A DNA stretch of 64,000 bases, taken from Thermoanaerobaculum sp. (GTDB lineage: Bacteria > Acidobacteriota > Thermoanaerobaculia > Multivoradales > UBA5704). The DNA is taken from assembly GCA_021154885.1 (NCBI GenBank), contig JAJKHS010000004.1:62001-126000 (forward strand). The letters are read 5' to 3'. The position numbers were made by a program, and so were the translations under genes. The notes under the pieces are model-generated. The model ran no database searches, had not been told where the DNA came from, and saw only the letters and a list, made by a program, of their open reading frames with translations. Of this stretch, positions 1 to 64,000 are shown piece by piece (the stretch's first letter is position 1; each line of letters starts with the position of its first letter).

Positions 1-762
1 GAAGGTCACCGGCTTGCCGCTCGCGAGCTCGGCGGCCAGCAGCTCGGCGTCGGGAACCGAGAGGGCCGCGGCCGGGATCTTCGCCACACCGTCCTGGTAA
101 CGCATGGCGCCGGTGTGGGGCGTGCGGTTGTGGTCCGTGCCGACGGAGCGGATGAGCACGGCCACGGCGCCCAGCTTCGCCGCCCGGGAAGCTCCAGCAC
201 CACGTGCGGGCACGGCCTTGCCATAGCCTGAGGCGTCGCGAGTGCGTTCCATGTGGACGTCGTAGAAGACGATCTTGCCCTTGACCTGGGCCGGGCCCAG
301 CTTGTCCACGGCTTCCAGCGACGGGACGGCGATCACCGGCGCTTCAATCCCCGCTTCCGGGGTGCCGACGCTGCCGCCCAGGGCCGCGAGGTGAACCGGC
401 TGCGGATAGGGCGCCACGATCTCCCCCGACTCCTCCCCCCTGACCCAATGCGGCACGGTGGCCTTCTCGGCGTGGACGTTGCTGAAGCCCAGGTCCTTGA
501 GGGTGCGCAGCCCCCAGACCACGGCCGCGTCATAGGCCTTGGAGCCGGCGGGCCGCGGCCCCACTTCGACGGTGAGGGAGCGGACGATGTCGAACGCTTT
601 CGTTCCCTGGAGCGCCTGGCTGCGCAGGGTGGCGGCGGTGGTCCTGACGGCCGTGGGGATGGTCGACGGTCCCTGGGCCACCACCGGCGAGCCCAGGGTC
701 AGGACGGACAGGAGCGAAGCGGCAAGAAGACAACGGGGATAAACGGGACCGCTCACGTACAT
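1..762 (-). CDS. M28-family metallopeptidase with PA domain, C-terminus cut off by the window edge
   Basis: The frame is open from an ATG at 762 to base 1 (254 codons, no stop), so the catalytic zinc domain lies outside the window. A hydrophobic stretch (about residues 10-32, ending VVAQG) looks like a signal peptide. It is followed by a typical M28 segment (IVRSLTVEVGPRPAGS, about residues 55-70). A protease-associated insert follows, including GKIVFYDVHMERT and GAVAVLIRSVGTDHNRT. The closest known relatives are carboxypeptidase Q-like exported exopeptidases. The zinc ligands cannot be seen, so activity is inferred only from the family. Confidence 0.85.
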   Translation of the reverse strand, partial: MYVSGPVYPRCLLAASLLSVLTLGSPVVAQGPSTIPTAVRTTAATLRSQALQGTKAFDIVRSLTVEVGPRPAGSKAYDAAVVWGLRTLKDLGFSNVHAEKATVPHWVRGEESGEIVAPYPQPVHLAALGGSVGTPEAGIEAPVIAVPSLEAVDKLGPAQVKGKIVFYDVHMERTRDASGYGKAVPARGAGASRAAKLGAVAVLIRSVGTDHNRTPHTGAMRYQDGVAKIPAAALSVPDAELLAAELASGKPVTF

Positions 763-788
763 AGACGTTGACCTTGTCTTCGAGGCCT

Positions 789-905
789 AGGGTAGGGGCG
801 GGTCTGGTCGGCAGGTTGGGGGCTCGACCCGCCCTGGGGAGGACGCTCTCGCCGCTGCAAGGCGGGTCGCGCCCCCTCCCGACCGTCCAGACCCGCCCCT
901 ACCCT
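789..905. repeat. 117-bp palindromic intergenic element (perfect 19-bp terminal inverted repeat)
   Basis: Bases 789-807 (agggtaggggcgggtctgg) are the exact reverse complement of 887-905. The interior can also pair: gacccgcc near 822 with ggcgggtc near 861. The whole element could fold into one long GC-rich hairpin. It lies downstream of the desaturase gene and upstream of the peptidase gene, so it may also terminate transcription. Its dispersed, REP-like nature is inferred; I see no second copy of the same arm here. Confidence 0.7.
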
Positions 906-981
906 AAGCAAAGTTAGCTCGTATGCCCTCCGGCCTTCTCCAAGACCGACCCGAATTCACCATGAACCCTCGAGACACGCC

Positions 982-2124
982 TCACGCGGTCGCGGCCATG
1001 GGCAGCCGGTTCATCTGCCGCAGGGTCTGCTTCCACTCCCGGAGGGCCTCCTCCAGGGCATGGTAGGTCAGGCCGATGCGGGTCTCGAGCGGCAGATGCT
1101 CCTGGCCGGCCGGGACCGGCCGGGCCTTCCCCCGCCGCTGCAGCGAGAGGAGCTCATGGAGCGTCGTCTGCAGCCGGGTGTAGGCCTCGTGGAGCTGGGC
1201 CTCGTGATGCTCGCGGAAGTCGTGCACCACCTCCTGCAGCCGCTCCTTGGCGCGCTCGAACTGCACCTCGATCTTGGCCTTGAGCACCGCGGCGTCGGGA
1301 GCGCGCCGGAGGTCCCGGGCGAGCCCCACGCGAGAGAGGGTCCAGATCAGCCACTTGGCGGGGTCGAACTGCCAGACCTTGACGCCGTTGCGGTAGTCGA
1401 AGGGGAAGCTGTGGTGATAGTTGTGGTAGCCCTCGCCGAAGGCCAGGACGGCCATGATCGGGCTGTCCCGGGCGCTGTGCTCGGTGCTGTAGGGCTGCCG
1501 GCCCACCATGTGGCAAAGGCTGTTGATGAAGAACGTGCCGTGGTGGCTCACCACCACCCGCAGCAGGGAGCCGATGATCAGGCAACCGAGGACGTGGCCG
1601 GTGAGCAGGCCGACGATCAGCGGGATGCCGAAGGCGACGCCGATGCCGATCAACGCGTAGTACTTGTCCTGCCAGACGACGAGGGGATCTTCCGTCAGGT
1701 CGCGGACGACGCTGGGGTTCGGCGTCTCGTTCTCGAAGAAGATCCAGCCCATGTGCGCCCACCAGAACCCCTTCTGGATGTTATAGGGGTCGCGCTCCTC
1801 GTCGACGTGGGAGTGGTGGACCCGGTGGTCCGCGGCCCAGTTGAGAACCGAGTTCTCCAGGGCGCCGGCGCCGAAGATCAGGAGGAAGAGGCGCACCGGC
1901 CATGCGGCCTGGTAGGTTTTGTGGGAGAAGAGCCGGTGGTAGCCGGCGGTCACCGAGAGGCCGACGAACAGCCAGATGACGAGGAAGGTCACCGCCTCCG
2001 GCCATCCCAGGCCATACTTGATAAGATACCAGGGAGTGCTGACGAGGGCGGCGAGGAAGGTGCCGAGGAGGAAGACGAGGTTGAGCCAGTTGATACCAGG
2101 TCTCGTTGAGGTCGCGTCAGTCAC
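982..2124 (-). CDS. Membrane fatty-acid (acyl-CoA) delta-9-type desaturase
   Basis: Di-iron membrane desaturase that introduces a double bond into acyl chains. The three histidine boxes are visible: HRLFSH, HRVHH and HNYHH. They lie among hydrophobic pairs of helices in the first ~290 residues. A charged, coiled-coil-like C-terminal extension of about 90 residues (AKIEVQFERAKERLQEVV and onward) is not part of the core fold. The start chosen is the GTG at 2124, preceded by ggag (acggagaacat). A much longer upstream frame exists but overlaps the divergent gene at 2306 and lacks family similarity. The product is about 380 residues, normal for the family apart from the tail. Confidence 0.92.
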   Translation of the reverse strand: MTDATSTRPGINWLNLVFLLGTFLAALVSTPWYLIKYGLGWPEAVTFLVIWLFVGLSVTAGYHRLFSHKTYQAAWPVRLFLLIFGAGALENSVLNWAADHRVHHSHVDEERDPYNIQKGFWWAHMGWIFFENETPNPSVVRDLTEDPLVVWQDKYYALIGIGVAFGIPLIVGLLTGHVLGCLIIGSLLRVVVSHHGTFFINSLCHMVGRQPYSTEHSARDSPIMAVLAFGEGYHNYHHSFPFDYRNGVKVWQFDPAKWLIWTLSRVGLARDLRRAPDAAVLKAKIEVQFERAKERLQEVVHDFREHHEAQLHEAYTRLQTTLHELLSLQRRGKARPVPAGQEHLPLETRIGLTYHALEEALREWKQTLRQMNRLPMAATA

Positions 2125-2305
2125 ATGTTCTCCGTGTGCAGTCCGTCCGCAGTCCGGGCCCGCGAGCCCTGTTATCCTGACCGTCCCGCCAGCGGCGGCG
2201 GGTCCTGGCGCTCGGGAAGGAGCACTTGAGGATACCAGTGAAATGGCGATTTGTCGCCCCACCGGTGGAACCGGCACTCTACCCAACATTTCGAGGAGAC
2301 CCAAA

Positions 2306-2686
2306 ATGCCCAGAACGAAGCTCTTCCTCCTGTCCCTGACCCTCTGCGTTGCCGCGCTGCTGGTGGCCGGCCTGGCCGTGGCCGCGGAGACCTCCCCGGC
2401 CCCGGGGCTCAAGAAGGTCGAGGCCAAGAAGGTCTGCATGGTCAACAATCAGGCCTCGGACAAGGACATGATCCCCGTCCAGGTGGGCGACAAGACCTAC
2501 TACGGCTGCTGTGCGATGTGCAAGGAGCGCCTCACCAAGGACCCGGCCTCGCGCTCCGCCGTCGATCCGGTGACCGGCAAATCGGTGGACAAGGCCACGG
2601 CAATCATCGCCGCCCAGCCCGACGGCAAAGTGCTCTACTTCGAGAGCGAGAAGACGCTCACCCAGTACCGGCAGAAGAAGAAGTAG
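2306..2686 (+). CDS. Exported small Cys-metal-binding protein (TRASH/YHS-like)
   Basis: A 126-residue product with a clear signal peptide (about residues 1-27, ending LAVAAE) and a gaggag ribosome site 9 nt before the ATG. The mature part holds KKVCMVNN, then YYGCCAMCKERL about 25 residues later. This Cys/Cys-Cys-x-x-Cys layout is that of TRASH/YHS-type metal-binding modules found in copper and heavy-metal trafficking and in NosL-like proteins. It is convergent with the thioredoxin gene, with only 4 bases between stops. Which metal it binds cannot be told from the sequence. Confidence 0.7.
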   Translation: MPRTKLFLLSLTLCVAALLVAGLAVAAETSPAPGLKKVEAKKVCMVNNQASDKDMIPVQVGDKTYYGCCAMCKERLTKDPASRSAVDPVTGKSVDKATAIIAAQPDGKVLYFESEKTLTQYRQKKK

Positions 2687-2690
2687 CGCC

Positions 2691-3143
2691 TCAGGCCGCC
2701 ACGCCGAGGGCTTGGCGGACGAACCCCTCGATGGCCGCGGCCGGGCGGGCGCCCATCTCCCGGGCCACCTCCCGGCCGCCCTGGAAGAGGGCCATGGTGG
2801 GGATGGACTGGATGCGGTGCGCCTGGCCCACGGCCGGGTCGACGTCGGTGTTGACCTTGACCACCAGGATGCGGCCGGCGTTGCGCTCCGCCACCTTGGC
2901 GATCTCCGGCGCCACCATGCGGCAGGGGCCGCACCAGGGGGCCCAGAAGTCCACGAGCACGGGCAGGCTCGACTCGCGCAGCACGCCAGCGAGCTCGCTG
3001 CCCTGGTCCACGGCCACGGGCTCGGACGGGGGCGGCAACGGCGTGCCGCAGGAGCCGCACTTGGCGGTCGCCTCCAGGCGGGAGAAGCGAAGCCGGTTCT
3101 TCTTCCCGCACGAGGGGCAGGTGCGAATGATTCCTTCACTCAT
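2691..3143 (-). CDS. trxC: Thioredoxin with N-terminal zinc ribbon (Trx2/TrxC type)
   Basis: A 150-residue protein. Residues 1-40 carry two Cys pairs (CPSCGKKNRLRF and CGSCG) forming a zinc ribbon. Residues 45-150 are a thioredoxin fold with active site WAPWCGPCRMV and the cis-Pro loop SIPTMALF. The ATG at 3143 was chosen because the zinc ribbon begins directly after it; an upstream in-frame extension is unlike the family. It is the last gene of the mau-like cluster, 114 nt after the Cys-rich Tat protein. It has no signal peptide, so it is probably a cytoplasmic reductant. Confidence 0.93.
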   Translation of the reverse strand: MSEGIIRTCPSCGKKNRLRFSRLEATAKCGSCGTPLPPPSEPVAVDQGSELAGVLRESSLPVLVDFWAPWCGPCRMVAPEIAKVAERNAGRILVVKVNTDVDPAVGQAHRIQSIPTMALFQGGREVAREMGARPAAAIEGFVRQALGVAA

Positions 3144-3257
3144 CGGGAAATTCCCTCCTTCCAACTCAACGGCAACAACAGGGGGAGAGCAGAGGGGATT
3201 CCGGGTCGGCGCCACCCCGCGGCACGCCCGCCCCGGGGTGGCACCGGCCCGGCGGGC

Positions 3258-3626
3258 TCAGCAGAGGGCCTGCGTGCGTATCGCCTGCGAGCAGACGACG
3301 CCGGTGCAGGACCCGTTGCAGGCCGCCGAGGAGCTGTAGCACTCCTTGCAGTTGTAGTAGCGGTCGTGGTCGCCCGCGAAGCAACACCCCCAGGTCCAGC
3401 AGCAGGCGCCGGAGCAGCCCGTCGAGCTCTTGCAGAGGGTGCAGCAGGCGATCGACACCAGCGCTTCCGCCTTCTGGGGCAGTCCCACGAGGGCCGCCGC
3501 CAGTCCCATGGCGCCCAGGGTCAGCTTGCGGATGAAGCTGCGCCGCCCGAGCCTCTCGGCGACGGAGAGCACCGTCGTCTCCTCCGGCGCTTCTTTTTCG
3601 TCAAACTCGTCGTGTTCGCTCATCAA
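3258..3626 (-). CDS. Tat-exported miniprotein with 14 cysteines, MauA-like position
   Basis: A 122-residue product. Residues 1-25 are acidic; then comes a twin-arginine leader (LGRRSFIRKLTLGAMGLAAA) like that of methylamine dehydrogenase light chain. After it come about 65 residues containing 14 Cys, including paired CC motifs and a CCWTWGCC core. MauA has 12 structural Cys and two Trp about 50 residues apart that form the TTQ cofactor. Here the two Trp are only two residues apart and the domain is shorter, so a canonical TTQ subunit is unlikely. It sits between a MauD-like gene (9 nt upstream) and a thioredoxin gene. Export in a folded, disulfide-rich state is inferred; its activity is unknown. 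Confidence 0.75.
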   Translation of the reverse strand: MMSEHDEFDEKEAPEETTVLSVAERLGRRSFIRKLTLGAMGLAAALVGLPQKAEALVSIACCTLCKSSTGCSGACCWTWGCCFAGDHDRYYNCKECYSSSAACNGSCTGVVCSQAIRTQALC

Positions 3627-3635
3627 ACCTCCTTT

Positions 3636-4166
3636 CTAGTCAATCGGACGTTCAGGCCGTCCGTACATTGAGACGCGCGCCTCCTCGTCGAGCATCACGG
3701 CGCCCGGCGTGGAGGAGACCATGAACCGGTGGCGGATCTCTCCTCTCTCGTCGAGGAGGACGGGGACGTCGGGCCCGGCCTGCCCCGCCAGGGCCGAGCA
3801 CGCCTCCGCGTCGCCGTCGCAGAGGACGTAGAGGCGGCCCTCGCTCTTGCTCTTGAGACCCAGGAAGGTGTCGAGCAGCCACTCGGGCAGCCCCTGCCCG
3901 GGAGGCTCCGGGGTGAGGAACAGCAAGGCCGCCGGCGCGCCGCGCAGGTCGTCGGTGCGCACCACGCCGCCGCGGGTGAGGTCGCGGGCCGCGAGCTCCA
4001 CCCGGGTGCCGCCGGCCAGGCGCTCCTCCTTGATCTCGGCCGGAGTGCTCTCGTCGATCTCGCGCTTGAGGCGGACCGTCCGCCGCAGCACCTCGAGGAG
4101 CACTGTGGTCTGGACCGCCACCAGGACCCAGAGCATCGCGTAGCTGCCATAGAAGATCGGTTGCAT
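3636..4166 (-). CDS. MauD-like membrane-anchored thioredoxin-fold protein lacking the CXXC motif
   Basis: A 176-residue product with an N-terminal membrane anchor (about residues 8-26) followed by a thioredoxin-like domain. Its layout matches the second MauD-like gene of the cluster: anchor, polar linker, LFL strand, then VLLDERGEI and SSTPGAVMLDEEARV. Where the paralogue has SPGCRLCW, this one reads TPEPPGQG, so both redox cysteines are missing. It may be a chaperone or holdase partner rather than an oxidoreductase. The start at 4166 lies 7 nt after the preceding stop, consistent with tight translational coupling. Confidence 0.75.
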   Translation of the reverse strand: MQPIFYGSYAMLWVLVAVQTTVLLEVLRRTVRLKREIDESTPAEIKEERLAGGTRVELAARDLTRGGVVRTDDLRGAPAALLFLTPEPPGQGLPEWLLDTFLGLKSKSEGRLYVLCDGDAEACSALAGQAGPDVPVLLDERGEIRHRFMVSSTPGAVMLDEEARVSMYGRPERPID

Positions 4167-4173
4167 GGCGTCG

Positions 4174-4788
4174 TCATCCTCTCCCTGCCGTCAGCCAGAC
4201 GGCGAGGACCGTGGCCGTCGCGACGAGGCCGAGCCCCTGGAAGCGGGCGTAGACCGAGGTGCGGCCCTCCCAGATCCGCATCAGATCGCCGGCCTCGTTG
4301 GGGTCCCGATAGGCCAGAGGGGCCACCCAGACCGGAAGCGTCTTGCCCAGCCAGTGGCCGCCCACCAGCAGGGCGCCATAGGCGGGGTCGCCGAGCCCGA
4401 AGGCGAGCAGGACGAGCAGCCAGAAGCCGCCATAGTTGACGCGGGTGAAGAAGCCGAGGCTCAGGTGCAGGCCCCAGAGGGTCGCGGCCCCCAGGGGGCC
4501 GAACTGGTGCATCCAGATTTTTTCCGTCTGCAGGGGCCTCTCCGGGAGGCGGAAACGCACCAGTCCCCACTCCCGCGCCGCGAGCACCAGGGCGAGCACG
4601 ACCCCGGTCAGCAGCACTCCGTCGTGGGCCGGAGCCACGCCTGCGAGTCGACCGAGCCAGCCGAGCGCCGCGCCGACTCCGGCGCCTACCCCAAGGCCGC
4701 TCAGCGTGTAAAGCAGGACCGCCGAGAACCAGGTTTTCCAGTCGCGTGCCACCTTCCCGAGGGGCGTCAGCGCTCCGACGAGCGACAC
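4174..4788 (-). CDS. Polytopic membrane protein of the mau-like cluster (function unknown)
   Basis: A 204-residue product with about five to six hydrophobic helices (residues ~18-45, 57-72, 98-125, 127-152, 183-200). Conserved-looking small-residue and aromatic stretches include QFGPLGAATLWGLHLSLGFF and GGHWLGKTLP. The position is where mauF occurs in classical mau loci, but I cannot recognise a CcdA/MauF signature. The GTG start at 4788 is 3 nt after the stop of the 56-residue peptide gene. A membrane partner for electron or substrate transfer to the exported Cys-rich protein is a guess from context. Confidence 0.65.
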   Translation of the reverse strand: MSLVGALTPLGKVARDWKTWFSAVLLYTLSGLGVGAGVGAALGWLGRLAGVAPAHDGVLLTGVVLALVLAAREWGLVRFRLPERPLQTEKIWMHQFGPLGAATLWGLHLSLGFFTRVNYGGFWLLVLLAFGLGDPAYGALLVGGHWLGKTLPVWVAPLAYRDPNEAGDLMRIWEGRTSVYARFQGLGLVATATVLAVWLTAGRG

Positions 4789-4791
4789 CCC

Positions 4792-4962
4792 TCAGACGCT
4801 GCTCAGGTGGCACCACCCCATGAGGCCGGCCAGCGGCAGCAGAGCGAGGGGGACGTCGATCCATGCCGCGGCGAGCGCTGCCGCGAGGCCGGTGCCGGCC
4901 ACCACCCAGGTCGCCAGCTCGAAGCCATCGGGGCGGGAAAGGCTCTCGGCGATCGTCTTCAT
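4792..4962 (-). CDS. 56-residue small membrane protein of the mau-like cluster
   Basis: A short gene beginning at an ATG at 4962 with a strong aaggaggag ribosome site 7 nt upstream. The peptide starts MKTIAESLSRPDGFELATWV and then continues as two hydrophobic segments (about 17-35 and 37-52), ending MGWCHLSSV. It lies 25 nt after mauD and 3 nt before the next gene on the same strand, so it is almost certainly part of the operon. No family is recognised. Confidence 0.7.
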   Translation of the reverse strand: MKTIAESLSRPDGFELATWVVAGTGLAAALAAAWIDVPLALLPLAGLMGWCHLSSV

Positions 4963-4987
4963 CGAGATCTCCTCCTTGGATTCGGTC

Positions 4988-5569
4988 TCAGGCGCGGGCG
5001 GGCGCCCGCTCCTCCTCAGGGATCACGGACTCCCGGGCCTGCCGGATCAGCTCCGCGAGCTCGCCGGCGTGTCGCGGGCTGCCAGAGGCGCGGACCCGGC
5101 CCTCCGGGTCCAGGACGAAGGCCACCGGCGTGCTGCGGACGCCGTAGCGCGCGCTCATCGCGCCGGACGGGTCGAGAAGGACCGGAACGTCGCCGGCCAG
5201 GGTCTCGACGAACGCGGCGCACTCGCCGGCGCTGCCGTGGCAGACGGCGATGCGGGAGAGGGATGGCTCCGCCGGCAGCTTGCGGGTGCCGTCGGCCAGC
5301 CGCCAGCAGAGCCTGCAGCCGGGGGACAGGAAGAGCACCACCAGCTCCCGCCCGCTGAGCAGCGAGGTATCGAACGTCGTCCCGGTGCGCAGGTCGGAGC
5401 CGCGGAGGCTGGCAGCCTGGGCCCCCAGCGGCAGCCGTTGCGGCAGACGGCCGTCCTCGGCGAGACGCCGGATCTCCGCCAGCTCGCGCAGCAGCCCGAT
5501 GATGATCAGGGTCTGGAACAGAACCAGGGCCCAGAGGGCGAAGTACGTGGGGAGGAAGCTGAAGCTCAT
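4988..5569 (-). CDS. mauD: MauD-type membrane-anchored thiol-disulfide protein
   Basis: A 193-residue product: N-terminal helix (about residues 8-25), linker, then a TlpA/MauD-like thioredoxin fold with the redox motif SPGCRLCW and the cis-Pro region YGVRSTPVAFVLD. MauD is required for stable, correctly disulfide-bonded MauA in methylotrophs, and acts at the periplasmic face. The start at 5569 was chosen because the membrane helix follows it directly and it lies 11 nt after mauE. Upstream in-frame sequence lies inside mauE and is not used. It pairs with the CXXC-less paralogue three genes downstream. Confidence 0.85.
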   Translation of the reverse strand: MSFSFLPTYFALWALVLFQTLIIIGLLRELAEIRRLAEDGRLPQRLPLGAQAASLRGSDLRTGTTFDTSLLSGRELVVLFLSPGCRLCWRLADGTRKLPAEPSLSRIAVCHGSAGECAAFVETLAGDVPVLLDPSGAMSARYGVRSTPVAFVLDPEGRVRASGSPRHAGELAELIRQARESVIPEEERAPARA

Positions 5570-5580
5570 GGCATCGAACC

Positions 5581-6177
5581 TCAGGAGACCGGCCGTGGTG
5601 CCGGCGCCTCCGAGCAGGTCTTGCAGCGATGGCGATGGAAGAGCTGGACCACCTCGTCGGCCCGCAGCAGCCAGAGACCGGCCAGCAGGCTGAAGATCGC
5701 CCAGAGGACCGCCAGGGCCAGGTCGCCGAGGCTGGCCACCCGCTGCGGATACACCAGGCGGTGAGTCAGGGGGGCCGCTCCCCCCAGCAGGAACAGCTCC
5801 GCCCCGAGGAGGAGCACGAGTTGGACGACGGAGCGCGCCGACACGCGCTCGCCGCCCAGGCTGTCGAAACAGTGACAGAGCAGGTCGCGATTGCGCCGCA
5901 GGTTGACGGCCACGGCCGTGGTGAACGCCAGGAGGACGGCGATGCCGAAGGGCACGGCAAGGCCCAGGCCCCAGCCGGTCAGGTGAGCGGCGGCGAGGAA
6001 GGCTTCGACGGGAATCAGAAGAGCGCCGAAGGCGTAGGCCAGAGGGACCGGCAGGACCTCGTATTCGGCCACCCCGCGCAGGAAGGCGGCCGGGTGGCGC
6101 AGCTTGCCGAGAGCGGAGAGAAGGAAGACGAGACCCAGGGCGAGCTGGGCGACGAGCCGGGCGCTCTCCACGCTCAT
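5581..6177 (-). CDS. mauE: MauE/DoxX-family membrane protein
   Basis: A 198-residue polytopic protein with about four to five helices. The first (ARLVAQLALGLVFLLSALGK) and the motif RRNRDLLCHCFDSLGGE are characteristic of the MauE/DoxX family, the latter supplying a CxC pair. In methylamine-dehydrogenase loci MauE works with MauD in maturation of the Cys-rich light chain. The C-terminal tail carries another Cys pair (CKTCSE). The ATG at 6177 overlaps the stop of the upstream gene (ATGA), which fixes the start. Confidence 0.88.
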   Translation of the reverse strand: MSVESARLVAQLALGLVFLLSALGKLRHPAAFLRGVAEYEVLPVPLAYAFGALLIPVEAFLAAAHLTGWGLGLAVPFGIAVLLAFTTAVAVNLRRNRDLLCHCFDSLGGERVSARSVVQLVLLLGAELFLLGGAAPLTHRLVYPQRVASLGDLALAVLWAIFSLLAGLWLLRADEVVQLFHRHRCKTCSEAPAPRPVS

Positions 6178-6665
6178 CGCGTCTCCACCTCTTGAAGCGC
6201 CGCTTCCGCGCCGCCGGCGACAAGCGAGGTGATCAGCGAGCGCAGGTCCACCCCTTCCCAGTTGAGATTGTTGCTGGCCGCCGTCAGCTTCCACTGGGTG
6301 GAGCAGATCTCGGGCCGCTGGAGATCCTTGCGGAAGGTGGCGCGGAAGGCGTGCCGGGCCGCCCGTACGTGGGACTCGATGAACGTCCCGAACTCCAGGA
6401 TGGCGCCTTCGTCAGCCCACAGGGAGAAGGAGTAGCAGGTGCGCGGCCCCTCGACGAGAAAGCCGGCATGCAGCAGGCCCCGGATGCTGCGCGCGTCGCG
6501 CCGGACGCGCCGGAAGACGCGATAGAAGCGGAGGAGGTCCCAGACCGAGCGGACGTGGAAGCGGGTGAGGACACAGGTGACTTGGCTTTCCACCCTCTCG
6601 AAGCCGGCGGCGCTGACCGGAGCGTCAGCCGACCATTTGAAACGAGATCCCACTCCCGGTTCCAC
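6174..6665 (-). CDS. Monooxygenase-like alpha/beta-barrel protein, first gene of the mau-like cluster
   Basis: A 163-residue product from a GTG at 6665 with ggaggt 9 nt upstream. The pattern VTCVLTRFHVRSVWDLLRFY ... LLHAGFLVEGPRTCYSFSLW ... HVRAARHAF resembles the dimeric ferredoxin-like fold of antibiotic-biosynthesis-monooxygenase and spheroidene-monooxygenase-like proteins. These families include cofactor-free oxygenases and heme-binding proteins. Catalytic residues cannot be assigned. It overlaps mauE by four bases and heads the cluster, so it may modify the exported protein or sense its state; that role is inference. Confidence 0.6.
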   Translation of the reverse strand: MEPGVGSRFKWSADAPVSAAGFERVESQVTCVLTRFHVRSVWDLLRFYRVFRRVRRDARSIRGLLHAGFLVEGPRTCYSFSLWADEGAILEFGTFIESHVRAARHAFRATFRKDLQRPEICSTQWKLTAASNNLNWEGVDLRSLITSLVAGGAEAALQEVETR

Positions 6666-6829
6666 GGAGAGAGCACCTCCGAAGAGAGCGATACGCCCCT
6701 GCTACGCAAGCGATGGTACGCTCCAAGCCCGAGGAATTCAAGCTTTTTTCAAGTGCGATTCTTGACGGAGTGAGCGGGCGCCTCCGAGAGCCCACCCATG
6801 ATAGGTTGGTCTTCCTTCCTGGAGGACTC

Positions 6830-7633
6830 ATGAAGAGATACCGCGTGAAGCCGGACAGCAAAGTCGATCTCGGGAAGATCGATCCCGGGTCGACCAAAGG
6901 CTTCAAGGGTGGCAAGGAGGATGCGGAGCAGCTCTTCCATCCTCTCAACCAGCGGCTGCTGGCGATCCAGGAGTCCCTGTGGGCCGAGCACAAGCGCAAG
7001 GTGCTCGTCGTCCTCCAGGGCATGGACACCAGCGGCAAGGACGGCACCATCAGCCACGTCTTCCAGGGCGTCAACCCCCTGGGCGTGCGCGCTCTGGCCT
7101 TCAAGGCTCCCAGCCCCGAGGAGCTGAGCCACGATTTCCTCTGGCGGATTCACGCCAAAGTGCCCGGCGCCGGCGAGATGGTGATCTTCAACCGCAGCCA
7201 CTACGAGGACGTCCTCCCCGTAAGGGTGCTCGAGCTCGCCCCGCCCGAGATCTGGCGCCCCCGCTTCGACCAGATCAACGACTTCGAGCGCCTGCTCGCC
7301 GAGACCGGCACCACCGTCCTCAAGTTCTTCCTCCACATCTCCAAGGACGAGCAGAAGAAGCGTCTTCAGGATCGCCTCGACGACCCCGCCAAGCGGTGGA
7401 AGTTTCGCACGGGTGACCTGAAGGACCGCGCCCACTGGGACGACTACATGGAGGCCTACGAGGACCTCCTTCAACGCACCAGCCAGAAGCACGCGCCCTG
7501 GTACGTCGTGCCCGCCAACAAGAAATGGTTCCGCAACCTGCTGGTGGCCACGGTCCTGGTCGAGACGCTGGAGAGCCTGGGGATCGAGCGTCCCGAGCCC
7601 GAGGAGGACCTGAAGGGGATCGAAATCGAGTAG
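6830..7633 (+). CDS. ppk2: Polyphosphate kinase 2 family: polyphosphate-nucleotide phosphotransferase
   Basis: A 267-residue single-domain PPK2. Walker A is QGMDTSGKDGT (about residues 64-74), the Walker B-like region is IFNRSHYEDVL, and the lid region includes DRLDDPAKRWKF. Enzymes of this class use polyphosphate to phosphorylate AMP/ADP or GDP in the cytoplasm. The ATG at 6830 follows ggagga by 4 nt; the family N-terminus (KRYRVKPDSKVDL) begins there. It is transcribed divergently from the mau-like cluster and convergently with mtnB. Confidence 0.93.
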   Translation: MKRYRVKPDSKVDLGKIDPGSTKGFKGGKEDAEQLFHPLNQRLLAIQESLWAEHKRKVLVVLQGMDTSGKDGTISHVFQGVNPLGVRALAFKAPSPEELSHDFLWRIHAKVPGAGEMVIFNRSHYEDVLPVRVLELAPPEIWRPRFDQINDFERLLAETGTTVLKFFLHISKDEQKKRLQDRLDDPAKRWKFRTGDLKDRAHWDDYMEAYEDLLQRTSQKHAPWYVVPANKKWFRNLLVATVLVETLESLGIERPEPEEDLKGIEIE

Positions 7634-7640
7634 TCGGTCC

Positions 7641-8270
7641 TCAGGCGTCCAGCCCCGCCCGGCGCGCCGCGGCGATGTAGCCGAAGACGTACTCGAAGAG
7701 CTCGACGTGATGAAGGGCCGCCTCGGCATCCCGGCCCCAGGTGGTAAGGCCGTGGTCGCGGATGAGGAAACCGGGGACGCGCGGCGGAGCCGCCGTGAAA
7801 CGGGCGAGGAGCTCCTGGGCGATGCGCGGCACGTGGAGGTGGTTGGGGAAGACGGCGAGCGAGATGTCCGGGTCCTGGTCCCAGACGCCCAGGCCCTTGA
7901 GCATCTCGAGCGGCGGCAGGCGCAGGTCATCCCCTGTGGTCAGGCGGGCGGCGACGTTGCCCGGAATCGAGTGGACGTGGAAGCAGGCCCCGGCCTGGGG
8001 AAACTGTCGATAGACGGCGTCATGCAGGCTGGTCTCGGCCGACGGCCGGTCGTCCGCCCGCCCGCGCTCCACCACCTCGCCGCCGGGGGCGATGCGCAGG
8101 AAGTCGGCAGCGGTGAGCCGGCCCTTCGCCTTGCCGCTGGCGGTGATCCAGAAGGTGCCGTCGGCCAGGAGCAGCGAGAGGTTGCCCGCCGTGCCCCACA
8201 TCCAGCCGCGGTCGTAGAACAGCCGGGCGGCGGCGGCCAATACGTCGCGGGGATCACCGGGATCGGCCAT
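7641..8270 (-). CDS. mtnB: Methylthioribulose-1-phosphate dehydratase
   Basis: A 209-residue class II aldolase-fold protein. Zinc ligands are visible in FHVHSIPGN and in FLIRDHGLTTWG, with the active-site Glu in the PLEMLKGLG region. MtnB dehydrates methylthioribulose-1-phosphate in the methionine salvage pathway. It lies divergent from mtnD with a 77-bp gap. mtnC follows mtnD, so three consecutive salvage steps are encoded here; mtnA and mtnP are not in the window. Confidence 0.9.
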   Translation of the reverse strand: MADPGDPRDVLAAAARLFYDRGWMWGTAGNLSLLLADGTFWITASGKAKGRLTAADFLRIAPGGEVVERGRADDRPSAETSLHDAVYRQFPQAGACFHVHSIPGNVAARLTTGDDLRLPPLEMLKGLGVWDQDPDISLAVFPNHLHVPRIAQELLARFTAAPPRVPGFLIRDHGLTTWGRDAEAALHHVELFEYVFGYIAAARRAGLDA

Positions 8271-8347
8271 GGCGCAAGAGACTCTAGCATGTCACCTTTC
8301 TGCTAAGATGAAGATAGAGCGCGCCGCGAGCGCAAGGAGGTACGGGC

Positions 8348-8911
8348 ATGGCAACTCTGACGTTCCCCCAGGAAGGGCGGGTGGTGGAAGATCCCCAGGA
8401 GATCTCCCGCTTCCTCGCCGGAGTCGGCATCTGGTACGGCAAGTTCGCAGGGACGGACTCGCTGCCCGAGGACGCGGGCGACCAGGAGATCCTGGACGCC
8501 TACCAGGGCCCCATCCAGCAACTGATGCGTGAGGGCGGTTACGTGACGGCGGACGTGATCAACGTCAAGTCCACGACCCCTGGCGTGGAGGCGATGCTCG
8601 CCCGGTTCAACAAGGAGCACTGGCACGACGAGGACGAGGTCCGCTTCATCGTCGATGGCCGCGGCCTGTTCCACATCCATCCCACGGAGGGACCGACGTT
8701 CAGCCTGGAGGTGGTCAAGGGCGACATGATCCGCGTGCCGCGCGGCACCCACCACTGGTTCGACCTCTGCGCGGACAAGACCATCCGGGCGATCCGCCTC
8801 TTCCAGGACAAGTCGGGCTGGACGCCTCACTACACGGAGTCCGGCGAGGACACGAAGTTCCAGCCCCTCTGCTTCGGGCCGTCCTACATCCCCTTCCAGC
8901 GGACGCTGTAA
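8348..8911 (+). CDS. mtnD: Acireductone dioxygenase
   Basis: A 187-residue cupin. The metal site is seen as HWHDEDEVRF (two His and Glu) plus GTHHWFDL. Acireductone dioxygenase oxidises acireductone to the 2-keto acid precursor of methionine (Fe form) or takes the off-pathway route (Ni form); the sequence does not show which metal. An aaggagg site precedes the ATG. The stop lies 4 nt before the mtnC start, so the two are co-transcribed. Confidence 0.95.
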   Translation: MATLTFPQEGRVVEDPQEISRFLAGVGIWYGKFAGTDSLPEDAGDQEILDAYQGPIQQLMREGGYVTADVINVKSTTPGVEAMLARFNKEHWHDEDEVRFIVDGRGLFHIHPTEGPTFSLEVVKGDMIRVPRGTHHWFDLCADKTIRAIRLFQDKSGWTPHYTESGEDTKFQPLCFGPSYIPFQRTL

Positions 8912-8915
8912 GAGG

Positions 8916-9626
8916 GTGGCTCCGCCTGGGCCGTCCGAGACGATCGGGGCCGTCCTGACCGACGTCGAAGGCACGACGACCTCGATCTCATTCGTCTACG
9001 ACGTCCTCTTCCCCTACGCCGCCGCCCGGCTGGACCGCTACTGCTCGCAGCCCGATCCGGGACCTGAGCTGGCGGCGGCGCTCTCCCAACTGCGCCGGGA
9101 GCATGACGAGGAGACCGCGAAGGGGATGGCCCTGCCTCCTTTCGGCGCCGACTACGCGCGCCGCCTGATGGCCGAAGACCGGAAATCGACCGGCCTCAAG
9201 CTCCTCCAAGGGTTGATCTGGGAGGAGGGGTACCTGAGCGGCGCACTGCAAGGGCACGTCTTTCCCGACGTGCCGGAGGCGCTCGCAGCCTGGCGCGTCG
9301 CGGGATTGCGCCTGCGGGTCTTCTCCTCCGGCAGCGTGCGAGCCCAGCAGCTCCTCTTCGGCCACACGGGCTACGGTGACCTGACCCCTCTCTTCGAGGG
9401 CTACCACGACACCACGACAGGCCCCAAGCGGGAGGCGGCCTCCTACGCCGCCATCGCCGCGGCGTACGGCCTGGCCCCCGGGGAGATCCTCTACCTGAGC
9501 GACGTGCGCGAAGAGCTGGACGCCGCCGCCGCGGCCGGCTTGCGCACCGGCCTGCTGGTGCGCCCGGGGAACCAGCCGTCGGAGCCGGGGGGGCATGCGG
9601 TGTATGGGGATTTCAGCGTGATATAA
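8916..9626 (+). CDS. mtnC: Enolase-phosphatase E1 (methionine salvage)
   Basis: A 236-residue HAD-family enzyme. Motif I is TDVEGTTTSISFVYD, motif II includes FSSGSVRAQQLLFG, and the C-terminal acidic motif is LYLSDVREELDAA. It converts the diketo phosphate intermediate to acireductone, the substrate of the neighbouring MtnD. The GTG at 8916 was chosen because the catalytic Asp comes within the usual distance and mtnD ends just upstream. The TIR-CHAT gene starts only 6 nt after its stop. Confidence 0.93.
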   Translation: MAPPGPSETIGAVLTDVEGTTTSISFVYDVLFPYAAARLDRYCSQPDPGPELAAALSQLRREHDEETAKGMALPPFGADYARRLMAEDRKSTGLKLLQGLIWEEGYLSGALQGHVFPDVPEALAAWRVAGLRLRVFSSGSVRAQQLLFGHTGYGDLTPLFEGYHDTTTGPKREAASYAAIAAAYGLAPGEILYLSDVREELDAAAAAGLRTGLLVRPGNQPSEPGGHAVYGDFSVI

Positions 9627-9632
9627 GACAAC

Positions 9633-12600
9633 GTGCTCTTCATCTCTCACGCCTCCGCCGATGACGCCTTCGTCACCGAGTTGCGCCGGGCTTTGGAGGC
9701 GCTCAACCTCACCGTCTGGGTGGACTACCGCAACTTGCGAGGGGGCAGCAAGCTGGCGCCGGAGATCGCGGCGGCCATCGAGCAGGCGCGGCGGTTCCTG
9801 GTCGTGCTCAGCCCGAGCACGGTCAATTCGCCGTGGGTGCGCCGCGAGATCCAAAAGGCTCTCGCCGTCGAGCAGAGCCGCAAGGCAGAGGGTTACCGCG
9901 TCATTCCCCTGCTTTTGCCTGGCATCACACCCGGGGCGCTGGGAACCTGGTTCGAGGAAGAGCCGGTCGCCGTGCCCATCGAGGTCGGTCCCACCGGCTT
10001 GAGCGCTGCCATGCCCGCCCTCCTTGCCGCTTTGGGGGAGCGGCTGTCCACCGATCCATCCTCGGTCAAGCAGCCCAGCTCCAGACCCATCGAAGAGCTG
10101 ATCCTCGCGCTTGCCGACCCCAAGATCGAAACCCACGAGGGGAAGCGCCGGGCCACGGCCACCGCCACGCTCATTTACGAGCCGGCCCAATCCGGTGCGC
10201 GACGGGTCGAGAGCCGGCGCTTTGCGTTCACCGCGCCGCTCGGTCCCATCGAGACCGCCGATCTGCGTTGGTATCTGGAAACCTATTCCATCTGGCCGGA
10301 CAAGCTGGCGCAGGAACGCGCCGAGGGGATCGCGAACAGGCTGCCGCGGTGGGGTCAGGAGCTTTACCAGGCCGCGCTGAGCGCAGAATCCGCCGATGAG
10401 GCCCTGAACGCTTGGAAGAACGCAGCCGCGAACGTTGCTGACCGGCGCTTCTCCGTGCAGGTGGACCGCGAGCTTCCCGAGGGCTCCGCCAAAGAAACCC
10501 AAGCCGCTGCGGGCGAGGCCGCCACCGAGCTGCTGGCGTTGCCGTGGGAGCTCCTCCACGACGGCTACTCCTGGCTGTTCCAGGGAAAGCACGCCGTGCG
10601 CGTAACGCGGCGCCTGCCCAACCGGCGTCCCCAGCCCGCTTGGTCCACCTCGTTGCCCGTACGCATCCTGCTCGTCAGCGCGCGGCCGGAGAAGGACAAA
10701 GGGAAGCGTATCGGCTACATCGATCACCGGGTCAGCGCCCGGCCGTTAATTGAGGCGGTTGAGAATCTGGGCTCCCTCGCCCGTCTCTCCCTTCTCCAGC
10801 CGCCTACCTACGCCGCGCTGAAAAAGGCTCTAGAAGCTGGCGATGAAGGTCAACCGTTCGACGTCGTCCACTTCGACGGCCACGGCGTGTATGACCCGCA
10901 GATCGGCCTCGGCGGGCTGTGCTTCGAAGATCCGAACGATGAAGCCAAGCTGGAGGAGCGGAGGCTGGATTTCGTGGACGCCGCCCGGCTCGCCGGCCTG
11001 GTCCGGGAGCATCGTATCCCGCTGGTGTTCCTCGAAGCCTGCCAGACCGCAGTGGCCGAGGTGGACCCCACCGCCTCGGTCGCTGGGCGGCTGCTCGAAG
11101 AGGGCGTCACCTCCGTGGTCGCCATGAGCTACAGCGTGCTGGTGGAGACGGCCCGGCGTTTCGTGCAGGCGTTCTACAGCGAGCTGGCCACGGGCGCGCG
11201 GGTAGGCCGGGCGATGCTTGCCGGCCAGCAGGCGCTGTTCGCCGACACCTGGCGGGGAAAGGACTTTGGCGCCGGCGAGCTGCGGCTTCAGGACTGGTTC
11301 GTGCCGGTGCTCTATCAGGAAGAGCAGGACCCGCAGCTCATCACCAGGATTTCGCCGCAGGAGGTCCAACAGCTCGAGGCGAAGAAACGCCGGTTGAGCC
11401 TCGGCGACCTGCCCGCGCCGCCGCCGCATAGCTTTCAGGGGCGAAGCCGCGAGCTGCTGGCGCTGGAGCGCCTGCTGCATCGCGAGCGGTGGGCGGTGGT
11501 GCGCGGCACCGGCGGTCAGGGCAAGACCACTCTGGCCATCGAGCTGGCCCGCTGGCTCACCCGTACCGGACGCTTCGCCCGGGCGGCCTTCGTGAATCTG
11601 GAGCACCATCGGGACGCCCGCGCGGTGCTGGACACCCTGGGCCATCAGCTCCTGCCCGACGGTGACAAGACGTTCTCCGTCGCCCAGTTCCGCGACTTCG
11701 ACGAGGCGGTCCAGCACGTCGAGCGCGCTCTGCACGATCAGCCCAGCATCCTGGTGCTCGACAACTGCGAGAGCGTGCTGCCCGAGCGGGGAGAGCCGGC
11801 CGCGCCAGGCTCCGAAGACGCCGCCTCGGCGATCTTCGCCCTCTGCCAGCGCCTCCTGGACGCCGCCCCGCGCACCCGCCTGGTCTTCACCACCCGCGAG
11901 CCTTTGCCGCCGCCGTTCGCTGCCGGCAAGTGCGAGCGGGAGCTGGGCGCTTTGGATCGAAACGACGCCATCGAGCTGGTCAGCGAGGTGATGAAGCAGA
12001 ACGGCTGGACGCCTCCTGACGATACGGGCAGCACGCCGCAGGAGATCACCGACTTGGTGGACGCGGTGAACCGTCACGCCCGCGCCCTGGTGCTCCTGGC
12101 GCGCGAGGTGGCCCGCCACGGAGTCCAAGGAACCACTGGGGACCTGAGGTCCCTGATGGCCGGCCTGGAGAAGAAGCACCCTGGCGACCGCGAGAACTCG
12201 CTCTACGCCAGCGTCGCTCTCTCTCTGCGCCGGCTCTCCGCGGACTCGCGCGTGCACGTCCGGGTTCTGGCGGTCTGCCAGGGCGGCGTATACCTCGGGG
12301 CCCTTGCGATGCTTACGGGTCTGGAGCCGGACGCCGCCCGCCCGTTGGCAATCGAGCTGATCGAAGTCAGCTTGGGGGAAGACATGGGCTACGGCCACCT
12401 GCGCCTGGACCCCGGCCTGTCCCCTTACCTGTTGGGCGAGCTGGCTGCCGGCGAAGCGGATGCCCTCCGCTCTCGCTGGGCCGAGGCGATGGCCCAACTG
12501 ACGGGGTATCTCTACGACGAATGGTTTAAAAACGCCCGCCTCGCCGCGCAACTGACGCTGCTGGAGCTCCCCAACCTCCTCGCCATGCTGGACTGGCTCC

Positions 12601-13994
12601 AGGCCCGCTGGCCGCCGGAGGAAGTAGTGGGCCTGGCGGGTCGCGTAGAAGGATTGGTGACCAACCTGGGCCGGCCGCAGGCCCTGGCGCGGGCCACCCG
12701 GGTGCGCGAACAGGCCGCGCAGAAGCTGGGCGACTGGAGCCACGCCCACTACCAATCAGAAGATGCAAACATCGACCGCCTGCTGGAACGCGGCGACCTC
12801 CCCACCGCGCACGCCACCGGCCAACAGCTCCTCGCGAAATGCCTTGCCGCTGGCGAGGCGGCTTACCCTGAGGCGCCCTACGACATCGCAATGGCGCATT
12901 TCAAAATCGGCCGGGTGCTAAAAAGGGGGGGCGCGGCCGAAGATGCCCTGGCGCCGTTGGCGGAAGCGCAGCGCCGGTTTCAGAAGCTGGCCGATGCGGG
13001 CGATACCAGAGCCCAGCGCATGGCTGCTGTCGCCATCACGGAGACCGGCGATTGCCTGAGCGATCTCGGGCGCTTGGATGAGGCTGCGGAGGCGTATGAG
13101 GAGGGCATCGACCTCGACCAGCAAGAGAATCGATTGAGAGATGTAGCCGCCGGCAAATTCCAGCTCGGCACCGTGCGGCTCTTACAGAAACGCTATGAGG
13201 AGGCGCTGGAGATCTACGCGGATGCCCGCGACGCCTTCGATTCTCTGGGCGAGCCACGTATGGTCGCCACGGCCTTGCATCAGATCGGTAGGGTTCATGA
13301 AGACGCCGGTCAGTTCGAGCCCGCCGAGCGGGCCTACCGCCAATCCCTGAGGATCAAGGTGCGGGAGAACGACCTTGCCGGCCAGGCCGCCACCCTGAAC
13401 CAACTGGGCAACCTCTACGACAGGATGGACAGGCTTGAGGAGGCAGCGGCGTTTTCCAGGCAAGCGGCTGATGCCTATGTACGGCTCGCGAATCTCGCAA
13501 ATGAAGGAAAGGTACGAAACAACCTGGCCTACACACTGATCAAGCTCCACCGCTACGACGAAGCCCGGCAGGAGCTCCAGCGGGCGATTGAGTGCAAGAG
13601 GCCTTATGGCCACGCCGCGACACCCTGGAACGCCTGGTCATTTCTGGAAGACCTCGAACGCGCCACCGGCCACGCCGAAGCCGCACAGGCCGCCCGGCAG
13701 CAGGCGATCGAGACCTATCTGGCCTACCGCCGGGCTGGGGGGTTCAGCCAGAGCAACCAGGCCCAGCTCTTCGCTCAGGTAGCCCAAGCGATCCAGCAGA
13801 GCGCCGTGTTGGAGATGCAGAAGCGGTTGAACGCTCTGCTAGAGCCCGACGATCCGCCGACCTTCATTGCGCTCATCCGGCAACTCCAAGCCATTCTCGC
13901 CGGCGACCGCGATCCCGCCCTTGCCGCCGATCCTGAGTTGTACTACAGGGACGCTGCCGAGCTGCAGCTCCTGCTCGAAGCTCTCTCGCCCTGA
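9633..13994 (+). CDS. TIR-CHAT-STAND NTPase-TPR protein (predicted immune/cell-death effector)
   Basis: A 1453-residue multidomain protein. Residues 1-135 form a TIR domain that begins LFISHASADDAFV and contains SPWVRRE: W68 and E72 fit the WxxxE motif of NAD-cleaving bacterial TIRs. Residues ~290-560 form a CHAT caspase-like protease, with HFDGHG (His417) and FLEACQTA (Cys470) as the likely dyad. Residues ~600-900 are a STAND/NB-ARC-type NTPase (Walker A GTGGQGKTT, K631; Walker B ILVLDNCES). The rest is helical TPR sensor sequence (~1050-1350). The GTG start gives an intact TIR and lies 6 nt after mtnC, without a convincing ribosome site. The pairing of an NADase-type and a protease-type effector on one STAND chassis is unusual. 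Defence is inferred from domain families. Confidence 0.85.
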   Translation: MLFISHASADDAFVTELRRALEALNLTVWVDYRNLRGGSKLAPEIAAAIEQARRFLVVLSPSTVNSPWVRREIQKALAVEQSRKAEGYRVIPLLLPGITPGALGTWFEEEPVAVPIEVGPTGLSAAMPALLAALGERLSTDPSSVKQPSSRPIEELILALADPKIETHEGKRRATATATLIYEPAQSGARRVESRRFAFTAPLGPIETADLRWYLETYSIWPDKLAQERAEGIANRLPRWGQELYQAALSAESADEALNAWKNAAANVADRRFSVQVDRELPEGSAKETQAAAGEAATELLALPWELLHDGYSWLFQGKHAVRVTRRLPNRRPQPAWSTSLPVRILLVSARPEKDKGKRIGYIDHRVSARPLIEAVENLGSLARLSLLQPPTYAALKKALEAGDEGQPFDVVHFDGHGVYDPQIGLGGLCFEDPNDEAKLEERRLDFVDAARLAGLVREHRIPLVFLEACQTAVAEVDPTASVAGRLLEEGVTSVVAMSYSVLVETARRFVQAFYSELATGARVGRAMLAGQQALFADTWRGKDFGAGELRLQDWFVPVLYQEEQDPQLITRISPQEVQQLEAKKRRLSLGDLPAPPPHSFQGRSRELLALERLLHRERWAVVRGTGGQGKTTLAIELARWLTRTGRFARAAFVNLEHHRDARAVLDTLGHQLLPDGDKTFSVAQFRDFDEAVQHVERALHDQPSILVLDNCESVLPERGEPAAPGSEDAASAIFALCQRLLDAAPRTRLVFTTREPLPPPFAAGKCERELGALDRNDAIELVSEVMKQNGWTPPDDTGSTPQEITDLVDAVNRHARALVLLAREVARHGVQGTTGDLRSLMAGLEKKHPGDRENSLYASVALSLRRLSADSRVHVRVLAVCQGGVYLGALAMLTGLEPDAARPLAIELIEVSLGEDMGYGHLRLDPGLSPYLLGELAAGEADALRSRWAEAMAQLTGYLYDEWFKNARLAAQLTLLELPNLLAMLDWLQARWPPEEVVGLAGRVEGLVTNLGRPQALARATRVREQAAQKLGDWSHAHYQSEDANIDRLLERGDLPTAHATGQQLLAKCLAAGEAAYPEAPYDIAMAHFKIGRVLKRGGAAEDALAPLAEAQRRFQKLADAGDTRAQRMAAVAITETGDCLSDLGRLDEAAEAYEEGIDLDQQENRLRDVAAGKFQLGTVRLLQKRYEEALEIYADARDAFDSLGEPRMVATALHQIGRVHEDAGQFEPAERAYRQSLRIKVRENDLAGQAATLNQLGNLYDRMDRLEEAAAFSRQAADAYVRLANLANEGKVRNNLAYTLIKLHRYDEARQELQRAIECKRPYGHAATPWNAWSFLEDLERATGHAEAAQAARQQAIETYLAYRRAGGFSQSNQAQLFAQVAQAIQQSAVLEMQKRLNALLEPDDPPTFIALIRQLQAILAGDRDPALAADPELYYRDAAELQLLLEALSP

Positions 13995-14074
13995 AGGCGG
14001 ACCGCTGGCCTGCCGATGCATCAGGGTGTTTCGAAAGTGCTGATCTCCACCTGCCGCCTGGGTCTGAAGACCCT

Positions 14075-14146
14075 GGCTACCCTCGGTAGTCCCTGCGGGA
14101 CCCATGGAGCGAAACTGTGGTCCCGCAGGGACTACCGAGGGTAGCC
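14075..14146. repeat. Palindromic element with perfect 28-bp arms
   Basis: Bases 14075-14102 (ggctaccctcggtagtccct and onward) are an exact reverse complement of 14119-14146, with a 16-nt loop. It follows the TIR-CHAT stop by about 80 bp and could terminate its transcript. A degenerate half-copy (gggctaccgacggtagtt) recurs near 37330, and the adjoining tag ccaggatttcaatccc near 14146 recurs near 37205. This is therefore a modular dispersed family. Confidence 0.8.
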
Positions 14147-14221
14147 CAGGATTTCAATCCCGGGCGCCATCGGAGTCGCTGGCGATCTTTCGAGACACCC
14201 TCCCAGGGTGTTTCAGGGGAC

Positions 14222-14357
14222 GTCCTGCCAGAGAGGCTACCAGAGGAAAGCGGCCGACCAGGGAGTCCAGACGGTCCGCTTCGGGCGTGGCCCTGCCCGT
14301 GAAGTAGTCGAGCGAGACGGACGTGTCAACGAGAACCTGGAGACTACAAAAATTCAT
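14222..14357 (-). pseudogene. N-terminal fragment of a PIN-domain (VapC-type) toxin
   Basis: The minus-strand frame reads VLVDTSVSLDYFTGRATPEA followed by DRLDSLVGRFPLV. This is the first strand and helix of a VapC PIN domain with the first catalytic Asp. Similarity stops about 45 residues in. The remaining acidic residues and the C-terminal two-thirds are absent, so the gene is a truncated remnant. Confidence 0.65.
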
Positions 14358-14479
14358 ATGCTTTGGAGCAGAGGATGGGAGTCCGGGGCTTGCGTTCGTT
14401 GGAGGGAATGTCCCGCCTGTGGGTTTTGGAGCCTGGTCCGAGATCGCCGCCGTTCTCCAAGTGGACTATCATTCAGGCT

Positions 14480-14612
14480 ATGAGCGGGCAGGTCAAGGAT
14501 TTCTGGAGCAGGGAGCGGCGCTCCTCAAGGCTGCAGGGGCGAGGGAGGTGTATGTCTTCGGTTCGGTGGCTGCGGCGTGTGGCCTGATCTGGAGAGGGGG
14601 GGCCGAGAAAAA
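14480..14612 (+). pseudogene. Frameshifted fragment of a MNT-type nucleotidyltransferase
   Basis: Starting from an ATG at 14480 (MSGQVKDF), a shift of frame gives LEQGAALLKAAGAREVYVFG and then SVA. This is the N-terminus and GS motif of minimal nucleotidyltransferases. A second shift gives GVWPDLERG. The downstream DxD catalytic pair is missing, and the fragment ends where the 137-bp repeat begins. It is a decayed antitoxin/NTase gene, possibly broken by the repeat. Confidence 0.6.
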
Positions 14613-14613
14613 A

Positions 14614-14750
14614 CGGAGTTAGCTGGCCGGCGGGACGCCGGCGGTCCCAGGGGGCCCGGCTGGAGCGTTCTTGCTTTTCTCCCTCTTCTCCCGGTCGGGG
14701 GGAGGGCGATGGGAGAAGAGGGCCGGGGTGATGAGGGGTCTTCTCCCGGT
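14614..14750 (+). repeat. 137-bp dispersed repeat, copy A
   Basis: From cggagttag to tcttctcccggt this segment matches 37043-37179 over the same length with only scattered differences. It includes an internal GC palindrome (gccggcgggacgccggc) and a pyrimidine/purine inverted pair (ctccctcttctcccggtc with gatgggagaagaggg). The element carries no coding sequence. Confidence 0.85.
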
Positions 14751-14770
14751 CGAGGGAATTGAGCCCTCCC

Positions 14771-16865
14771 CTACACCGCCTTCGCCCGCGCCTCGGCCTT
14801 GTCCACCACCATCTCGGTCAGCTTGGCGGTTCTCGAGACGGTGCGCCCGATCGCCTGCAGCAGGGCGAGGCGATTGCTGCGCACGGCTTCGTCCTCGGCC
14901 ATCACCAGCACCTCGACGAAGAAGCGGTCGAGCACCGGAGCGAGATCGGCCACGCGGCGCAGGCAGCGCTCGTAGTCGCCCGCGGCGGCGGCCTCCTCGA
15001 TGTCGGAGCGCAGCTCGTTGAAGGCGGCGGCCAGGTCCTTCTCCGCCGGCTCCACGAGACGCGCCTCGTCGAGGGTTCGCTCGGCAGCATCTTTGACGAT
15101 GTTGGCGATGCGCTTGGCGGCCAGCACGACGGTGAGGAAACCGGGGGTCTCCCGCACTTTGTGCAGGGCGTCCACTCTTGCGCGGAGATCCGGCAGGTTG
15201 CTGCTGCCCACGGCCAGGGCGGCTTCGATCTCGTCGTAGGCATAGCCCGCGAGGCCCAGCAGGTAGCGGATGCGGTCGTTCAGGAAGTGACGCAGGTCCT
15301 CGAGGATCTGCTCCGGTTTGCGGGTCAGCCGGTCGCCGAATAGATTCGCGGCCTCGACGGCGGCTTTCTCCAGGTCCAGGGCGAGGCCGCCTTCGAGGCA
15401 AATCCGCACCACGCCCTGCGCGGCGCGACGCAGGCCGAAGGGGTCTTTGCTGCCGGTGGGGATCAGTCCCAGGCCGAAGATGCCCACCAGGGTGTCGAGA
15501 CGGTCGGCGAGGGCGGTGACCTGGCCCACACGACCGCGGGGAAGCGGGTCCTCCGTCGAGGCCGGCAGGTATTGATCGTAGACCGCCTGCCAGACCGCTT
15601 CCGGCTGCCCCTCCTCGCGGGCGTAGATGCCGCCCATGATCCCCTGGAGGGAGGTGAACTCCTTGACCATCTCGGTCGCGAGGTCGACTTTGAGGAGACG
15701 CGCGGCTTCGACGGCGGGCACCTTCTCCGCCGTCCAGCCGAGCTGGTCGCAGATCGTCGCGGCCAGCGATTCCAGGCGCAGGGTCTTGACGGCGTAGCTC
15801 CCCAGCCGCTCGTGGAAGTTGAGCGACTGGAGCTGCTCGGCCCGCCGGGCGAGACCCGCCTTGAGGTCCTCACCGTAGAAGAAGCGGGCATCGGCGAGGC
15901 GGGCGGCCACCACCCACTCGTTGCCGGAGCGGACGCGGCCCGCCGGATCGTCCGGCCGGTCCATGACGGTGAGGAAGTAGGGCAGGAGCTTGCCGTGCTT
16001 GCCGGGAGAGGCCACGGTGAGAGCGCTCTGGTGGTCCCGCAGGCTGGTGGCGAGCACCTCGGCGGGAAGCTCCAGGAAGGCGTCGCCGAAGCTCCCCTCC
16101 ATGACGCCGGGGATCTCGCAGATGGCCGCCAGCTTGTCGAGCAGGGAGGGATCGTCCACCAGCGTGCCGCCCAGGGCCTCGGCCTGGCTGCGCATGGTGT
16201 CGTGGAGCGCGCGCCGGCGCTCGGCCGGCCGCACCTCGAGATGGCGGTCGGCGAGCTGGCGCTTGTAGTCTTCGCCGTCCGCGATCCGAAACGCGGCAGG
16301 AGACAATGTGGGATGCCCCTCCGTGGTGTCGCCCGCGGTGATGCCGAAGAGCTCGAAGGGCACCACCTCGCCGTCCAGCAGCGAGACGACGCCGTGCACC
16401 GGCCGCACCCACGGCCCCGTGCCGCTCCCCCACCGCATGGTCTTGGCCCAGGAGATGCCGGCGAGGATGCGGGGCACGATCTCCGCCAGCACCTCGCGGG
16501 TGGACCGGCCGGAGATCTTCTTCGTCGCCGCCAGGTACTCGCCCTTCTCCGTCTGCACCCGCGAGAGCTGATCGGGCGGGAGGCCCGTGCGCTTGGCGAA
16601 GCCCAGCAGGGCCGGCGTGGGTTTGCCGTCGGCGGTGAAGGCGGCGCGCACGGGCGGTCCCATCACCTGCTCCTCGCGGTCCGGCTCGCCCTCCGGCAGA
16701 CCGGAGAGGATGAGCACCAGCCGCCGTGGGGTGTAGCCGGTCTCCACCTCGCGAGGGCCGATACCGCGGGCCATCAGCTCCTCGAAGACACGGGTCGCCA
16801 GCTCCTTCACCCCGGGCTCCAGCATGCGGGCCGGAATCTCCTCGCTCCTGACTTCCAGAAGAAAC

Positions 16866-16879
<14 letters not shown>
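14771..16879 (-). CDS. glyS: Glycyl-tRNA synthetase beta subunit
   Basis: A 702-residue protein with the expected N-terminus ([20 protein letters not shown]). It also shows family signatures such as [20 protein letters not shown] and [20 protein letters not shown]. With GlyQ it forms the bacterial alpha2/beta2 enzyme that charges tRNA-Gly; the beta subunit contacts the tRNA through its C-terminal anticodon-binding region. The start at 16879 overlaps the end of glyQ by 14 bases, so translation is coupled. Confidence 0.97.
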
Positions 16880-17789
<910 letters not shown>

Positions 17790-17818
17790 GGGGCGGAGAT
17801 TATCAGCTACCGCCGCCC

Positions 17819-18580
17819 CTACAACCGCGCGAGCGTCGTGTGGATGACGTCGTAGCTGCGCAGCTCGCGCTGGAGGAAGGCCCGCCGCACCTGTGTGCAG
17901 ACGGCTTCGACCTGCCGCAGCACCCCGGGCGCCGGCGGCCTCCCCGCCATCACCGGCAGGCTCTCGCGGCCCATGCGGCACAGCAGCTCAAGGGTCTCCG
18001 GCGCCACCGCGAAGCCGGAAGGTCCCCCGCAGTCGAGGCACAGCATCGTCTCCCCCGAGCGCGGCAGCACCGCCCCTTCCGGCGGGAACGACCGGCCGCA
18101 CGACGGGCAGACGTGGGGCGCCGGGAAGACCCCCGCGATGCGCAGCACCCAGGTCTCGAAATAGCGTGTGGCCAGGTCCCGTTCCACCCCCGCCGCCAGC
18201 GCCTGGAGCGTCGAGTCGAGGAGCCGGTACAGATGGTCCGAGGCCTCCTCCTCCTGGGCGAACTCCAGCAGGTGATCGGCGAGATAGCTGCCGAGGAGAA
18301 GCCCTTCGAGGTCCGACTGCAGGAGATGGGCGGTGCTGACCAGCTCCACCGACGAGATGCGGACGAGGTCCCGCCCCTCGCGCTCGTACCACGTCACCTG
18401 CACCTTGGCCAGCGGCTGGAGCTGGCCGCCGAAGCGGCTGTGCTTCACCCGCGCGCCTTTGGCGACGCCGCTCTTCTTGCCGTGCTCGCGGGTGAGGAAG
18501 GTGACGATCCGGTCGCGGTCGTGCAAGTCCCTGACGTCGAGGATCAACGCCTCGGCGGTCTGCAGGCCCATCTCCCGCAT
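17819..18580 (-). CDS. recO: DNA repair protein RecO
   Basis: A 253-residue protein: N-terminal OB fold ([20 protein letters not shown]), central helices ([15 protein letters not shown]), and a zinc module with CPSCG and CLDCGG, typical of RecO. RecO loads RecA on SSB-coated single-stranded DNA in the RecFOR pathway. Both the ATG at 18580 and one 9 nt later are possible starts; the first is used. It is divergent from the KirBac gene, with only 27 bp between them. Confidence 0.92.
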
Positions 18581-18607
18581 CCTAGCACTGCGCTACACTC
18601 CCGCCGC

Positions 18608-19591
18608 ATGGCCCTCATCGAAGCCAAAACTCCCAACGCCACTCCGAACAGCGCCGAGGATCCGAACGGGGACCTGGGGTTCGGCGTCGTCGTCGCCCGC
18701 GAGAGCCGCAAGCGCCTGCTCAACCGGGACGGCAGCTTCAACGTCTTGCGCGAGGGCCTGAGCTTCATCCAGACGCTCAGCCCCTACCAATACCTCCTCA
18801 CCACCTCGTGGCCCCGCTTCCTCGGGCTGATCGTCCTCTTCTACCTGGCGACCAACTGCGTCTTCGCGGTGGCCTTCGTGGCCTGCGGGCCGGGGCAGAT
18901 CGCGGGCGCCACCGCCGCGACCCTGGGCAGCCGGCTGCTGGAGATGTTCTTCTTCAGCGTCCAGACCTTCGCCACCATCGGCTACGGCGGCATGCACCCG
19001 GTAGGGCTCGCGGCCAACCTGCTGGTCACCCTGGAGTCGCTGGTGGGATTGCTGGGCTTCGCGCTCGCCACCGGCATCCTCTTCTCCCGGTTCTCGCAGC
19101 CGACGGCGAAGATCCTGTTCAGCCGCAACGCCATCATCGCCCCCTACCGGGGGATCACGGCTTTCGAGTTCCGCATCGCCAACGCCCGCAGCAACGAGCT
19201 CATCCAAGTGGAGGCCCGGGTGATGCTCACCCGCCTCAAACCGGATGGCAACCGGGAGTTCCTCCTCTTGAAGCTGGAGCGCGAGAAGGTCGTGTTCTTC
19301 CCTCTCGCCTGGACCATCGTCCACCCCATCGACGAGGAGAGCCCATTCTGGGGCCTCACCCAGGAGGACCTCGCCACGTCCAATGCGGAGGTCCTCGTCC
19401 TCCTCTCCGGAATCGACGAGACCTTCTCTCAGACCGTGCACGCCCGCTCTTCCTACAAGGCGGACGAGATCGTCTGTGGGGCCCGCTTCGCCAATCTTTT
19501 CAATCCGCCGACACCGGACGGCGCACTGTCCATCGACGTCAGCCGGCTCGACCAGATCGAGAAGACGGTGCTGCCGGCGCCGCAGGGCTAG
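18608..19591 (+). CDS. Inward-rectifier-type potassium channel (KirBac family)
   Basis: A 327-residue protein: N-terminal slide-helix region, two transmembrane helices (about residues 75-100 and 136-160) flanking the pore loop FATIGYGGMHP, then a C-terminal immunoglobulin-like gating domain (FRIANARSNELIQVEARVML). The GYG selectivity filter supports potassium selectivity. It is located in the inner membrane. It separates recO from the rest of the housekeeping block and ends at a large palindrome shared with the convergent hydrolase gene. Confidence 0.93.
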   Translation: MALIEAKTPNATPNSAEDPNGDLGFGVVVARESRKRLLNRDGSFNVLREGLSFIQTLSPYQYLLTTSWPRFLGLIVLFYLATNCVFAVAFVACGPGQIAGATAATLGSRLLEMFFFSVQTFATIGYGGMHPVGLAANLLVTLESLVGLLGFALATGILFSRFSQPTAKILFSRNAIIAPYRGITAFEFRIANARSNELIQVEARVMLTRLKPDGNREFLLLKLEREKVVFFPLAWTIVHPIDEESPFWGLTQEDLATSNAEVLVLLSGIDETFSQTVHARSSYKADEIVCGARFANLFNPPTPDGALSIDVSRLDQIEKTVLPAPQG

Positions 19592-19592
19592 G

Positions 19593-19759
19593 AGCCTGCG
19601 CGGCAGAAAACCGAAGACAGGGACAGCAGGGACACCAGAGACAGCAGGGACGAAATCTCCGGTCTTGACTAAGTTTTACGTCCCTGTTGTCCCTGAAGTC
19701 CCTGCTGTCCCTTCTGTCCTGCACCAACGCTGCCTACGAGCTTTTCTGCCGCGCAGGCT
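19593..19759. terminator. 167-bp giant palindrome between convergent genes (GGGAC repeat family)
   Basis: The outer 18 bp (19593-19610, agcctgcgcggcagaaaa) are exactly complementary to 19742-19759. Inside, 19615-19651 consists of GGGAC units spaced 9 nt apart (gggacagca, gggacacca, gagacagca). It pairs imperfectly with 19679-19720 (tccctgttg, tccctgaag, tccctgctg). It fills the whole gap between the KirBac stop and the hydrolase stop, so it is probably a bidirectional terminator. A second member lies at 27728-27827. Confidence 0.75.
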
Positions 19760-20412
19760 TAAGCCAGCACCACCCGCAGCCAGGCCAGAAGGTCGCGGTC
19801 CACGTCATCCCGGCACTCGTCGAGGCCATGCCGGCACTTGGGATAGAGGCGGATGTCCTTGGGTTGCTTGGCGCGGCTGTAGAGATCCCGGGAGCAGTCG
19901 TCGGGCAGGACCTCGTCTTCCATGCCGTGGAGCACGAGGAGGGGACGAGGGCTGAGATAGGAAACGGCCCCGGTGCCGAAGGTCTGGCTGCTGAGGGCCG
20001 CCACGGCTACCACCTCGGAGGTCTCCACGCCGGCGGTGATGGCGACGGCGCCGCCGAAGGAGTGCCCCACGAGAGCCACCCGGGTCCGCCCCAGGGACTC
20101 CAGGTAGACGACGCCGGTGAGGACGTCCAGGGCACAGGCGTCGAGGTCGTTGGGCTCGCGATAGTCGAGGCGCAGCGAGGCGATGCGGTCCGCGACGAGC
20201 TTCGAGGCCAGACGCGGATACAGCCCGCGGGCCGGTCCGTCCAGGCCGCCCCCCGCGCCGCCCACCCAGACCACGGCGGCCCGCCCCTCGGGCGCCTCGT
20301 GAAAACGGCCGTCGAAAGTTCCGCCGTCGGTATGGAAGCGCAGCGTGGCAACTCCTTGAACGACCGGTCCCTGCTCGACGGCACGCAACTCCTGGCTCAG
20401 AGTCTGGCTCAT
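19759..20412 (-). CDS. Alpha/beta hydrolase (dienelactone-hydrolase-like)
   Basis: A 217-residue protein with the nucleophile elbow VGHSFGGAV, a likely acid in LHGMEDEVLP and the His in CRHGLDE. These make a complete Ser-Asp-His triad in the expected order. An oxyanion strand is suggested by AVVWVGGAGG. There is no signal peptide, so it is cytoplasmic. Substrate unknown; acyl-ester or lactone hydrolysis is inferred from the fold. Confidence 0.8.
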   Translation of the reverse strand: MSQTLSQELRAVEQGPVVQGVATLRFHTDGGTFDGRFHEAPEGRAAVVWVGGAGGGLDGPARGLYPRLASKLVADRIASLRLDYREPNDLDACALDVLTGVVYLESLGRTRVALVGHSFGGAVAITAGVETSEVVAVAALSSQTFGTGAVSYLSPRPLLVLHGMEDEVLPDDCSRDLYSRAKQPKDIRLYPKCRHGLDECRDDVDRDLLAWLRVVLA

Positions 20413-20579
20413 GATGGTGTGACCTCGCTGGTAAGACCTCGGTGCGGCTCCTAAAGTTCACCCCACGGAGGTCTGGAGGCACGACTCGTGCCAGGGCTGT
20501 TGCTAGGTCAGCGAGGGCGGGTGCGAGACCTAGGATCGGCCGATCCGGCGACCCTACTCTCCCGAACGCAACCTCGTAC

Positions 20580-20828
20580 ACACATTCCTTGCCCTTCGAT
20601 GGGACCTGCCCTCCGAAGCCTCACCCCCGGCCCCTCTCCTAAAGGAGAGGGGGGGCGACGCCGAACCGGAAGAGCGTTGTTGGTGCATGGGTCGCACCCT
20701 CACCGGTCACGGAGCGCAGAGCGCACTCTTCGGCAACACCCACCGCAGGAGTCCCCCCTCTCCCTCCGGGAGAGGGGCCGGGGGTGAGGCTTCGGAGGGC
20801 AGACCCCATCGACGGGCAAGGAATGTGT
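20580..20828. repeat. MITE-like element with 59-bp inverted repeats
   Basis: Arms 20580-20638 and 20770-20828 are complementary at 56 of 59 positions, beginning acacattccttgccc on the left. Each arm ends in a small hairpin of its own (cccctctcctaaaggagagg; ctccctccgggagagg). About 130 bp of unrelated sequence lies between them. It contains no reading frame for a transposase, so if mobile it would move in trans. It fills most of the 431-bp gap between the hydrolase and era; the remaining 165 bp show nothing recognisable. Confidence 0.75.
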
Positions 20829-20843
20829 GGAAGGGTATACCCT

Positions 20844-21746
20844 TTACTCCAACCCCAGATCCACATCCCGGTCCAAACTCGCCAGCACCGCCTTGTCCTC
20901 CCGCCAGCCCGGCTCGAGCCGGACGTTCAGGTCCAGGTAGACGCGGCGGCCGAGGAACTCTTCGAGATCGTGGCGGGCGGCGGTGCCAATCGCCTTGACC
21001 ATCTGTCCCTGGCTGCCGACGACGATCTTTTTCTGGCCCGGACGGTCGACGAGGATCGAAGCGTAGATGACGACCAGGTCCTTCTCCGGATCGTCCTCCC
21101 AGCGCTCGATGGCCACGGCGGTCGAGAAGGGCAGCTCCTCGGTGGTCAGCTCCAGCACCTTCTCCCGGATGCGCTCGGCCACCAGGAAGCGCTCCGGATG
21201 GATGGTGAGCAGCTCCGGGTCGAACAGGGGCTCGCCCTCGGGGAGGAGCTGCCACAGCACCTCCAGCAGGCGGTCGCAGTTGTCCCCCTTGGCGGCGCTG
21301 ACGGGCACGATCTCCTGGAACAGGCCGGTCGCCGCGTAGCGCTCGATCACCGGCAGGATCGCCGGTTTCTTCACCCGGTCCACCTTGTTGAGGAGGAGCA
21401 CCCGGGGACCCTCGGCCTTCGCGGCCAGGTCGAGCAGGTAGGCGTCGCCGGCGCCGAATTTCTGCGACACGTCGATCAGCAGGCAGACGACGTCGGCATC
21501 GGTCATGGCGTCGAGGGCGTAGCGCACCATCTGGCGATTGAGGCGGTGGAGAGGCTTGTGAATGCCCGGCGTGTCGTAGAACACCATCTGTCCCCGCTCG
21601 CCGGAGAGGATGCCCACGATGCGGTGGCGGGTGGTCTGCGGCTTGTCGGAGACGATGGCCACCTTCTCCCCCAGCAGACGGTTCATCAGGGTCGACTTGC
21701 CGGCGTTGGGCCGGCCGACCAGGGCGACGGTTCCGGATTTGGGCAT
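20844..21746 (-). CDS. era: GTPase Era
   Basis: A 300-residue protein with G1 GRPNAGKST, G2 region SDKPQTTRHRI, G3 DTPG, G4 NKVD, and a C-terminal KH domain (LVVIYASILVDRPGQKKIVV followed by the GxxG-type turn GSQGQM). Era binds 16S rRNA during 30S assembly. Its ATG overlaps the stop of the CorC-like gene by one base. It is the last gene of the phoH-to-era operon. Confidence 0.97.
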   Translation of the reverse strand: MPKSGTVALVGRPNAGKSTLMNRLLGEKVAIVSDKPQTTRHRIVGILSGERGQMVFYDTPGIHKPLHRLNRQMVRYALDAMTDADVVCLLIDVSQKFGAGDAYLLDLAAKAEGPRVLLLNKVDRVKKPAILPVIERYAATGLFQEIVPVSAAKGDNCDRLLEVLWQLLPEGEPLFDPELLTIHPERFLVAERIREKVLELTTEELPFSTAVAIERWEDDPEKDLVVIYASILVDRPGQKKIVVGSQGQMVKAIGTAARHDLEEFLGRRVYLDLNVRLEPGWREDKAVLASLDRDVDLGLE

Positions 21747-23047
21747 CAGGCCTCGGCCTCCTTGCTTCTGCTCTCCTCGGCGGCGGCGTCGATCCGCTCG
21801 ACGCGCACGGTCTGGATGCGGCGGTCGTCCACCGCTTCGACGGTGAAACGCAGGCCGTGGGTCTCCACCTGCTCGCCCACCTGGGGCACGTAGCCGAGCT
21901 CGCTGAAGATCAGGCCGGCCACGGTCTCGTACTCGGGGTCTTCGATCTCCACCTGGAAGAGCTCGTCCAGCAGCTCGATACGGGCGCGGCCGTCCAGCCG
22001 GTAAGAGCCGTCGCCCAGCGGCTCGAGCTCCGCGGCCAGAGCCTCGTGCTCGTCCATGATCTCGCCCACGATCTCCTCCAGCAGGTCCTCCACCGTCACC
22101 AGGCCGGCCGTGCCGCCGTACTCGTCGACCACGATGGCCACCTGCTGGAAGCGTGCCTGGAGCTCGCGCAGCAGCTCGCCCAGGGGCTTGGTCTCGGGGA
22201 TGAACAGCGGGGCTTTCAGCAGCTCGCGCAGGGGCGGCGGCTCAGGGCTGCGCAGGGCACGGAGCACGTCGCGAATGTGCAGGATGCCCACGATATGGTC
22301 GATCGAATCCTCGAACACGGGGATGCGCGAGTGGCCGGATTCGACGAAGCGGTCGGCCAGCATGTCCAGGGAGGCGTCGAGGGGCGCGCAGACCATGTCG
22401 ATGCGCGGCGTCATGACGCTGCGCGCCTGGGTGTCGCCGAAGCCGACGATGCCCCACAGCCACTCCCCCTCTTCGGGCTCCAGGATCCCCTCGCGGGTGC
22501 CGACGTCGATGAAGGCCTCGATCTCCTCGTCCGAGGCCTCGGAGTCCTCCCCCTCCTCGTGCCCCTGGCGCTCGAAGGCGCCGGAGGGGACGAGGGGCGC
22601 GAAGAGGGTCACCAGCGGCGAGAGGAGCCACAGCGTCACCCGGTAAACTCGGGTCAGCGCGCGCAGCGCCCGCTCCGGGTCCTTCCCCACCAGAGTCCGG
22701 TTGAGGACCTCGGTGGCGGCCACCAGCAGCAGCACCAGCAACAGGGCCCAGAGCCCGGGCCAGGCCCGGTTCCAGCGGGCGAGGAGCGCCGCCAGCAGGG
22801 CGTAGAGGACGATGGGAGCGGCGCGGGAGAAGAGCGACAGCAGGTAGCGGAAGACGCCGAAGCGGACGGGTGTCTCGGAGAGCTTGCGCAGCGAGCCGCC
22901 GGCCTCCTCGGACCAGTGGCGGAGGCGGATGGGCCCGCTGCGCTCCAGCAGGGCGGAGAGCGTGGCCGCGACCACCGCCAGAGGGATGAGCAGCCCCACC
23001 CCCCAGAGCAGCAGGCTCGGCGGCACGCCGTGGACACCGTCAGCCAT
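21746..23047 (-). CDS. CBS-domain membrane protein of the HlyC/CorC (CNNM) family
   Basis: A 433-residue protein. About four membrane helices (residues ~10-30, 60-85, 88-110, 130-155) precede an acidic linker. Paired CBS domains follow (VMTPRIDMVCAPLDASLDML; HSRIPVFEDSIDHIVGILHI; VDEYGGTAGLVTVEDLLEEI), then the CorC/HlyC C-terminal domain. Such proteins act in Mg/Co efflux. The ATG at 23047 overlaps ybeY by 8 bases. This gene order between ybeY and era is common. Confidence 0.9.
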   Translation of the reverse strand: MADGVHGVPPSLLLWGVGLLIPLAVVAATLSALLERSGPIRLRHWSEEAGGSLRKLSETPVRFGVFRYLLSLFSRAAPIVLYALLAALLARWNRAWPGLWALLLVLLLVAATEVLNRTLVGKDPERALRALTRVYRVTLWLLSPLVTLFAPLVPSGAFERQGHEEGEDSEASDEEIEAFIDVGTREGILEPEEGEWLWGIVGFGDTQARSVMTPRIDMVCAPLDASLDMLADRFVESGHSRIPVFEDSIDHIVGILHIRDVLRALRSPEPPPLRELLKAPLFIPETKPLGELLRELQARFQQVAIVVDEYGGTAGLVTVEDLLEEIVGEIMDEHEALAAELEPLGDGSYRLDGRARIELLDELFQVEIEDPEYETVAGLIFSELGYVPQVGEQVETHGLRFTVEAVDDRRIQTVRVERIDAAAEESRSKEAEA

Positions 23048-23495
23048 CGTTGCCCTCGCGCAGCCAAATCCGGCGCAGCCGGCGCTCCAGGCGGTCCATC
23101 TGCCCCTCGTCGGTCTCGTGGTCGTAGCCCAGGCAGTGGAGAACGCCGTGAAGCAGCAGGGTCCTGATCTCGCGCTCAGGACCATGATCGCCGGCCGCGG
23201 CGGCCTGGCGGCGAGCCACGGGCACGGAGATCAGGACGTCCCCCAGGTGGTTGGCCTCCGGAGAGGCGGCCTCCCCGGGGAAGGAGAGGACGTCGGTCGT
23301 CTTGTCCTGGCCTCGGAACTCGCGGTTGACCCGCCGCATCTCGCGGTCGCTGCAGAAGCGCACGCCGAAGCTCTCCGCCTGGGGAGCCAGCGCCGCCAGC
23401 AGGCGGACGAGCCAGGGGCGCAGCCGGCGGGCGCCGGCCTCCGGATAGTGGTTGGGGTTCTGCAGGACGATGTCGAGCGCTTCACTCACGGTCAC
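23040..23495 (-). CDS. ybeY: Endoribonuclease YbeY
   Basis: A 151-residue protein with the zinc motif HGVLHCLGYDHETDEGQM and the upstream NREFRGQDKTTDVLSFP signature, both diagnostic of YbeY (16S rRNA 3' maturation and ribosome quality control). The GTG start at 23495 overlaps the stop of the HD gene (GTGA), fixing the start. Confidence 0.95.
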   Translation of the reverse strand: MTVSEALDIVLQNPNHYPEAGARRLRPWLVRLLAALAPQAESFGVRFCSDREMRRVNREFRGQDKTTDVLSFPGEAASPEANHLGDVLISVPVARRQAAAAGDHGPEREIRTLLLHGVLHCLGYDHETDEGQMDRLERRLRRIWLREGNDG

Positions 23496-25858
23496 GAAGC
23501 CCGCCGGACGGCCTTCTTCTCCCGCTTCGGCCCGGCGTTGAAGTCGAAGCCCGGATAGTCGATCCGCTGGTGGAAGATGTTGGCGAGCACCCGGTGGAAG
23601 GCCTCCGCGACCTTGCGCAGGTCGGAGAGGGTGAGATCGGTCTCGTCGAGCTGGCCGTCCTGCAGGACGTCTTCGGCGATGGTGCGGATCAGACCGCGGA
23701 TCTTGGCCGTCGTCGGCTCGACCAGCGTGCGGCTCGCGGCCTCCACGGCGTCGGCGAGCATCAGCACGCCCATGCACTTGTTCTGCGGCCGGGGACCTGG
23801 ATAGCGGTACTTCTCCTCGGTGACGTCGGTGGAGTCCGGGTCCTTCTGCTCCAGCGCCCGGCTGTAGAAGAACTTGATCAGCCGCGTCCCGTGGTGCTGG
23901 CGGATAGCATCGTTCAGCACCCGCGGCAGCGCGTGCTCGCGGGCCAGCTCCACCCCCTCCTTGACATGGTTGATGAGGATCAGCGCGCTCATCGACGGCA
24001 GCAGCTTGTCGTGCCGGTTGTGTCCCGGGCGCTGGTTCTCCACGAAGTAGTCGGGGCGCAGCACCTTGCCGATGTCGTGATAGAGGCCGGAGGTATAGGC
24101 CAGCACCGGGTCGGCGCCGATGGCCTCACAGCCCTCCTTGGCCAGGTTGGCCACCATCAGCGAGTGCTGGAAGGTGCCGGGAGCCTCGAAGGCCAGCCGG
24201 CGCAGCAGCGGCAGGTTGGTGTTGGACAGCTCCAGCAGCTTGATGTCGGTGGTGATGCCCATCAGCCACTCCAGGATGGGCAGGATGAAGCTGGTGGCCG
24301 CCGTGACCAGCAGGCCGCCGGCGAGAGCGCAGAGAAGGTCGAAGCCCACCTGCGCCACACCCCGCTCCGCCGGCTCCATGGCGGCGAGGACGAGGACCAT
24401 GACGAGGTTGACAGCCCCCACCACCAGGCCGACGCGGGCGATCACCAGCCGGTAGCCGAACTGGTAGCGATCGACGGCGAGGATGGCGGCGAGCGAGCCG
24501 GCCAGGCTGTAGAACACCACCCACAGAGCGTCGCCGTCCACCCCCAGACGCGAGGCGAGGACGGAGAACAGCACCGACAGCACCAGCGCCGCGTGCCGGC
24601 CGAGCAGCAGGGTCGCGACCAGGGCCAGAGCGGCGAACGGGATGGCGTAGGCGTAGCTGCGGGCCGAGGTCAGAGGCGCGGACTCCAAGGCGCCGGAGAG
24701 GGCGCTGGCGATCACGAACATGAGCTTCGCGCCGACCAGGGAGAGCAGCAGCAGGAGGAGGCTCTCGCTGAACAGCCGTCCCCGGCTGTGGTCCGCCACC
24801 CGCTCGCCGCGCTCGGCGAGCCAGACGACGAGCGCCGCGAAGCCCAGCAGCACGAGCGTGGCGGCGATCGGCGGCAGGCGTTGCGGGAGCTGCCGGTCTC
24901 CCCTCATCTGAGAGATGACGCGGGCGTCGTTGGGGCGGATGACGTCGCCTTTACGGACGATCATCTGGCCTTTGCGGATCTGACTGAAGACCTGGCCCAC
25001 GGCGGCGGCCGCATTCGCCTGCCGCAGCAGCGTCTCGCTGCGGTTCGGGAGCAGGTTCGGGGGGAGGTTCTCGACCAGAAATTCCACCAGCAGCCGGCGC
25101 TCCTCGCTCTTGTAGCCGCTCCAGCCCCGCACCTCGGACTCGAAAAAGTCCCGCGCCTCCCCGGGGTAGCCGACGTTGTCGAACAGGTCGAGCTTGACGC
25201 TCTCGGTGCCCGTCGCCAGGTTGCGCAGGGCGATGCCGTGCATGCGGTTCTCGAGGAGCTGGTCCTTGTTGGCCACCACCCCCCGTCGCAGGGCCTGGCC
25301 CAGGGCGCCGCGGACGTGGTCCTCTAGGTCGGAGGAGAAGCCGCGGGCGACCAGCAGCCGGGCCTGCTCCGGGGTCACCTTGATACCGTCGGGTGCCGGC
25401 GGGCTCGCGGTCAGCTCCCGCACCACCTCCGCCCGCACCGCGGCCTCCTTGCCCTGACCCTCGGCCAGCAGCCGCCGGCCGTTGTCGAAGAACTGCGCCA
25501 CGGCGGCTTCGCGCTCGCCGCGGACGCCGGGGTCGAGGTCGTAGACCCGGAGCACGGCGTCGCGGGCCTCCCGCTGCCTGGCCAGGGTGGCCTCGTCGTC
25601 CTTGAGCAGGAGGTCGCGGGAGGCCACATAGTCGCGGTCCGCGATGGCTCCGGCCACGGCGCGGTTGGGAAAGAGGAAGGCCCCCGGCGTCAGCGTCCAG
25701 GTGGCGAGCAGAAGGAACAGCCCCAGCCAGAGCCACGGCATCTCCAGCGCCTGCTCCCACGCGTCGCGCAACCGCAGCCGCCGGCGCAGCAGCATGGCGC
25801 GGGTGGCGGGGCGGATGTCGATGACGCCGGTGGAAGTTGAGTCCTTGTCGCGCGCCAT
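23492..25858 (-). CDS. pgpH: 7TM-HD phosphodiesterase (PgpH-like, predicted c-di-AMP hydrolase)
   Basis: A 788-residue protein: one N-terminal helix (~residues 40-60), an extracytoplasmic 7TMR-HDED domain (~80-330), about seven helices (~335-530) and a cytoplasmic HD domain. The HD motif is seen as HSLMVANLAKEG, YHDIGKVLRPDYF and LILINHVKEGVELA, with HHGT further on. Characterised relatives hydrolyse cyclic di-AMP. The ATG at 25858 is followed by a basic N-terminus as in the family. Confidence 0.93.
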   Translation of the reverse strand: MARDKDSTSTGVIDIRPATRAMLLRRRLRLRDAWEQALEMPWLWLGLFLLLATWTLTPGAFLFPNRAVAGAIADRDYVASRDLLLKDDEATLARQREARDAVLRVYDLDPGVRGEREAAVAQFFDNGRRLLAEGQGKEAAVRAEVVRELTASPPAPDGIKVTPEQARLLVARGFSSDLEDHVRGALGQALRRGVVANKDQLLENRMHGIALRNLATGTESVKLDLFDNVGYPGEARDFFESEVRGWSGYKSEERRLLVEFLVENLPPNLLPNRSETLLRQANAAAAVGQVFSQIRKGQMIVRKGDVIRPNDARVISQMRGDRQLPQRLPPIAATLVLLGFAALVVWLAERGERVADHSRGRLFSESLLLLLLSLVGAKLMFVIASALSGALESAPLTSARSYAYAIPFAALALVATLLLGRHAALVLSVLFSVLASRLGVDGDALWVVFYSLAGSLAAILAVDRYQFGYRLVIARVGLVVGAVNLVMVLVLAAMEPAERGVAQVGFDLLCALAGGLLVTAATSFILPILEWLMGITTDIKLLELSNTNLPLLRRLAFEAPGTFQHSLMVANLAKEGCEAIGADPVLAYTSGLYHDIGKVLRPDYFVENQRPGHNRHDKLLPSMSALILINHVKEGVELAREHALPRVLNDAIRQHHGTRLIKFFYSRALEQKDPDSTDVTEEKYRYPGPRPQNKCMGVLMLADAVEAASRTLVEPTTAKIRGLIRTIAEDVLQDGQLDETDLTLSDLRKVAEAFHRVLANIFHQRIDYPGFDFNAGPKREKKAVRRAS

Positions 25859-25920
25859 GATCGGTCAGCGGCCCTCGCCCCGGGTCGGTGAAAGGAGGCC
25901 GGAGGACCGGGCTCCGGGGC

Positions 25921-26922
25921 TCATGAGGCCGGATAGCTCCCCTGGCGCGCGGCGCGCGCCTCGGCCTCGCGTTCGCTCTTCTTCTTCTCGAAAGAATCGT
26001 AGGCGGTGACGATCTTCTGCACCAGGACGTGGCGCACGACGTCGCGCTGGTCGAAGTAGAAGAACTTGATCCCCTCCACGCCGGACAGCACCTCCTGCGC
26101 CTCTTTGAGGCCCGACGTCCGGCCCTGGGGGAGGTCCACCTGGGTGACGTCGCCGTTGATCACGGCCTTGGAGTTGAAGCCGATGCGGGTGAGGAACATC
26201 TTCATCTGCTCGCTGGTGGTGTTCTGCGCCTCGTCGAGGATGATGAAGCTGTCGTTGAGCGTGCGGCCGCGCATGAAGGCGATGGGGGCGATCTCGATGA
26301 TCCCCCGCTCCAGCATCCGTCCCACCTTCTCGTAGCCGATGATGTCGTGCAGGGCGTCGTGCAGGGGGCGCAGGTAGGGATTGACCTTCTCCACCAGGTC
26401 GCCGGGGAGGAAGCCCAGCTTCTCCCCCGCCTCCACCGCCGGCCGCGCCAGGATGATGCGCCGCACCCGCTTCTCCAGCAGGGCGGCGGCGGCCATCGCC
26501 ACCGCCAGGTAGGTCTTGCCGGTGCCGGCCGGGCCGATGGAGATGACGATGTCGTGGTCGATCATCGATTGAATGTAGAGCTGTTGCTTGAGGCTGCGGG
26601 GTGCCACCAGCCGGCGCACGGAGGCGAGCATCCCCTCGGGAAAGAAGAACTCCATGAGCGAGGTCTCCGGTGCTTCGGAGATGACGCGGATGGCCGTCTG
26701 CACGTCGCCGGGCCGGAAGCGGTAGCCCTTCTCGGTGACGGCACCCAGCTCCGCGAGCAGGTGCCGCACCCGCTCCACCGGCTCCGGCTCGCCATGGATG
26801 TGGAGCTCGTTGCCGCGGGCGGTCAGGGAGACGTCGAAGGTGCGCTCGATGCGCCGGAGGTTCTCGTCCTGGGTGCCGAAGAGGGTGTCGAGCCCCTCCT
26901 CGGCGAGAGTGACTTGTGTCAT
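25921..26922 (-). CDS. phoH: PhoH-family ATPase
   Basis: A 333-residue protein with N-terminal KH-like segment (NELHIHGEPEPVERVRHLL), Walker A GPAGTGKTYLA and Walker B FIILDEAQNT, plus MFLTRIGFNSKAVINGD; all are PhoH signatures. It is an RNA-associated ATPase linked functionally to YbeY, two genes downstream. It is the first gene of the phoH-pgpH-ybeY-corC-era run; the 62-bp gap to pgpH shows nothing distinct. Confidence 0.95.
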   Translation of the reverse strand: MTQVTLAEEGLDTLFGTQDENLRRIERTFDVSLTARGNELHIHGEPEPVERVRHLLAELGAVTEKGYRFRPGDVQTAIRVISEAPETSLMEFFFPEGMLASVRRLVAPRSLKQQLYIQSMIDHDIVISIGPAGTGKTYLAVAMAAAALLEKRVRRIILARPAVEAGEKLGFLPGDLVEKVNPYLRPLHDALHDIIGYEKVGRMLERGIIEIAPIAFMRGRTLNDSFIILDEAQNTTSEQMKMFLTRIGFNSKAVINGDVTQVDLPQGRTSGLKEAQEVLSGVEGIKFFYFDQRDVVRHVLVQKIVTAYDSFEKKKSEREAEARAARQGSYPAS

Positions 26923-27083
26923 CGCTGTGGGTGTCTCACTGGGGCATCGGTGATTCAGGGCCGCGGCCCTCGTGGCCGGCTCCTCTGGAGGGGAAGTGTA
27001 TCAGAGGCGGCCCCTCTCTCGGCGGACGGGGGGTTGCGAGCCCGCTGGAGGCAACCTCCTGTATACTCGGTGCAAGGAAAAAA

Positions 27084-27110
27084 GGGACGCCGAGGGACAA
27101 CAGGGACGCC
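27084..27110 (+). repeat. Half-copy of the GGGAC 9-nt repeat family
   Basis: Three units (gggacgccg, agggacaac, agggacgcc) spaced 9 nt apart, in the 5' region of the four-helix protein gene. No complementary arm follows, so it is a solo arm. Confidence 0.55.
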
Positions 27111-27151
27111 ACGGGTGAGAGCCTCGGTTCCCTTGCGCCTCAAGGAACGCC

Positions 27152-27712
27152 ATGCGCCCAGGGTTCATCCCGCCCCACGGCGGCTACAAGAAGCTTCTCT
27201 CCTACCAGAGGGCGGAGACCGTCTACGATGCCACGGTCTACTTCTGCGACCACTTCATCGACCGGCGCAGCCGCACCCATGACCAGATGATCCAGGCGGC
27301 GCGGTCCGGCAAGCAGAACATCATCGAAGCCAGCATGGCCTCGGCGACCTCCAAGGAGACGGAGATCAAGCTGACCAACGTGGCGCGCGCCAGTCTCGAA
27401 GAGCTGCTGGCCGATTACCGCGATTTCCTGCGCGTGCGCGGTCAACAGGAGTGGCCCGTGGAGCACGCCTACGTGAGCCGCCTTCGCGAGCTCATCCGCA
27501 CCCCCGGCTCGTGCTACGCAACTTTCAGGAAAGGGATTGAGCACCGCGACCCGGCGATCGCCGCGAACGTGATCATCGGCCTGATCCGCGTGACCACCAC
27601 CCTGCTCGACCGGCAGCTCCGGAACCTGGAAGAAGCCTTCGTCAAAGAAGGCGGTCTGCGCGAGCGGATGACGAGGGCTCGCCTCGAAGAACGGAAAAGA
27701 AATCCGCGATAA
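27152..27712 (+). CDS. Four-helix-bundle protein (S23 / 23S-rRNA intervening-sequence family, suffix type)
   Basis: A 186-residue all-helical protein. Segments YKKLLSYQRAETVYDATVYF and MIQAARSGKQNIIEASMASA are typical of the four-helix bundle family. That family is often encoded inside 23S rRNA intervening sequences or as free accessory genes. Function unknown. The start at 27152 has only a weak upstream aagga. A GGGAC palindrome lies directly after the stop. Confidence 0.8.
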   Translation: MRPGFIPPHGGYKKLLSYQRAETVYDATVYFCDHFIDRRSRTHDQMIQAARSGKQNIIEASMASATSKETEIKLTNVARASLEELLADYRDFLRVRGQQEWPVEHAYVSRLRELIRTPGSCYATFRKGIEHRDPAIAANVIIGLIRVTTTLLDRQLRNLEEAFVKEGGLRERMTRARLEERKRNPR

Positions 27713-27727
27713 CGAAGCAAGGCAAAA

Positions 27728-27827
27728 AGGGACCCAAGGGACAGCAGGGACGCCAGGGTGAGTAAAAACCGGATCTCTGTTCCTGGCTTCTCATGTCCCT
27801 GGAGTCCCTGCTGTCCCTTGGGTCCCT
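27728..27827. terminator. GGGAC-family palindrome between convergent genes
   Basis: Arms 27728-27758 and 27797-27827 are complementary at 30 of 31 positions and consist of GGGAC/GTCCC units spaced about 9 nt. They lie between the stop of the four-helix protein gene (plus) and the stop of the small membrane protein gene (minus). This is the same arrangement as at 19593-19759. A bidirectional terminator role is inferred. Confidence 0.75.
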
Positions 27828-27848
27828 CAGCCGAAGAAGCCACCCGCC

Positions 27849-28232
27849 TCAATCCGTGACCACATGCAAGGCGACGATCGCCAAGACGCCTCCGGCCACC
27901 AGAGTTGCCCCGGCGATGAGCAGCGTCGCCAGATGTGCGCGGACAGCGGCGAGCGTCTTCAAGGCGGCCTCACGAAGCTCCTCATCGCTGCGCCAGCTCC
28001 GCAGCACCGTAGCGCAGCCGATGACGAACGCTGCCAACGGCAGGGCAATGAGGAAGACGTCGAGACCCAGGAGCGGCCGGGTACTGAACCACTCGACCAG
28101 ACGCCGGGCGGTTTGGGCCGGTTCATAGGGCGCCGGCTGAAGGTTCCGCACGAAGAGCGCGGCCATGAACAGTCCAGCCGGGAGGACGAGGAGGAGCTCG
28201 GTAGCGGCGAGGGTGCGCTTGATCGCGTTCAT
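27849..28232 (-). CDS. Small membrane protein of unknown function
   Basis: A 127-residue protein from the ATG at 28232. It has three hydrophobic segments (about residues 8-28, 55-77 and 100-123) with a short extracytoplasmic loop (NLQPAPYEPAQTARRLVEWF). No family is recognised. Upstream in-frame sequence to 28568 overlaps the RHH gene and is rejected. Confidence 0.65.
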   Translation of the reverse strand: MNAIKRTLAATELLLVLPAGLFMAALFVRNLQPAPYEPAQTARRLVEWFSTRPLLGLDVFLIALPLAAFVIGCATVLRSWRSDEELREAALKTLAAVRAHLATLLIAGATLVAGGVLAIVALHVVTD

Positions 28233-28276
28233 GGCTACTTTGTAGCGCAAAGTTCTTGGCCTGTCAATAGAGAGGG

Positions 28277-28333
28277 CCAGGAGGGACTGTCCCCCTCCTG
28301 GTATTGACGACTGGTTATACCGAGCGCGATACT
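28277..28333 (+). promoter_or_regulatory. Hairpin and predicted promoter of the RHH/MazF module
   Basis: A 9-bp stem (28277-28285 with 28293-28301, ccaggaggg/ccctcctgg) is followed by TTGACG at 28304-28309 and GATACT at 28328-28333 (18-nt spacer). The RHH start codon lies 23 nt beyond. The hairpin could serve as an operator for the RHH repressor; this is inference. Confidence 0.45.
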
Positions 28334-28355
28334 GGCTGGGAGGAGGAAAGGCACG

Positions 28356-28613
28356 ATGCCTACGGTCAAGACCGCGATTTCGCTCCCGGAGCCCCTTTTC
28401 CATCGGGCGGAGAATGTGGCACACGAGCTCCAGATCTCTCGCAGCCAGCTTGTCGCCACGGCGATCGACGAGTTCGTCAAGCGTTACGAGAGACGGGCAT
28501 TGATCGAGGCCATCAACCGGGCCTATGAGGAAGACCCGCCGACCACCGAGGAGAAGGAATTGCTCCAAGGCATTCGCGAGAAGCAGCGGAAGCTGCTGGA
28601 GTCGGAGAGTTGA
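28356..28613 (+). CDS. Ribbon-helix-helix (CopG-type) antitoxin
   Basis: An 85-residue protein. The N-terminal strand-helix-helix reads KTAISLPEPLFHRAENVAHE then LQISRSQLVATAIDEF, an RHH DNA-binding fold; the C-terminal helix (EEKELLQGIREKQRKLLES) is the likely toxin-binding tail. A gggaggaggaa site precedes the ATG. It overlaps the start of a dead mazF by four bases, so it is now an orphan antitoxin. Confidence 0.85.
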   Translation: MPTVKTAISLPEPLFHRAENVAHELQISRSQLVATAIDEFVKRYERRALIEAINRAYEEDPPTTEEKELLQGIREKQRKLLESES

Positions 28614-28959
28614 TCCGGCAGGGCGACGTGTACTAGTTCGATTTCGGGAAGCCCTCGGGATCCGGCCCAGGTTTTCTTCGTCCTTGCGTGGTAATGCAGA
28701 ACGATGCCTTCAACGAGAGCGCTATCAACACTGTGGTCGTTTGCGCCCTGACGACCAATCTCCGCCGAGCTCGAATTCCTGGGAATGTTCTCCTCGATGA
28801 GGGCGAGGCGGACTTGCCGGAGCAGAGCGTCGTCGTGGTCTCTCAGCTTTCACCGTGGACAAGGAAGATCTGCTGGACAAAATCGGCTCCCTCTCCAAGG
28901 AGCGCGTTGAACAGGCCTTCGAAGGCATCTGCGGTCTCTTGACGCCGGAGGGCGCCTGA
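28610..28959 (+). pseudogene. mazF: MazF-type endoribonuclease toxin, inactivated
   Basis: The frame starts at a TTG (28610) overlapping the antitoxin stop and reads IRQGDVY, then an in-frame TAG at 28634-28636 where MazF proteins have Trp. It continues FDFGKPSGSGPGFLRPCVVM. Near 28850 a one-base loss shifts the frame; the correct ending (DKEDLLDKIGSLSKERVEQA ...) resumes in the other frame to a TGA at 28957. Two independent lesions make a functional toxin very unlikely. Confidence 0.85.
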
Positions 28960-29174
28960 AGCGAGACGAGAGACTCATCTCTCTCCTGTCTCGGAATCGG
29001 ATACCGACTACTACGGCAGGCTTCCAAACGACCCTGGCTCCTGTTCCGGGGAGTAGGTGAAGAGTTTCGCTACGCCGTGAGAGTTGAACCGGGCCAGATC
29101 CCTCATGGCCATCAGCGTGATCGTATATACTGACCACTCGGCTCTACGAGAACTCGCGTGCAAGGAAAGGGCTG

Positions 29175-31997
29175 ATGTCTCCATCGTTGATACCGCTGGT
29201 CGGCGTTCTCTTTGAAGGGCCGACGCTTGCTCATGAACAGCTCTCCGCGGCGGGTCAGGTGGGGCGTCCGGTCTGGGATATGCGGACTTTTCTCGACGAT
29301 CTCGAAACCCGCGTCGGCCTCGGAGCGCGGTCTTCCTCCGTGCCGATGCGCGTGCAGCTCTTGGCGAAGCGCATGCGCGAGTTGGAGAGCGCGAAATCTG
29401 GCCACTTCTATGCGCGCTCCTTTGAGCTCGACCAGCTCGGGACGGCAAAAGCCCTTCTCAGGTGGCGGGACGAACTTGTCATGGCGGGGTGGAACGGTGA
29501 GGAAATTCCCGACGGCGGCGAGCGACTCGCGACCTTGCGAGAGCTCTGGGCGGACGCAGATTTGCCCCCTGGCGTTCCAGACCGCCTTCGTCGCATCGAA
29601 GAGGAGCTCCCCTCCTCACGCACGCGTCTTTACGACGCTCTCCAACTCGCCGAATCGCGCGAGCTGTTGCCAGGTCGATGGCAACGCGTGTTGGGGCTGC
29701 TCGAGGAGAGCGGCACAGAGATCCGCGAAGAACAAATCTCGCTTCCGGGCCGTCAGGACGATTCGGATCTTGGCCGCCTCCAGATGCTCCTGCGCGGCGA
29801 TAAAAGGCAACCGGGCCCGTTGCGGAGAGATGGAACGCTCATCTTCTTGCGCGCAGAGAGCTCATGGGAGCTCGGCGACGCGGTCGCAGCGCTCCTGCGT
29901 GGGTGGTCGGAGTCCTCTACAGCGATCGTACGGGGAGGGGACCTTCGCGCATTGGATGTCGCCCTCACGAAGCAGGGGCTCGCGAGCCAAGGTGTGAAAG
30001 CTACGAGCTCTTGGCGCCCGGCGCTGCAGGTGTTGCCACTCGCGGTGGAGCTGGCGTTCGAGCCACGTGATCCGGCTCGAGTCCTCGAGCTCCTGACGCT
30101 CCCTCATGGACCATTTGGCTTCGATGGTGCCATTCTTGCGGGCGCGCTCGCGGAGGCTCCCGGTATCGGCGGTCCACGATGGCGGAGGGCGAAAGAACAG
30201 ATCACGATGAGAACGCGTGCACAGGCGCTCGCCCGTGCGGAACGCGAAGGGCTTGCACGCGAAGATGCTGCGCGAGCCGCGGATACTCTCGTTGAGAAGC
30301 GGCTTGCCAGAATCGCTGAGTGGCTGGAAACATCCATACCGCTTGGGATTCAGGGGGCGCCACGCGCGATGCTCCGTAGTATTGGAGAGCGGGTTCGGAC
30401 GTGGCTTCAACGGCACCTCATAGCGGCGAGTGAAGCCGCGGGACTTACGCCCTCCGACCGGCAACTCGCCGCGCGCGCCACTATCCTTGCAACGGCATTC
30501 GCGCGCGCCGAAGCGTTCCACGAGGCACTGAGCTACGAAACACGGGAGACCCTCGATCTCGTCGAGGCGAGACTGCTCGTCGAGGAGGTCTCGGGCGGAG
30601 GGCATGCGCTGTCGCTGGCGGAGGAGGAGGCTGGGCGGATCGATCATGCCGCGTCACCCGCGAGTGTTCGCTGCTCGCGCGACGTGGTCGTATGGTGGCA
30701 TTGCGTGAGCAGCACCGCATGGCGACCACCGGTCCAGCGGTGGAGGCGGGCTGAGCTCGCGGCCCTGCGAAGCGCCGGCATCGTCCTGTCCGACCCGTCG
30801 CAGCGACTCGCGGCCGAGTCACGAACTTGGCAACACGTCGTGAACGCTGCGCGAAGGCGACTCGTCCTTGCCATACCGCGCTGGGAGCGCGGCAATCTAG
30901 CGGAGCCGCATCCGATCTGCCAGGAGATTGCCGCACGGTTCGGCGCAGATCCCCTGGCCTTGGTCGGCGTTACGCTCGACGCGCGCGACTTGGTCGCGGG
31001 GCCTGTCGGCCCGTTGGTCTCGCAGACTTTGCCGGCAATGGTGGAACTGGCCCCTCTTCATCTACCAAGCGCTTGTGTTGAGTGGCGCCTCGATCCCGCC
31101 CTGCTTCGCGCGCCTGCAGTGCACACTGCGACGAGTCTGGACGAGCTCCTTGGCTGCCCGCTCCGGTGGCTGCTGAAGAATGGTGCCAACCTTCGCGCGG
31201 GCACGCTCGCGTCGATTCCCAGCGGTCCGCAGTTGAACGGCATCGTTGGGCACCGCCTCGTCGAAGAGTTGCATCGGGCTGGTGCGATGGATAAGCTCGA
31301 CGCGCTCGAAGATGTGATCGCCACGCGCTTCGACTCGATCGTCCGCGAGGAGGCAGCCGTCTTACTGCGGCCGGGGATGACGTTCGAGCTTACGCAGCTC
31401 AAGCGGCAGCTAGAGCAATCTATCGTGCGCTTGGCCGAAGTGCTCGCGCATTCGAACCTCACAGTGGCCGATGTCGAAAAGGACGTAGAGACGGAGTGGC
31501 GTGCCGGAAAGTTGTCCGGCCGGCTCGATGTGTTGCTGTACGCGGAGGATGGGCGCAAGATCGTGCTGGATCTGAAATGGGGGCGAAAGGCATACAAAGG
31601 TCGCCTTGAACAGGGATTGGCCACGCAACTCGCCGTCTACGTGGCTGCACTGAGAGGGGCCACTGCGGGCGTGTTGCCACACGCTGCATTCTTCTCGCTC
31701 AGCCGCGGCGAGATCCTTGCCACTCGCGAAGTGCAGTTTTCGGGAGTCGCGGCAACGGCCGGCCCCGCGATCCAGGAAACGCTCGCGAGGCTCGAGAGAA
31801 CGGTCGAGCGCATTGAGGCCATCCTCATGGCGGGTAGGGTCCCGGTGACCGGCGTGAAGGGTGCCCTGCCTCTCCTCCGCATGTTAGGCGTCGATGAGGC
31901 GGAAGATTCGGCATACTTGCGGCGCACTCCGGGCGACGCGTGCGAGGATTGCTCGTACGGGTCGCTCTGCGGCCGGAGCTGGGAGACGTTGCCGTGA
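29175..31997 (+). CDS. AddB-like protein: C-terminal PD-(D/E)XK nuclease with iron-sulfur cysteines
   Basis: A 940-residue protein. The C-terminal nuclease shows GIVGHRLVEELH, SGRLDVLLYAEDG and VLDLKWGRK (D799, K801). Four cysteines, C661 in LLGCPLRWLL and C923/C926/C932 in CEDCSYGSLCG, reproduce the C...C-x2-C-x5-C [4Fe-4S] pattern of AddB. The N-terminal two-thirds lacks the Walker A motif seen in some AddB proteins. The ATG has an aaggaaaggg site. The gene overlaps the helicase gene by four bases. Codon choice favours ctc and ctt over the ctg of the neighbours, suggesting transfer. Confidence 0.85.
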   Translation: MSPSLIPLVGVLFEGPTLAHEQLSAAGQVGRPVWDMRTFLDDLETRVGLGARSSSVPMRVQLLAKRMRELESAKSGHFYARSFELDQLGTAKALLRWRDELVMAGWNGEEIPDGGERLATLRELWADADLPPGVPDRLRRIEEELPSSRTRLYDALQLAESRELLPGRWQRVLGLLEESGTEIREEQISLPGRQDDSDLGRLQMLLRGDKRQPGPLRRDGTLIFLRAESSWELGDAVAALLRGWSESSTAIVRGGDLRALDVALTKQGLASQGVKATSSWRPALQVLPLAVELAFEPRDPARVLELLTLPHGPFGFDGAILAGALAEAPGIGGPRWRRAKEQITMRTRAQALARAEREGLAREDAARAADTLVEKRLARIAEWLETSIPLGIQGAPRAMLRSIGERVRTWLQRHLIAASEAAGLTPSDRQLAARATILATAFARAEAFHEALSYETRETLDLVEARLLVEEVSGGGHALSLAEEEAGRIDHAASPASVRCSRDVVVWWHCVSSTAWRPPVQRWRRAELAALRSAGIVLSDPSQRLAAESRTWQHVVNAARRRLVLAIPRWERGNLAEPHPICQEIAARFGADPLALVGVTLDARDLVAGPVGPLVSQTLPAMVELAPLHLPSACVEWRLDPALLRAPAVHTATSLDELLGCPLRWLLKNGANLRAGTLASIPSGPQLNGIVGHRLVEELHRAGAMDKLDALEDVIATRFDSIVREEAAVLLRPGMTFELTQLKRQLEQSIVRLAEVLAHSNLTVADVEKDVETEWRAGKLSGRLDVLLYAEDGRKIVLDLKWGRKAYKGRLEQGLATQLAVYVAALRGATAGVLPHAAFFSLSRGEILATREVQFSGVAATAGPAIQETLARLERTVERIEAILMAGRVPVTGVKGALPLLRMLGVDEAEDSAYLRRTPGDACEDCSYGSLCGRSWETLP

Positions 31998-34900
31998 ACG
32001 CGCGGTCCGAGTCCGCCCTGCGTATCACCCTCGTTAGCGCGAGCGCTGGGAGCGGCAAGACTACGCACCTCACGACCGAAGTCACGAGCGCGCTCCGCTC
32101 CGATACGGAACTCGACGGCCTAGTCGCGGTGACTTACACGCGCAAGGCTGCCGCCGAGCTCACTGCACGCATCCGGCATTCGCTGATAAAGGAAGGAGAG
32201 CACGAAGCCGCTCAACGGCTTCCGCTCGCATACGTGGGCACGGTTCACTCGGTGTGCCTCCGACTGCTTCAGGAATTCGCGATCGACGCCGGCTTGCCGC
32301 CCGACGTTAGTGTGGTACCGGGAGCAGAGGCGCGGCTTCTGCGCGAAGCGCTAGAGTCTGCGCTGCAGCCAGACTTGAGGCGCAGGATCGAGGAACTCGC
32401 CGCCAAGTTCCAGATCCGCTGGGATGCCAAGATACAGAGAGTCGACTGGATCACGCCTGTCCAAGACATCATGACGCTCGCGCGCAGCAACCGGATTCCC
32501 CCAGAAGCGCTCGAGCAAATGGGGCAACGATCCGCCGACGGCCTCCTTTCCCTATTCGAAGAGACCGCGACGACCGAAGAGGAGCTCGATCGTGATTGCC
32601 AGGACGCGCTCGCACGTGCCATGAAGGCGCTCGCCGACGTGGATGATGGCCAAGCGAACACAAAATCGGTGCGTGAGACAATCGACGAGATCCTCCGGTC
32701 CGCGCAGAAAGGACCCCTGCGCTGGGTAGACTGGGTGAGGCTCACCAATCTCGCGCCCGGCAAAGCCGCAAAGTACGCCGTCGACCCGCTGCAGCGCGCG
32801 GCCTCGCGCGTCTTGCAGCACCCACGGCTCCGGGCAGAGCTTCACGAGTACACGTTGGCCATCTACACCGCCGCAGCAAGCGGGTTGGTCGCATACAGCC
32901 AGTGGAAAAAGCGCCGCAGGCTCGTCGACTTCGTGGACATGGTCGACGGCGCACTGACACTCCTAGAAGACCCAACTATTGCCAGCGAAATCCGAGTGCG
33001 CCTATCGCTGCTCGTAGTCGACGAGTTCCAGGACACCAGCCCAGTTCAGCTCGCCCTGTTTGTTCAACTGCACGGCTTGGCGGGTCGTTCGATCTGGGTC
33101 GGCGATAGAAAGCAGTGCATCTTCGAATTCGCTGGCGCCGATCCATTGCTCATGGAGGCGCTTGTCACGTGGGTAGACGAAGGAGGGGGCGACACTTTGC
33201 ACCTCCCTGTGAACTGGCGCGCACGGCCGGAACTCGTCACCATGTGCTCCCAACTCTTCGCTGAAGCGTTGGCGCGGCACGGGTACAGCGCTGAGGAAGT
33301 AATGGTCACAGCGAAGCGAAGCACGCCTGAGCGGCTCGCAAAGCTTGCCCCGCTCGGCGTGTGGTTGCTCGAGACAAAGAGCCAGACGGGCGACGCTGAC
33401 GCGATCACTGAGGGTATACGGCGACTCTTGGAAGATCCGGCACGGACTCCCGTCCTCGATCGGGCAACCGATGATGTGCGGGACGTCATCCCCGGCGACA
33501 TCGCGATCCTCGTAGCCACTAACGCAGAGGCGGAGCGACTCGCAACAGCCCTCGGGCGACGGGGAGTTCGTGCGAACGTGGCACGTACCGGGCTCCTCGC
33601 CACACCCGAAGGGACGCTGGTGACTGCCGCCCTCCGCACTCTCCTGGATAAGCGGGACTCGCTCTCGCGCGCAGTAATTGACGCACTCACAGGTTACGGC
33701 GGGAAAGAACCCGAGGAGTGGCTTACTGATCGGCTCAGGGAAGAGCAGATCCGGCACGACGGAAATGGCTGGGATGCGCCCTCATATGACACTCATTCGG
33801 CGACGGTGAAGGTTGTCGAGGCGCTCGTACCAGAACTCGAAGGTGCTTCGCCGGCGGAGGCCCTCGACATCGTGCTCGCCGCGCTGGACATGATTGCCGT
33901 CGCGAGTCGCTGGCCTGACCCCGCACAGCGCGTGGCCAACCTCGACTCCCTCCGCGCGATGGCAAAGGACTATGAGGAACGCTGTGCTTACGAACGCGAG
34001 GCGGCGACGATTGCCGGCCTGCTCCGATATTTCGACGAGGCCGCGCGGAAGGTGCTCATGCGCGAGGAAATGCGCGCCTCAGATGAGCAGCACGCGGCCG
34101 CAGATGGCGGCGCCGTCACCGTGTTCACATACCACCACGCGAAGGGGCTCGAATGGCCGATTGTCGTCCTCGCCAGCCTGGGACGTGCCGAGCGGCGGCA
34201 TGCGTTCGAGGTGTGGCCCGAAACAGACCGTGCGTCGTTCAATCCGGAGGATCCCCTTGGCGACCGATGGATTCGGTACTGGCCGTGGCCGTTCGGCCAG
34301 AGCACGAAGACTCTCCTGAGGCAGCGCGCTGAGGATTCCGAGGTTGGGCGGGCCGTTGCCGATCGCGAGGAACGCGAGCGGGTACGGTTGCTTTACGTCG
34401 GCTTCACACGCGCGCGCGACCACCTTATCCTCGCGGCGCGGCTCGGCAAGAAAGGCGTGAGTACGGACTGGCTCGATGAGCTCCGGCACGCGAGCGGTGA
34501 GAAGCTGCTGGAACTCCCGTGTGATGGATCCGAAGAAGGGACTGTCTTCTTAGGGGGGACGGGAGACCGGACTCGCCTCGCCGCGCGCGTCTGGAAGCTC
34601 GACTCGGGGGACGAGCCGCCACTGCGCTTGGACACCGACTCCCGAGCGCTCGTTTTCGCGCGGCCCGACGCGCCTAGACGCACTCTTCAGCCCTACTGGA
34701 TACAGCCGTCACGGGCGGCCGTAGACTGGCCGGAAACGGTAAAGCCGTGCGAGGTGATTGAGTGCCGCTCAATTGGCGAGCGGTTGACGCTGGGCGACAC
34801 ACGTGGCGTCGACTGGAGCATTGTGGGCGACGCGATTCACGCATTCCTTCTGGCCGATGCGCACGATCTGACCGCGGGCACCCGGCGTGCGCGGGCTGAG

Positions 34901-35284
34901 CGTATACTGGCGGCGTCAGATCTGCTTTCCATGCTCGGCCCGGATAGCCTGCTTCGGGCTGGTAATCAGCTTCGCAGTTGGGTTGAAGCCTCTTGGCCTG
35001 GTGCGACGTGGCACCGCGAAATGCCGGTGACAGCCTCGATCGCGACACCCGACGGGGAGAGGCGACTCTCCGGAGTGATGGACTTGCTTCTCGTAACAAC
35101 CAACGGGGCAGTGATCATCGACCACAAGAGCCATCCGGGCGGTGAGGCGACGTGGGAAGAAAAGGCGCGCGAGCACGCGCCCCAGCTCAATGCGTACGCG
35201 CACGCGCTTAAGGCTTCTGGCCTGAACGTCGTCGCCAAGTGGCTCCACTTCCCAGTCGGTGCGGGTGTCGCGAGGCTAGTTTGA
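31994..35284 (+). CDS. AddA/RecB-like UvrD-type helicase-nuclease
   Basis: A 1096-residue protein. Helicase motifs: Ia/Walker A SASAGSGKTTHL (K22), Walker B VVDEFQDTSPVQ (D343), III GDRKQCIFEFAGAD, IV LPVNWRARPELV, V TYHHAKGLEWPIVVL and VI LLYVGFTRARDHL. The C-terminal PD-(D/E)XK nuclease has VGDAIHAFL, LSGVMDLLL, IIDHKS (D1043, K1045) and QLNAYAHAL. With the upstream protein it forms an AddAB-like double-nuclease complex for processing DNA ends. The GTG at 31994 overlaps the AddB stop (GTGA). It may be the cell's recombination nuclease or a defence-type relative. Confidence 0.88.
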   Translation: MNARSESALRITLVSASAGSGKTTHLTTEVTSALRSDTELDGLVAVTYTRKAAAELTARIRHSLIKEGEHEAAQRLPLAYVGTVHSVCLRLLQEFAIDAGLPPDVSVVPGAEARLLREALESALQPDLRRRIEELAAKFQIRWDAKIQRVDWITPVQDIMTLARSNRIPPEALEQMGQRSADGLLSLFEETATTEEELDRDCQDALARAMKALADVDDGQANTKSVRETIDEILRSAQKGPLRWVDWVRLTNLAPGKAAKYAVDPLQRAASRVLQHPRLRAELHEYTLAIYTAAASGLVAYSQWKKRRRLVDFVDMVDGALTLLEDPTIASEIRVRLSLLVVDEFQDTSPVQLALFVQLHGLAGRSIWVGDRKQCIFEFAGADPLLMEALVTWVDEGGGDTLHLPVNWRARPELVTMCSQLFAEALARHGYSAEEVMVTAKRSTPERLAKLAPLGVWLLETKSQTGDADAITEGIRRLLEDPARTPVLDRATDDVRDVIPGDIAILVATNAEAERLATALGRRGVRANVARTGLLATPEGTLVTAALRTLLDKRDSLSRAVIDALTGYGGKEPEEWLTDRLREEQIRHDGNGWDAPSYDTHSATVKVVEALVPELEGASPAEALDIVLAALDMIAVASRWPDPAQRVANLDSLRAMAKDYEERCAYEREAATIAGLLRYFDEAARKVLMREEMRASDEQHAAADGGAVTVFTYHHAKGLEWPIVVLASLGRAERRHAFEVWPETDRASFNPEDPLGDRWIRYWPWPFGQSTKTLLRQRAEDSEVGRAVADREERERVRLLYVGFTRARDHLILAARLGKKGVSTDWLDELRHASGEKLLELPCDGSEEGTVFLGGTGDRTRLAARVWKLDSGDEPPLRLDTDSRALVFARPDAPRRTLQPYWIQPSRAAVDWPETVKPCEVIECRSIGERLTLGDTRGVDWSIVGDAIHAFLLADAHDLTAGTRRARAERILAASDLLSMLGPDSLLRAGNQLRSWVEASWPGATWHREMPVTASIATPDGERRLSGVMDLLLVTTNGAVIIDHKSHPGGEATWEEKAREHAPQLNAYAHALKASGLNVVAKWLHFPVGAGVARLV

Positions 35285-35662
35285 GCTCGCGCGGGAAAGG
35301 AGCCTGGCACTCTGGGGTGGCGATGTCTTCCAGACTCGCGGACAGGGTCGGATCGTTCGTCAAGTCCGTCGGAGACACAAAAGATATCCGAATGCCCTAG
35401 TGGAGCATCACAGCAGATTTGACGGGGTGCCCCCATGGGACGCCGCTCATTAGCCCAGTGTGAGTGGCCGGTGGATAGATCGACAGATGAGGTGCCTTTT
35501 TTCCAGGAGCCTGCCGGGAGCTCACTCGTCATTTCTGGAGTGACGAGGTACTAGTCCCCGCGCCGACGGGCTTCCGGCTGAGATAGGAGCCTGGCACTTC
35601 TCGGCTGCAGCCAAGTTTGGATCTGAGATAGGAGCCTGGCAACTCTGGGCTGGCAGTTCGGG
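35285..35662. other. Intergenic stretch with short repeats, no gene seen
   Basis: Contains two copies of gagataggagcctggca (starting near 35580 and 35626) and a partial third (aaaggagcctggcac near 35296). It also has a small inverted repeat (ctcgtcatttctggagtgacgag near 35525). No credible reading frame. Confidence 0.55.
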
Positions 35663-36320
35663 ATGGACCGGAAGCCTCATCTGCCACACCCGAGGTCTCG
35701 CCTGCCGCGCCCGACGATTCGCCACGCACGCCTGGAGTCTCAACCGGCACGTCAGCCGTTTTGTCGGACACACCAGGCGGCTCACCTGCCATGCCCTGCG
35801 CCTCGCCGGACACGACTGGCGCTTCACCAGCCACACCCGACGCTTCACCAGCCACACCCGGCGTTTCACCGGACACGACCGGCGTCTTGCCGGCCACGTC
35901 CGAAGCTTCGTCGGCCGCGCCTCGCTCATCCTCGGGCACGTCCGATGAGTCGCCAGCCGCGTCCGACGCCTCATCGGTCATGCCCTCCGTGATCTCGGTC
36001 ATGCCCAGCGTGACGTCGGCCACGCCGTGCGAACCGTCGGTCACGCCCGGCAAAGGGCGGGGCAGGGCTGGCAAAGCACCGGGCGGGCCCGCCGTGACGT
36101 CGGTCGCGTCCGGTGAAGCGTCGGCCACGCCCGGCGAAGCACCGGGCAGGTCAGGCAAGACGTCGGGCACGTCCGGCAAGACGCCGGGCAGGACCGCCAA
36201 GTCGTCGGACAGGGCCGGCGAAGCGTCGGAGGGGGCCGGCGAGACGCCGTTCAGGACCGGCGAAGCGTGGAACGAGTCCGGCGAGCCGCCCGGCAGGGCC
36301 GATGAAGCGATGGGAATGAC
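35663..36320. repeat. Degenerate 21-bp minisatellite of about 31 units
   Basis: The period is 21 bp, for example ggcacgtccggcaagacgcc plus g, then ggcaggaccgccaagtcgtc plus g. Because 21 is a multiple of three, frames stay open on both strands; translated on the minus strand they give seven-residue repeats such as EASGVAG. No frame has a start codon with a ribosome site. The flanks carry ctcgtcattcc-type inverted sequences. I favour a non-coding array, though a repetitive surface or linker protein cannot be excluded. Confidence 0.7.
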
Positions 36321-36362
36321 GAGAAAGGGGGCGTGCACCTGGCACGCCCCCCGAGGCAGGTC

Positions 36363-36824
36363 CTACTTGCTGCCGGGCAGGGTGGGAACCGGGGTCGTGG
36401 CCGGGGTGGGGGCCGGCGTTCCGGGCTCGGGAGCCGGGATCGCGGGCGGCACCACCGTAGCCTTGGGGCGGACGCGGAGCGGCAGAATGCCGAACTCCAC
36501 CAGCTTGTCGTTGCCATTGCCAAAGTGCTGCTTGACGATCACCTTCAGCACGGTGGTCAGCTTGTCCCCCTGCTCGAACAGAAGCTGAAGGCGCTGCGAG
36601 GTCAGTTGCTTGCTCGCCCGGAAGGCGGCTTGCTCGACGAAGATCTGATCCACTTCGTCGATGATCTTGTTCAGGCCCGCCAACGGGACTGCAGCCTGCG
36701 GCAGCTCGGTGGCGTTGGCGGCCACCGAGCCCGATACCGTCCTCCAGACATTGAGCCGGACCCCCTGCCGCGCCGATCTCTGCCGGGTCTTCGAGGTCCC
36801 ATCCGGGTTCTTCTTCTTGGCCAT
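36363..36824 (-). CDS. Conserved hypothetical protein with Pro/Thr-rich tail
   Basis: A 153-residue product with a strong aaggaggagg site before the ATG. A basic N-terminus (MAKKKNPDGTSKTRQRS) is followed by an ordered helical middle (LNKIIDEVDQIFVEQAAF; LTSQRLQLLFEQGDKLTTVL). A Pro-Ala-Thr tail of about 35 residues ends the protein. No signal peptide, no recognised family. It starts beside the minisatellite and is well formed, so probably a real gene. Confidence 0.6.
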   Translation of the reverse strand: MAKKKNPDGTSKTRQRSARQGVRLNVWRTVSGSVAANATELPQAAVPLAGLNKIIDEVDQIFVEQAAFRASKQLTSQRLQLLFEQGDKLTTVLKVIVKQHFGNGNDKLVEFGILPLRVRPKATVVPPAIPAPEPGTPAPTPATTPVPTLPGSK

Positions 36825-37372
36825 GGTCCTCCTCCTTTCCTGAGCCCTTCGGGGTTCGTTCAGCCGAAGCCTTCAGAGCTCCGGTGTTTACTGCGGCAAA
36901 CTGACGGAATATTCGTCTATCGGTCTGGAAATGTCAATAGGGGTCCGTAAACTAATTTTTGGAACGTTGGGAAAGGACCTAAGCAGTCTCTGGTTGGGGG
37001 CCAGGGCGGGCCGGCCGGGAGAGGAGGGAGCCAGACGAAAAGCGGAGTTAGATGCCGGCGGGACGCCGGCGGTCCCAGGGGGCCCGTCCGCAGCGTTCTT
37101 GGTGTTCTCCCTCTTCTCCCGGTCGGGGGAGAGGGCGATGGGAGAAAAGGGCCGGGGTGATGAGGGGTCTTCGCCCGGTGAGGCGGCCTGCCGCCGCCGC
37201 AGCCAGGGATTTCAATCCCCAGGGGGTCAGGGTTTTGGAGGGTCCGATTGACCTCGGCCAGGAATGCGGCCATGGCCACGGCGAGATAGGTCCCGCCCGG
37301 GCCCGGGACTCGAGTCGCCTCAAGCCCCGGGCTACCGACGGTAGTTCTTGCGGCGAAGCCCCTCACCTGGGC
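36825..37372. other. Non-coding stretch containing repeat copy B and fragments of other repeat families
   Basis: Holds the 137-bp repeat (listed separately), the tag ccagggatttcaatcccc near 37203 and gggctaccgacggtagtt near 37330. Both of the latter are also found, in different order, around 14075-14165. Nothing protein-coding is seen. Confidence 0.6.
37043..37179 (+). repeat. 137-bp dispersed repeat, copy B
   Basis: Same length and near-identical sequence to 14614-14750, from cggagttag to tcttcgcccggt, in the same orientation. The main differences are at gtccgcagc versus ggctggagc and a few single bases. Confidence 0.85.
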
Positions 37373-37507
37373 TCAGCAGGGTTCGCAGTCGCAGTACGCG
37401 GTCCCCGTTCGCGTCCCCCAGTGCTCGATGTGGCCGTTGCAATAGACGTCCCGCTCCCCGACTTTCCAGCGAGGGTGAGGCCGCGGGGCATGCGTCGCAG
37501 GGCTTTT
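37373..37507 (-). other. Cys-rich reading frame continuing in phase beyond the amber stop of the upstream gene
   Basis: Directly after the TAG at 37508-37510 the same frame stays open for 44 codons to a TGA at 37373-37375. It reads KSPATHAPRPHPRWKVGERD then VYCNGHIEHWGTRTGTAYCD and CEPC. It has four Cys and no start codon of its own. It could be the C-terminus of a longer protein reached by readthrough, the end of a gene broken by a nonsense mutation, or a remnant of a paralogue. Confidence 0.5.
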
Positions 37508-37846
37508 CTAGACGACCATCGGGCAGCGGCCCTTGTACGTCGTCACGCAGGCCAGGCAAATATCAGGGTCGTCCGCGGGCGGGTTGCCACAGAGGAAGCA
37601 GCAGAGCTGCCCTGACTCGCACGGAGGATTGTAGCCGCAGTTGGTCATGAACGTTGGAGCGGGCACCAATCCACTCGGAGCCTGGGGCGCCTGCCCGCCC
37701 GCCAATGTCGCCAGGAACCGCGCCGTATCGGGCGCCGGGGCCACGGAATGCGCGGCAGGCCCAGCCACTGGCGGCGTCTGGGCCAGGAGCTGCGCGAACG
37801 GAAGGAGGGCGAGGAGCGCCAGGAGGGTGAGAACGGGCTTCTTCAT
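37508..37846 (-). CDS. Exported Cys-rich protein (8 cysteines)
   Basis: A 112-residue product with signal peptide (MKKPVLTLLALLALLPFAQL, cleavage near LAQ), a Pro/Ala-rich spacer of about 40 residues, and a C-terminal Cys domain (NCGYNPPCESGQLCCFLCGN ... CLACVTTYKGRC). The ribosome site is aaggaga. It ends at an amber codon followed in phase by more Cys-rich sequence. Similar in plan to the exported proteins at 52627-52860 and 53130-53477. Function unknown. Confidence 0.7.
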   Translation of the reverse strand: MKKPVLTLLALLALLPFAQLLAQTPPVAGPAAHSVAPAPDTARFLATLAGGQAPQAPSGLVPAPTFMTNCGYNPPCESGQLCCFLCGNPPADDPDICLACVTTYKGRCPMVV

Positions 37847-37966
37847 GCGCGTTATCTCCTTGTTGACGGACCGGCAGGAGACCGGAACGCCTCCAAAGGA
37901 ACAGGTGCCTCGAAGGCTGAAATCGGCGTCAGTGGCGCTTCGTTCAGCCAGATGGGCTGCTGCCCC

Positions 37967-38833
37967 CTACGGCTTCTTCCCATGCTCATAGAACCCCCGC
38001 CCGCTCTTCCTCCCCAGCCTTCCGGCGAGGACCATCTGCTTCAGCAGCGGCGGCGGCGCGAAGCGCTTTTCGCGATACTCCTCGAACATGATGTTGGCGA
38101 TGTAGTAGGTGGTATCCAGGCCCACGAAGTCGAGCAGGGTGAACGGCCCCATGGGATAGCCGCAGCCGAGCTGCATCCCCTTGTCGATGTCCTCGACGGT
38201 CCCCACCCCCTCCTCCAGGGCGCGGATGGCGTCCAGCAGGTAGGGCACCAGCAGACGGTTGACGACGAACCCGGAGTTGTCGCGGCAGGCGATGGGCTCC
38301 TTGCCCAGCGAGCGGGCGAACTCGAAGGCGCGGTCGAAGGTCTCACCCGAGGTGAGGATGGTGCGCACCACCTCGACGAGCTTCATCACCGGCACCGGAT
38401 TGAAGAAATGGAGCCCCACGAACTGGTCCGGCCGCTTGGTGAACATGGCGAGCTGGGTGATGGTCAGCGACGAGGTGTTGCTGGCGAAGATGGCCTCCGC
38501 CTTTACCGCTTCGTCCAGGGCGGCGAACGTCTTCTTCTTCTCGTCCAGGTTCTCGACGATCGCCTCCACCACCAGGTCGCAGTCGGCCATCGCCGACAGG
38601 TCGGTGACGGTGCCCGAGAGGCGGGAGACCGCCTGATCGCGCGCCGCGGCTTCGAGCTTGCCCTTCTCCACCGCCTTGTCCAGCGAGCCGCGGATGCGGG
38701 CCAGCCCCTTGTCCAGCAATTCGCTGGTGACCTCGCGCACCACTGTGTCGTAGCCGGCGCGGGCCGCCACCTCGGCGATCCCGGAGCCCATGAGGCCGGA
38801 GCCCAGGACCCCCACCTTCTTGATCTTCTTCAT
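37967..38833 (-). CDS. hbd: 3-hydroxybutyryl-CoA dehydrogenase
   Basis: A 288-residue enzyme. The NAD site is KVGVLGSGLMGSGIAEVAAR; catalytic His is in GLHFFNPVPVMKLVEVV, and Asn in NSGFVVNRLL. It catalyses reversible oxidation of 3-hydroxyacyl-CoA in butyrate or beta-oxidation metabolism, in the cytoplasm. Its ATG overlaps the tsaE stop (ATGA); it is the last gene of a four-gene run. Confidence 0.95.
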   Translation of the reverse strand: MKKIKKVGVLGSGLMGSGIAEVAARAGYDTVVREVTSELLDKGLARIRGSLDKAVEKGKLEAAARDQAVSRLSGTVTDLSAMADCDLVVEAIVENLDEKKKTFAALDEAVKAEAIFASNTSSLTITQLAMFTKRPDQFVGLHFFNPVPVMKLVEVVRTILTSGETFDRAFEFARSLGKEPIACRDNSGFVVNRLLVPYLLDAIRALEEGVGTVEDIDKGMQLGCGYPMGPFTLLDFVGLDTTYYIANIMFEEYREKRFAPPPLLKQMVLAGRLGRKSGRGFYEHGKKP

Positions 38834-39240
38834 TCGTCCCTCCTATCTGGAACCTCGGATCTTATTCTCTCTTCCAGGATCTCGCGCTCCTCCCCACCCC
38901 GGCTGCCTGAGTCCTCCAGGCGCCGCAGCCGCAGCCGGCGCGCTCCTGGCACGGCGAAGGGGAGCCGCTCGGCCCATTCCACCACCTTGACCCCCGGTCC
39001 GGCCAGCAGCTCTTCGAGCCCCAGGGCCGCGGTCTCCTCCGGATCGAGCCGGTAGAGGTCGACGTGGACCAGCCGGCCGCCGCTCCCCCGGTGCTCGCGG
39101 ATGAGGGTGAAGGTGGGCGATTGCACCTCGCGGGGATCGATCCCCAGCCCCTCGCCGATCCCCTGGGCCAGCACGGTCTTGCCGCTCCCCAGCTCGCCCG
39201 AGAGGAGGAGGATACCGTCCGGCGCCAGCTCCCGGGCCAA
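38830..39240 (-). CDS. tsaE: tRNA threonylcarbamoyladenosine biosynthesis ATPase TsaE
   Basis: Contains Walker A LSGELGSGKTVLAQG, SPTFTLI and VHVDLYRLDPEE, the TsaE signature set for t6A37 tRNA modification. Homology extends upstream of the first ordinary start (TTG, 39240) as TPIVTRSEAETRELGRAL, up to a stop inside the nnr gene. In that extension there is no ATG, GTG or TTG, only CTG or ATC-type codons. The true start may therefore be non-canonical and further upstream, overlapping nnr. Confidence 0.88.
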   Translation of the reverse strand: MARELAPDGILLLSGELGSGKTVLAQGIGEGLGIDPREVQSPTFTLIREHRGSGGRLVHVDLYRLDPEETAALGLEELLAGPGVKVVEWAERLPFAVPGARRLRLRRLEDSGSRGGEEREILEERIRSEVPDRRDE

Positions 39241-39271
39241 AGCGCGCCCCAGCTCCCGGGTCTCCGCCTCG

Positions 39272-40861
39272 CTACGGGTGACGATGGGCGTGATCGGTCG
39301 CCTCCTCGTCCTCGCCCTTCAACACCTTGAAGGCCCCTGGGAGAATGCGCACCAGATCGTCCGCGGCCAGGTTCCCCACCCGCAGCCGGTCGGCGGCGAG
39401 ATCGCCGGCCAGGCCGTGGAGATAGACGGCGAGGAGCGTGGCGTCCAGAACGTCGAGCCCCTGGGCGATGAGGCCGGCGAGAAGGCCGGTGAGCACGTCG
39501 CCCACGCCGCCCGTCGCCATGCCGGGGTTGCCCGTGGGATTGACGAACACCGCCGTTCCCGAGGCCACCAGGGTCATGTGACCCTTGAGGACCACGATGG
39601 CCCCCGTCTCCTCGGCGGCACCGCGGGCGGCGGCGATGCGGTCCTCCTGGATCTGGGCCGTCGAGCACCCCAGCAGGCGCCCGAGCTCGCCGGGGTGGGG
39701 CGTCAGGATGGTCTCCGCCCGCCGGCCGGCCAGCTCGCCCGCCTTGCCGGCGAAGGCGTTGATGCCGTCCGCGTCGAGAATCAGGGGGAGCGGGCACTCC
39801 TGGACGATCCGCCGGATGGCGTTGACCGTGGCCGGGTCCTGCCCCAGGCCGGGACCGAGGGCGAGCACCGCCTTCCCCTCCGCCGACTCCAACACGACGT
39901 CGGCAGCGCGCTCGGCGATCTGGCCCGAGGCGGCGGCCGGCAGTCCCAGGGTCATGGATTCGATCGAGCCCAGGTCCACCGTCTGCAGGATGGGCTCCGG
40001 CACCGCCACGGTGACCAGCCCGGCGCCGGCGCGCACGGCGGCGCGGGCAGCCAGGATGGCGGCTCCAGCCTTGCCCGGCGAGCCGGCCAGGAGCAGGGCG
40101 TGGCCGTAGTCCCCCTTGTGGCTGTCCGGATCGCGGTCGGGGAGCAGCTCCGCCAGCTCCTCCCCCATCAGCAGGTGGAGATCGCCGGCCTCCTCCTCCA
40201 GGTCGTCCACCAGCCGCGGCGGGATCCCCAGGTCGGTGACCACCATCTCGCCCACGGCGTCGGCCGCCGGCGGAAAGACGTGGGCCACCTTGGGCGCCGC
40301 GAAGGTCACCGTCAGGTCCGCCACGACGTGCGGCCCGATGGGTTGCGCCTGGCTCGCCGCGAGGCCGCTGGGCAGGTCGACCGCCACCACCGGCACCGCC
40401 AGGTCGTTGATCACCTGCACCGCCTCGGCGAACAGCCCCTCGAGGGGCCGGGACAGGCCGGTGCCGAAGAGGGCGTCCACGATCACCTCGCACTCCGCCA
40501 CGGCCTCGGTGGCCGAAGGGAGAGCTTCGCGGGAGGCGATCTCCAGAATGGGCAGCTCGGCCTTGCGGCAGATGCCGAGCTGCACCTCGGCGTCGCCCGA
40601 GAGCGGCCGGCCGCCGGTGACCAGGAAGATGCGCACCTCGAAGCCCCGCACCGCGAGATGCCGCGCCACCGCCAGGCCGTCGCCGCCGTTGTTGCCCGGT
40701 CCGCAGAAGATCGCCACCGAGTCGGCCTCGCCATAGGCCTGGCAGAGCGCTTCGACGACGCCGATGGCGGCGTTCTCCATCAGCACCAGGCTGGGGATGC
40801 CCAGCTCCTCGATAGCGGTGCGGTCCACCTCGCGCATCGACTCGGCGGTCAGGATTCTCAT
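39272..40861 (-). CDS. nnr: Bifunctional NAD(P)H-hydrate epimerase / dehydratase
   Basis: A 529-residue fusion. The N-terminal epimerase domain (~1-215) has FCGPGNNGGDGLAVARHL and VVAVDLPSGLAASQA. The C-terminal ribokinase-like dehydratase (~225-515) has AGSPGKAGAAILAARAAVRA, LALGPGLGQ, ILTPHPGELGRLLG and GNPGMATGGVGDVLTG. It repairs damaged NAD(P)H hydrates. The ATG overlaps the upstream stop (ATGA). Fusion and the nnr-tsaE adjacency are common in bacteria. Confidence 0.96.
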   Translation of the reverse strand: MRILTAESMREVDRTAIEELGIPSLVLMENAAIGVVEALCQAYGEADSVAIFCGPGNNGGDGLAVARHLAVRGFEVRIFLVTGGRPLSGDAEVQLGICRKAELPILEIASREALPSATEAVAECEVIVDALFGTGLSRPLEGLFAEAVQVINDLAVPVVAVDLPSGLAASQAQPIGPHVVADLTVTFAAPKVAHVFPPAADAVGEMVVTDLGIPPRLVDDLEEEAGDLHLLMGEELAELLPDRDPDSHKGDYGHALLLAGSPGKAGAAILAARAAVRAGAGLVTVAVPEPILQTVDLGSIESMTLGLPAAASGQIAERAADVVLESAEGKAVLALGPGLGQDPATVNAIRRIVQECPLPLILDADGINAFAGKAGELAGRRAETILTPHPGELGRLLGCSTAQIQEDRIAAARGAAEETGAIVVLKGHMTLVASGTAVFVNPTGNPGMATGGVGDVLTGLLAGLIAQGLDVLDATLLAVYLHGLAGDLAADRLRVGNLAADDLVRILPGAFKVLKGEDEEATDHAHRHP

Positions 40862-41598
40862 GGGGCAGGCTCTCCGGTGGGGGCGATTTTGGATTTTGGA
40901 TTTTCGATTTTGGATTGGGGGAGGAGGCCGAGGGAGAGGAGGAGGTCGCGAGTGCGCGGGCAGCCGAGGTCCGAGGTGGCCATGCGGGCGGCCAGACGGC
41001 GCAGGTCGTCCGGCGTGTCCACGTCGGCGGCTGCGGGCAGCAGCTCCACTCGCAGGCCCAGCTCCCGGCAGCGCTCCAGGGTCGCCGCGAGGACCCGGTC
41101 GGTGCTCCAGGCGACGTCCGCGAACAGGCGGGGCGACACGGCGCCGGCGCGCAGGGCGATCAGATAATAACCGCCGTCCTCGGCCGGCCCCAGCACCACG
41201 TCGGCGCCGGCCTCGCCTGTCTCGCCGCCCTCGAGAATCGCGAAAGCGCGGTGCACCAGCTCCAACGGCAGCGTCGGATGATCGCTGCCCACCGCCGCGA
41301 CGACCCCGGCCTCTGCGCCGGCGGAGAGAGCATGGTACAGCCGCTCGCCCAGGTCGCTCCCCCGCTGCCGCACCCCGGGCACGGGGCCGGCCGGCACCTC
41401 CTCGTCCCCGTCGAGCGCCCAGGCGAGCCGCAGCTCGAAGTCGCCCTCCCGCAGCCGGGCCAGCAGATCCTCCAGGAACGCGGCATGGAGCCGCGCCGCC
41501 TCGTCCGCCGTCAGCTCGCCGATCAGGCGCGTCTTCACCCGCCCGGGACGAGGGGGCTTGGTGAACAGCAGGAGGTGGCGCGAGGATCTGTCGGACAC
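40858..41598 (-). CDS. DUF2064 / GT-A-fold glycosyltransferase-like protein
   Basis: A 246-residue protein: LLLFTKPPRPGRVKTRLIGE at the N-terminus, AAVGSDHPTLPLELV, DVVLGPAEDGGYYLIALR and a DVDTPDDL ending, all typical of the DUF2064 (TIGR04282) sugar-transferase-like family. The GTG at 41598 was chosen because the family begins there. The last ~20 residues (PQSKIENPKSKI ...) come from a low-complexity repeat that has invaded the 3' end. Confidence 0.85.
   Translation of the reverse strand: MSDRSSRHLLLFTKPPRPGRVKTRLIGELTADEAARLHAAFLEDLLARLREGDFELRLAWALDGDEEVPAGPVPGVRQRGSDLGERLYHALSAGAEAGVVAAVGSDHPTLPLELVHRAFAILEGGETGEAGADVVLGPAEDGGYYLIALRAGAVSPRLFADVAWSTDRVLAATLERCRELGLRVELLPAAADVDTPDDLRRLAARMATSDLGCPRTRDLLLSLGLLPQSKIENPKSKIAPTGEPAP
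40885..40916. repeat. Low-complexity gattttgg tandem repeat at a gene end
   Basis: Four near-identical units (gattttgg, attttgg, attttcg, attttgg) in otherwise GC-rich DNA, translated on the minus strand as QSKIENPKSKI. It lies inside the last codons of the DUF2064 gene. Confidence 0.7.
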
Positions 41599-41652
41599 GG
41601 TCGGGGATTGTACCCTGGGAGCGCCGGGGTCCCGGTGTAATATCGTGCCGTG

Positions 41653-42471
41653 ATGCAACTGCTCACCCTCCTCACCGACTTCGGCACCGCCGACTACTAC
41701 GTGGCCGCCGTCAAGGGCACCGTCCTCCGCCTGGCTCCCGGCACGACGCTGGTGGACATTTCCCACCAGGTGCCGCCGGGCGACGTCGAGACCGCCGCCT
41801 TCCTCCTCGCCGCCGCGGCGCCTTCGTTTCCGGCGGGGACCGTGCATCTGGCGGTGGTGGACCCCGGCGTGGGGAGCGGCCGGCGCATCCTGGCGGTGCG
41901 CACGCCCACGGCCTGGTTCGTGGCGCCGGACAACGGCCTGCTCACGCCGGTGCTGGACGCGGCTGTCTCCGTCCGCTCCGTGGAACGCACCGACCTGTTC
42001 CTGGCCGGCCCGGGGCAGACCTTCCACGGCCGCGACCGTTTCGCGCCGGTGGCGGCGTGGTTGCTGCGCGGCGGCGGCGAAGCCGGCCTCGGACCCGAGA
42101 TCGCGGACCCGCGGCGCCTTTCCGCCCCGCCGCCCCGCCGCGAGCCGGGGAGGATCTCCGGCCGGGTGGTCCACGTCGATCGCTACGGCAACCTGGTGAC
42201 AAACGTCCCCACCGGCTGGCTCCCCGCCGCCCGGTGCCGCGCGAAAGTGAGCGGACAAGCGGGCGAGCAATTTGCATTCCACCGGGTCAGCCACTACGCC
42301 GAGATCCCGGCGGGCGAGGCCGCACTGCTCACCGGCTCCCTCGGCACGCTGGAATTGTCCTTGAATGGCGATGACCTGGCCCGCCGCTGGAGAATCTCCT
42401 CCGGCGCCGCCGTGGAAATCACCTGGGAGGAGGAGCCGGCTCTCGGTCGCAGCGAGGTGACGACAGGGTGA
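41653..42471 (+). CDS. SAM hydroxide adenosyltransferase (DUF62/fluorinase fold)
   Basis: A 272-residue protein: LTDFGTADYYVAAVKG, VDISHQVPPGD, LAVVDPGVGSGRRIL, FVAPDNGLL, TFHGRDRFAPVAA and VDRYGNLVTNV are the SAM-binding signatures of the family. These enzymes hydrolyse S-adenosylmethionine to adenosine and methionine. It is divergent from the DUF2064 gene. The ATG at 41653 is preferred over the adjacent GTG. Confidence 0.92.
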   Translation: MQLLTLLTDFGTADYYVAAVKGTVLRLAPGTTLVDISHQVPPGDVETAAFLLAAAAPSFPAGTVHLAVVDPGVGSGRRILAVRTPTAWFVAPDNGLLTPVLDAAVSVRSVERTDLFLAGPGQTFHGRDRFAPVAAWLLRGGGEAGLGPEIADPRRLSAPPPRREPGRISGRVVHVDRYGNLVTNVPTGWLPAARCRAKVSGQAGEQFAFHRVSHYAEIPAGEAALLTGSLGTLELSLNGDDLARRWRISSGAAVEITWEEEPALGRSEVTTG

Positions 42472-42551
42472 CGGAACCGCCTGAGACCGGAGCTACAATG
42501 GAACCCGTCGAGGCCTTGCGCGCCCGATGACCTTGGGAAGGAGCGAGTGGA

Positions 42552-42743
42552 ATGAGCAAGTGGGAGTACAAGATCATCAACATCCGTAGCGAGAACTACC
42601 GCCTCGATCCGAACTCGGCGACGCAGTTGAACCAACTCGGCGAAGATGGCTGGGAGCTGGTCTCCATCACCTCCGTCAACTTCAAGACCGGTGCCACGGA
42701 CAACATTGCCATGGTCTTCAAGCGGCCTGTCGCTTCGGCTTGA
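42552..42743 (+). CDS. Small DUF4177-like protein
   Basis: A 63-residue protein (MSKWEYKIINIRSENYRLDP ... LNQLGEDGWELVSIT) matching the DUF4177 pattern: a beta strand followed by LNxxGxxGWELV. Function unknown. aaggagcga precedes the ATG. Confidence 0.8.
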   Translation: MSKWEYKIINIRSENYRLDPNSATQLNQLGEDGWELVSITSVNFKTGATDNIAMVFKRPVASA

Positions 42744-42845
42744 TCCGCCCGGAGCTCGCGCGGCCTCCACGGGGGGCCGCCCCTTCCTCCCCAGAGCAAC
42801 CCGAGCCTTGGCCAGGAGCGCCTCTTCGGTACGTACGTCCTCAGC

Positions 42846-42874
42846 TTGACACTCGTACGGCCAAGCTGTACCTT
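42846..42874 (+). promoter_or_regulatory. Predicted promoter of the Phd/VapC module
   Basis: TTGACA at 42846-42851, 17-nt spacer, TACCTT at 42869-42874, 28 nt before the antitoxin ATG. Repeated gtac steps (ggtacgtacgtcc just upstream, cgtac and tgtac inside) could be operator half-sites. Confidence 0.5.
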
Positions 42875-42901
42875 GAGAGTGGGCCTTTGGGGGTGCCCCG
42901 C

Positions 42902-43123
42902 ATGCCGCTTCGAGCCTCTGCCTTACGCGAGAACATCTACCGGATACTGGACGAGATCCTGGAGACCGGCGTGCCCGTCGACATCGAGCGCAAGGGGAAG
43001 CTCCTCCGCATCGCGGCGGTCGAGCCCAAGAGCAAGCTGGCGAACCTGAAACCGCGAGACCTCATCGTCGGCGATCCGGAGGATCTTGTCCACATCGACT
43101 GGTCCGAAGAATGGCGCCCCTGA
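42902..43123 (+). CDS. Phd/YefM-like antitoxin
   Basis: A 73-residue protein. The N-terminal half (LRENIYRILDEILETGVPVD then IERKGKLLRIAAVEP) has the Phd/YefM strand-helix layout, and the tail (DPEDLVHIDWSEEWRP) is the toxin-binding segment. It overlaps the PIN toxin by 13 bases. The ATG at 42902 has no clear Shine-Dalgarno site. Confidence 0.8.
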   Translation: MPLRASALRENIYRILDEILETGVPVDIERKGKLLRIAAVEPKSKLANLKPRDLIVGDPEDLVHIDWSEEWRP

Positions 43124-43500
43124 TCTATCTCGACACCCATGTCGCTGCATGGCTCTTCTCGGATCGTGTGGACCTGCTGCCGGCAGGCGTGCGGATCCGA
43201 CTCGAGGAGAGCGACCTTCTGATCTCCCCTGCAGTCAAGCTAGAGCTTCAATATCTCTACGAGATTCGCCGCATCACGTCCTCTGGAGAGCATGTCGTCA
43301 ACACCTTGGAAAAGGAAGTCGCGCTCAAGATCTGCGATCTTCCTTTTCTCAAGGTGGTTGACGTCGCCCTCGCCGCCTCGTGGACAAGGGACCCCTTCGA
43401 TCGCCTGATCGCCAGCCAGGCCACGCTGCGCGGAGCGACTCTGCTGACCAAAGACCGTGACCTCCTGACCCACTGTGAGTGGGCCGAATGGCCGGGCTGA
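43111..43500 (+). CDS. vapC: VapC-family PIN-domain toxin
   Basis: A 129-residue PIN domain. Acidic residues are seen in IYLDTHVAAWLF (D8), SPAVKLELQYLYE and SWTRDPFDRLIASQA, with the final acid in LLTKDRDLL. Such toxins cleave tRNA or rRNA. Complete and overlapping its antitoxin, so probably functional. Confidence 0.88.
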   Translation: MAPLIYLDTHVAAWLFSDRVDLLPAGVRIRLEESDLLISPAVKLELQYLYEIRRITSSGEHVVNTLEKEVALKICDLPFLKVVDVALAASWTRDPFDRLIASQATLRGATLLTKDRDLLTHCEWAEWPG

Positions 43501-43543
43501 CGCTACTCGGAGGGAGGCCGGCCCGCGCCTTCTGAACCCCGTG

Positions 43544-44020
43544 TCAGGAGCGGCCGTGCCGTCGCAGCCAGTACTCGCGGAACGACCGCAGCCGCGGTAG
43601 AGACTCGAGATCCTTCGCACGGCCGCTCGCTTCCTTGCTGGCGATGATGTCGTCGAGGTGGCAGACGGAGAAGCCTTCGACCTCGACGCGCCGCCGCCAG
43701 GCGTCTGCGAAGCGCTCGATACCGTCCGGCGCGAAGACCAGGTCGAGGTCGAAAGGCCCGTTCTTAAGCTGCACGAAGTCCTTGCCGCGCTCGATTTGTG
43801 CTGCCTGCTCGTCGTCGAGGGCAAAGCTCAGCTCGCGCAAAGCGGTGACGATGGCCCGGCCGTTGCCGGGACTCTTCTCCACGAAGAGGTCGGCGTCCTG
43901 AGTGGTGTCGGGGAAGCCGAGCAGAATCGCGCCGGACTTGCCGATGAAGAGATAGCGCACGCCATGGCGGGCGAAAGCGTCGCGGATCTCCTCGGCCTGC
44001 CGGTACTCAAACGCGCCCAT
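43544..44020 (-). CDS. Nucleotidyltransferase-fold protein of a two-gene module
   Basis: A 158-residue protein. RYLFIGKSGAILLGFP with TTQDADLFVEKSP gives the G[GS]..DxD-like nucleotidyltransferase core, with a third acid in PFDLDLVFAP; the C-terminus is helical (DIIASKEASGRAKDLESL). This is the DUF6036/AbiEii-like class often found as a toxin-antitoxin half. It overlaps its 81-residue partner by 14 bases. Confidence 0.75.
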   Translation of the reverse strand: MGAFEYRQAEEIRDAFARHGVRYLFIGKSGAILLGFPDTTQDADLFVEKSPGNGRAIVTALRELSFALDDEQAAQIERGKDFVQLKNGPFDLDLVFAPDGIERFADAWRRRVEVEGFSVCHLDDIIASKEASGRAKDLESLPRLRSFREYWLRRHGRS

Positions 44021-44252
44021 ATCCCAGCCAGTCCGGCAGGTTCTCCTCGCACCAGCGGCGGTAGTCAGCGGTCGTATCGAAGGCGCGAAACGGCTCGTCG
44101 TCGAGCACTGGCTTGTAGGTGCGGATGAAGGCGTAGCGAAAGCGGGCCGGCAGCGGCCGGCGGGCAGCGGCCTCGAACTCGGCCAGCCACTCCGCCGGAA
44201 TGTCGCCGGCTCGTGGCGTGGCCTCCCTCGGCCGAGACGTCTCAGAATCCAT
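44007..44252 (-). CDS. Small partner protein of the nucleotidyltransferase module
   Basis: An 81-residue helical protein (IPAEWLAEFEAAARRPLPAR ... DYRRWCEENLPDWLGYGRV) of unrecognised family. It overlaps the NTase gene at one end and the glycosyltransferase gene by 11 bases at the other. A role as antitoxin or target adaptor is inferred from the arrangement only. Confidence 0.6.
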   Translation of the reverse strand: MDSETSRPREATPRAGDIPAEWLAEFEAAARRPLPARFRYAFIRTYKPVLDDEPFRAFDTTADYRRWCEENLPDWLGYGRV

Positions 44253-46011
44253 GACCGACGATTATAGGACCCATGTTGCCGCTCTGGGAGGTCGGCCCGC
44301 ACGGCGAGCGTCCGCACGAGCTGCGGGTGGCCGGGGGCGAGGGTCGTAGGGCCGCGATAGCATAGGGCGACGCCTTCCTTCCCGTCTCGTCGTAGACGAA
44401 GCGGAGACCCGGCAGCAGCTCGGGCGGGAGCTTGCGGGCCTGGGGAGCGCGGAACAGGACGGCACTCCCCAGGTTTCGCCGATACCAGTCGCGCAGCTCT
44501 TCCGGGGTGGTCAGCGGCTGGACCCGGCGCCCCAGCTCGAAGCCGATCATTCCGAAGACGACCTCGTTGGACTGACCCGGCGGCAGGTACGCCGGAACCG
44601 GCCCTGGACCCGGGATCTGGCGCGCGACCGCGGCGGTCATCTCGTCCATCCGCTTGACGGGATCGATCAGCGCCTGCACTTCGGTCTCCAGGGCGAGGAA
44701 GAGCAGCACCAGCGAAACCGCCACCCAGGCGACCGGCGGCCCCGTCCGCCGCCTCCGAACGAGCAGCACGACGAGGGCGATGCCGGCCGCCACTGCGATC
44801 AATCCGAACGCCGCGAGATGCCACTGCGGCACGGCGGCACGGACCGGCGCGACTGTGGCCGGCAAACGCGGCGCCCAGGCGATCCCCAGCGACAGCGCGC
44901 CGAGCAGGACGAGGATGCCCGCGGCGAAGCCGAGCAGGGCGAGCAGGGTCCTTCGATCCCAGGCGCGTTCCCCTGCTCCGGCCAGCCACCAGGCCACGCA
45001 GGCCGACCAGGCCGGCAGGAGCGGCATCAGATACATCTCCCGCTTGCTGGAGGCGGCCGACAGCAGCAGCACGCCAAGGCCGACCGTGGCGAGCAGCAGC
45101 CGGCGGGCCTCGCTGCCGCGGAAGACGCCCGCCCGCAGCATGGCCGGCAAGGCGAGCGTCCACGGTAGCAGCAGGAGCGGACCGAGACCCAGGTAGTAAT
45201 AGAAGGGCTGCGTATGGCCGAAGCGGGCGCTCTGCGCGGTGTGGACGAAGCGGCTCGCCGTATTGGCCACCAGACACTCCTTGAGCCCGGGCCAGCCCGC
45301 GGCCCGATAAAGCGCCAGGGCCCAAGGCGCCACCAGCAAAGCGAAGATCGGCACGCCGAACGCAGCGAGCAGCGCGAGCTCGCGCACCGCCCTTCCCCGC
45401 CGCGTCGCCAACAGGTAGAGCACCGGCGGTCCCGCGCCCAGGCCGATCGCCACCACTCCCTTGCTGAGAAAGCCGAGGGAGATGGCGACGGCGACGAGCA
45501 GCCGCGACCCCCACGCCTCGGCCGGCGAGCGCGGCTCGGCGAGTCTCGCGAATCCGAGATGGGCCACGGCCACGAAGAAGGCCAGGGCCGGGTCCACCAC
45601 CACTCGCCCCAGGTTCTGAACGAAGACCAGGGTCGTGCCCAGCACCACGAGCGCCAGCAATCCCTGGCGCGGCCCTCCCAGCCGGCGTCCGATCGCAAAG
45701 GCGGCGAGCAGCGTCAGTGCCGAGAACAGGGCCGACGGCACCCGCGCCACGGTATCCGACACGCCGAAGACGCGAAGGGCCGCGACCTGCACCCACCAGT
45801 AAAGAGGCGGCTTCTCCAGGAACGGCTCGCCATTGAGGCGCGGCACGATGAGATCGCCGCTGTCCAGCATGCCCCGCCCCACCGCCGCGCCGGTCGGCTC
45901 GTCGGGGCTCCACAACGAATGGGAGCCAATGCCCGCAAAGGCGATGAGGACCGCGAGGAGAACGGCGGCGGCCGACCAAGCTCTTTCCTGCACGGCTGGG
46001 GACCATAGCAT
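44242..46011 (-). CDS. ArnT/PMT-family membrane glycosyltransferase
   Basis: A 589-residue protein with about 11-12 membrane helices. The first extracytoplasmic loop carries LWSPDEPTGAAVGRGM and LNGEPFLEKPPLYWW, the GT-C signature with catalytic acid. A C-terminal periplasmic domain follows. Such enzymes move sugars from undecaprenyl or dolichyl phosphate donors to lipid A or proteins. The last ~25 residues are low-complexity and run into the next gene, so the original stop may have been lost. Confidence 0.85.
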   Translation of the reverse strand: MLWSPAVQERAWSAAAVLLAVLIAFAGIGSHSLWSPDEPTGAAVGRGMLDSGDLIVPRLNGEPFLEKPPLYWWVQVAALRVFGVSDTVARVPSALFSALTLLAAFAIGRRLGGPRQGLLALVVLGTTLVFVQNLGRVVVDPALAFFVAVAHLGFARLAEPRSPAEAWGSRLLVAVAISLGFLSKGVVAIGLGAGPPVLYLLATRRGRAVRELALLAAFGVPIFALLVAPWALALYRAAGWPGLKECLVANTASRFVHTAQSARFGHTQPFYYYLGLGPLLLLPWTLALPAMLRAGVFRGSEARRLLLATVGLGVLLLSAASSKREMYLMPLLPAWSACVAWWLAGAGERAWDRRTLLALLGFAAGILVLLGALSLGIAWAPRLPATVAPVRAAVPQWHLAAFGLIAVAAGIALVVLLVRRRRTGPPVAWVAVSLVLLFLALETEVQALIDPVKRMDEMTAAVARQIPGPGPVPAYLPPGQSNEVVFGMIGFELGRRVQPLTTPEELRDWYRRNLGSAVLFRAPQARKLPPELLPGLRFVYDETGRKASPYAIAALRPSPPATRSSCGRSPCGPTSQSGNMGPIIVGHGF

Positions 46012-46051
46012 GCAGCAGAAATCCGGCGGTTGGCTCAGGGTTTAGCTTCTT

Positions 46052-46076
46052 CGTCCCTGAAGTCCCTGCCGTCCTT
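46052..46076 (+). repeat. Solo arm of the GGGAC/GTCCC repeat family
   Basis: Units cgtccctga, agtccctgc, cgtccttgc at 9-nt spacing, the complementary orientation of the arm at 27084. No partner arm nearby. Confidence 0.5.
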
Positions 46077-46215
46077 GCTCGGACTTCGGCGGCCGGGCGC
46101 CTATTACCTCATTTCAATATAGAAAATCAACTTGCGCCGGCCCGGCTCGCCCGCTACAGTGGCTCATGCTCGGCCCCGCCGCGGTGGCGGGTCGACAACT
46201 GGAAAGGAGTCACCC

Positions 46216-46434
46216 ATGATCCGAGCCAACCTCATTCCCAAGCTCGCCTTCGCCCTGGTCCTCACCGGCGCCATCGCCGGATCGGCCTCTCACGCTCAGG
46301 CCGCCAGGTGCGTGCCGAACCCCAACCCGATCTGTTTCCAGATCTTTGCGCCGGTCACGTGCAGCAACGGCGTGACCTATACCAACCAGTGCTACGCCGA
46401 CGCCGCCTGCGCCAGGGGCTGCCACCCCGCCTGA
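46216..46434 (+). CDS. Exported Kazal-like six-cysteine miniprotein
   Basis: A 72-residue product with a signal peptide (about residues 1-29, ending SHAQA) and a mature domain with six Cys. PVTCSNGVTYTNQCYADAAC closely follows the Kazal protease-inhibitor pattern (C-x5/6-Y-x3-C-x5-C). aaaggagtc precedes the ATG. A secreted serine-protease inhibitor is a reasonable inference, though spacing at the N-terminal cysteines is short. Confidence 0.7.
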   Translation: MIRANLIPKLAFALVLTGAIAGSASHAQAARCVPNPNPICFQIFAPVTCSNGVTYTNQCYADAACARGCHPA

Positions 46435-46584
46435 GGTGACCTGCTCCTGGCGAGCCCGGTCCCGCACACAGGGGATCGGGCTCTTCTGCGGGCCGCCGGC
46501 CTACGGGCGAGCAGGGGTTCGTGGTACGATTTTAGGGAGCCGGTTGCTCTCTGGCGGGTTCTTGTGATCTGATCCAGGAATCCG

Positions 46585-47378
46585 GCGGGAAAGGATGGCA
46601 CGGATGAACGCGATCCCTCTCCAGGACGAAATCTACTATCCCGAGTCTGACGGCGAGCCGATGGCGGAAACCGAGCTCCATCTGGAAGAGATGGTCTACG
46701 TCTGGCAAGCGCTGAAGGATCGGTTTGCCGGCGAGCCTGACGTCTTCGTGGGCGCCAACCTCTTCCTGTACTACCGGCGAGGGGATCCCAGAGCCGTCGT
46801 GGCGCCGGACGGCTTTGTCGTCAAGGGGGTCCCGAAGCTGCTGGCCGGCAACCGCCGGCGCCGGAAGTACCTGCTGTGGGAAGAGGGTCAGGCGCCCTGC
46901 TTCGTGTTGGAGACGACCTCGGAGAGCACGCGCGGAGAGGATCTGAAGAAGAAGGACGTTTACGAGAAGCTCGGCGTCGACGAATATTTCCAGTTCGATC
47001 CTCTGGGCGACTACCTGAGCCCCAGGCTGCAGGGTTTCCGCCTCGCGGGAGGCCGGTATCGCCCGCTTCGTCCGAAGCCGGATGGCTCTCTCCTCAGCCA
47101 GGCCACCGATACCATCTTTCGTCCCGATGGCTCCCAGCTTCGTCTGTCGGATGCGGTCACCGGCGCTCCTCTGCTCCGCCAGGAAGAGGAGGCGAAGGCG
47201 CGCCATCAGGCCGAGGAGCAAGCCGCCGCCGAGGCGGAGGCACGACTCCGGGCTGAGGCGGAGCGTGATCAGGCCCGGGGCCAAGCCGCGGCCGAGGCGA
47301 AGGCACGCCATCAGGCTGAGGAGAGGATTCGAGCCCTTGAAGAAGAGCTTGCACGCGGGAAAGGATGGCACGTATGAC
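46585..47378 (+). repeat. Direct repeat flanking the Uma2 gene
   Basis: An 18-bp exact repeat (gcgggaaaggatggcacg) occurs at 46585-46602 and 47356-47373. With following bases the match extends to 23 nt with one difference. The first copy holds the start codon region, the second the stop. It suggests past tandem duplication or a recombination site. Confidence 0.75.
46595..47377 (+). CDS. Uma2-family (PD-(D/E)XK-like) endonuclease with coiled-coil tail
   Basis: A 260-residue protein. The Uma2/DUF820 core (~1-190) shows VAPDGFVVKGVPK, CFVLETTSESTRGEDLKKK and YEKLGVDEYFQFDPLG, matching the family's D...E-x-S...K pattern. Residues 195-255 are an Ala/Glu/Arg coiled coil with repeated ARHQAEE-type units. 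These genes occur in many copies in some phyla; their role is unknown. Either Met at 46595 or the third-codon ATG downstream could start it. Confidence 0.85.
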   Translation: MARMNAIPLQDEIYYPESDGEPMAETELHLEEMVYVWQALKDRFAGEPDVFVGANLFLYYRRGDPRAVVAPDGFVVKGVPKLLAGNRRRRKYLLWEEGQAPCFVLETTSESTRGEDLKKKDVYEKLGVDEYFQFDPLGDYLSPRLQGFRLAGGRYRPLRPKPDGSLLSQATDTIFRPDGSQLRLSDAVTGAPLLRQEEEAKARHQAEEQAAAEAEARLRAEAERDQARGQAAAEAKARHQAEERIRALEEELARGKGWHV

Positions 47379-47418
47379 CGTCCTCCCCGCGGCGTAGGCG
47401 GAGTACCATGCCTCTCCC

Positions 47419-48714
47419 ATGAGGCGAACCCGGACGCTTGCCGCAATCGCACTTCTCGCCCTTCTCACCGGCTCCACGATGACGGGAGCCGGGCCGGCCG
47501 GGCGCCCCCTCCTGATCTCCGTCGACGACCTGCCGGTCGCCGGCGGCGGCATCCACACCGATCCGGCAGAGCGGGAGCGGATCACCCAGGGCCTGCTCGC
47601 GGTGCTCGCGAAGCACCACGTCCCCGCCGTGGGCCTGGTGATCTGGGGCAACGTGAAGACCGACGCCGACCGGGCCATCCTGCGCCGCTGGCTCGCCGCC
47701 GGTCACGAGCTCGGCAACCACTCGGCCAGCCATTTCGACCTGACGACGACCGCTGCCGACGCCTACGTCATCGACGTCGAAGCCGGACGGGCCGGGCTCG
47801 CCAGCTTCCTCGCCAGAGAGGAAAATCGCAAGCTCCGCTTCTTCCGCTTCCCCTTCCTCGACGAGGGGGATACGCCGGCCAAGCTCGACGCCGTCCGCGC
47901 CTATCTCGCGCGCTCCGGCCAGCGGAACCTGCCGGTGACGATCGACGATCAGGACTGGATGTTCGAGAAACCCTGGGTCGAGGCACGGCGGAAGGATGAC
48001 AGGAAAGAGATGGACAGGGTGGGAGACGAGTATCAGGAGTCGCTCCACGTCGAGGTGCGCGACCAGGAAGCGCGGGGAGACCGTCTCTTCGGCCGCCCGG
48101 TGCCGCAGATCCTCCTCCTCCATGCCAACGAGGTCGGCGCCGCCCAGTGGGACCGGCTGTTCACCTGGCTCGAAAAGCGCGGCTACCGCTTCGCCAGGGC
48201 TGACGAGGTGCTCGCCGACGCGGTTTTCAAGGACGATCCCCGCTACGTGGGCGACGCCAGCTTCGGGCTCTGGGACCGGTTCATCGCCCTCCGCCGCGCC
48301 CGGGACGCCCAGAGCGGCGTCGAGGCGCTGCTCCAGACGCAGTCGGAGGCCTGGAACCGCGGCGACCTCGACGCCTTCACCGCCGTCTACGCCGAGGACG
48401 CCTCCTTCCTCTCCCCCACCGGCCTCACCCGGGGCCGCCAGCAGGTGCTGGAGCGCTACCGGCGCCGCTATCCGGACCGCAAGGCCATGGGCACGCTGAG
48501 CCTCGAGGTGATCGAAGCCCGCCCGGCTCAGGGGATCGAGGTCACGCCGCTCGACGACGCCCGCCCGAGCCGCGTCCACGCCGTCTCGGTCGCCGCCCGC
48601 TGGAAGCTCACCTACCCCGATCAGCCCGAAAAGAAGACCGCCGAGGGCCTGACCCTCCTCGTCCTGCGGCGGCACGGCGGCTCCTGGGAGATCGTGCAGG
48701 ACGCTTCGATGTAG
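47419..48714 (+). CDS. Exported polysaccharide deacetylase fused to a SnoaL/DUF4440-like domain
   Basis: A 431-residue product with a signal peptide (~1-25). The NodB-type domain (~28-290) has ISVDDLPVAGGG, HELGNHSASHFDLT and FFRFPFLDEGDT, giving the D and H-x3-H metal residues. The C-terminal ~125 residues (LLQTQSEAWNRGDLDAFTAV then YAEDASFLSP ... WEIVQDASM) are a SnoaL-like ketosteroid-isomerase fold. Probably acts on envelope or environmental N-acetyl sugars; the role of the tail is unknown. Confidence 0.88.
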   Translation: MRRTRTLAAIALLALLTGSTMTGAGPAGRPLLISVDDLPVAGGGIHTDPAERERITQGLLAVLAKHHVPAVGLVIWGNVKTDADRAILRRWLAAGHELGNHSASHFDLTTTAADAYVIDVEAGRAGLASFLAREENRKLRFFRFPFLDEGDTPAKLDAVRAYLARSGQRNLPVTIDDQDWMFEKPWVEARRKDDRKEMDRVGDEYQESLHVEVRDQEARGDRLFGRPVPQILLLHANEVGAAQWDRLFTWLEKRGYRFARADEVLADAVFKDDPRYVGDASFGLWDRFIALRRARDAQSGVEALLQTQSEAWNRGDLDAFTAVYAEDASFLSPTGLTRGRQQVLERYRRRYPDRKAMGTLSLEVIEARPAQGIEVTPLDDARPSRVHAVSVAARWKLTYPDQPEKKTAEGLTLLVLRRHGGSWEIVQDASM

Positions 48715-48913
48715 CCACGAGTCGTTATCATGAGCTTCTTTCCACTTCCCTCCCGCCAAGGCCGACCAGGCGAGATCGAGACCACTCCCGCGGTGCGCTC
48801 CCGCCGAGGGATGAGCGTGGGCTGTTCGACGGCCCTCGGACCAAGGAGCCGCGCGGTAATGCCAAGCCTGCCCGGCGGAGTAAGGCCCCCTCGCCTACTC
48901 GCCTAAGATCCTA

Positions 48914-48943
48914 TTGACAGGATAGATATGAAGATACTATACT
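48914..48943 (+). promoter_or_regulatory. Strong sigma-70-like promoter of the small exported protein
   Basis: TTGACA at 48914-48919 and TATACT at 48938-48943 with an 18-nt spacer in a locally AT-rich stretch, about 32 bp before the ATG at 48976. One of the best promoter matches in the window. Confidence 0.65.
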
Positions 48944-48975
48944 GCGACTGGACTTCACTTCGTAAAGGAGCTAAC

Positions 48976-49158
48976 ATGCGTAAGGTAGCCACTCTTCTAG
49001 TCGTCTTCTTAGTAACTACTGCCGTCGCTTCTAGAGCGAATCCCGGTAAGACGCAGCATCAGTACATGACCATGCTCAAGAACATTTGTTTCGTTACGGT
49101 CTGTAATAACGCTGGCACGGTCTGCCTCACCCAACAAGTCAGGTGCCCTAGTCAATAG
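48976..49158 (+). CDS. Exported 60-residue protein with four cysteines
   Basis: MRKVATLLVVFLVTTAVASR is a signal peptide; the mature ~38 residues contain four Cys (KNICFVTVCNNAGTVCLTQQ, then VRC). An aaaggag site lies 6 nt upstream. The gene is markedly AT-richer than its neighbours and has its own promoter and terminator, so it is an independent, probably acquired, transcription unit. Function unknown. Confidence 0.65.
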   Translation: MRKVATLLVVFLVTTAVASRANPGKTQHQYMTMLKNICFVTVCNNAGTVCLTQQVRCPSQ

Positions 49159-49193
49159 GCACTTCCTCCGTTCCACAGGATTAAAGGAGCGCA

Positions 49194-49230
49194 CTTTCCC
49201 GGGGCAACCTCTTCGGATGCCCCGGGAAAG
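49194..49230 (+). terminator. Terminator-like hairpin
   Basis: A perfect 12-bp stem (ctttcccggggc with gccccgggaaag), 13-nt loop, 35 bp after the stop of the 60-residue gene. The 3' side has only a short T-rich run. Confidence 0.65.
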
Positions 49231-49385
49231 CCTTGATTTCCTGCTAGCTCCCGCTGTTCCTGCCACCCCGGGCGTGACCCCCGAGTCCTCGGACGCCGCT
49301 CCCGGATGACCATCCGCGGCACCGTTTGGCTCGCCGGTCCCCCTTCGAACTCTCACCGCTCGCTGTTCGTCTCGGCCTCTCCGTG

Positions 49386-49446
49386 GGGCTCGTCCTGCAC
49401 CGGTACGAGGACTCCCGGGGAGATCGTCCAGGACACCTCGATGTAG
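49386..49446 (+). pseudogene. C-terminal remnant of a second SnoaL/DUF4440-like domain
   Basis: GLVLHRYEDS, then after a one-base shift EIVQDTSM and a TAG. This parallels the end of the deacetylase fusion 700 bp upstream (LLVLRRHGGS, WEIVQDASM, TAG). It is best explained as the leftover 3' end of a duplicated or deleted copy. Confidence 0.6.
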
Positions 49447-49545
49447 ATCGACGGAAGGAATAAGTCAGCCAATCCGCAGTCTAGGACGGCGAACGCAACC
49501 CGCGGTGAATGGCCGCCGCGGGTTTGGAAAGGCCAAGGAGCCCCC

Positions 49546-49914
49546 ATGAAGATTCGCCGCCTCGCCCTTGTCTCATCCCTCCTCCTCGTCGTCCTCGCCG
49601 TGAGTGCCTTCGCCGCCGCCTCCCCCGCAAAAAATCCCAGCATTCAGATCCTCAAGCCCACTGACCACGCCGATCTCGACTCCGACGAATCCTACCCTCT
49701 CGACTACCAGGTCACGCTGGGGCCGGGCGACGACCACTTCCACGTCTGGGTGGATGCCGAGCGCAGCCCCGGGATCCACGACCTCAAGGGAACCTACATG
49801 TTGCCCAAGATGTCCCCGGGCCAGCACGTGATCACCCTCAAGCTGGTGGACAAGGGGCACGTCCCCACGGGCCCGCAGAAGTCGATCACGGTCAACGTGG
49901 TGAGCTTGAAGTAG
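49546..49914 (+). CDS. Exported small beta-sandwich-like protein
   Basis: A 122-residue product with signal peptide (~1-25, ending AFAAA). The mature part (SIQILKPTDHADLDSDESYP; GDDHFHVWVDAERSPGIHDL; SPGQHVITLKLVDKGHVPTG) resembles periplasmic Ig-like DUF4399/DUF6130 domains. The His residues in DDHFHVW could bind metal. The next gene starts 9 nt after its stop, suggesting an operon leading to the ECF sigma factor. Confidence 0.65.
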   Translation: MKIRRLALVSSLLLVVLAVSAFAAASPAKNPSIQILKPTDHADLDSDESYPLDYQVTLGPGDDHFHVWVDAERSPGIHDLKGTYMLPKMSPGQHVITLKLVDKGHVPTGPQKSITVNVVSLK

Positions 49915-49922
49915 GCCGGACC

Positions 49923-50330
49923 ATGACCGAGCTCGTCTACACGCTCGTTCAGGCCGTGCACAACTATGGAACCCTGGCCGTGGTGGCGAGCCCCGCCGTG
50001 GCCCTGGGATTCCGAGATCGCGGCGCGGATCTCGAGCGGCGTCTCGCCTGGACGCTCCTCCTCGCCTGGGGTCTCCAGGCCGCGAGCGGTGCCGGCTTCG
50101 CCGCCGCGAGCTACGGCCTCAAGGGGCAGTTCCCGGAAGTCACGGGCGTCGCGCTCTACTCGCTGGTGGTGAAGCTGGTTGCGACGGTCGCCGGTTGCGC
50201 TCTCGCGGCCCTGCTGCTCTGCGCGCGCCGTCTGTCGAGCCCGCGCTCCCGGACCGTCGCCTGGGCCGCCTGTCTGGGATTGGCGGTGGTCGCGCTCACG
50301 GCGGCGGCGCCCCTGCGCTGGTATCTCTGA
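49923..50330 (+). CDS. Four-helix membrane protein, CopD-like
   Basis: A 135-residue protein with four hydrophobic helices (about residues 5-27, 41-63, 73-101, 110-128) and His13 in the first. The layout is like small CopD/DUF2269-type proteins, but similarity is too weak for a firm name. It lies between the exported Ig-like protein and the sigma factor gene, 17 nt before the latter. Confidence 0.55.
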   Translation: MTELVYTLVQAVHNYGTLAVVASPAVALGFRDRGADLERRLAWTLLLAWGLQAASGAGFAAASYGLKGQFPEVTGVALYSLVVKLVATVAGCALAALLLCARRLSSPRSRTVAWAACLGLAVVALTAAAPLRWYL

Positions 50331-50347
50331 CTCTGCCGAGGATTACG

Positions 50348-50965
50348 ATGGCATCGTACGCTATCATCACCGAGACGGAGCCGCCCGCCTGCGCTGCGAT
50401 GCTGAGCAAGATCCGAGATCGCCTCTTCCGGCAGGACAGCCGGCGCGCCCGCTTCGAGCAGGCCGTCCTGCCTCATCTCGACGCGGCCTGGGACCTCGCC
50501 CGCTGGCTCACCCGCAACGATCAGGACGCCGAGGACGTGGTGCAGACCGCCTCCCTGCGGGCGCTGCAGTTCTTCGACGGCTTCCAGGGCGGCAACGCCC
50601 GCGCCTGGCTGCTCACCATCGTCCGCAACGCGTTCTACAGTTGGTTGCAGCAACGCCACCGCGGCCACGAGATCGCCGATCCCTTCGACGAGGAAATCCA
50701 CTCGAGGGCGGAGAGCGGCCTCGCCGATCCCGAGGCCGAGCTGCTGCGCCAGGCGGACAGCCGGTTGCTGCGTCAGGGTTTCGAATCGCTCCCACTGCCC
50801 TACCGGGAGGTGATGGTGCTGCGCGAGCTCGAAGGACTGTCCTATAAAGAGATCGCGGCCATCGCCGGTATTCCCATCGGCACGGTGATGTCGCGCCTGG
50901 CGCGCGCCCGCCGCCATTTGCAGGATTTTCTGATCGCCCACGGCGTCAAGGAGGGACGGCGATGA
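50348..50965 (+). CDS. ECF-type RNA polymerase sigma factor
   Basis: A 205-residue protein. Region 2 is [20 protein letters not shown] and [20 protein letters not shown]; region 4 is [20 protein letters not shown] then [20 protein letters not shown], both classic. The stop overlaps the anti-sigma start (ATGA), showing coupled synthesis. Its signal and targets are unknown. Confidence 0.93.
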
Positions 50966-51726
50966 GCTGTCCGCACACCGAGCAGGAGCTGACGGCCTAT
51001 CTCGACGGCGAGCTCGAACTGACGAGCGCCCTGACCTTCGAGCGCCATCTGGAGGAGTGCACGGATTGCGCTCGCGCCCTCGCCGCCCAACGGGCACTGC
51101 GCGAAGCGATTGGAGCCGCGGGCCTGCGCTACCGGCCCACTCCCGCGCAGACCCGGCGCCTTCGTCGAGCCGCAACCGCCGAGCCGGCCGCTCCCGGCTG
51201 GCCGTCGTGGCGAGGGCTCCAGGCCATCGCGGCCATTGCCGGCTTGCTGCTGGTGGCCGTGGCCTCCTGGAGCCTGGGCCGCGTCTGGCCGCCGCGGTCC
51301 GCGCCCGATCTTGCGGAACAGGTCGTGTCGAGCCACGTCCGCTCCCTCCTCGCCGGCCACCCGGCCGACGTGGCCTCGACCGATCAGCACACGGTGAAGC
51401 CCTGGTTCACGGGCAAGCTCGACTACTCCCCCACCGTTGTCGACCTCGCCGAGAAAGGCTTTCCCCTCGCCGGCGGCCGCCTCGACTACCTCGGCAACCA
51501 TCCCGTGGCCGCCCTGATCTATCGTGCCGACCGCCACGTGATCAATCTCTTTACCTGGCCCGCCGCCTATACGCCGGACGGCTCCGGACCCGAGCCGGCC
51601 GCCAGCACGCGCCAAGGCTTCCATATCCTCCACTGGACACAGGGAGGGATGACGTGGTGGGCGGTTTCCGACGCCAGCGAGGATCGGCTCCGGGAGCTCG
51701 CCCGGCGGCTCGGCGCTGCGAATTGA
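50962..51726 (+). CDS. Membrane anti-sigma factor with zinc-finger (zf-HC2) domain
   Basis: A 254-residue protein. The N-terminal H-x3-C-x2-C module ([15 protein letters not shown]) is the ZAS anti-sigma fold. One membrane helix (~residues 83-103) leads to a C-terminal domain facing outwards ([29 protein letters not shown]). That domain is typical of the ChrR/RsiW-like family in alphaproteobacterial and acidobacterial ECF pairs. It should sequester the sigma factor encoded just upstream. Confidence 0.9.
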
Positions 51727-51756
51727 TCTGACGCCCTTGACAGTGGAGCCCGCGTG

Positions 51757-51772
51757 TGACAGATTTCTGTCA
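51757..51772. promoter_or_regulatory. Palindromic operator overlapping the antitoxin start
   Basis: TGACAG-ATTT-CTGTCA, a perfect 6-bp inverted repeat ending in the A of the ATG. TTGACA at 51737-51742 lies just upstream. It is well placed for autorepression by the RHH antitoxin. Confidence 0.6.
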
Positions 51773-52029
51773 TGCAGACGACGCTACGGCTGGATGACGA
51801 GCTCTACCGGCAGGCCAAGGCCCGAGCTGCGGCGCTCGGCATGAGTCTGACGAAGTTTCTGGAAGAGGCTCTCCGAGAGCGCCTCCACACGCCTGTGCCC
51901 GCGCCGCGTCGCCAGCGGCTTCGCCTCCCCGTATCCTCGGCGGCTGGCGGATTGGCATCAGGATTCTCGACGCTCCAGGAGGCCGTTGCCGCCGCCGATC
52001 TGGCCGATGACAGGCTCAAAGCGCGCTGA
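51772..52029 (+). CDS. vapB: Ribbon-helix-helix antitoxin of a VapBC module
   Basis: An 85-residue protein: MQTTLRLDDELYRQAKARAA then ALGMSLTKFLEEAL forms the RHH fold; the C-terminal half (GGLASGFSTLQEAVAAADLA) is the toxin-contacting tail. No Shine-Dalgarno site is evident because the operator palindrome occupies the leader. Toxin gene begins 4 nt later. Confidence 0.85.
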   Translation: MQTTLRLDDELYRQAKARAAALGMSLTKFLEEALRERLHTPVPAPRRQRLRLPVSSAAGGLASGFSTLQEAVAAADLADDRLKAR

Positions 52030-52032
52030 GCC

Positions 52033-52464
52033 ATGGTCTTCTTTCTGGATGCCAACATCCTCGTCGGGATCTTCCGGACGGACGATCCGAACCACACGAT
52101 GCTGAAAGCCTGGTTGGAGGAGGCCCTCAATGAAGGGCTTGCCGTGACCTTTCCCGCGCTCGTCGAAGCAGCCTTTCTTCGCATCGTCACGCATCCGCGC
52201 ATTTTCCAGACTCCCTCGGCTCTCGAAGAGGCTTTGGATTTCCTCCAAACGATCCAGGAAAGTGGCCAGTTCCGCGAGACGCAGTGGACCCTGAGAATGC
52301 GTGGGCGCTGGTGGCAGTGGTGCCGAGAGCTGCACCTGAAGGGAAACGACGTCAACGACGCCTACCTTGCTGCGGCGGCCGCCGAATCTCGTTGCCGCCT
52401 GGTCAGCCGTGACGGGGGCTTCTCCAGATTTCGCGGCCTCGATTGGTGGAATCCGGCGCTTTGA
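52033..52464 (+). CDS. vapC: VapC-family PIN-domain toxin
   Basis: A 143-residue PIN domain: first Asp in FFLDANILVGIF, Glu in PALVEAAFLRIV, late acids in GNDVNDAYLAAAA and SRDGGF. All expected acidic positions are present, so it is probably an active ribonuclease neutralised by the upstream antitoxin. Confidence 0.87.
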   Translation: MVFFLDANILVGIFRTDDPNHTMLKAWLEEALNEGLAVTFPALVEAAFLRIVTHPRIFQTPSALEEALDFLQTIQESGQFRETQWTLRMRGRWWQWCRELHLKGNDVNDAYLAAAAAESRCRLVSRDGGFSRFRGLDWWNPAL

Positions 52465-52584
52465 TGGCTTCGGAAAGCGCCAGTAACCAACCTCCTTCGG
52501 TGGCGGCGTAGAGCGTCATGGGGAGGACCGGGTCCAGGGCCAGGTCGTTGATTCCTCTCTCCGGGCCGAGCGAGGCTGCCCCCC
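52465..52584 (-). pseudogene. Fragment of a beta-propeller (BNR/sialidase-like) protein
   Basis: The minus frame reads GAASLGPERGINDLALDPVL then PMTLYAATEGGWLLALSE, matching the INDLAIDP..P.TLYA(A/G)T.GG blade motif common in secreted propellers. Only about one blade remains and it runs into the antisense of vapC without a family C-terminus. A remnant. Confidence 0.55.
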
Positions 52585-52626
52585 GGCCGACACCCGCGCG
52601 GCCGGGGGATCTCGGAAGAACGGGCC

Positions 52627-52860
52627 TCAGCAGTACGACTGACCGTCGCTGCAGCCTCCGCCCCGATACTCGGTGCCGTCCGGGCAGAGGCTCGGCAGCG
52701 CGTCACAGCAGCTCTGGAGGCTGAGATAGCAGGTGCCAGTGTACCCGGTGTTGCTGCACTGGAAACTGCAGTGCACGACCCCAGCCCGCGCCGTCCCCGT
52801 CATTCCGCTACAGACGGCGGCCAGGATTCCCAGCAGGCCTACGATCCGGAAAACTTTCAT
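52627..52860 (-). CDS. Exported Cys-rich miniprotein (8 mature cysteines)
   Basis: A 77-residue product with signal peptide (~1-26, ending TARAG) and mature domain VVHCSFQCSNTGYTGTCYLS followed by CC, LC, GGGC and a final C. Eight Cys in about 50 residues. aaaaggag precedes the ATG. Similar in design but not in sequence to the protein at 53130-53477. Confidence 0.7.
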   Translation of the reverse strand: MKVFRIVGLLGILAAVCSGMTGTARAGVVHCSFQCSNTGYTGTCYLSLQSCCDALPSLCPDGTEYRGGGCSDGQSYC

Positions 52861-53129
52861 CCACGACTCCTTTTCTGGGATCTCACGATCCCGAAGATGG
52901 GCCTGAAACATCTCGCCCCACCTCAGTCTACGGATCATGAAAAAAATTTCTTGAACAAAATTGCGGACTTGACGACTGGTGGCGTTGCACAGTCAGGGGC
53001 TGGCGGAGGCGGTTCGCCGGGTTGCTGCCCCGAGACATTGATCCTCTTGCATAAAGCTATGCCAGGGAGTACCCTCGGCAGGGATGGGGAGCGAAAACAA
53101 GCGAAGTCTCAACCTTGAAAGGAGATGCC

Positions 53130-53477
53130 ATGAAAAACCATCGCATCCTGGTCCTCGCCGTCGTTCTTCTCGCGATTCCCGCCCTCGCGTCCGCCGCGAC
53201 GCCAATCCCCCAGGAACCGGCCGCCGGGGTGACGCCGGTCGTGGCCCAGGCGGCCGTCCCCTCGCTCGACGCCTTCCTCTCAGCGCTCAACAACCCTGCG
53301 GGCGCGCCGGTCAACAAAGCGGCGAACAGTTGCGGGCCGAACTTCTGCACCCAGGCCCAACGCACCGCCTGTGCGCAGCAGTGCGCCGGGCACCATGGCG
53401 GAGGTTCCGTCGGCTTGCAGTGTTGCAGCGACTGCACCACGCTCTGTATCTGCGGCAGCGTACCGGTCGGCTGCTGA
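53130..53477 (+). CDS. Exported Cys-rich protein (10 cysteines)
   Basis: A 115-residue product: signal peptide (MKNHRILVLAVVLLAIPALA), a Pro/Val/Ala-rich propeptide-like spacer, then a C-terminal domain of about 50 residues with ten Cys (NSCGPNFCTQAQRTACAQQC ... QCCSDCTTLCICG). A gaaaggagatgcc leader gives a strong ribosome site. Plan matches 37508-37846: signal, spacer, Cys knot. Function unknown. Confidence 0.7.
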   Translation: MKNHRILVLAVVLLAIPALASAATPIPQEPAAGVTPVVAQAAVPSLDAFLSALNNPAGAPVNKAANSCGPNFCTQAQRTACAQQCAGHHGGGSVGLQCCSDCTTLCICGSVPVGC

Positions 53478-53514
53478 GCCGTCGCGCTCCCCCGTCTCTG
53501 ACGCCTCTTTCCCG

Positions 53515-54858
53515 CTAGCTTTGGAGGCCGGCCGGGGAGACGTGCATCAACATCCCGTATTTGGGCCGGATCGTCATGGAGGTATGAATCTCGACGGGAT
53601 GATCCGGCACGGGCTTCAGCCGGTACTGCTGCAGGATTGTCACCAGGCTCAATTGCAGGACCATTCTGGCCTGTCGCTCGCCAATGCAGACCCGCGGCCC
53701 GGCTCCGAACGGAAAATAAGCGAATCGATGGCGGCCCGCCGACCGCTCTGGATTGAAACGGTCGGGATCGAAATGGTCCGGCTCCTCCCAGAACCCGGGA
53801 TGCTTGTGCGTGACGAAAGGGCTCACGACGATCAAGGACCTGGCCGGGATGGAATAACCGCCGATCTCATCGTCGGCGATCGTCTGGCGAGTCATGGCCC
53901 AGAAAGCCGGGTAACAGCGCATCGACTCGGAGATGACCTGGTTGAGGTATTCCAGAGACGGCAGATCCGCCAACGTTGGAGCACGGTCCCCCAGCACCGT
54001 CCCGATCTCCTGGCGCAGCCGTTGCTCGACTCCAGGATCTTGGGACAGGAGATAGAACATCCAGGTCAGGGTGACGGCCGTCGATTCGTAGCCGGCGACC
54101 AGAAGCGACGTGACTTCGTCGCGGAGCTGTTGCTCGCTCAGGCTCGCCGCCTCGTCGTGCGCCTCGAGCAACAGGGACAGCAGATCCTGGCGCTGTTCCT
54201 CGCCCGAGGTGTGCCGGCGCTGCTCGATCAGGCCGAGAACGACCTGGGTCAGATCCTTGAGCGCCCGCTTCACCCGCAGGTTTTCAGGCGTCGGAACGAA
54301 AGGCGGTATTTCGAGGAACATCCCGCGGCCGGCGACGCGCAGGACGAGCGCCACGGCGTCCGTGATGCGGCGCGTTTCGGAGTTGCTGATGCCGGAGCCG
54401 AAAAGCGCGGCGAGCATCGCGTTGAGCGACAGTTGCTCCATCTCGGAGGCGAGCTCGATGGGGCCGGCAGCTCCCCAGTGGCGGATCCGCTCCGCGACCT
54501 GGCTGACGGTGGAGGCCATTGTCGCTTCGATCTTCTGCCGATGAAAGGCAGGCTGCATCAGGCGGCGCTGTTGCACCCAGAGCTCGCCATTGCTCAGGGT
54601 CAGCCCATTGCCCATCATGGCCTCGAGGTGCATGGAGGGACGTTTGACGAGGAAGTTGCGGTGGTTCTTCCTCAGCACGTATTCGACGTCGTCGGGGTGG
54701 CTGATCAAGAACATGCGCATCGAGCCGAGCAGCCTCAGCTCGACCACGTCGCCGTATTGCCGGAAGGCGGACAAGAGGTACTCGGCGCCCTGCTTGATCA
54801 TGAACGGCACCACGCCAACCAGTGGATAGCCTTGCGGACCCGGCGCCGGCTTCTTCAT
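53515..54858 (-). CDS. Cytochrome P450
   Basis: A 447-residue P450. The I-helix is LLVAGYESTAVTLTW, the K-helix ESMR (in QVISESMRCYPAFW), then the PERF-like region DHFDPDRFNPERS and the heme loop FPFGAGPRVCIGERQA with the Cys ligand. No membrane anchor, so a soluble class with unknown redox partner. The start at 54858 follows an aggaggcag site. Substrate unknown; the fold subgroup resembles CYP110/CYP4-like fatty-acid hydroxylases. Confidence 0.94.
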   Translation of the reverse strand: MKKPAPGPQGYPLVGVVPFMIKQGAEYLLSAFRQYGDVVELRLLGSMRMFLISHPDDVEYVLRKNHRNFLVKRPSMHLEAMMGNGLTLSNGELWVQQRRLMQPAFHRQKIEATMASTVSQVAERIRHWGAAGPIELASEMEQLSLNAMLAALFGSGISNSETRRITDAVALVLRVAGRGMFLEIPPFVPTPENLRVKRALKDLTQVVLGLIEQRRHTSGEEQRQDLLSLLLEAHDEAASLSEQQLRDEVTSLLVAGYESTAVTLTWMFYLLSQDPGVEQRLRQEIGTVLGDRAPTLADLPSLEYLNQVISESMRCYPAFWAMTRQTIADDEIGGYSIPARSLIVVSPFVTHKHPGFWEEPDHFDPDRFNPERSAGRHRFAYFPFGAGPRVCIGERQARMVLQLSLVTILQQYRLKPVPDHPVEIHTSMTIRPKYGMLMHVSPAGLQS

Positions 54859-55158
54859 GTGGTCTGCCTCCTGTGCCTCTCGGCTGTATGCAGCGGTGCT
54901 TTGAGCTACCATCATACATTGAGGAGAGCCTCGGGCTCGCCAGGCAGCCCCGCGGCCCGAGCCAGCGATTTTTGCAAGTGCGTCTTCGTCAATGTTTGAG
55001 GTAGAGCTTGACAGGCGCGTTCTTTGGCGCATAGTCTTCGCACCGTGAGATAACGTTCAAGCCTGTGAAATAGAGAATCGGTTTGTGTTGCCCACCTACT
55101 GGCAACAGGTGACGCACGTCCACTTTGCCAAACGTTTAGCCTGCGGAGGAATGCTCGA
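54859..55158. other. 300-bp lower-GC gap with a predicted promoter
   Basis: Apart from the promoter at 55009-55036 nothing protein-coding is seen. Base composition is clearly less GC-rich than the P450 gene and matches the following gene. Confidence 0.5.
55009..55036 (+). promoter_or_regulatory. Predicted promoter upstream of the outer-membrane-like protein
   Basis: TTGACA at 55009-55014, 16-nt spacer, CATAGT at 55031-55036; the ATG is about 120 bp downstream. Confidence 0.4.
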
Positions 55159-56403
55159 ATGAGCGTATTTTCTGTGCCGGTCCGTGGTTTGGGCTTTATC
55201 CTTCTTCTACTGAGTGCCTTGCCGGCGGGTGCCGAGACCACAGCCAAAACATGTGTGACCCCAAAGTTTGTGGTTGAGGGTTGGGAAGATCCGAACACGT
55301 TGGTCCTCAGCTCCACATCGGATCCTGACCGCGAGTTCAAAATCCAGATTGGCCTCAACAAGCTCGGCTCTGAGAATCTGGACGGCGATGCTGACCACCC
55401 TTGCCAAGCAGCAGACCTCTCGGAGCTTATTCAAGGAGGATACAAATTTTCCTATCTTGCTTGCTACTCCAGGACGCTTGGGAAAGATCCTTCGACGATA
55501 CATCTCCATTTTTCAAGAGCTAACTTCCAACGCTTGCTTGACGAAGATGGAAAACTTCACCTTCATATTCGAAGCGTCGTCGACGGCGACTGCAAAATTG
55601 ATCATTGGCAGGATGACCTGCGTGTCTACAACCGCAGCTTGTTCAGAATCGAAGCCGGTGCGGGATACGGGCTCAATGGGTCCGGCAACTGGGACTCCCG
55701 GGGCGAGGCTGCGGTAAGGTTCACCACGCGCTGGCGTACCGATTACTCGGGAGCCGTCGATCTTCGCTACTCTGGCGTAACCAAGACGCAGAGCCAAGCG
55801 GCCACTGCGGCGACGAACACCGACGACAGCAGCCAGAATTTCAATCCTTTCAAAGCCGGCGATGGCGTCCTGCGCGGAGATTTTTACATTGGCTACCACC
55901 TCTCAACCCCGCAAATGAGACAACAGAAGATACTGCCGACTCTCAGCGACAGCGTAATCCTGGGTTTTGGCCTTTCGACTATCAAGGGTTTGAGCAGCGG
56001 GCGACAAGATCTAACCAGCAGCAAACGAAGGCTGTTCCTTGGGTATCGATTGACAGTGCCGAGGTTCAAAACTGATACCGGAGTCGAGGGCCCAGGGGAG
56101 GCTGACGTCAAGAGCCTCAAAGAAATTACTGCCCCACGTGGCTATTTTCAGCTTTCCTACGCGCGCGACGAGATCTGGAAATTCACGGTACCACCAGCCG
56201 ACGCTGCTACCGGATCACCCATTCAGGTAGACAAACGAAACCGGATGGTGCTCGATGGAATTTTCGAATTCTTCGAGATTCCGACATCCGGGGACTCCAT
56301 TCCGATTTCGGTGCGGCTGCGGTGGGATACGCCCTTCAACTTGAACGGGGCCTCGGATTTACGGATCTCGATTCTGGGGGCCTTTAACTTCTTCAAGCTC
56401 TAG
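55159..56403 (+). CDS. Exported protein, probable outer-membrane beta-barrel
   Basis: A 414-residue product with signal peptide (MSVFSVPVRGLGFILLLLSA, cleavage near AGAE). The N-terminal ~160 residues look globular (CVTPKFVVEGWEDPNTLVLS; two Cys pairs). From ~170 on, alternating aromatic strands (AAVRFTTRWRTDYSGAVDLR; DFYIGYHLSTPQ; GYFQLSYARDEIW) suggest a barrel, ending with Phe/Leu (FNFFKL) as barrel proteins do. No family recognised. Lower GC than the neighbours points to transfer. aatgcctgcggagga region gives the ribosome site. Confidence 0.6.
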   Translation: MSVFSVPVRGLGFILLLLSALPAGAETTAKTCVTPKFVVEGWEDPNTLVLSSTSDPDREFKIQIGLNKLGSENLDGDADHPCQAADLSELIQGGYKFSYLACYSRTLGKDPSTIHLHFSRANFQRLLDEDGKLHLHIRSVVDGDCKIDHWQDDLRVYNRSLFRIEAGAGYGLNGSGNWDSRGEAAVRFTTRWRTDYSGAVDLRYSGVTKTQSQAATAATNTDDSSQNFNPFKAGDGVLRGDFYIGYHLSTPQMRQQKILPTLSDSVILGFGLSTIKGLSSGRQDLTSSKRRLFLGYRLTVPRFKTDTGVEGPGEADVKSLKEITAPRGYFQLSYARDEIWKFTVPPADAATGSPIQVDKRNRMVLDGIFEFFEIPTSGDSIPISVRLRWDTPFNLNGASDLRISILGAFNFFKL

Positions 56404-56927
56404 CGCCCCAAGAAAAAAGGCCCGCTGATTCCGGCGGCCCGAGCGGCGCATTGACGAGCACAAGGAATCGGCGTAGGGTCCAGCTCACCCAGGATCGACT
56501 CGAGCACCGTGGAGGAGGAGCTCCCGTTCGCCGGTCACCCGAAAGTATCCGGCTACTCGAGAAGATCGAGGCCTTCTGCACGAGGTGCTACGCCCCCTAG
56601 CGCGGCCCTTCAGGCCGCAGGATGAAGCCTCCCCGCAACCCAGGGCGTTGCCCTGGGCTCAGGGAGGACGACCCGTTGGGCCTCAAAATCCCCTCCTCCA
56701 CAACCTAGATCAATCACCGGCAGGCCGTACGGTCAGTTCCCCCGACAGCCGGCCGAGTCTGGCGTCTAGCCACCCACGCCCAAACGACTCCCCTTGCTCC
56801 AAGCTCCCTGAAAGAAGAGACTTCCCGCCTCTTCTCCGTCTCGCCCTCCCCACCGGGATCCGGAGCCGGATGCCGCGTAGCTTGCCGCCCCTGCCTGCCG
56901 CCACTACAATCAAGCCGGGGACTCGAG
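56404..56927. other. 524-bp gap with hairpins and a promoter-like motif, no gene
   Basis: Contains TTGACG (56451-56456), 17 nt, TAGGGT (56474-56479). A hairpin gcggcc/ggccgc lies near 56600-56617, and an 8-bp stem cccagggc/gccctggg is at 56639-56657 (a widespread REP-type palindrome). No open frame with a credible start. Confidence 0.5.
56639..56657. repeat. REP-like hairpin
   Basis: cccagggc-gtt-gccctggg, a perfect 8-bp stem with a 3-nt loop, of the type frequently dispersed in intergenic DNA of diverse bacteria. Confidence 0.55.
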
Positions 56928-57464
56928 ATGGACGCGACCAAGCTGAGGCAGATTTTCGAGAAGCTCGATCAGGCTCTCGAGCATCCGACGGAGCTCCTCA
57001 TTCGAGGAGGGGCCGCCGTGCTCGCCCACGGGTTGGAGCAGCGAGCGACTCTCGACATCGACGTGCTCCCGGCCTCCCGCTTCGTCGAGGCCGATCTGCG
57101 CCGGGCCTGTGCCGCTGCGGACCTTGGTTTCAATCCGTCGGACAAGGACTTCACGGAACACGACTACCTTGAGATCGTCCCTGAGGAGACGCTGATCCTC
57201 CCCCGTCCGGCTCCGGACCGAGGCTATAACACGGTTTTCCGTGGCCTGCGTCTTACGGTCAAGACGCCTCCCGCCGCCGACCTTGTCATCGGCAAGCTGA
57301 AGCGGCTCGATCCTGAGGACCTTTCGGACGTCGGTTTCCTGATCGACCGTTTTCGGCTGACGGAGGCCGACCTGACCGAGGCCTTCGAACGGCTGCCGGC
57401 ACGATTCAAAACTGACCCCGTCGTGCAGGATAATCTTCGCTACCTCTTCGAGGGCTGGCTGTGA
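56928..57464 (+). CDS. DUF6036-like nucleotidyltransferase of a two-gene module
   Basis: A 178-residue protein. LLIRGGAAVLAHGLEQRATL then DIDVLPASRF gives the nucleotidyltransferase GG...DxD core. LRLTVKTPPAADLVIGKLKR then LDPEDLSDV and the helical tail match DUF6036 proteins. The class is often a toxin-antitoxin component. Its stop overlaps the next gene by four bases (GTGA), so both are co-translated. Confidence 0.78.
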   Translation: MDATKLRQIFEKLDQALEHPTELLIRGGAAVLAHGLEQRATLDIDVLPASRFVEADLRRACAAADLGFNPSDKDFTEHDYLEIVPEETLILPRPAPDRGYNTVFRGLRLTVKTPPAADLVIGKLKRLDPEDLSDVGFLIDRFRLTEADLTEAFERLPARFKTDPVVQDNLRYLFEGWL

Positions 57465-57997
57465 ACGAAGAACCGACATGGCCGGCGCGCTGGGGGCCGG
57501 TGCTCGACCTCATGTTCGAGGAGCTGCGTTCCGGGTCTCCGCGGTCCCAGGCGTATTGGGCACAGCAGCTTGCATTCGGGCCGGTGTTCTTCAATGCCGT
57601 TGCCCTCGCGGTCCGCGATGGCATCATCTCGCCCAACGACCTGGAGCTCGTCCGGTCGGTGCTGCCTCTCGCCCAATCGATGCTCGGAGCCCTGCCCGAC
57701 GGCTCTGATGGGGACCCGGCCAGTCTGTTCCTGCTGGCCCACCGGCAGGCGCAGGCGTTGTCGTTGGGCCGCCGCCGGCACCTTGCCAAGCTTGCCACAC
57801 GTCTCGGCCTGGAGACCTCGGGCCCGCCGTACGATCCCGTTCCGAGACGTTTCCAACGGCCTTATGAGCTCATCGGCTGGACTCCTCCGCTCGCCGAGAG
57901 AACCTCTTCCAGCATCGAGCAAGCCCGGAGAGAGCTCGCTCAGGGAGAGGCTCAGCGCGGCACGGCCGATAACCTGATGGAAGAGGCCGCCGAATGA
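57461..57997 (+). CDS. Unknown partner protein of the nucleotidyltransferase module
   Basis: A 178-residue, largely helical protein (WGPVLDLMFEELRSGSPRSQ; FFNAVALAVRDGIISPNDLE; LARQ-type helices near QAQALSLGRRRHLAKLATRL). No family recognised and no membrane segment. GTG start overlapping the NTase stop. The pairing suggests a toxin-antitoxin or NTase-regulator unit. Confidence 0.6.
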   Translation: MNEEPTWPARWGPVLDLMFEELRSGSPRSQAYWAQQLAFGPVFFNAVALAVRDGIISPNDLELVRSVLPLAQSMLGALPDGSDGDPASLFLLAHRQAQALSLGRRRHLAKLATRLGLETSGPPYDPVPRRFQRPYELIGWTPPLAERTSSSIEQARRELAQGEAQRGTADNLMEEAAE

Positions 57998-58066
57998 GAA
58001 CGATCCTCTGGGTGATATCTTTCGCCGTGCCTTCCGGACCGAAGCATTAGTTCCAGAGCTGCCTGT

Positions 58067-58287
58067 TTACTCACCAACCAGGGCCAGGGCCTGTTGAATG
58101 ACCCTCTCGGAGAGGTACATCCCCACTGCAAGCAGCTCCTGGGATCGTGAGTTCCGCGGCGTTGAATCTCTTTGGCAACAGCGCCAGGCACACAGACGCT
58201 CGTGCCCTCTATCCGAAGAAGATCGATACGACCGGCGTGAGAGAGAAAGATGAGCGGGGATGCGTTGACGACAGGAGCGCTACTCAC
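58067..58287 (-). pseudogene. PIN-domain toxin (DUF3368 type) with internal deletion
   Basis: From a GTG overlapping the antitoxin stop the frame reads VVNASPLIFLSHAGRIDLLR ... VPGAVAKEIQRRG, the N-terminus of a DUF3368 PIN protein. About 45 residues in it jumps, in another frame, to the family's C-terminus (ELLAVGMYLSERVIQQALAL then VGE, TAA). The middle ~90 residues, including catalytic acids, are deleted. The toxin is dead. Confidence 0.8.
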
Positions 58288-58531
58288 GCGAGATTTCCCG
58301 AGCCAGTTGTTCGAGATCTACGTGGAACACGTCCACCTTCTCGCGGGCGAGAGCCATCAGGAAATCCGTCCGGTCAAGACCGGCAGTCGCCGCCGCCCTC
58401 TCCTGGGAGATCACACCCTGCGAGTACCAGCGGATCGCCGCTGCCAGGCGCACCTCTTTCTGAACCTCTCTCGGGGATCGCTGCAGAGTCTCGTAAACCT
58501 CGTCGGGTAGCTCGATGGTCAGCGTGGTCAT
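58280..58531 (-). CDS. UPF0175-family antitoxin
   Basis: An 83-residue protein: TLTIELPDEVYETLQRSPRE, then AAAIRWYSQGVISQERAAAT and AGLDRTDFLMALAREKVDVF, the UPF0175 pattern (strand plus helix-turn-helix-like segment). Such proteins pair with DUF3368 PIN toxins; here the partner is deleted internally, leaving an apparently intact orphan antitoxin. Confidence 0.85.
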   Translation of the reverse strand: MTTLTIELPDEVYETLQRSPREVQKEVRLAAAIRWYSQGVISQERAAATAGLDRTDFLMALAREKVDVFHVDLEQLAREISRE

Positions 58532-59197
58532 GCGTCCCTATCTTACACATTCGGAGACCGCCGCTACTGGGTGCTCGATGCGAAGTCGAATCGGAGTTGC
58601 CGCGGCACCATGGCTGGCCTTCTGGGCTGCTGGCCAACCGCCACCGGGAGAAGACTCTGACCCTGTGCCGTGAGGTTCTCCCCGGTCCTCCGGCACGGCC
58701 GAAGCCGCCCAGACCGATTGGCGCGATCGACTCCAGAGTCTCACCGGTATCGATCCCCTGCGGTGTGAGGTCTGCGGTCAGAAGGCCCTGCGTCGGGTTG
58801 GTGAAGTGGCACCGGCCCAAGCTCCGAGGCTCCGCCGCGATGATCCTACCCTTCATAGCTCGATGTCAATATTTATCTGCTCAGCCGTGGCGGCAGGGAG
58901 TTGTGTATCCCACCCGGGTCCTGCAGTACAATCCTCGACGTGAAATCGCGGTTGCGGAGCCTGGGCATGCGGCAGATCAAGCGGCGGCGTTCCTCCGAGG
59001 GTGCTTCTAACGCGGCCGATTTCGACATGAACACGATATGGCCTCCCCCAGGAGTTGATCCCTGCTTGCTCTTCTTATCGGTGCACTTTCACACCACTGC
59101 CCGTCTCGACCCGACTTTGGCGAGCCTATTGCTCCGTGATCACCCATGATTAAATATTCGCGAACAGTCTGGAAAGACAAACGACCAACACGGGAGC
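58532..59197. other. 666-bp gap containing an IS91 remnant
   Basis: Bases 58580-58860 match the end of an IS91-type transposase (listed). The rest, to 59197, shows no gene or clear repeat. Confidence 0.55.
58580..58860 (+). mobile_element. Remnant of an IS91-family transposase
   Basis: One frame reads SGLLANRHREKTLTLCREVL, matching the IS91 'YGLLANRHRExxLxxCRELL' segment. After a frameshift another frame reads TDWRDRLQSLTGIDPLRCEV then CGQKALRRV, the C-terminal region with the zinc CxxC. The catalytic HUH/Tyr region is absent. A decayed 3' end of an insertion sequence. Confidence 0.75.
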
Positions 59198-59716
59198 ATG
59201 GTTGTGATACAGGAAATAGATTACCAGGCAGTTACGGCTTGGGGTGGTTTGCTGGCAGCAGTCGCAGCGGTCGTCGCGCTCATCTTCGAAAGCCGGCGCT
59301 GGCGTTTTTCTCTTGGTATCGATACGCTGATGAAGCTGCGGACTCAGTTTCATTCTGAGGACATGCACAAGGCTCGTTCTGCCGCTGCCAAATCGATAGG
59401 CGCAAAGACCTACTCAGACACAGCCGAGGTTTTAAACTTCTTCGAGACCGTTGGCCTGCTGACTCGGTTGGGAGCGCTCGACGAGCACATGGTCTGGCAT
59501 GCTTTCTTCTACTGGATCGACGGTTATTGTCAGGCCGCCAAAGACGACATCGAGGAGTGCAGAAGGGACGATCCCACGTCCTGGGCTGATCTCATGTTCA
59601 TTCATCGACAGGTGACGCGCATTGAGGACCGCGAACGCCGGCGCGCAGGGGCTCCGGCGAAGCGAACCCCCAACCTGGAGAGGTTCCTGGATGATGAAGC
59701 GAGACCGCATGGCTAA
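59198..59716 (+). CDS. DUF4760-like protein with one membrane helix
   Basis: A 172-residue product. An N-terminal helix (AVTAWGGLLAAVAAVVALIF) anchors a cytoplasmic helical domain (LGIDTLMKLRTQFHSEDMHK; EVLNFFETVGLLTRLGALDE; VWHAFFYWIDGYCQAAKDDI) that matches the pattern of DUF4760/DUF4113-like small membrane proteins. Function unknown. Moderate GC and lack of operon context suggest an accessory gene. Confidence 0.65.
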   Translation: MVVIQEIDYQAVTAWGGLLAAVAAVVALIFESRRWRFSLGIDTLMKLRTQFHSEDMHKARSAAAKSIGAKTYSDTAEVLNFFETVGLLTRLGALDEHMVWHAFFYWIDGYCQAAKDDIEECRRDDPTSWADLMFIHRQVTRIEDRERRRAGAPAKRTPNLERFLDDEARPHG

Positions 59717-59761
59717 TACCCGGCCAGCGCGGCTTCCAGGCTGCTTCAACGCGCACGAGAG

Positions 59762-59790
59762 TTGACGAGGATTATGAATCGGCGTAGGAT
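59762..59790 (+). promoter_or_regulatory. Promoter-like motif upstream of the VOC gene
   Basis: TTGACG at 59762-59767, 17-nt spacer, TAGGAT at 59785-59790. The spacer end gaatcggcg and the -10 are nearly identical to those at 56451-56479, although the surrounding DNA differs. Confidence 0.4.
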
Positions 59791-59920
59791 ACAAGTCGAA
59801 TGGGCTGAAGAGGTTGGAGGCTTACTTCTTCGTAACCGCGTGCGGAACGACAATAGTCTTGCTCACGACAATCCGGTGTTGAGCTATGAAGAGAGCAGCG
59901 CCCTGAGCAAAGGAGACGCC

Positions 59921-60349
59921 ATGGAAGGAATCGCAAATATCAGAGTCCTGTTCATCGCCGGCTTTGGTCCGATCGTCCGCGAAGCCGCGGCAAGCCGCAA
60001 GTTGTACGGTCAGATCTTGGGTATCCCTTTCAAGGAGGAAAAGGGTGGTTACCTTCATACGGAGGCTCTCAAAGGCGCAAAGAGTTTCGCCCTCTGGCCC
60101 CTCCCGGAGGCAGCTAAGTCCTGTTACGGCAAAAATTCGTGGCCGGACGACGTTCCTGTCCCGCAAGCCTGGATTGAGTTTGACGTTGACAATGTCGAAA
60201 CGGCCACGGCGGAGCTTGAATCACGAGGTTACCAAATGCTGGTCAAGAACAAAAAAGAACAGTGGGGCCAGACGGTCAGTCGTTTCATCGGGCCGGAAGG
60301 ATTATTGGTAGGGATCACCTTGACCCCATCGATGCGAGACGAGAAATAG
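59921..60349 (+). CDS. VOC-family (glyoxalase/dioxygenase-like) protein
   Basis: A 142-residue protein with paired beta-alpha-beta-beta-beta modules: REAAASRKLYGQILGIPFKE, WIEFDVDNVETATAELESRG, YQMLVKNKKEQWGQTVSRFI and GPEGLLVGI. A single VOC unit of this type binds a metal or a small molecule. An aaaggag site precedes the ATG at 59921. Substrate unknown; resistance or detoxification is one possibility. Confidence 0.8.
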   Translation: MEGIANIRVLFIAGFGPIVREAAASRKLYGQILGIPFKEEKGGYLHTEALKGAKSFALWPLPEAAKSCYGKNSWPDDVPVPQAWIEFDVDNVETATAELESRGYQMLVKNKKEQWGQTVSRFIGPEGLLVGITLTPSMRDEK

Positions 60350-60495
60350 GCAGCGGCAAAATCCAAGTCCGTCGCGACACATTCCAGAGGCTGCTCGTAA
60401 GCGGGGAAGTTTAGCCTGTCACCCATGGCTTGCTCGACCTGAATGCGATGCAGGCAGGATCGTGAACGGCTTCCCGCGCTGCTGCTTCTTCCGCT

Positions 60496-61215
60496 TCAGT
60501 GGGCGCGCCGGCGCTTGAGGACGGCGAACATACCGATGTAGAACGCCATGCCCACGGCGGTGACGACCGGGAGCAGCCAGGCCTTCAGGGTGGCGGCGAA
60601 GAGGGCCATGCCGAGGAAGATGAGCCAGAAGAAGATCTCGCCCACGAAGGCCTGGCCCCAGCGGGGCGCACGCCCGCTCGCGGGCAGGCGTGGCCGCAAC
60701 GCGGGCCAAAGGCGGGGGACGGCTGCGAGGTAGGCCCGGTACGTCTCGCCCTGGGACGCCAGGAGCTCGGCCTCTTCCTGCCCGATCAGGCGGCTGAGGT
60801 ACACGACGTGGCCCACCACGAGCAGAGCCATCCCCAGGCGGCTCGCCGCCAGCCCCACTCCGACGGCGATCAGGAGGTTGGCGAAGTAGAGAGGGTTGCG
60901 GACGTAGCGGTAGGGGCCGTCCGCCACCACGCTTTCGGTCCGCAGGTTCGCGTCGTGGACCCGGTCGCTGTCGAGGTAGGCGGTCGCCCACGTCCGCAGG
61001 AGCGCCGCGAGCCCGACGAGCAGAGCCCCGGCCCAGAAGACCCCGTGCAGGACCCGCTGCCCCGCCGCCGTGTGGAAGTCGGTGTCCCGGGTCAACAGGC
61101 GGGCGAGGGCCTCCCCGGCGTTCTGGTGATCGATGGCGTAGGCCCAGAACGAGGCCCCGAAAAGCAGGCCGAACAACCAGAAGCGATGGCGGAACTCGAA
61201 GTCGGTGGCGCGCAT
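60496..61215 (-). CDS. Isoprenylcysteine/phospholipid methyltransferase-type membrane enzyme
   Basis: A 239-residue protein with about six helices. The signature GPYRYVRNPLYFANLLIAVG and the following IGQEEAELLASQGETYRAYL are those of ICMT/PEMT-like SAM-dependent methyltransferases. The substrate in bacteria is usually an isoprenoid or lipid. The last helices (residues ~185-232) are an extra pair compared with the minimal family. Confidence 0.85.
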   Translation of the reverse strand: MRATDFEFRHRFWLFGLLFGASFWAYAIDHQNAGEALARLLTRDTDFHTAAGQRVLHGVFWAGALLVGLAALLRTWATAYLDSDRVHDANLRTESVVADGPYRYVRNPLYFANLLIAVGVGLAASRLGMALLVVGHVVYLSRLIGQEEAELLASQGETYRAYLAAVPRLWPALRPRLPASGRAPRWGQAFVGEIFFWLIFLGMALFAATLKAWLLPVVTAVGMAFYIGMFAVLKRRRAH

Positions 61216-61260
61216 GGGAGGTGGTGGAAACAGCCTACCACACCCCTGGGAGCACCGGCG

Positions 61261-62325
61261 TCACGGCACCTTCCCGCTCCACTTGGCGAGCCCGCCCAGC
61301 TCGAAGCCGTCGTAGAACAGGGGCGTGGTGCGCGCGCAGTTGCCAGCGTAGTTGAAGCGACCGCCGCCGTCGACCATCTGAAAGTCGGTGACCTGGAGGG
61401 CCCGCAGATCGAGGGGGCCGAGCAGCCCGCTCCACCGGGCGGTGGTGAACTGGTCGCTCTGGGCGGTCAGGGCGATGGTGCCGCCGTCCGACAGCAGGAT
61501 GCCGTACTTTTGCATCGCCCGCGCCACCACTCGCGCGGCGTCGTTGGGCAGGGTCTGGAGGGGATAATCGGCCCGCAGGCGGAGGCGGGAGCCGTAGGGC
61601 GGGGCCGTCGCGGGGCCGCTCGTCGAGTTGGTCGAGTGCGTGGCGGGATGGACGTACACCTTGCGCCGCATGCGGCTGTTCGGCAGGATGAAACGGATGG
61701 CGTGGTCGATGTGGCCGGCCGCCACCTCGTCGGCGTTGAACAGCAGGGGCGCGATGGGAAAGCCGGCAGCGTCGGCGCTGCTGCAGTCGTTGCCACGGCC
61801 GGCCGTCGGATAGGTGAGGGTCATGTCCCACACCGCGAGGCAGCCGCCGTCGAACTGAGTCCCCACGATGTTCGCCCGCCACATCTCGTAGAGCCGGTTG
61901 CTGGGCCGGTGGACGACGAGCAGATGGCAGTCGCCGTCGCTGACGCACTGATAGCCGGCCTCCCCTTCGAGCGCGCCGCCGGCCGGCAGCGGCACGGGCG
62001 CGAGGTCGCAGTCGCCGGGGAAGAAGTCGGCCGTGGGGGTGAAGCTCTTGAAAGGCGTCGAGGCGTCGGCCTCCAGCACCTCGATCGAGAAGTCGATCTG
62101 CATCCGCCCGCCGCCCCAGCCACCCACGCTGGCCAGCCAGTTGATCACCGCCGTGGATTCGGGATCGACGGGCGCCGCGGAGACGTCCTGATACCAAGGG
62201 GCATCGGCGGGAAAGTACGGCCCGTGCCCCGCCGCAGGCTGGGCACCCGCCGCCGTGGCAAGGGCCAGCCCGCCGAGCCCGCAGACAATGAGACTCAGCA
62301 ACTTCGCTGATCGCGGAATAGCCAT
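61261..62325 (-). CDS. Exported protein of unknown function with 'DGFELG..KWS' tail
   Basis: A 354-residue product with signal peptide (~1-29, ending AGAQP). The body includes PWYQDVSAAPVDPESTAVIN, five or more Cys and FILPNSRMRRKVYVHPATHS. The C-terminus reads FYDGFELGGLAKWSGKVP, the short 'DGFExG....WS' tail seen on many secreted acidobacterial-type proteins, probably a sorting or processing signal. No enzymatic motif seen. Confidence 0.7.
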   Translation of the reverse strand: MAIPRSAKLLSLIVCGLGGLALATAAGAQPAAGHGPYFPADAPWYQDVSAAPVDPESTAVINWLASVGGWGGGRMQIDFSIEVLEADASTPFKSFTPTADFFPGDCDLAPVPLPAGGALEGEAGYQCVSDGDCHLLVVHRPSNRLYEMWRANIVGTQFDGGCLAVWDMTLTYPTAGRGNDCSSADAAGFPIAPLLFNADEVAAGHIDHAIRFILPNSRMRRKVYVHPATHSTNSTSGPATAPPYGSRLRLRADYPLQTLPNDAARVVARAMQKYGILLSDGGTIALTAQSDQFTTARWSGLLGPLDLRALQVTDFQMVDGGGRFNYAGNCARTTPLFYDGFELGGLAKWSGKVP

Positions 62326-62363
62326 GCGGGCATTCTACTACCGGAGCCGCCTGCTGCCGGCGC

Positions 62364-64000
62364 TCACTTCACCGTAGCCAGCGCCGGGATCATCCAGGGG
62401 AAGACGTAGGCCTGCAGGACGACGAGGACGCCCACCAGGGAGGCGAGCGCGATGCTGTGCCAGAAGACGTAGCGCAGGATCTCGCCCTCGTTGCCCTGCT
62501 GGCCGGTGGCGACCCCTGCCACGACGATGCTCTGGGCATCGATCATCTTGCCCATGACACCGCCGCTGCTGTTGGCGCCGCAGGCCAGGATGGGACTCAA
62601 TCCCAGCCGCTCGGCGCTGATCCGCTGGAGCCCGCCGAAGAGGACGTTCGACGACGTGTCGCTGCCGGTGAGCGCCACCCCGAGCCAGCCCAGGAGCGGC
62701 GAGAAGAAGGGAAAGAGCACCCCGGTCGACGCAAAGGCGAGCCCCATCGTCGCGTCCAGACCGGCGTAGCGGCTCGTGAAACCCAGGGCCAGCATGGCGG
62801 CGATGGTCAGCAGCGACCACTTCACCCGCCAGAGCGTCCCGCCCAGGATCCTCCCCAGCTCGACGAACGAGAAACCGAGGAGGAGGCCGCTCACGATTCC
62901 GGTCAGCAGGAGGGCCGTGCCCGAGGCGGAGAGCCAGTTGAAGGTGTAGACCGCGGCTTCCGGCGTCGCTTTCCTGACCACCGGCGGCGTCCGCACCACC
63001 GCCTTGTCGAGCCCGGGGACGGGGACGTTGACGACCGAGATCCCATGGAGGAAGTTCTCGTGCCCCTCGGCGCCGCCGTTCAGGAAATCCTTGGACGCCG
63101 GGTAGCCCCAGACGAAGACGAAAACGCAGAGCAGGAGCCAGGGCACGAGGGCCTTGAACGCCGTCCTCGGAGTGTGCTCGGGCCGGACCGCCGCCTCGGC
63201 CGCGCGCTCCTCTTGCGATTCGTGCTCGAAGCTCCAGATCGTCTTCGGCTGCCAGAAGCGGAGGAGGACGAGCAGCGAAAGGATCGAGACGATCGAGCCC
63301 GCGATGTCGACCAGCGAGGGGCCGAAATGGTTGCTGACGAAGAACTGGGTGACGCCGAAGGAGAGGCCGGCAGTGAGGCAGGCGGGCCACACCTCGCGCA
63401 TCGCCTTGCGCCCGGCCATCGCCCAGATCAGCCAGAAGGGGACGAGGACCGAGAAGAAGGGCAACTGCCGCCCGACCATGGCGGAGAGCGCCGCTTCCGG
63501 GAGGCCGGTGACCTTGGCGAGGGTGATGATCGGGGTGCCCAGCGCGCCGAAGGCGACCGGCGCGGTGTTGCCGAGGAGGGCGAGGCCCGCCGCCTGGAGC
63601 GGCCGGAAGCCGAGCCCGATGAGCATCGCGCCGCAGATGGCGACCGGCGTGCCGAAGCCGGCCCCGCCCTCAATGAAGGCGCCGAAGCTGAAGCCGATCA
63701 GGAGCAGTTGGATGCGCCGGTCGCTCGCGAGCCCCGCGATCGTGTGTTTCAGCACCTCGAAATCGCCCGACTTGACGGTGACGTCGTAGACGAAGATCGC
63801 CCCGACGACGATCCAGCCAATGGGCAGCAGGCCGAAGGCGGCGCCATCGGCGGCGGCGGCGAGCGCCATCCTCGCCGGCATGCCATAGGCCAGGATGGCG
63901 ATCGCGAGCGCCGTGGCGAGCCCCAGGAGCGCGGCCCAGTGCGCCCGCACGTGGAAGAAGGCGAGGAGCCCGAGGAGGACGACGACAGGGACGGCGGCGA
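62364..64000 (-). CDS. lctP: L-lactate permease (LctP family), N-terminus cut off by the window edge
   Basis: The frame is open to the right edge (545 codons visible). Family signatures: [56 protein letters not shown] and [20 protein letters not shown]. Twelve or more helices. It imports L-lactate or glycolate with protons. Only the first ~20-30 residues should be missing. Confidence 0.93.

Follow-up and report, generated by a model that had tools for sequence, protein, structure and literature searches.

The question raised by this locus is what proteins of the MauE and MauD families, whose known role is to assist a single enzyme, do in a tightly packed gene set that also encodes a small, cysteine-dense protein with a twin-arginine leader. 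The locus was analysed within a window of 64,000 nucleotides of a Thermoanaerobaculum sp. contig, the whole stretch of DNA to which the positions below refer.

The extent of the gene set was considered first by comparison with related genomes. A preliminary description had placed eight genes in one cluster, and eight consecutive minus-strand open reading frames were indeed found at 2691-6665, packed with overlaps or short gaps, with successive junctions of -4, 11, 25, 3, 7, 12 and 114 nt, the last of these preceding the thioredoxin gene. However, in both same-genus genomes that were compared (loci L114 and L117), a 74-75% identical orthologue of this thioredoxin adjoins the gene for polyphosphate kinase 2 (PPK2) and the cassette is absent between them. 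The cassette therefore appears to be an insertion, and the thioredoxin gene belongs to its flank. The unit is seven genes (3258-6665, minus strand), not eight, all on the same strand and with junctions of -4 to 25 nt. The features are as follows.

2691..3143, minus strand: flank, outside the cassette; thioredoxin with a zinc ribbon (CGPC; PF00085, PF21352)
3201..3252, minus strand: long GC-rich hairpin 3' of the miniprotein gene (23-nt arms, 87% complementary)
3218..6826, no strand: extra DNA relative to the same-genus genomes (approximate, from the homology break against L117/L114)
3258..3623, minus strand: precursor of the 14-Cys exported miniprotein, 121 aa (TIGR01409 Tat signal above cut-off)
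3261..3461, minus strand: predicted mature part, 67 residues with all 14 Cys and W76 and W78 (from the sequence)
3462..3623, minus strand: Tat leader with R27R28SFIRK (motif by TIGR01409; cleavage proposed after AEA from the sequence)
3636..4166, minus strand: MauD2, CXXC-less MauD-like paralogue, 176 aa (similarity to MauD1)
4174..4788, minus strand: multi-pass membrane protein without Cys, 204 aa (no family in Pfam, NCBIfam or PHROG)
4792..4962, minus strand: hydrophobic peptide with a single Cys near its end, 56 aa (open reading frame; no Pfam or NCBIfam family)
4988..5569, minus strand: MauD1, MauD-like membrane-anchored thioredoxin-fold protein, 193 aa (PF00578, weak TIGR02661)
5581..6177, minus strand: MauE-like membrane protein, 198 aa (PF07291)
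6174..6665, minus strand: first cassette gene, 163-aa protein of unknown family (GTG start, 4-nt overlap with mauE)
6830..7633, plus strand: flank, outside the cassette; polyphosphate kinase 2 (PF03976; orthologues in genomes G001, G002 and G003)

DNA homology to L117 and L114 spans positions 2694-3217 of the window and is picked up again at 6827, and neither of the two same-genus genomes has any of the seven genes at this spot, where synteny is otherwise kept. Apparently, the cassette was acquired by the lineage, or else it was lost from both sister genomes; in sister genome G002 a HicA toxin gene occupies its spot. The GC content of the cassette (0.703) lies inside the range of the window, in which 18 of 303 sliding windows were as high, and composition therefore gives no sign of foreign origin. 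GC at third codon positions was 0.84-0.93 in the seven genes and 0.82-0.95 in neighbouring genes, which, together with a Cys content of 21% (14 of 67 residues) in the predicted mature miniprotein, indicates real coding sequence rather than chance. The hairpin at 3201..3252 (RNA fold z -2.8, with 2 of 200 shuffles equally stable) was not flagged in a terminator scan that requires a T run, and is a possible end of the transcription unit. No sigma-70 promoter was found by the scan of 2600-6900, and no Rfam family matched within the window at gathering scores.

The miniprotein precursor matched the Tat signal model TIGR01409 with 18.2 bits (cut-off 16.7) and no other family above cut-off in Pfam, NCBIfam or PHROG, and a strong ribosome-binding sequence, AAAGGAGG, lies upstream of its ATG. 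The leader had been described as MauA-like; its twin-arginine character was borne out, but likeness to the MauA leader beyond the Tat motif was not. The predicted mature part contains three CC pairs and, as described previously, the segment CCWTWGCC, whose W76 and W78, two residues apart, are its sole Trp residues. The tryptophan tryptophylquinone (TTQ) cofactor, in contrast, forms from two Trp that are far apart in sequence (Trp57/Trp108 in P. denitrificans). A single-sequence AlphaFold model of the mature part was poor (pLDDT 52).

In order to examine a relationship to MauA, the comparison with MauA profiles that had been called for was carried out. The miniprotein did not match PF02975 (MauA) at E<=1, and its mature part scored 6.8 bits against the MauA profile, a value reached by 845 of 1000 of its own shuffles, while 885 of 1000 shuffles did as well against a profile of Thermomicrobium MauA-like proteins, the query being 67 aa long in both tests and the controls about 110 aa. 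Three Thermomicrobium MauA-like proteins, used as positive controls, reached 50.2-58.5 bits against the MauA profile, with none of 1000 shuffles as good, and a repeat with 2000 shuffles of two kinds again placed the miniprotein no better than shuffles. Judged by its sequence, the miniprotein is no MauA homologue, and a reading of it as a compact MauA, suggested by a by-eye likeness to the Thermomicrobium proteins, was rejected on the basis of these tests with their positive controls. Furthermore, in the source assembly (G000, 96.6% complete) MauA (PF02975) was not detected and MauB (PF06433) gave 0 matches; PF02975 scored above cut-off in 7 of 297 other phylum genomes, and the same PF06433 search gave 2e-90 in genome G069 and 3.5e-25 in G051. 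No di-haem MauG was found among the cassette genes, in agreement with the description of a cluster devoid of mauB and mauG. With these controls working, the proposal of a mau-like maturation module serving an exported Cys-rich protein other than MauA held.

These results bear on the possibility that the miniprotein is a degenerate, shortened MauA, belonging to a remnant or variant amine dehydrogenase (methylamine or aralkylamine) whose cofactor on W76/W78 would be TTQ-like or CTQ-like and whose heavy chain, encoded elsewhere, would have gone unrecognised. The similar layout of the Tat leader, the MauE and MauD-like neighbours, and the fact that the miniprotein can be threaded along MauA and the Thermomicrobium proteins (W-x3-C and a C-terminal VVCS...C) would fit such an origin, but the profile scores at shuffle level, the genome lacking PF06433 matches and the close spacing of the two Trp make it very unlikely. 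Alternatively, MauE, the MauD-like proteins and the 163-aa protein might build a new cofactor in the miniprotein, such as a W76/W78-Cys cross-link in CCWTWGCC, yielding a stand-alone redox miniprotein without a heavy chain; nothing was found in favour of a new redox cofactor, which had been suggested earlier, and this alternative is considered highly improbable. The cassette resembles mau clusters, such as locus L094 of the same phylum, in that MauE and MauD families adjoin a small Cys-dense protein with an RR leader. It differs from them in that its product is no MauA homologue by profile and its genome is without detectable MauA or MauB, and in having two MauD-like paralogues, one of them CXXC-less, and three extra proteins without a family.

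MauE, as previously proposed, is present (PF07291, 71.6 bits versus a cut-off of 27), and carries the pair C101-H-C103 between hydrophobic segments and C185KTC188 at its C-terminus. MauD1 has C85RLC88 and a second Cys pair, C110/C117; it exceeded the cut-off of PF00578 (35.3 bits versus 26) but fell short of the MauD equivalog TIGR02661 (23.8 bits versus a curated cut-off of 188.6), and is by sequence MauD-like only, with its thioredoxin fold assigned by PF00578. MauD2 did not match TIGR02661, but its similarity to MauD1 (32% identity, phmmer E 7.2e-21) bears out the paralogy claimed for it; it retains the second Cys pair as C116/C123 without a CXXC. Six MauE/DoxX family matches in the source genome were inspected together with some 1.5 kb of flanking DNA in either direction, and apart from the cassette no similar neighbourhood was found around them. 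A thioredoxin-like protein lies beside MauE at one locus of the same genome (L005), and a 107-aa open reading frame with a Cys-rich end was observed at another (L003).

The remaining three proteins of the cassette matched no family. The 163-aa protein had been called monooxygenase-like, a designation that could not be upheld: at E<=1 it matched neither an antibiotic-biosynthesis-type monooxygenase nor any other family in Pfam or NCBIfam, its PDB matches were at chance level (E 0.18), and a PHROG of unknown function matched it weakly (E 0.043). It has no hydrophobic segment, was not found among 57 other genomes, and gave a poor single-sequence AlphaFold model (pLDDT 41), in which, on inspection for the ferredoxin-like fold of such monooxygenases, the element order was b-a-b-b-a. 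The 204-aa protein had just four matches in 236 other phylum genomes (E 0.003-0.008), none convincing, and no match among 72,556 plasmids. The 56-aa membrane peptide is present as described. Within the cassette, Pfam and NCBIfam searches recognised no metal transport or sensing gene, and neither a protease nor an exporter besides the Tat leader was recognised.

Taken together, the seven genes probably form an apparently acquired cassette that encodes a Tat-exported 14-Cys miniprotein together with a membrane redox module dedicated to it, which would form and sort its disulfides outside the cytoplasm. The precursor would cross the membrane by Tat, and MauD1, through CRLC, would swap disulfides with the miniprotein, with electrons passing from MauD1 to MauE (CHC, CKTC) and on to a membrane pool. 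MauD2, which lacks CXXC but keeps the second Cys pair, might hold or position the substrate or isomerise its bonds, and accessory roles in immunity, transport or assembly could fall to the 163-aa protein and to the membrane proteins of 204 and 56 aa. By analogy, such a route would resemble the part that MauE and MauD play in maturing methylamine dehydrogenase, but with a non-MauA substrate and no heavy chain detected.

Conservation beyond this genome, the absence of which had been named beforehand as refuting the proposal, was not observed in the genomes sampled. The 14-Cys protein was found in none of 58 other relatives, was matched at chance level in eight of 395 other phylum genomes (E 0.0015-0.008; internal stops interrupted five of these matches), and was not confirmed in scans of genome_contigs or viral_contigs. 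A candidate paralogue in its own genome (C159), a Cys-rich open reading frame around which 3.2 kb of sequence showed no mau gene, was taken as chance. The MauD-like proteins had no convincing sibling in the sampled genomes, one of these searches, seeded with just two N-terminal patterns, being a weak test. Neither the 29 MauD-search loci nor the 29 best MauE-like loci had a relative of any other cassette protein within about 1.5 kb; the MauE-like loci were taken from matches in 124 of 396 own-phylum genomes and contained, as judged by eye, shadow open reading frames only as small Cys-rich candidates. Five own-phylum MauE-TlpA-TlpA fusions had no small Cys-rich neighbour, and a title-level literature search found no description of the cassette. 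No sibling of the cassette was found in the sampled genomes, where the 14-Cys, both MauD-like, the 204-aa and the 163-aa proteins all lack a convincing relative.

The survey for co-occurrence of the genes did, however, reveal comparable sets on plasmids. The window's own MauE had no plasmid match at E<=0.001, and the query was the MauE of the phylum genome G069. MauA was also present in 19 of the 24 MauE-matched plasmid records and absent from five, namely two from Priestia, one from Exiguobacterium and two from Streptomyces (three genera), and in all five a small Cys-rich polypeptide either neighbours MauE and a thioredoxin-fold protein or is fused with them. In one type, an annotated 60-aa coding sequence with 6 Cys lies near a TlpA-like protein, an ABC transporter and MauE (and also a redoxin in L129, in the place of which L125 has a Tn3 transposase); in another, tandem 55-aa and 58-aa open reading frames with 6 Cys each lie near a redoxin, an ABC transporter, MauE and a MauD-like protein. 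These Priestia and Exiguobacterium loci (L125, L126, L129) are like the cassette in that MauE occurs with 6-Cys peptides of 55-60 aa and with thioredoxin-fold proteins, of which L125 has one and L126 and L129 have two each, and unlike it in having an ABC transporter and no visible Tat leader on the peptides, which look unrelated in sequence by eye.

In the Streptomyces loci (L127, L128), a single frame of 509 or 510 aa joins MauE to a thioredoxin-like domain, which is followed by an RR-hydrophobic segment and a Cys-rich tail of about 215 aa, with 14 Cys counted in L127, and thus ties the MauE, thioredoxin-like and Cys-rich functions together directly. The same parts occur in the cassette, from which these loci differ in that the parts are fused and the tail, compared with the window protein by layout, is larger; the tail showed no significant similarity to the MauA or Thermomicrobium profiles. 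When L125, L126 and L129 were each shuffled 200 times, a small Cys-rich open reading frame arose in 14, 33 and 5 cases, respectively, and two generic TlpA plasmid loci also held one each, so that each single plasmid association is weak; the plasmid case rests on the annotation in two plasmids, the tandem paralogy and the fusion. Comparable sets of MauE, a thioredoxin-fold protein and a Cys-rich polypeptide occur on plasmids of Bacillota and Actinomycetota.

The idea of MauE/MauD acting with a Cys-rich precursor has already been proposed for Streptomyces, where, in the accessible part of the source, candidate RiPP clusters detected by decRiPPter contain mauE (one family also mauD) and a precursor with at least 8 Cys, and their genomes are described as having no other mau orthologues (PMC7794033). 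The cassette shows this pattern, with mauE and mauD beside a Cys-rich precursor and no MauA or MauB in the genome, the likeness being one of gene content as described in that part of the source (PMC7794033).

Three further explanations were weighed against these observations. It is quite unlikely that the arrangement is a coincidence of transferred DNA, in which MauE and MauD serve other envelope proteins and an unrelated small Cys-rich gene lies adjacent: there is no sibling cluster to prove co-inheritance, but the same-strand packing is tight, the miniprotein gene has its strong ribosome-binding sequence, and a comparable pairing, including a fusion, occurs in three other genera. The miniprotein could also be metallothionein-like, folded around metal before export, with MauE and MauD keeping or restoring reduced thiols. 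Tat usually carries folded proteins, which favours this explanation, as do the dense Cys with three CC pairs and the weak score, below cut-off, that a model of Cu-binding RiPP maturation gave for the MauE fusion from Streptomyces (13 bits, cut-off 80). With no recognisable gene for metal handling in the cassette, and with MauE linked to disulfide formation in the accessible part of the literature (PMC7794033), it is regarded as unlikely. A tentative possibility is that the product, matured as in the disulfide-forming route preferred above, is a bacteriocin-like secreted antagonist, for which the 204-aa or the 56-aa membrane protein would provide self-immunity. The finding of the cassette in one genome only, the HicA gene at its spot in G002, the neighbours without families and the ABC transporters beside the Priestia and Exiguobacterium analogues are consistent with such a role; the lack of a protease and of a recognisable exporter beyond the Tat leader in the cassette, and of any match to a known bacteriocin family in Pfam or NCBIfam, argue against it.

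In conclusion, the best reading of the locus is a portable MauE/MauD disulfide-forming module for an exported disulfide-dense miniprotein, perhaps with a role as an antagonist. Together with the plasmid loci, the cassette suggests that disulfide-dense exported miniproteins are made by a portable kit, whose substrates appear unrelated across four lineages (the window genome, Priestia, Exiguobacterium and Streptomyces) and which in one of these is fused to its likely substrate. If this is true, MauE without MauA would offer a way to search for small exported proteins rich in disulfides, and the roles of MauE and MauD could be tested in the cassette as a compact system.

The eight consecutive genes at window 2691-6665 are all on the minus strand, and their junctions (-4, 11, 25, 3, 7, 12 and 114 nt) match the tight packing claimed in the preliminary description. 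Three of them were assigned as listed below, and the other five had no Pfam match above cut-off.

Assigned genes of window 2691-6665, minus strand
Thioredoxin with a Zn ribbon (PF00085, PF21352): flank gene
MauE (PF07291, 71.6 bits against a cut-off of 27): cassette gene
MauD1, a MauD-like protein of the AhpC/TSA fold with a CRLC motif: cassette gene

MauD2, which lacks CXXC, and the CRLC protein MauD1 are paralogues (32% identity, E 7.2e-21). Both retain a second Cys pair (C110/C117 in MauD1, C116/C123 in MauD2), so that MauD2 may still be redox-active. MauE carries C101HC103 plus an extra C-terminal C185KTC188. The sole family match of the 14-Cys miniprotein was the Tat signal TIGR01409 (18.2 bits against a cut-off of 16.7), and AAAGGAGG precedes the ATG of its gene.

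Comparison with related genomes reduced the unit from eight genes to seven. In two genomes of the same genus, G002 (locus L114) and G001 (L117, where the contig ends within PPK2), an orthologue of the thioredoxin (74-75% identical) adjoins PPK2 and the cassette is absent; the eight-gene cluster described earlier therefore stands as a run of consecutive minus-strand genes, but its thioredoxin is a flank. DNA homology to the same-genus genomes covers window 2694-3217 and begins again from 6827, so that about 3.6 kb carrying the seven genes either entered the window genome by insertion or disappeared from both sister genomes. The thioredoxin-PPK2 gap of G002, the cassette's spot in the window genome, is occupied by a HicA toxin gene (L114:4205-4417; PF07927, 44.2 bits). 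PPK2, a desaturase and a small exported protein adjoin in a genome of the same family (G003, L115), and the thioredoxin is absent there too. Directly behind the miniprotein gene lies a strong hairpin with inverted arms at 3201-3223 and 3230-3252 (folding z -2.8; 2 of 200 shuffles equally stable), and we infer that transcription ends at this hairpin, which a terminator scan did not flag.

Other genes of the window were also recorded. The small protein encoded on the plus strand at 2306-2686 starts like an exported protein and matches the TRASH domain below cut-off; a similar sequence lies beside PPK2 in G003, and none was found in the G001 and G002 contigs examined. Genes for a class II aldolase, an acireductone dioxygenase and a HAD hydrolase are grouped at 7641-9626, presumably for methionine salvage. 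The plus-strand gene at 9633-13994 encodes a 1453-aa TIR-CHAT-NTPase-like-TPR protein, which in addition scores above cut-off with the Thoeris ThsB TIR model (30.7 bits against 21.2) and is possibly a defence or signalling gene.

The cassette shares its layout in kind with the mau system: an RR leader, dense Cys, MauE and a MauD-like protein. Neither MauA (PF02975) nor MauB (PF06433) was detectable in the window genome's own assembly (96.6% complete), which bears out the earlier statement that no dehydrogenase heavy chain is recognisable. As controls, PF02975 was above cut-off in 7 of 297 phylum genomes, and PF06433 was found in two genomes of the phylum, G069, where the gene order is mauE-mauD-mauA, and G051. 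With a profile built from seven MauA/AauA sequences, the mature miniprotein scored 6.8 bits, with 845 of 1000 composition shuffles as good, whereas three MauA-like proteins of Thermomicrobium roseum scored 50.2-58.5 bits, with 0 of 1000 shuffles as good, these controls being longer (about 110 aa vs 67). A second test with 2000 shuffles of two kinds and three profiles agreed. Membership of the miniprotein in MauA thus failed in both the profile and the shuffle tests, and a very remote relation is possible because the controls are longer than the query. The earlier proposal of a new redox cofactor found no support apart from the CCWTWGCC motif.

The three short Thermomicrobium proteins are encoded on plasmid NC_011961 (L103:5751-13417). 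The two that were tested scored 25.1 and 32.9 bits with PF02975, and Trp is present at or adjoining both light-chain Trp positions. Each is encoded near a protein of about 400-430 aa, which two of them follow directly and the third precedes; one of these larger proteins was tested and scored slightly below cut-off for PQQ_2 (25.2 against 27.6). This repeated light-chain and propeller-like arrangement had no annotated mau cluster within the 14 kb seen.

Conservation of the cluster beyond this genome was not borne out. The 14-Cys protein was matched in 1 of 59 relatives searched, its own genome, and in 9 of 396 phylum genomes at E<=0.01, own included; the eight others gave E 0.0015-0.008, five with internal stops, and nothing was confirmed in genome_contigs, plasmids or viral_contigs. 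MauD2 matched 13 of 396 phylum genomes at E<=0.001, own included (top non-own 1.8e-5), and the matches inspected were TlpA-type domains or chance frames. A MauD1+MauD2 profile matched 30 of 148 class genomes at E<=1e-5, own included (top non-own 2.8e-9), and none of the 29 loci returned had relatives of other cassette proteins nearby. The 163-aa protein was found in 1 of 58 genomes (own) and the 204-aa protein in 5 of 237 at E<=0.01, own included (remaining matches 0.003-0.008). With no convincing sibling for the 14-Cys, MauD-like, 204-aa and 163-aa proteins in the genomes sampled, joint inheritance of the seven genes cannot be demonstrated. Behind another MauE of the window genome (L003:1489-2188) come first a 107-aa ORF, which has an export-like segment and is rich in Cys at its end, and then a 361-aa ORF.

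MauE was also surveyed on plasmids. The window's own MauE had no plasmid match at E<=0.001. The MauE of G069, used in tblastn against 72,556 plasmids, returned 24 records, 19 of which were also in the MauA list; the remaining five, which represent three genera and not five independent cases, carry small Cys-rich polypeptides. On two Priestia megaterium plasmids, an annotated CDS of 60 aa with 6 Cys is accompanied by a TlpA-like protein (CSSC), an ABC transporter and MauE; next comes a MauD-like redoxin on one (L129) and a Tn3 transposase on the other (L125). An Exiguobacterium plasmid has a tandem pair of 6-Cys ORFs (58 and 55 aa; L126:1036-1476), missing from the incomplete PLSDB gene table, with a redoxin, an ABC transporter, MauE and a MauD-like protein as neighbours. 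Two Streptomyces plasmids, for which that table is almost empty, have a single 509/510-aa frame (L127:5001-6530; L128:5001-6533) in which MauE (PF07291, 86.4 bits in L127) is fused with a thioredoxin-like domain (26.3 bits for PF13098, slightly below the cut-off of 27), an RR-hydrophobic segment and a tail rich in Cys.

A small ORF of this sort can arise by chance with appreciable frequency: of 200 shuffles each, 14, 33 and 5 gave one for L125, L126 and L129, and two generic TlpA plasmid loci had one each. The evidence with weight is the peptide annotated in two diverged plasmids, one tandem duplication and one fusion. Two results speak against a general rule: 29 MauE-like loci from the own phylum had, by eye, shadow ORFs only, and five MauE-TlpA-TlpA fusions had no Cys-rich neighbour. 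Three such fusions (L019, L021 and L025; about 500 aa), also lacking a Cys-rich partner, adjoin a gene resembling, by eye, tRNA-guanine transglycosylase. A 203-aa protein at L015:1108-1719 has a C-terminal RR-hydrophobic segment with a short Cys-rich tail and an N-terminal part that appears PqqD-like by eye.

The decRiPPter study (PMC7794033), which cites Paracoccus MauE and MauD work, reports mauE in three Streptomyces candidate RiPP families, one with mauD too, whose precursors all contain 8 or more Cys. Its authors argue that mauE/mauD modify the precursor because other mau orthologues were not found in those genomes. No description of the present seven-gene cassette was found in the literature searched.

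Gene order, family assignments, the Tat motif, the Cys content, the DNA that the sister genomes lack and the failure to detect MauA or MauB are direct observations. In the proposed mechanism, the precursor would be exported via Tat and oxidised by MauD1 and MauE, MauD2 may have a holding or isomerase role, and the 204-aa, 56-aa and 163-aa proteins may be accessory. The cassette is real and odd, was found in one genome among those sampled, and represents a variant of a kind that has been proposed but not proven. Its product is a candidate antagonist, envelope protein or metal binder; a bacteriocin-like role is a guess, prompted by the occurrence in a single genome and by the toxin gene that a sister genome has at this site.
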